This document shows, piece after piece, positions 1-12,713 of a stretch of 12,713 bases of DNA (position 1 is its first letter; each line of letters starts with the position of its first letter). The translations under genes and the position numbers were made by a program. The notes beneath the pieces were generated by a model that was not told the origin of the DNA, did no database searches, and saw nothing but the letters and a program-made list of their open reading frames with translations. Source of the DNA: Bdellovibrionales bacterium (lineage in GTDB: Bacteria > Bdellovibrionota > Bacteriovoracia > Bacteriovoracales > Bacteriovoracaceae). The stretch spans positions 1 to 12,713 of the forward strand of contig SXUH01000380.1 in the NCBI GenBank assembly GCA_005791855.1. Reading direction: 5' to 3'.

Positions 1-323
1 AGGCGGTCGTTTTTCGAGAGGTTCGTCGCGAGGTAGGCTTCCTGGAGAGAGTACATGCCGAGGGACTGGTCGTTCACCAGGGCCGCCGCCGTGAACCGGC
101 TCTCGAGTCGGTTCACCAGATCCCGGTCGCCGTTCTTCGAGTAGTCGAAGAAGAAGTTCCCGTTGTACCTGTTGCCGGGGACGTTCCCCACGTTCGAATG
201 GGCCTGGTTACTCACGGTTCCGATGTGGCCTTGGATGTAATCGGTTGCGGCGTGCGCGGAGGAAAGGGCGCACGTTAATAGCAGCAGACTTAACTTAGGA
301 AACTTAAGTGCAGGGTCAGTCAT
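1..323 (-). CDS. Exported protein, possibly an outer-membrane porin (partial, runs off the left edge)
   Basis: The first 107 codons of a leftward gene are present; the 3' part lies beyond the window, so no stop is seen. The ATG at 323 follows an AAAGGA Shine-Dalgarno element with a 4-base spacer. The product starts with a convincing signal peptide: a lysine-containing n-region, the hydrophobic run LSLLLLTCAL, and a likely signal peptidase I cut after SSAHA near residue 25. The visible mature part is polar and glycine/asparagine-rich (FFFDYSKNGDRD, then LQEAYLATNLSKNDR). The alternating pattern and the 'LQEAYLA' segment recall the early strands of Gram-negative porin-type beta-barrels. Export is well supported; the porin assignment is an inference from this short segment. 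The gene diverges from the S8 protease gene across a 239-base gap. Confidence 0.7.
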   Translation of the reverse strand, partial: MTDPALKFPKLSLLLLTCALSSAHAATDYIQGHIGTVSNQAHSNVGNVPGNRYNGNFFFDYSKNGDRDLVNRLESRFTAAALVNDQSLGMYSLQEAYLATNLSKNDR

Positions 324-562
324 CTGATCCTTTGCTGTCTTAATGAATCGATCAACATATCCAATTATCATCTAAGCCCCGATATTCTTTATTACGCATT
401 GTATCAGGGCAAGAACGTTCACTCAGGGACCCCCTGTAAACCTTACATAGGGTGTCGATTTCAAAAGCTTACATCGTCTGTCAGATTCGAAAAAACTGTT
501 TCCCTACCCTCAGGATGCTTCTAGAATCTCGCCCGGAGTATTTTTCTCAACTAGGGGATGCT
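324..562. promoter_or_regulatory. AT-rich divergent intergenic region
   Basis: This gap separates the leftward exported-protein gene from the rightward S8 protease gene and must hold promoters for both. It is clearly richer in A and T than the neighbouring coding DNA (24 of 60 bases are G or C at 361-420). It contains a short perfect inverted repeat, CAGGG-acc-CCCTG (424-436), that could be an operator half-site pair. I could not assign a convincing -35/-10 pair on either strand. The protease frame stays open upstream to a GTG at 452, but that stretch lacks a ribosome-binding site and its translation is unlike a signal peptide, so I treat it as non-coding. Confidence 0.4.
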
Positions 563-1906
563 ATGAAATTTGTAACTACTGGAATTTTCGTTCTACTTTC
601 GGCCATTACTGCGGCCCAAGCAGCTGACCGATATCACCCGAATAACCTCTTCATCAAAATGAAGTCAGGCCATGACCTACCGAAGACTGAACTTATTAGC
701 AGTTCTAAAAAAATGTTCGGAAATGTCTACCTCGTGAAAACAAAAAATGTTGATGCTTTAGCTGAGCAATTGTCCGGATCTGAGAGTATCGAATACGTTC
801 AAAAGGACTACTACGCCGGTAAGCAGAAGATGCCAAAGCTTGAAGTCCGTGAACCAGCGGATCTAGTGATGAAGAGACTCTTCCCTACCGATGTCTTCAA
901 GTTCAACGATCCGGAAGTGACCCGGCTCTGGGCTTTCGGGCCACAGGGGATGGACGTGCTCGCGGCCTACGACATGCTTCCGAACGTAAGGCCCGTGGAC
1001 GTGGTCGTCGCGGTCGTCGATACGGGCGTGGATCACACGCACGAAGACCTCAAGGACATCATGTGGGTCAACAGAAACGAAATCCCCGGTGACGGCGTGG
1101 ACAACGACCGGAACGGGTACATCGATGACATCCACGGGATCAACACGCTCGTGAGAGATGCCCAGGGCCGCGCGACCATGAACACCATGGCTTCTCACTG
1201 GCACGGGACGCACGTCGCGGGCACCATCGCCGCCACTCAGAACAACGGCATCGGGATCGCCGGTGTCGCCGCGAACGCAAGGATCATGGCGATCCGGACT
1301 GTCCCAGACGACGCGGACGAGCTCGATTCGAACATCGTCGAAGCCTTCAAGTACGCAACTGAAAACGGCGCTCGCATCATCAACTGCTCCTTCGGGAAAG
1401 AGAAGAACGAAGGCGGGATGGTGGTCCGGGACATGATCAACGAGATCGGCAAGCGCGGGGTCCTCGTGATCGCCTCCGCCGGGAACGATTCCTCTGGCCC
1501 GTTCTCCTGGAGAAACATCGACGAGCGACCGAAGTTCCCGGCGTCGTTCGACAGTCCGAACCTCCTGGTCGTCGCCTCCACCACGAGCACCGGCGCGCTC
1601 TCTTCCTTCTCGAACGTCGGGAAGGGGTCCGTCGACGTCGCGGCTCCGGGCTCGAACGTCTTCTCGACCCTCAACGGCGGCAAGTACGGGATGGCCTCCG
1701 GAACTTCCATGGCAGCTCCGAACACCTCCGGGGTAGCGGCCATGGTCCTCGGCTACTTCCCTCGCTTCACACCGGCGGGCCTGAAGGAAGCCCTCACCTC
1801 TTCGGTGACGAAGGCTCCGGCCTACGCCGACAAGATGTCTTCTGGTGGACGGGTGAACCTCAAGGCAGCACTCCTCCGCGCGACGAAGATGCGCTTCGGA
1901 AAATAA
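563..1906 (+). CDS. Secreted subtilisin-family (S8) serine protease
   Basis: A 447-residue precursor of an exported subtilase, likely acting in the periplasm or outside the cell. The order is a signal peptide (1-20, cut after AAQA), a propeptide resembling the I9 inhibitor fold (about 25-90, ending near 'IEYVQKDYY'), then a catalytic domain (about 125-440). The full catalytic set is visible: Asp153 in VVDTGVDHTHEDL, His214 in HGTHVAGTIAA, oxyanion Asn308 in ASAGNDS, and Ser382 in SGTSMAAP. The acidic GDGVDNDRNGYIDD segment (176-189) is typical of bacterial extracellular subtilases and may bind calcium. The ATG at 563 was chosen over an upstream GTG (452) because it follows AGGGG with a 5-base spacer and begins the signal peptide exactly. 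Oddity: the DNA for the signal and propeptide is AT-rich (33-42% GC in sampled lines), while the catalytic domain is about 70% GC. Substrate unknown. Confidence 0.93.
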   Translation: MKFVTTGIFVLLSAITAAQAADRYHPNNLFIKMKSGHDLPKTELISSSKKMFGNVYLVKTKNVDALAEQLSGSESIEYVQKDYYAGKQKMPKLEVREPADLVMKRLFPTDVFKFNDPEVTRLWAFGPQGMDVLAAYDMLPNVRPVDVVVAVVDTGVDHTHEDLKDIMWVNRNEIPGDGVDNDRNGYIDDIHGINTLVRDAQGRATMNTMASHWHGTHVAGTIAATQNNGIGIAGVAANARIMAIRTVPDDADELDSNIVEAFKYATENGARIINCSFGKEKNEGGMVVRDMINEIGKRGVLVIASAGNDSSGPFSWRNIDERPKFPASFDSPNLLVVASTTSTGALSSFSNVGKGSVDVAAPGSNVFSTLNGGKYGMASGTSMAAPNTSGVAAMVLGYFPRFTPAGLKEALTSSVTKAPAYADKMSSGGRVNLKAALLRATKMRFGK

Positions 1907-1910
1907 GAAC

Positions 1911-2456
1911 CTACCTCGGGGGCCTTCGGGCCCCTTTTTTTTTGCCCAGCAGTTCGATGGCCCGGTCCTCCCACTCCTGCATCACGAGTTCCTCCTTCCT
2001 CGAGGCTTCGTGGTCGTAGCCCAGGAGATGGAAGAGGCCGTGGAAGAAGAGGTGGACGAACTCGTCCCAGTAGCCGATGGAGAATTCATTGGCCTGCCTG
2101 AGAATCTGTGGATGGCAGATCGCCAGGTCGCCGAGGAAGATTTCCTCTCCGGAGGACGTCGAGCTCCGCAGGTTACCGTGGGACGGAAAGGAGAGGACGT
2201 CGGTGACCTTGTCCTTCTTCCGGAAGTCCCGGTTGAGCCTTCGCATGCGTGCGTCGCCGCACAGGAGGAGCGAGACGTGGATCACCTTGAGGTCCTTCAG
2301 GGCCGCGGAAGGTAGGAGGCCTCTTCGGGTGAGGTCGGCGAGGACCTCACCCGACAGGTCGAGCCACCGCAGGAGGTGCTTCTGGTCCTGCGCGCTCCAG
2401 CGCACCGTCGCGAGAAAATCTACTTTGAGTAAGGGGTGTTTCTTCATCAAGGCCAT
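1911..2456 (-). CDS. ybeY: Endoribonuclease YbeY (16S rRNA maturation / ribosome quality control)
   Basis: A 181-residue member of the UPF0054/YbeY family of zinc-dependent single-strand endoribonucleases, which act in 16S rRNA 3'-end processing and ribosome quality control. The diagnostic HxxxHxxxxxH zinc site is intact as HGLFHLLGYDH (His139, His143, His149). The upstream family segment is also present: RxLNRDFRKKDKVTDVLSFP (72-91), then an IFLGDLAIC strand. The ATG at 2456 has an AAAGGA Shine-Dalgarno with a 4-base spacer. A more upstream start would run into the mazG start region and lacks such support, and the methionine at 2447 has no ribosome site. The last codons (GKKKGARRPPR) are spelled by the opposing terminator, including a run of nine A. 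The gene is divergent from mazG and convergent with the protease gene. Confidence 0.95.
   Translation of the reverse strand: MALMKKHPLLKVDFLATVRWSAQDQKHLLRWLDLSGEVLADLTRRGLLPSAALKDLKVIHVSLLLCGDARMRRLNRDFRKKDKVTDVLSFPSHGNLRSSTSSGEEIFLGDLAICHPQILRQANEFSIGYWDEFVHLFFHGLFHLLGYDHEASRKEELVMQEWEDRAIELLGKKKGARRPPR
1919..1943 (+). terminator. Intrinsic terminator of the S8 protease gene
   Basis: A 6-bp GC stem, GGGGCC (1919-1924) and GGCCCC (1929-1934), is closed by a stable TTCG tetraloop and followed at once by nine T (1935-1943). It starts 12 bases after the protease stop codon and reads rightward. The same DNA lies inside the last codons of the convergent ybeY gene. On the ybeY strand the hairpin is preceded by A's and not followed by T's, so it should stop only the protease transcript. 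Confidence 0.92.
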
Positions 2457-2498
2457 GTTATCCTTTAAGCGTTTTTTCCGCAATAGAAGGAGACGGAC
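2457..2498. promoter_or_regulatory. 42-base divergent ybeY/mazG start region with back-to-back ribosome sites
   Basis: The gap is only long enough for the two translation starts. AGAAGGAG (2485-2492) sits 6 bases before the mazG GTG. On the other strand AAAGGA lies 4 bases before the ybeY ATG. Promoters for each gene must overlap the other gene's 5' coding region; no clear -35/-10 pair was found. Confidence 0.6.
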
Positions 2499-3284
2499 GT
2501 GGCCCATCCCGAGCTAGAGAGATGCATCGAAGTCATAAAGCAGTTACGCCATCCGACCGAGGGCTGTCCCTGGGACCTGGAGCAGACCCACCGGACCTTA
2601 CTGCGCTACCTCGTCGAAGAATCCTACGAGTTCATCGAAGCCACCGAGGCGGGGGACCCGAAGCTCATGGAAGAGGAGATCGGCGACGTCCTCCTCCAGG
2701 TCCTCCTCCACTCGACCATCGCCGAGGAACACGGGGCCTTCACCCTCGAGTCGGTGGCCCGGAAGCTCGCGGACAAGATCGTGCGCCGGCATCCCCACGT
2801 CTTCGACCGGAGAGGTTCCCAGATCTCCACCGAGGAGGTCGTCGAGAACTGGAAGGGCATCAAGCTTAAGGAAAAGGGTGAGAAGAAGTACGCTGTTGAT
2901 ACGAAGCTCCTGCAGGCCCCGGCCCTCGAGTCCGCCTTCCGCATCGGTGAGGTCTCCCGGACCGTGAACTTCGACTGGAGCGACTACCAGCAGGTGGTGT
3001 TCAAGGTCGAAGAGGAGTGGCAGGAGGTCAAGGAGGAGCTCCCTCCCGGGGGCCAGTACAACCGAGCGCGGGTGAAGGAAGAGGTCGGTGACCTCCTCTT
3101 CAGCGTCGCCCAGCTCGCCCGGCACCTCGGGCTCAACCCGGAGGAGTGCCTCCGGGAGGCCAACAAGAAATTCATCGGCCGCTTCCAGAAAGTGGAAGAC
3201 CTGGTGCGGGGCCAGGGGAAGACGCTGCAGAAGACGCCACAGAGCGAGCTCGAGGAGCTCTGGGTGAGGGTCAAGAAGCAATGA
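2499..3284 (+). CDS. mazG: Nucleoside triphosphate pyrophosphohydrolase MazG
   Basis: A 261-residue, two-domain MazG, close to the usual length of the full-size housekeeping enzyme. It hydrolyses NTPs and dNTPs to monophosphates plus pyrophosphate in the cytoplasm, cleaning the nucleotide pool. Both all-alpha domains keep the metal-binding EExxE...ExxD signature. In the N-terminal domain these are Glu40, Glu41 and Glu44, then Glu60 and Asp63. In the C-terminal domain they are Glu172, Glu173 and Glu176, then Glu195 and Asp198. The family opening 'CPWDLEQTHRTLLRYLVEE' (23-41) is present. The start is GTG (2499) with a strong AGAAGGAG site 6 bases upstream. The stop overlaps the coaE start in an ATGA junction, so the two are almost certainly co-transcribed and translationally coupled. 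No mazE/mazF-like toxin-antitoxin genes are adjacent. Confidence 0.95.
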   Translation: MAHPELERCIEVIKQLRHPTEGCPWDLEQTHRTLLRYLVEESYEFIEATEAGDPKLMEEEIGDVLLQVLLHSTIAEEHGAFTLESVARKLADKIVRRHPHVFDRRGSQISTEEVVENWKGIKLKEKGEKKYAVDTKLLQAPALESAFRIGEVSRTVNFDWSDYQQVVFKVEEEWQEVKEELPPGGQYNRARVKEEVGDLLFSVAQLARHLGLNPEECLREANKKFIGRFQKVEDLVRGQGKTLQKTPQSELEELWVRVKKQ

Positions 3285-3925
3285 AGACGCTGAGGGCGAA
3301 GTTCGTCCGCCTCTCCCCCGCCGAGCGCCTCTACGGCATGCAAAGGCCCATCCTCGGCCTCACCGGGGGGATCGCGACGGGGAAGAGCACGGTCAGCAAG
3401 ATCCTCACCATGCGAGGGATCGACGTCATCGACGCCGACCGGCTGGTGAAGACCATCTACCGAGAAGAGGGAACGAGGAGCTTCATCCGGGGGAACTTCC
3501 CCTCCGCCTGGCAGGAGGACGAGATCAACTTCCCGGCGCTGCGGGAGCTCTTCTTCAAGGACCCGGCGGTCAAGGCGCAGATCGAAGCGTTCATCTACCA
3601 GCAGCTGCCGGAGGCGTTCCTCACGGCGCTGAAGAAGTTCTCCGCGAAGCAGAGCTTCGTGGTCTACGACGTCCCCCTCCTCTACGAGAAGAACCTGCAG
3701 GGGAAGGTTGACCTCTCGGTGGTGGTCTACGCTCCCCAGAAGGTCCAGAAGGCACGGCTCCTCGACCGCGACGGGCATCTGGAAGACATGGCCTCGGCGA
3801 TCCTCTCGAGCCAGCTCGACATCGAAGTGAAGAAGGAGAAGGCGGATTTCGTCATCAACAACGGCGGGAGCATGACGGAACTCGCAGCAGAAGTCGACCA
3901 ACTCCTGCTGCAGATCCTAGAGTAG
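3281..3925 (+). CDS. coaE: Dephospho-CoA kinase
   Basis: A 214-residue cytosolic P-loop kinase that phosphorylates the 3'-hydroxyl of dephospho-CoA with ATP, the last step of coenzyme A synthesis. Visible motifs are the Walker A loop GGIATGKST (29-37, Lys35), the DAD motif (51-53) after a short beta strand, the 'VPLLYE' segment (121-126), and the C-terminal 'SQLD...KADFVINNGGS' signature (167-187). The ATG at 3281 overlaps the mazG stop (ATGA), which favours this start. It gives about 19 residues more N-terminal sequence than most CoaE proteins. An internal ATG at 3338, just before QRPILGLTGG, would give a 195-residue enzyme of more typical size but has no clear ribosome-binding site. The gene ends 5 bases from the stop of the convergent secreted-protein gene, with no terminator hairpin in that gap. 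Confidence 0.95.
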   Translation: MKTLRAKFVRLSPAERLYGMQRPILGLTGGIATGKSTVSKILTMRGIDVIDADRLVKTIYREEGTRSFIRGNFPSAWQEDEINFPALRELFFKDPAVKAQIEAFIYQQLPEAFLTALKKFSAKQSFVVYDVPLLYEKNLQGKVDLSVVVYAPQKVQKARLLDRDGHLEDMASAILSSQLDIEVKKEKADFVINNGGSMTELAAEVDQLLLQILE

Positions 3926-3930
3926 TTTGG

Positions 3931-5403
3931 TTAGTGGCACTCGGCTTTCGGCGGAGACCAGAGCCGTCCGAGGAGGCCTTCCTGGAGCCAGCCGCCCTGC
4001 TTGACGATCTTGCAGGAAAGGCCGGAGTCACACCGGTAGACCGGCCCTTCGGAGGCGAGCTTCCCGTTAATGTAGGCGGCGCAGGCCTGGCCCCGGAGGC
4101 CCCGGTTCTCACAGTACGCGTACTCGCCGTTGGCTTCGTCGAGGATGCAGCGAGGCTGGGTGTTCGGCTTCCGCTCACCCACGCAGTGGGTGTCGTAGAC
4201 GCATCTCGTCTTCGGGTGTCTGTAGCGAAGGCTGGCGACCACGTTCTTCATCATGATGTCCAGCGAGTTCTTCACCGTGATCCCCTTCTGGGTCCGGGCG
4301 TTCAGGAAGTCGCGGTGGCAGATCTTGTTCAGGATCTCGAGGGTCACCGGCGTGGTGCCGATGTGACCGGGGACGAAGATCTGCCGGCTGTTGAGGTTCA
4401 CGGAGTTCGAGTACTTCTTCGCGGTGTCGTTCGAAACCCGGGCCGACCCGTAGCCGCCCACCGGAGCCAGGACCGTCGTCCCTCCGCCCACGGTGCCGCC
4501 GATGAAGACCCCGGTCCGCGTCTGGAAGAACATCCCGGCGTTACAGTTGAAGACCATGAGGCGCCGGACCTGCTTGCCGTTCTTCTTGATGAAGAAGTCG
4601 AAGTAGCCGTTGCTGTCGAGGATCGGATCGAGGCCCTCGCCGAGGACGGTGACGTAGGAGCTCCACTCGCGACTGAAGGTCACGGAGGGACCGGCGTCGA
4701 TGAAGGATCCCATGAACTCGAGCTTCACGTAGAGGCTGATGGCGGTGTCGTTGGTGGTGATCGCACCGGAGTTCATGCTCATGTGGGCGACGCCCCCCGG
4801 GTACGGGGAGTTCGGGCCTTCGGAGGTCAGGACCTTCAGGAGCTCTTCCTTCGATTCGTAGTCGAGCTTGGGGTCCGTCGCCTGCGCCGGGGCGGCGGCG
4901 GTGTTGAGGCCGGAGTCTTCATTGAAGAACTTCGCCGTCTCCTGCACGCGGGCGAGGAGAGCCTGCTCGAGCTCGGTGGTGTCGACCTCGAAGGTCTGCG
5001 TGCCCTTCGCTAACTGCTCGAGAGTGGTCTCCGAGATTTCTTTCAGTTCGTCCTTGAGCTCCGGAGCGGCGAGGGAGAGGTCGTTCTCGATGACGGCCTT
5101 GAGCTCGGTCACCGACGCCTGCGCGTCCTGGGTTTCCTTCAGGGACTGGGCGAACTGGGTAGAGAGGTTGGCGCTGATCTGCTCGGCCATGAGTCGGGCT
5201 TCGTTCTGTGCCCGGAGCTTCGGGGAGAGGCCAAGCTTCTCGTAGTTGAAGGCCCGGCGGTACGAATCGATGTTCAGGTTCTGGGCCTTCGCACTCATGA
5301 GCTCGAGGTACTTGAGCTTCTCCTGCTTCTGCTCCAGCGACACGGCCGCGAAGGCGGTGGTGGAACAGAGGCTCGCGAGGATGATCGCATTCAATATCTT
5401 CAT
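3931..5403 (-). CDS. Secreted protein with helical N-terminus and eight-cysteine C-terminal module, function unknown
   Basis: A 490-residue exported protein I do not recognise as a known family. It has a signal peptide (1-19, cut after TTAFA). Cys13 lies in the hydrophobic core, but ASLC is not a proper lipobox, so lipidation is unlikely. Residues 22-165 are strongly helical and charged, with coiled-coil potential, ending in an Ala/Asn linker. Residues about 195-360 look beta-rich, with a glycine-rich stretch GGTVGGGTTVLAPVGGYG (302-319). The end carries eight cysteines (401, 407, 419, 431, 441, 458, 464, 489); two more lie at 287 and 362. The spacing resembles small disulphide modules of the Dickkopf/Stig1 type found in some predatory or social proteobacteria; this is a resemblance only. 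An even number of mature cysteines suits oxidative folding outside the cytoplasm. Start: AAGGAG 5 bases before the ATG. The gene stands alone with its own likely promoter. Confidence 0.85.
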   Translation of the reverse strand: MKILNAIILASLCSTTAFAAVSLEQKQEKLKYLELMSAKAQNLNIDSYRRAFNYEKLGLSPKLRAQNEARLMAEQISANLSTQFAQSLKETQDAQASVTELKAVIENDLSLAAPELKDELKEISETTLEQLAKGTQTFEVDTTELEQALLARVQETAKFFNEDSGLNTAAAPAQATDPKLDYESKEELLKVLTSEGPNSPYPGGVAHMSMNSGAITTNDTAISLYVKLEFMGSFIDAGPSVTFSREWSSYVTVLGEGLDPILDSNGYFDFFIKKNGKQVRRLMVFNCNAGMFFQTRTGVFIGGTVGGGTTVLAPVGGYGSARVSNDTAKKYSNSVNLNSRQIFVPGHIGTTPVTLEILNKICHRDFLNARTQKGITVKNSLDIMMKNVVASLRYRHPKTRCVYDTHCVGERKPNTQPRCILDEANGEYAYCENRGLRGQACAAYINGKLASEGPVYRCDSGLSCKIVKQGGWLQEGLLGRLWSPPKAECH

Positions 5404-5432
5404 AAGGGCTCCTTCTAGATGTAGTGATTATA
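5404..5432 (-). promoter_or_regulatory. Likely -10 element and ribosome-binding site of the secreted-protein gene
   Basis: On the minus strand a perfect TATAAT (5427-5432) lies upstream of AAGGAG (5409-5414), itself 5 bases from the ATG at 5403. Initiation about 7 bases after the -10 would give a short leader of about 17 bases. No good -35 hexamer is seen at 16-18 bases, so the promoter is supported mainly by the -10 and by the AT-rich setting. Confidence 0.5.
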
Positions 5433-5488
5433 AGTAAGCGGAAATCTAAATGGGAAAGAATCAGTAGAACAGGTAATACTTACAATTT

Positions 5489-5502
5489 TTAAGCTTGCTT
5501 AA
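5489..5502. repeat. Short inverted repeat TTAAGC-tt-GCTTAA
   Basis: Perfect 6-bp arms are separated by 2 bases, in the 103-base gap between the pseudouridine synthase stop and the secreted-protein gene. It is too tightly spaced for a stable RNA hairpin and lacks a T run on the minus strand, so it is not a standard terminator. A protein-binding site upstream of the secreted-protein promoter is possible. Confidence 0.35.
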
Positions 5503-5506
5503 GAAT

Positions 5507-6334
5507 CTAGGGGGTTACTTCGGGTTCCATTCTCCAGGCTTTGGTTTCCCCGTCCCACGGGTCGACGAAGCCCAGAGAAACGGCGTAGAGCTGGAGGCCA
5601 CTGCGGTTTTTATTCCCTTTACCGTACTTCGGATCCCCCAGCACCGGATGGCCAATGAAATCAAGGTGCCGGCGGATCTGGTGGAGCCGGCCGGTTTCGA
5701 TGTGGACGCGCAGGAGGCTCGTGTCCCTAGCGGTTTCGAGGACTTCGACGTGCGTGGTGGCCTCCTTCTGGTCCAGGGACGCCCGGATGGTCTCCGTGTG
5801 TCCCTTCGGGAGGGAGCCGCGGACCACGGCGAGGTACTCCTTCTTAATGAGGTTTTTCTGGAAGAGCTCCCCCAGGAGAGCGGCGGCCCTCGAGGTGTAG
5901 GCGATGAGCATGAGGCCCGTGGTTTCCCGGTCGAGGCGGTGGACGAGGAAGACCTCGTGGCCCGTCTTGAGTTCCACGCAGCGGAGGAGGGAGGCGTGGT
6001 CCCCCGTCTGCGTGCCCTGGGGGACCACGCCGGGTGCCTTGATCCAGACGCCGTAGTTCTTATTCTCGTAGACGCACTCGGCGTCTTCGAGCTCCGGGAG
6101 CTTTAGCACGCGCGGGTCGTAGAAGAACTGGACCACGTCCCGGGGGGAGAGGGGTTCCTCGGTGCTCCGGCAGCGGAGGATCTTTCCCCGGCCGGCCCGC
6201 TGGAGCCAGACGGACCCCTTCCGGGCCGCCTCGGCGACCGCGGCCTCCGGGAGGCCCGAGAGCTTCCCGAGCAGCTCCCCGAGGGTCGCCCCCGTGGGGA
6301 AGAGCCGTTGGACCTCCGACTTGTAGACTCGCAT
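5507..6334 (-). CDS. RluA-family RNA pseudouridine synthase
   Basis: A 275-residue enzyme converting specific uridines in RNA (23S rRNA or tRNA in characterised relatives) to pseudouridine. The catalytic motif HRLDRETTGLML (132-143) contains the nucleophilic Asp135. The second family signature GRLHQIRRHL (215-224) and the following GHPVLGDPKYG are intact. Residues about 15-75 resemble a degenerate S4 RNA-binding domain preceding the catalytic domain. Family members RluA, RluC and RluD cannot be told apart reliably here, so no gene symbol is given. The ATG at 6334 overlaps the stop of the upstream receptor-like gene by one base (TGATG), indicating translational coupling. No terminator follows the gene. 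Confidence 0.92.
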   Translation of the reverse strand: MRVYKSEVQRLFPTGATLGELLGKLSGLPEAAVAEAARKGSVWLQRAGRGKILRCRSTEEPLSPRDVVQFFYDPRVLKLPELEDAECVYENKNYGVWIKAPGVVPQGTQTGDHASLLRCVELKTGHEVFLVHRLDRETTGLMLIAYTSRAAALLGELFQKNLIKKEYLAVVRGSLPKGHTETIRASLDQKEATTHVEVLETARDTSLLRVHIETGRLHQIRRHLDFIGHPVLGDPKYGKGNKNRSGLQLYAVSLGFVDPWDGETKAWRMEPEVTP

Positions 6335-8628
6335 CAGGACAGGAAGTTCCCCAGCGACTCCTTGGAGAGGTCCTTCACCTCGTTGGACTTCCCGAGGTCC
6401 TTCTTCATGAGCGCGTGCAGGGCCTTGAAGCTCTCGATGATCGCGGTCTCATCCTGGCCCTGGGCCTCCTGGATCTCCCGGAGGGCCCGGGCCAGGTCCT
6501 GCTCGGACTGCGGGGGCTGGAACTTGAAGTTGGTCTGCTCGGTGGAGACCTTGTCGTTCATCACGTTGAGCTTGCTCAGGAGCATGTCGATCTGGGTGAG
6601 CTTCTTCTCGAAGGTGGTCACGCTCACGTCCAGGCGGGAGAGCTCGTCCTTGTAGCGGCTCGCGAGCCGCTGATGGTGCTCGTCCAGGGCCGGGAGCTGG
6701 CCGAAGAGGTTCGAGTTCAGGGAGACGAGGCGGCCCTTCACCTCGACCAGCTCGGCCTTGAGCTTCTTGGCGTCGGCCCGGACGGCGTCGAGCTGGGCCA
6801 TGGTCTCCACGGTCTCCTTGTTCTTCTTGATGAGGTTGTGGTTCGTGCCCTGGATCTTGAGCGCGTCGGTCTTTAGGTCGTCGCTCTGCTGGAGGATGGA
6901 CCGGTTGATGTGCAGGAGGGACTCGATCCGGTCGACGGTGGTGAGGAACGAATCCCGCAGGGTGCTCGCGAGCTGGAACTCCTGCCGGATGATCTCCTTC
7001 TTCTCCTCTTCGAGGTCCGAGACCTTCCGCAAGCCATCCTGGAGCTGCTGGTTTTCCTTCTCGAGCGACCGGATCGCCTCGTAGCACTCGGTGAGCTCGC
7101 CGCTCAGGCCCTGGTGCAGGTCGACGAGGTCCTGGTAGAGGTCGTGGAGGTCGTTGCCGCGGAAGTCCTTCTCGAGGAGCTTCAGCTGGTTGTCGTCGAG
7201 CTTCTCCGCCCGCCAGAGGCTCGTGAAGCGCTGGAGCGTCTGCCGGGAGAGGTTCACCTGTTCGTTGATCGCTTCCTTCGCGGAGACCAGCGGGTAGAAG
7301 AACACCATCACCCGGTCCTCGCGGTTGACCTGGATCGGCGTGACGTACATCTCGTAGGGCTGGGACATGGCGAACTCGTCCTGCTTCACCTTGATCGGGT
7401 AGATCCCGGCGATCTTGTTCACCAGGGCCTGGTACACCGGGTCCTCGTCGAGGTTCAGGTAGTCGCGGAGGTAGTCCCAGTTGAAGGCGTCGCTCTTGAT
7501 CTCCTCTTCGCTCAGGTAGAACTGCTCGAGGAAGAGGTGGTTGTGCCAGGTGAGCTTGAAGTTGTTGTCGATGAGGCACCCGGCGAAGGGCAGGCCGTTG
7601 TGGAGCATGGATCCGAGGTTGAGCTTGATCTTGATCTCGTCGAGGAGGCGGATGATGTCGGTGCGGGTCTCCTCCGAGTAGTGCTCCATGAGGAAGCGCT
7701 CGTCGCCGAGGATCCCGTTCTTGATCACGCTCTTCACCTCGGCTTCCACCTGGCTGGCCAGCTTCCCCTTCTGCCAGCGGAAGAGGTAGGCCAGGCCCAT
7801 CCACGCCACCACGAGGAAGCCGACGATGCCGGCGAGGAGCTGGATGAGCTTGTTGTGCTTCTGGAAGCGCATCCCCTGGAGGTCCTTCGCCTTCTTCTCC
7901 ACCTCGAGCATCCACTCGGAGAGGGCCAGGGACGCCTGGGTGACGTGGGCCTTGAGGTCCCGCGACTGGGAGTTGAGGCCCGAGAGCTGGTTGATCTCGT
8001 GGTCCATGGACTGGAACCGCGAGACGAGGGCCGCCTTGTCGGCTTCGCTCAGCGCGGAGTTCTCCACGGTCTGCTCGAGCCGCTTGATGTCCGCCTGCAG
8101 GTTGGCCACCTGGGCCGAGGTGCCGACGTTCTTCGGGTTGAGCTGGTCGAGGCGCTCGGTCATCCGCTCGGTGATGGCTTCGACGTTCTTGAACTTGTTC
8201 GACCGGGCCACGTCCTGGAGGCCCGCGACCTTGGACCGCAGGACCTTGATGGCGTCCGAGGGATCGGACATGCTCGTGGTCTTGTTGATGAGGCCGTTGA
8301 AGGTCCGGATCCCCCGGCTGAGGTCCTTGCTCACCTGGATCTCGAGGAGCTCCTCCGTCTCGGCGATCTTCTTCCCGAGGTCCTTCATCTTATCGTTGGC
8401 CTTGTCGGACTGGGCCCAGGAGAGGAGCTTCCCGGTCTTCTCGAAGCTCATGTCGTTCTTCAGGTAGTGGACGAGGGAGTTGATCTTGAGGCCCCGTTCC
8501 TCCTCCGTGCTCTGGAGGTGGTTCAGGCGGAGGGCGAAGAGGGTCGCGAGGGTGGCGAGGATGACGGCGACGACGAAGATACTGTGCACGAACCATTGGC
8601 CACGGTTGAAGGTCTTTTTCCAGTCCAT
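6334..8628 (-). CDS. Two-span membrane protein with PAS-like domain and long coiled coils (receptor-like, unknown function)
   Basis: A 764-residue inner-membrane protein with no recognised family. Order: short cytoplasmic N-terminus; membrane span about 11-33; a periplasmic, almost wholly helical region (35-258); span about 261-283; a linker (285-340); a PAS-like domain (about 341-448, including 'GCLIDNNFKLTWHNHLF' and a terminal 'RVMVFFYPL' strand); a helical segment with long coiled coils (about 505-700); and an acidic/basic tail. The layout mimics chemoreceptors, but the conserved methyl-accepting signalling tip is absent, as are histidine-kinase, GGDEF and EAL motifs. The ATG at 8628 was preferred because AAGGGTGA lies at a proper distance; an in-frame GTG at 8637 sits directly on AAGG with no spacer. 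The gene follows the flagellar operon terminator and overlaps the pseudouridine synthase gene by one base. A role in flagellar or polar organisation is a guess from position. Confidence 0.88.
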   Translation of the reverse strand: MDWKKTFNRGQWFVHSIFVVAVILATLATLFALRLNHLQSTEEERGLKINSLVHYLKNDMSFEKTGKLLSWAQSDKANDKMKDLGKKIAETEELLEIQVSKDLSRGIRTFNGLINKTTSMSDPSDAIKVLRSKVAGLQDVARSNKFKNVEAITERMTERLDQLNPKNVGTSAQVANLQADIKRLEQTVENSALSEADKAALVSRFQSMDHEINQLSGLNSQSRDLKAHVTQASLALSEWMLEVEKKAKDLQGMRFQKHNKLIQLLAGIVGFLVVAWMGLAYLFRWQKGKLASQVEAEVKSVIKNGILGDERFLMEHYSEETRTDIIRLLDEIKIKLNLGSMLHNGLPFAGCLIDNNFKLTWHNHLFLEQFYLSEEEIKSDAFNWDYLRDYLNLDEDPVYQALVNKIAGIYPIKVKQDEFAMSQPYEMYVTPIQVNREDRVMVFFYPLVSAKEAINEQVNLSRQTLQRFTSLWRAEKLDDNQLKLLEKDFRGNDLHDLYQDLVDLHQGLSGELTECYEAIRSLEKENQQLQDGLRKVSDLEEEKKEIIRQEFQLASTLRDSFLTTVDRIESLLHINRSILQQSDDLKTDALKIQGTNHNLIKKNKETVETMAQLDAVRADAKKLKAELVEVKGRLVSLNSNLFGQLPALDEHHQRLASRYKDELSRLDVSVTTFEKKLTQIDMLLSKLNVMNDKVSTEQTNFKFQPPQSEQDLARALREIQEAQGQDETAIIESFKALHALMKKDLGKSNEVKDLSKESLGNFLS

Positions 8629-8636
8629 TGAGGTCA

Positions 8637-8700
8637 CCCTTGGTAAGTAATTTTCGCTACTTAATATTTTTCACAATGTGGGATGGAAAGGGAAGCACTA
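8637..8700 (-). promoter_or_regulatory. Probable promoter/leader of the receptor-like gene, with inverted repeat
   Basis: This AT-rich stretch lies between the fliA terminator and the receptor-like gene. It holds a perfect 6-bp inverted repeat, TAAGTA (8644-8649) and TACTTA (8658-8663), with an 8-base spacer, just upstream of the AAGGGTGA ribosome site. On the minus strand TTTCCA and TATTAA are 17 bases apart and could serve as -35/-10. No sigma-28 (TAAA-N15-GCCGATAA) or sigma-54 (GG-N10-GC) promoter is recognisable. Confidence 0.4.
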
Positions 8701-8702
8701 AA

Positions 8703-8732
8703 ATGGAATGCCCGAGCTTGCGGCTCGGGCAT
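8703..8732 (-). terminator. Terminator of the flhA-flhF-flhG-fliA operon
   Basis: A perfect 10-bp stem (8708-8717 with 8723-8732, sequence ATGCCCGAGC and its complement) with a 5-base loop lies 25 bases past the fliA stop. On the minus strand it is followed by TCCATTTT, a short and imperfect T tract. It probably ends the flagellar transcript, perhaps with some read-through into the receptor-like gene. Confidence 0.75.
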
Positions 8733-8757
8733 CGGGGATGAGAGCTGGAAGTCTATC

Positions 8758-9543
8758 TTAGCTTGCCAGGTCTTCGAACGATTCGAATTGGTTCCGGAGC
8801 TTCACCTTGAGCTTCAGGATCGCCTGGGTGTGGAGCTGGGAGACGCGGGACTCGGTCACGTCGAGGACCTGGCCGATCTCCTTGAGGTTCAGGTCTTCGA
8901 AGTAGTAGAGGGACAGCACGAGCCGCTGCTTCTCCGGGAGGGTCTTGATCCCCTCCTTGATGATCTCCTGGGCGCGCTTGTAGCCCACGGCCATCTGCGG
9001 GTTCGCGGACCGCGAGGTCTCCATGAGGGAGACCATGAGCTTCTTGTCGCCCTTGCTCATCGCGGCCGCGTCTTCGATGTTCAGGAGGGAGACGGACTTG
9101 GCCTTGTTCACGAGTTCGTGGAAGTCGTCCATGGTGCAGTTCAGGTGCTCGCACATCTCGTCGTCGGTGGCCGGCCGGCCCAGGTCCTTCTCGAGAGCGG
9201 CGTAGGCCTTCTCCACCACCTTCGCCTTCTCGCGGACGGACCGCGGGACCCAGTCCTGGGAGCGGAGCTCGTCGAGGATGGCTCCGCGGATCCGGAACTC
9301 GGCGTAGGTCTTGAACTTGTTGTCCCGGGTCGGGTCGAACTTCTCGATGGCGTCCATGAGGCCGATGACCCCGCAGGAGATCATGTCGTCGAGCTCGATG
9401 TTCGGCGGCAGCCGGGAGGCGATCTTCTGGGCGATGTAGCGGACCAGGGGAGCGTACTCGAGGATGATCTCTTCTTTGACTTTCGGATCCACCGTCGAGC
9501 GGTAGTCCTTCAGATTCTTCAGCTTGGCCGTTAGTGATGACAT
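8758..9543 (-). CDS. fliA: Flagellar sigma factor FliA (sigma-28 / WhiG family)
   Basis: A 261-residue alternative sigma factor directing RNA polymerase to late flagellar and chemotaxis promoters. Region 2 spans about 25-100, with 'LVRYIAQKIASRLP' and the core-binding/-10 segment 'DDMISCGVIGLMDAIEKFDP' followed by 'FKTYAEFRIRGAILDELR'. Region 3 follows (about 101-160). Region 4 (about 185-250) carries the helix-turn-helix LKEIGQVLDVTESRVSQLHT (220-239). Length and order fit the FliA/WhiG group, and RsbV-type stress domains are absent. The ATG at 9543 has AAGGAG about 8 bases upstream. It is the last gene of the flagellar operon, 43 bases after flhG, and is followed by a terminator. No anti-sigma gene (flgM) is visible here. 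Confidence 0.95.
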   Translation of the reverse strand: MSSLTAKLKNLKDYRSTVDPKVKEEIILEYAPLVRYIAQKIASRLPPNIELDDMISCGVIGLMDAIEKFDPTRDNKFKTYAEFRIRGAILDELRSQDWVPRSVREKAKVVEKAYAALEKDLGRPATDDEMCEHLNCTMDDFHELVNKAKSVSLLNIEDAAAMSKGDKKLMVSLMETSRSANPQMAVGYKRAQEIIKEGIKTLPEKQRLVLSLYYFEDLNLKEIGQVLDVTESRVSQLHTQAILKLKVKLRNQFESFEDLAS

Positions 9544-9586
9544 GAGAAGCTCTCCTTAGCTTTAACCGTTGTGCCGAACGTCCTGT

Positions 9587-10441
9587 TCAGTGGGTCTCGG
9601 GCGTCTGCCGTAACTCGCCGGCCGCCGCGCCACCGACTTTTTCGGTGAACGCGTATAAAAGTTTAATGAAGTTCCTGTGGGCCTCGTTCCGGGTGTCGGA
9701 GAGGAAAAAAGTATCAAACCCCTCCGGGGCGACCTCGAGCCGGTTGATCCCGCCGAGGAAGTGCGACTCGACCCCGAGGAAGGTCCGGGTGGTCTCCCGG
9801 ACCGTCGAGATCACCTTGAAGAGCTGCTTGTCCGAGGTGTACATGTTCACCAGGATGTGGTTCTCCTTGACGTTGAACCTCTGGCTCAGGACCTTGATCA
9901 GGGAGTAGGAGTCGGTGATCGACGACTTGTCCGGGGTGACGACGACGAAGCGGTAGTCGCAGGCGGCGTTCAGGGTCAGGGCCTCCCGGGAGAGCCCCGC
10001 CGGGCAGTCGAGGAGGACGTAGTCGTACTCGTGCTCGTGGGACGTGATGATGTCTCCGATGATCTCGTCGAGCTTGAGCTTGTTCTCGAAGATCTCGAGC
10101 GAGCCGTTGCAGGCCGGGAGGATGTGGAGCCGGCCGTGCTGGACCAGGCACTCCTCGAAGGAGATCTGCGCCGAGAGGAGCCGCTCGAACTTGTCGTCGA
10201 GGGGGATGCCGAGCTTGATCGCGGTGTTCGAGAGGTTCGAGTCGCAGTCGACGAGGAGGGTCCGGTAGCCGGCCTGGGCGAGTTCCTTGGCCATCTTCAG
10301 GGCGATGGAGGTCTTCCCCACTCCCCCCTTCCCGCCGGTGATGGAGATCTTCGTGCAGGGCTTGAACGGGTTGCGGGTCTTCAGCTGGGAAGCGCCGGTC
10401 TCCGACTTGAAAGAAAGCAGCCACTCGCTGGTCTTGTGCAT
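9587..10441 (-). CDS. flhG: FlhG (FleN/YlxH), MinD-like ATPase controlling flagellar number; lacks the FlhF-activating N-terminus
   Basis: A 284-residue ParA/MinD-type ATPase that in other bacteria limits flagellar number and regulates FlhF. The deviant Walker A motif GGKGGVGKT (36-44, Lys38 and Lys43) is intact. The switch I segment is LLVDCDSNLSN (Asp65, Asp67), and Walker B is YVLLDCPAG (Asp145). The 'SITDSYSLIKVL' segment is characteristic of the FlhG branch. A C-terminal amphipathic stretch near 'HRNFIKLLYAFTEKVG' could be the membrane-targeting helix. The N-terminal 30 residues contain no DQAxxLR motif, the element that stimulates FlhF GTPase in studied species. An in-frame TAG upstream with no start codon after it excludes a longer protein. 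The start has AGGAGG 3 bases before the ATG, a rather tight spacing. The gene lies between flhF and fliA. Confidence 0.93.
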   Translation of the reverse strand: MHKTSEWLLSFKSETGASQLKTRNPFKPCTKISITGGKGGVGKTSIALKMAKELAQAGYRTLLVDCDSNLSNTAIKLGIPLDDKFERLLSAQISFEECLVQHGRLHILPACNGSLEIFENKLKLDEIIGDIITSHEHEYDYVLLDCPAGLSREALTLNAACDYRFVVVTPDKSSITDSYSLIKVLSQRFNVKENHILVNMYTSDKQLFKVISTVRETTRTFLGVESHFLGGINRLEVAPEGFDTFFLSDTRNEAHRNFIKLLYAFTEKVGGAAAGELRQTPETH

Positions 10442-10477
10442 AAACCTCCTGTCTTTGCACTCACGTCTCTACTCTGG

Positions 10478-10502
10478 GAGACCCGACGTCCTGTCTGGTC
10501 TC
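10478..10502. repeat. Imperfect hairpin in the flhF-flhG gap
   Basis: Arms GAGACC (10478-10483) and GGTCTC (10497-10502), plus an inner GAC/GTC pair after one mismatch, can form a 9-bp interrupted hairpin in the 79-base gap between the flhF stop and the flhG start. No T run follows on the minus strand, so it is not a standard terminator. It could affect mRNA processing or relative expression of the two genes. Confidence 0.35.
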
Positions 10503-10520
10503 GCGTACTAACCCGGGGTC

Positions 10521-12050
10521 CTAGAACTGGAAGAGGCCTGACATCAATCTCTCGGAAGTCGCTCCCTCGAGGTCGTCGGGGACCACGGGGCCCGTGCCGA
10601 AGAACTTGAGGGGTAACTTGTTGTAGGCCCTGTGAACGTTGAAGAGGGATCCGAAGTTCATGCAGAGGTCCACATGAGAAATGATAACACCGTCTACGAC
10701 GTCCTTATATCGGGCAATTATTTTTCTGTTATAAAGTTCCGAGTGGATGGCGGAAAGCGTGCAGAGGACTTCTACGTGCTGGAAACCACGGCGGAGGGTC
10801 TCAACAAATTTTTTAGTGTCCTCGGTGGCCCGGCCGCTCAGGCGGACGTCCACGAGGACAGATTTGCCGGCTTCCGTCGCCTTCCGACACAGGCCCACGA
10901 CCTCCGAGAGGTTCTGGACCTTCTCGACCTTGATCCCGAAGACCTGGGCCGCGAAGTCCGAGGAGGTGGAGTTCTGCGCGTCCTGGGAGTACTGGATGAG
11001 GACGACGTCCTTCTTCAGGACGGCGATCTTCGTCCCCATCGTGCTCTGGCCCGAGGCCGCCTCGGAGACGAGCACCGTGATCACCGGCGCGCCGGTTTCG
11101 ATCTTCGCGAAGAGCGGGATGTCCGTGTGGATCGCGCCCGCCATCTCCTTCAGGGCGAACTCGAAGACCACGTCCGGGTTCTCGAGGTCTTCCTTGGAGA
11201 ACTCGTAGTTCGCCTTCTTGATCAGGTCGAGGACGTGGGCCTCGCTCACGTCGAGGGTCTTGAGGGTCGTGCGGAGCTGGAAGATCCCCTTCGCTTCGTT
11301 GGCGTGCTTCGGGTGCTGCTGGCCCTGGGTGAGCTCGAGGAGCTTCTGCTCGAGGAGTTCCATGCGGTGGTGCTGGGTCCGGAGCTCCTGCTTGAGCTCG
11401 TTGTACGCTTCCCGGCTGACGGTGCCCCCCGCGGGGGAGCTGGCCGCCGGGTCCTTCCCCAGCGCGGGAGCCGCGTCCTTCTGCGCGGCCTGGAACTGCG
11501 CGGCCTTCGGCGCCTTCGCGGCCGGCGGCGGATCGGCGTACTTCCCGCTGTTCTTCGGCGCCGGGGGCGCCCGCCGGACCGGGACGTCGGCCGAGTCGCT
11601 GTCCGTGTCTCTCCCGTCGGAGTCGGTGAGGAAGTCGTCGAGGCTGTTCTTGATGATCGACGAGGTCTTGCTCTTCACGTCCGCGAGGCTCGCCGACCCC
11701 TTGGCGAGCGTGTTCACCACCTTGTTCAGCCCGAGGCCTCCGTAGCCACCGCCCGGGCCCTGCGCCTCGGCGCCGGTGTTGTAGCGGGTGATGGTTTCCT
11801 TGATGGCGGAAGCGGGCTTCTGGTAGAAGGCTTCCTTCTGGTCGTCGTTCAACACTTTGTCCACCTTCGCCTTCTTCTCGAAGCTTCGCTCGGAGATGGC
11901 CGCTGTGATCTCGATGCGCTTCTTCTTGAAGGCGCCCTTCAATCCGTTGTTTGTAATCGTCTTCAGGATGATCGCGTCGGGCCCGAGCTCGAGCTTCACG
12001 GCCTTCAGGGCTTCCTCTAGAGTGTCTGCCTCGAACTTCTTAACGAACAT
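10521..12050 (-). CDS. flhF: FlhF-like flagellar placement protein with degenerate GTPase motifs
   Basis: A 509-residue protein of the SRP-type GTPase family that normally marks the pole for flagellar assembly. The N-terminal B domain matches the family (MFVKKFEADTLEEALKAVKLE, with 'LGPDAIILKT' at 22-31). A long low-complexity linker rich in Ala, Pro, Ser and Lys (about 95-210) and a helical N domain (about 212-310) follow. The G domain (about 322-509) keeps its length and its family ending ('LPLKFFGTGPVVPDDLEGATSERL'), but the motifs are gone. The P-loop GPTGVGKT is replaced by SEAASGQS (329-336, Gln335 for Lys), DTYR by a Gln/Ser-rich stretch (353-363), DTAGRS by DVRLSGRA (401-408), and TKLD by SHVD (458-461). 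GTP binding is therefore unlikely. The reading frame is intact, so this is not a pseudogene. The start is 3 bases after the flhA stop, with GAGG 9 bases upstream of the ATG. Confidence 0.9.
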   Translation of the reverse strand: MFVKKFEADTLEEALKAVKLELGPDAIILKTITNNGLKGAFKKKRIEITAAISERSFEKKAKVDKVLNDDQKEAFYQKPASAIKETITRYNTGAEAQGPGGGYGGLGLNKVVNTLAKGSASLADVKSKTSSIIKNSLDDFLTDSDGRDTDSDSADVPVRRAPPAPKNSGKYADPPPAAKAPKAAQFQAAQKDAAPALGKDPAASSPAGGTVSREAYNELKQELRTQHHRMELLEQKLLELTQGQQHPKHANEAKGIFQLRTTLKTLDVSEAHVLDLIKKANYEFSKEDLENPDVVFEFALKEMAGAIHTDIPLFAKIETGAPVITVLVSEAASGQSTMGTKIAVLKKDVVLIQYSQDAQNSTSSDFAAQVFGIKVEKVQNLSEVVGLCRKATEAGKSVLVDVRLSGRATEDTKKFVETLRRGFQHVEVLCTLSAIHSELYNRKIIARYKDVVDGVIISHVDLCMNFGSLFNVHRAYNKLPLKFFGTGPVVPDDLEGATSERLMSGLFQF

Positions 12051-12053
12051 TCT

Positions 12054-12713
12054 TTATAACCTCACGGTGCCGAGAGATCGGATATTCACTTCTGGACTCA
12101 ACTCATTATGGCTGACCACGATCATGTTGGGAATAAATTTCTCCGTGAGCTTCTTGAAGTGCCGCCGGATCACCGGCGAGCAGAGCACGACCATCTTCTC
12201 TCCCTGCGAGGTGGCCTCTTCGATCTTCTCGTTGAGGCTCGCGAGGATCGTCTGCGTGACCTTCGGATCGAGGTTGAGCTGGGTGCCGTGGTCCGTGTGG
12301 ATGATGGACCTCGCGACCGCTTCCTCGAGGCTCCGGTCGAGCGTGAAGAGCGGGACGTCCCCGGCCGAGCTCTTGATCCGCTCGGTGATCGTCCGGTACA
12401 GCGCCTGACGGGCGTACTCGGTCAGCGCGTCCGGGTCCTTCGTCCCCGGGCCGAACTCCGCGAGGGCCTCGAGGATCGTCCGGAGGTCCCGGATGGAGAC
12501 CGCTTCCCGGAGGAGGTTCTGGAGGACCTTCAGCACGGTCCCCAGGGGCATGATGTCCGGGACGAGGTCGGAGACGACCTTCGGATGGTCTTCCTTGAAC
12601 GTGTCGAGGATGCGCACGAGTTCCTGCCGCCCGAAGAGCTCGCTGAGGTTCGCCTTGAGGACCTCGGTGAGGTGGGTCGCCACGATGGTCGAGAGGTCGA
12701 CGACGGTGTAGCC
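12054..12713 (-). CDS. flhA: Flagellar export-gate protein FlhA, C-terminal part (5' end outside the window)
   Basis: The last 219 codons of flhA; the frame is open to the right edge, so the apparent internal GTG at 12683 is not the start. FlhA is the integral membrane gate of the flagellar type III secretion apparatus. This segment belongs to its cytoplasmic C-terminal domain, which forms the nonameric ring that docks export chaperones. Recognisable segments are GYTVVDLSTIVATHLTEVLK, then LFGRQELVRILD, 'MPLGTVLKVLQNLLREAVSIRD' (shortened by the family's usual pattern), 'EYARQALYRTI', 'CSPVIRRHFKKL', and the terminal 'SLGTVRL', which resembles the SLGTV ending common in the family. It is the most upstream visible gene of the flhA-flhF-flhG-fliA operon, 3 bases from flhF. 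Confidence 0.95.
   Translation of the reverse strand, partial: GYTVVDLSTIVATHLTEVLKANLSELFGRQELVRILDTFKEDHPKVVSDLVPDIMPLGTVLKVLQNLLREAVSIRDLRTILEALAEFGPGTKDPDALTEYARQALYRTITERIKSSAGDVPLFTLDRSLEEAVARSIIHTDHGTQLNLDPKVTQTILASLNEKIEEATSQGEKMVVLCSPVIRRHFKKLTEKFIPNMIVVSHNELSPEVNIRSLGTVRL

Follow-up and report, generated by a model that had tools for sequence, protein, structure and literature searches.

The analysed stretch of DNA (the window, 12,713 nucleotides) is a contig of a MAG that is 60% complete. Its minus strand, which carries all features described here, holds in order the 3' end of flhA (12054..12713), an open reading frame of 509 codons (12050..10521), a gene for a FlhG/MinD-like ATPase with an intact Walker A motif (9587..10441) and fliA, encoding sigma-28 (8758..9543); flhA and fliA are assigned by profile matches and flhG by Pfam and NCBIfam matches together with its sequence. 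Downstream of fliA lies an ORF for a 767-residue coiled-coil/membrane protein (6334..8637) that finds no match in Pfam or PHROGs. The 509-codon ORF runs without interruption and sits in the standard place of flhF, in the order flhA-flhF-flhG-fliA, and on both counts, an undamaged frame and an intact operon, the sequence-only reading of this DNA was correct.

We find that this ORF (10521..12050) encodes an FlhF-derived pseudo-GTPase, a description that draws on the ORF itself, Pfam and NCBIfam, profile alignment and a PDB match. Profile alignments and conservation within the class of Bacteriovorax and Halobacteriovorax (hereafter the class) divide the protein into an N-terminal part (residues 1-75; 11826..12050), which corresponds to the location of the FliG-interaction domain in Shewanella as given in excerpts of PMC11236974, a variable linker (residues 76-225; 11376..11825), the N subdomain of the NG unit (about residues 255-320; 11091..11288) and a degenerate SRP-type G domain, recognised by Pfam and by alignment (residues 321-509; 10524..11090). 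Mean entropies, calculated on the 58 of 115 class rows that remain after dereplication (5 of 120 rows were short and dropped), are 1.02 bits for the N-terminal region, 1.80 for the G domain, 1.97 for the N subdomain and 2.5 for the linker, so that the N-terminal domain, described earlier as well kept, has the lowest value in the protein.

Descent from FlhF is established by profile comparison. A class-only NG profile aligns across 274 columns with the phylum's canonical FlhF (hhalign, 99.7% probability, E = 2.7e-25), and its best PDB chain is B. subtilis FlhF, 2px0 (E = 2e-12); a profile that includes 12 canonical sequences reaches E = 3.4e-38, a value boosted by those 12. The full-length class profile places SRP54 at the top of its PDB matches, with many chance hemagglutinin-linker matches, drawn by the linker, ahead of 2px0, and a single-sequence phmmer search of the PDB with the FlhF-like protein returns no match. 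The Pfam SRP54 match (34.2 bits) is limited to profile positions 61-195, and the score against the NCBIfam FlhF equivalog TIGR03499, 57.7 bits, lies far below the cut-off of 174.15 bits. With SRP-type NG homology over its length, a conserved N-terminal region and the flhA-flhF-flhG-fliA order, the ORF at 12050..10521 is an flhF orthologue by descent. It shares with canonical FlhF (2px0/2px3/3syn, 8r9r) the domain order, the NG fold by profile, the N-terminal domain, the operon, G5 and both motif aspartates, but has lost the P-loop lysine and two of the three P-loop glycines, G2, the TAG of G3 and the lysine of G4, and its FlhG partner in the class lacks the DQAxxLR motif. Ffh and FtsY, the SRP GTPases, have the same NG fold by profile, but keep all GTPase motifs and are encoded by separate genes within the class.

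In these alignments, canonical GPTGVGKTT falls onto SEAASGQST (residues S329-T337; 11040..11066), which places Gln335 in the column of the catalytic lysine; the canonical DTYR region falls onto YSQDAQNSTSSD (residues 354-362; 10965..10991), DTAG onto DVRL (residues 401-404, within the former G3 at residues 399-405; 10836..10856) and TKLD onto SHVD (residues 458-461; 10668..10679). The original observation that the G domain aligns with FlhF while Gln335, DVRL and SHVD stand in for its motifs therefore holds against canonical FlhF. The broader statement that all GTPase motifs are lost holds for G1 and G2, which are gone, but not for G3 and G4, which retain Asp401 and Asp461, nor for G5, which is intact (FFGTGPVVPDDLE, residues 483-495; 10566..10604). 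Put in terms of the SRP-type GTPase signatures, the protein has none of G1 GxxGxGK[ST], G3 DTAG and G4 TKxD, and has the G5 loop.

The same state is found throughout the class. The position of the P-loop lysine is Gln in 118/118 readable loci from 117 genomes (2 of the 120 class loci end before or inside the site of residue 335); of the P-loop glycines, the first has become Ser in 116 loci and persists in 2, the second persists in 3, and Gly334 is kept in 117/118. Asp401 of G3 is present in 118 of the 119 loci with a letter there, TAG being lost, Asp461 of G4 in 119/119 and Gly487 of G5 in 118/118; the G4 lysine position is His in 84, Asn in 18, Tyr in 11 and Lys in 2 of 120, with other residues in the rest. 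GxxxxGK[ST] occurs nowhere in the class ORFs (0/120), compared with 53/53 in the outgroup, and on this evidence a relocated P-loop is rejected. From these replacements we infer that functional GTP binding would be absent in class FlhF. A miscall, which the earlier reading had named among the findings that would refute it, is excluded, because the same Gln is read in all readable class loci and in 120/120 database relatives (the best 120 of 829 matches).

The class set was assembled from 58 relatives and then by a profile search of 129 genomes, in which class FlhF is present in 119, giving 120 ORFs. A regular expression for the GQ pattern detects it in 73 of 78 named-record loci of the class; of the other five, four read Gln in the alignment and the fifth starts past the site. 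Carriers that are not marked as MAGs include Halobacteriovorax marinus 36_234_T64 (L085), Bacteriovorax sp. BSW11_IV (L091) and DB6_IX (L094). The P-loop lysine is kept in all 53 outgroup loci, which represent 21 further families of the phylum. They are a non-random set composed of the 30 best canonical-profile matches, 20 loci chosen for family spread and 3 from another search, and cover families in which FlhF is matched well, unlike f2, f4 or f13. Loss of the GTPase motifs is thus class-wide and no peculiarity of a single genome. In a tree built without the motif columns (47 class and 52 outgroup rows), the class forms one side of a branch with an SH-aLRT of 100, in a quick analysis in which 43 of 96 inner branches are weak and L037 draws a long-branch warning; on this tree the conversion to a pseudo-GTPase has a single origin, before the class diversified. 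Among the papers listed by searches of the open full-text literature, none describes, in its title, the start of its abstract or the excerpts consulted, an FlhF without GTPase motifs.

Class FlhF is under purifying selection. In the 12 genus pairs of lowest dS, dN/dS is 0.015-0.060 for the G domain and 0.042-0.081 for the whole gene, as simple NG86 estimates with dS near saturation in places and with the window's own sequence in none of the pairs, and Gln335 is fixed among NG domains that have diverged down to 23-26% identity. A class-specific segment, SAIHSELYNRK (residues 433-443; 10722..10754), and the G5 stretch are conserved to a degree matched by 1.2% and 0.7%, respectively, of stretches of equal length, whereas the P-loop stretch ranks within the top 16%, G3 and G4 show average conservation, and G2, the least conserved of the stretches tested, is near the bottom (entropy 3.42). 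G2 contacts Mg/phosphate in relatives. This pattern of entropies indicates that constraint on the catalytic parts has been released while Gln335, Asp461 and G5 are fixed.

A functionless relic in slow decay might account for an unconstrained G2 and for the loss of flagellar genes in some lineages, but it is already contradicted by the low dN/dS of the G domain and by positions that are invariant across the class, on which grounds neutral decay is rejected; frames are moreover open in nearly all 120 loci, two class matches containing an in-frame stop (G138 and G012, the latter next to an N run), and we regard this explanation as scarcely credible. The proposal that the motif loss was selected rather than decayed is borne out by the same values, together with the fixed Gln335 and the complete absence of GxxxxGK[ST] from the class ORFs.

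A search for SRP54 domains in 11 genomes, 8 from the class and 3 from the outgroup, recovers two full SRP54-domain genes in 8/8 class genomes, one of which lies on two contigs in G029, and a third full one in none of the eight, while the outgroup genomes G040 and G041 show a third full domain. The second flhF with GxxGxGKT that the first reading had advised looking for is accordingly not seen in any of the eight class genomes; none is found in the window's own genome either, where the search is weak at 60% completeness. That incompleteness leaves some room for a canonical FlhF encoded elsewhere that does the GTPase work, the window's gene being its paralogue, but the lack of a third full SRP54 gene in those eight class genomes and the standard position of this flhF make such an arrangement very improbable, and it is rejected for the eight genomes searched.

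The partner protein has changed as well. Canonical FlhG is reported to activate FlhF through DQAxxLR (PMC12826062). This enhancer helix occurs in 0/113 class FlhG ORFs. Walker A is intact in 112 of them, and a short N-terminal stretch, typically KTSEWLLS, includes a Trp-Leu pair in 109; in the window the FlhG N-terminus is MHKTSEWLLSF (10409..10441), with the Trp-Leu motif where the DQAxxLR helix is expected. The exceptions to the Trp-Leu pair are L022, L036, L128 (an N run) and L196. L022 (genome G002), which has no Trp-Leu pair, is also the sole class member with a changed Walker A (AGSPGSGKT).

Among outgroup FlhG ORFs the Trp-Leu pair is found in 0/33 and DQAxxLR in 12/37. The 25 of 37 loci without DQAxxLR keep the P-loop lysine in every FlhF, which indicates that loss of the enhancer is not specific to loss of the P-loop, and the G4 lysine is kept in 12/12 loci with DQAxxLR versus 9/25 without (Fisher p = 2e-4, a test that ignores kinship). 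Eroded G3/G4 motifs alongside an intact P-loop and an FlhG without DQAxxLR are seen in L215, L226, L227, L230, L234, L241, L243, L244, L246, L249, L257, L258, L261 and L262. Bdellovibrio-like families (f6, presumably Bdellovibrio itself, f11, f21, f27 and others) resemble the class in an FlhG without DQAxxLR, in the frequent loss of the G4 lysine and in a G3 in which DTAG is often D[FYH][AP]G, but, unlike the class, all those examined keep the P-loop lysine and GxxxxGK[ST]. These outgroups resemble an intermediate state toward class FlhF. Read from present-day sequences and ignoring kinship, the path looks like one in which the activator was lost first, the switch motifs then eroded, and the P-loop was lost in the class only.

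We find that class FlhF closely follows the flagellum. Across the 126 class genomes covered by both searches, FlhF and FlhA are both present in 114 and both absent in 8, with FlhA only in 1, whose flhA match is truncated, and FlhF only in 3. In G084 and G125, FliG and flagellin are present and FlhA and FlhF are not found, which is likely an assembly gap. Genus g53 departs from this pattern: FlhA, FliG and flagellin are not found in 4/4 genomes, and FlhF is kept in 3/4. These three loci (L264:7038-11570, L265:7935-12334 and L266:5710-10242) encode, in order, a 169-residue ORF that overlaps the start of flhF and has only sub-threshold Pfam matches, a short FlhF of 351-375 residues (37% identical to the window's FlhF over the NG part), fliA (64% identical), with no flhG between FlhF and fliA, and a 640-residue distant relative of the window's 767-residue ORF (21% identity, E = 7e-22). 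The g53 FlhF has a dN/dS of 0.053 in the closest pair.

The g53 genomes give some indication that the pseudo-FlhF may have moved to a new main job beyond flagellar placement, its flagellar role being secondary, as a selected FlhF persists there beside fliA and the relative of the 767-residue gene. Two observations speak against this: the rest of class FlhF tracks flhA, and the same three g53 genomes contain, away from the FlhF locus, a divergent FliF-like ORF behind a sigma-54 regulator (L268:6642-8135, L269:7032-8324 and L270:915-2405), so that a flagellar relic may persist. In flagellated relatives (L273) this site holds flgB, flgC, fliE, fliF, fliG and more. Support for the FliF-like assignment is weak (a score of 32.0 bits in G119 and, below the cut-off, of 23.5 bits in G122), and the ORF is less constrained (dN/dS of 0.45-0.56 against G119). 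A change of main job seems to us improbable.

In the literature, FlhF forms a GTP-dependent dimer, and an FlhG-driven GTP cycle is described as setting the place and number of flagella. The extent to which FlhF needs GTP differs between species and is disputed. In Vibrio, mutating the FlhF motifs abolishes both its polar localisation and the flagella, with GTP binding rather than hydrolysis needed (PMC7226244), and in P. aeruginosa stable FliG binding by FlhF requires a GTP analogue (PMC12713375), whereas S. putrefaciens FlhF binds FliG through its first 44 residues, FlhF-bound FliG can take FliF, and the NG unit binds the pole protein HubP whether GDP or GTP is present (PMC11236974), each as stated in excerpts of the respective source. 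Since contacts of the S. putrefaciens kind, to FliG and HubP, would survive the loss of GTP binding, we propose that class FlhF tethers FliG/FliF to the pole independently of GTP and that control rests with FlhG, and assign this reading a probability of roughly 0.6. The well-kept N-terminal domain would bind FliG and thereby collect FliF, and the NG fold, its switch role lost, would attach to the pole or to a partner protein. Neither the FlhF GTP cycle nor the boost given to it by the FlhG enhancer helix would exist any longer, and what control is left would fall to the FlhG ATPase, with its kept Walker A and its new N-terminal Trp-Leu motif. As to polar partners, a search of 10 class genomes recovers FipA (DUF2802) in none of them, a point against the tether; a FimV-core search returns no match in any genome, controls included. 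A comparable fate is reported for eukaryotic pseudo-GTPases such as the p190RhoGAP pseudo-GTPase domains, which retain the GTPase fold, have lost catalysis and serve as scaffolds, but are Ras-type and part of an unrelated pathway.

The need for GTP binding in Vibrio and P. aeruginosa counts against a GTP-independent tether, as do the kept G3 Asp, G4 Asp and G5, through which guanine might still be bound. These residues favor an altered but real binding of a guanine nucleotide (GDP, GMP or another ligand) through the G4 Asp, G5 and Gly334-Gln335, without hydrolysis, with the ligand still shaping the protein; Asp461, Gly487 and Gln335 are invariant in all loci that can be read, and a useless site need not fix a residue across 23-26% identity. 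The kept residues may equally be structural, however, and with G2 the least conserved stretch, TAG lost and the G4 lysine nearly always replaced, we consider such binding unlikely. Also less likely than not is a further reading in which a one-NTPase system replaces the two-NTPase FlhF/FlhG switch: the pseudo-P-loop GQ[ST] and SAIHSELYNRK would form a fixed, nucleotide-free docking face, where the FlhG Trp-Leu helix would stand in for the GTPase-activating helix, and the scaffold would have outlived the flagellum in g53, retained alongside sigma-28 and the FliF-like remnant to serve a polar function unrelated to flagella.

An FlhF without the parts that hold and split GTP, and yet strongly selected, suggests that flagellar placement may run without a GTP switch in this class, which includes the predator Bacteriovorax. 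A class whose sole FlhF has lost its GTP site is a natural experiment on which FlhF functions need no nucleotide. Bacteriovorax sp. HI3 is flagellated by electron microscopy, according to excerpts of PMC12827227.

Two minor observations concern the genome set. G081, a genome with 9% contamination, carries two class FlhF copies, and FlhF end pieces in G146 (G146:C334:3601-3900) and G093 (G093:C105:3569-3868) have identical scores; both are likely the result of MAG cross-contamination.
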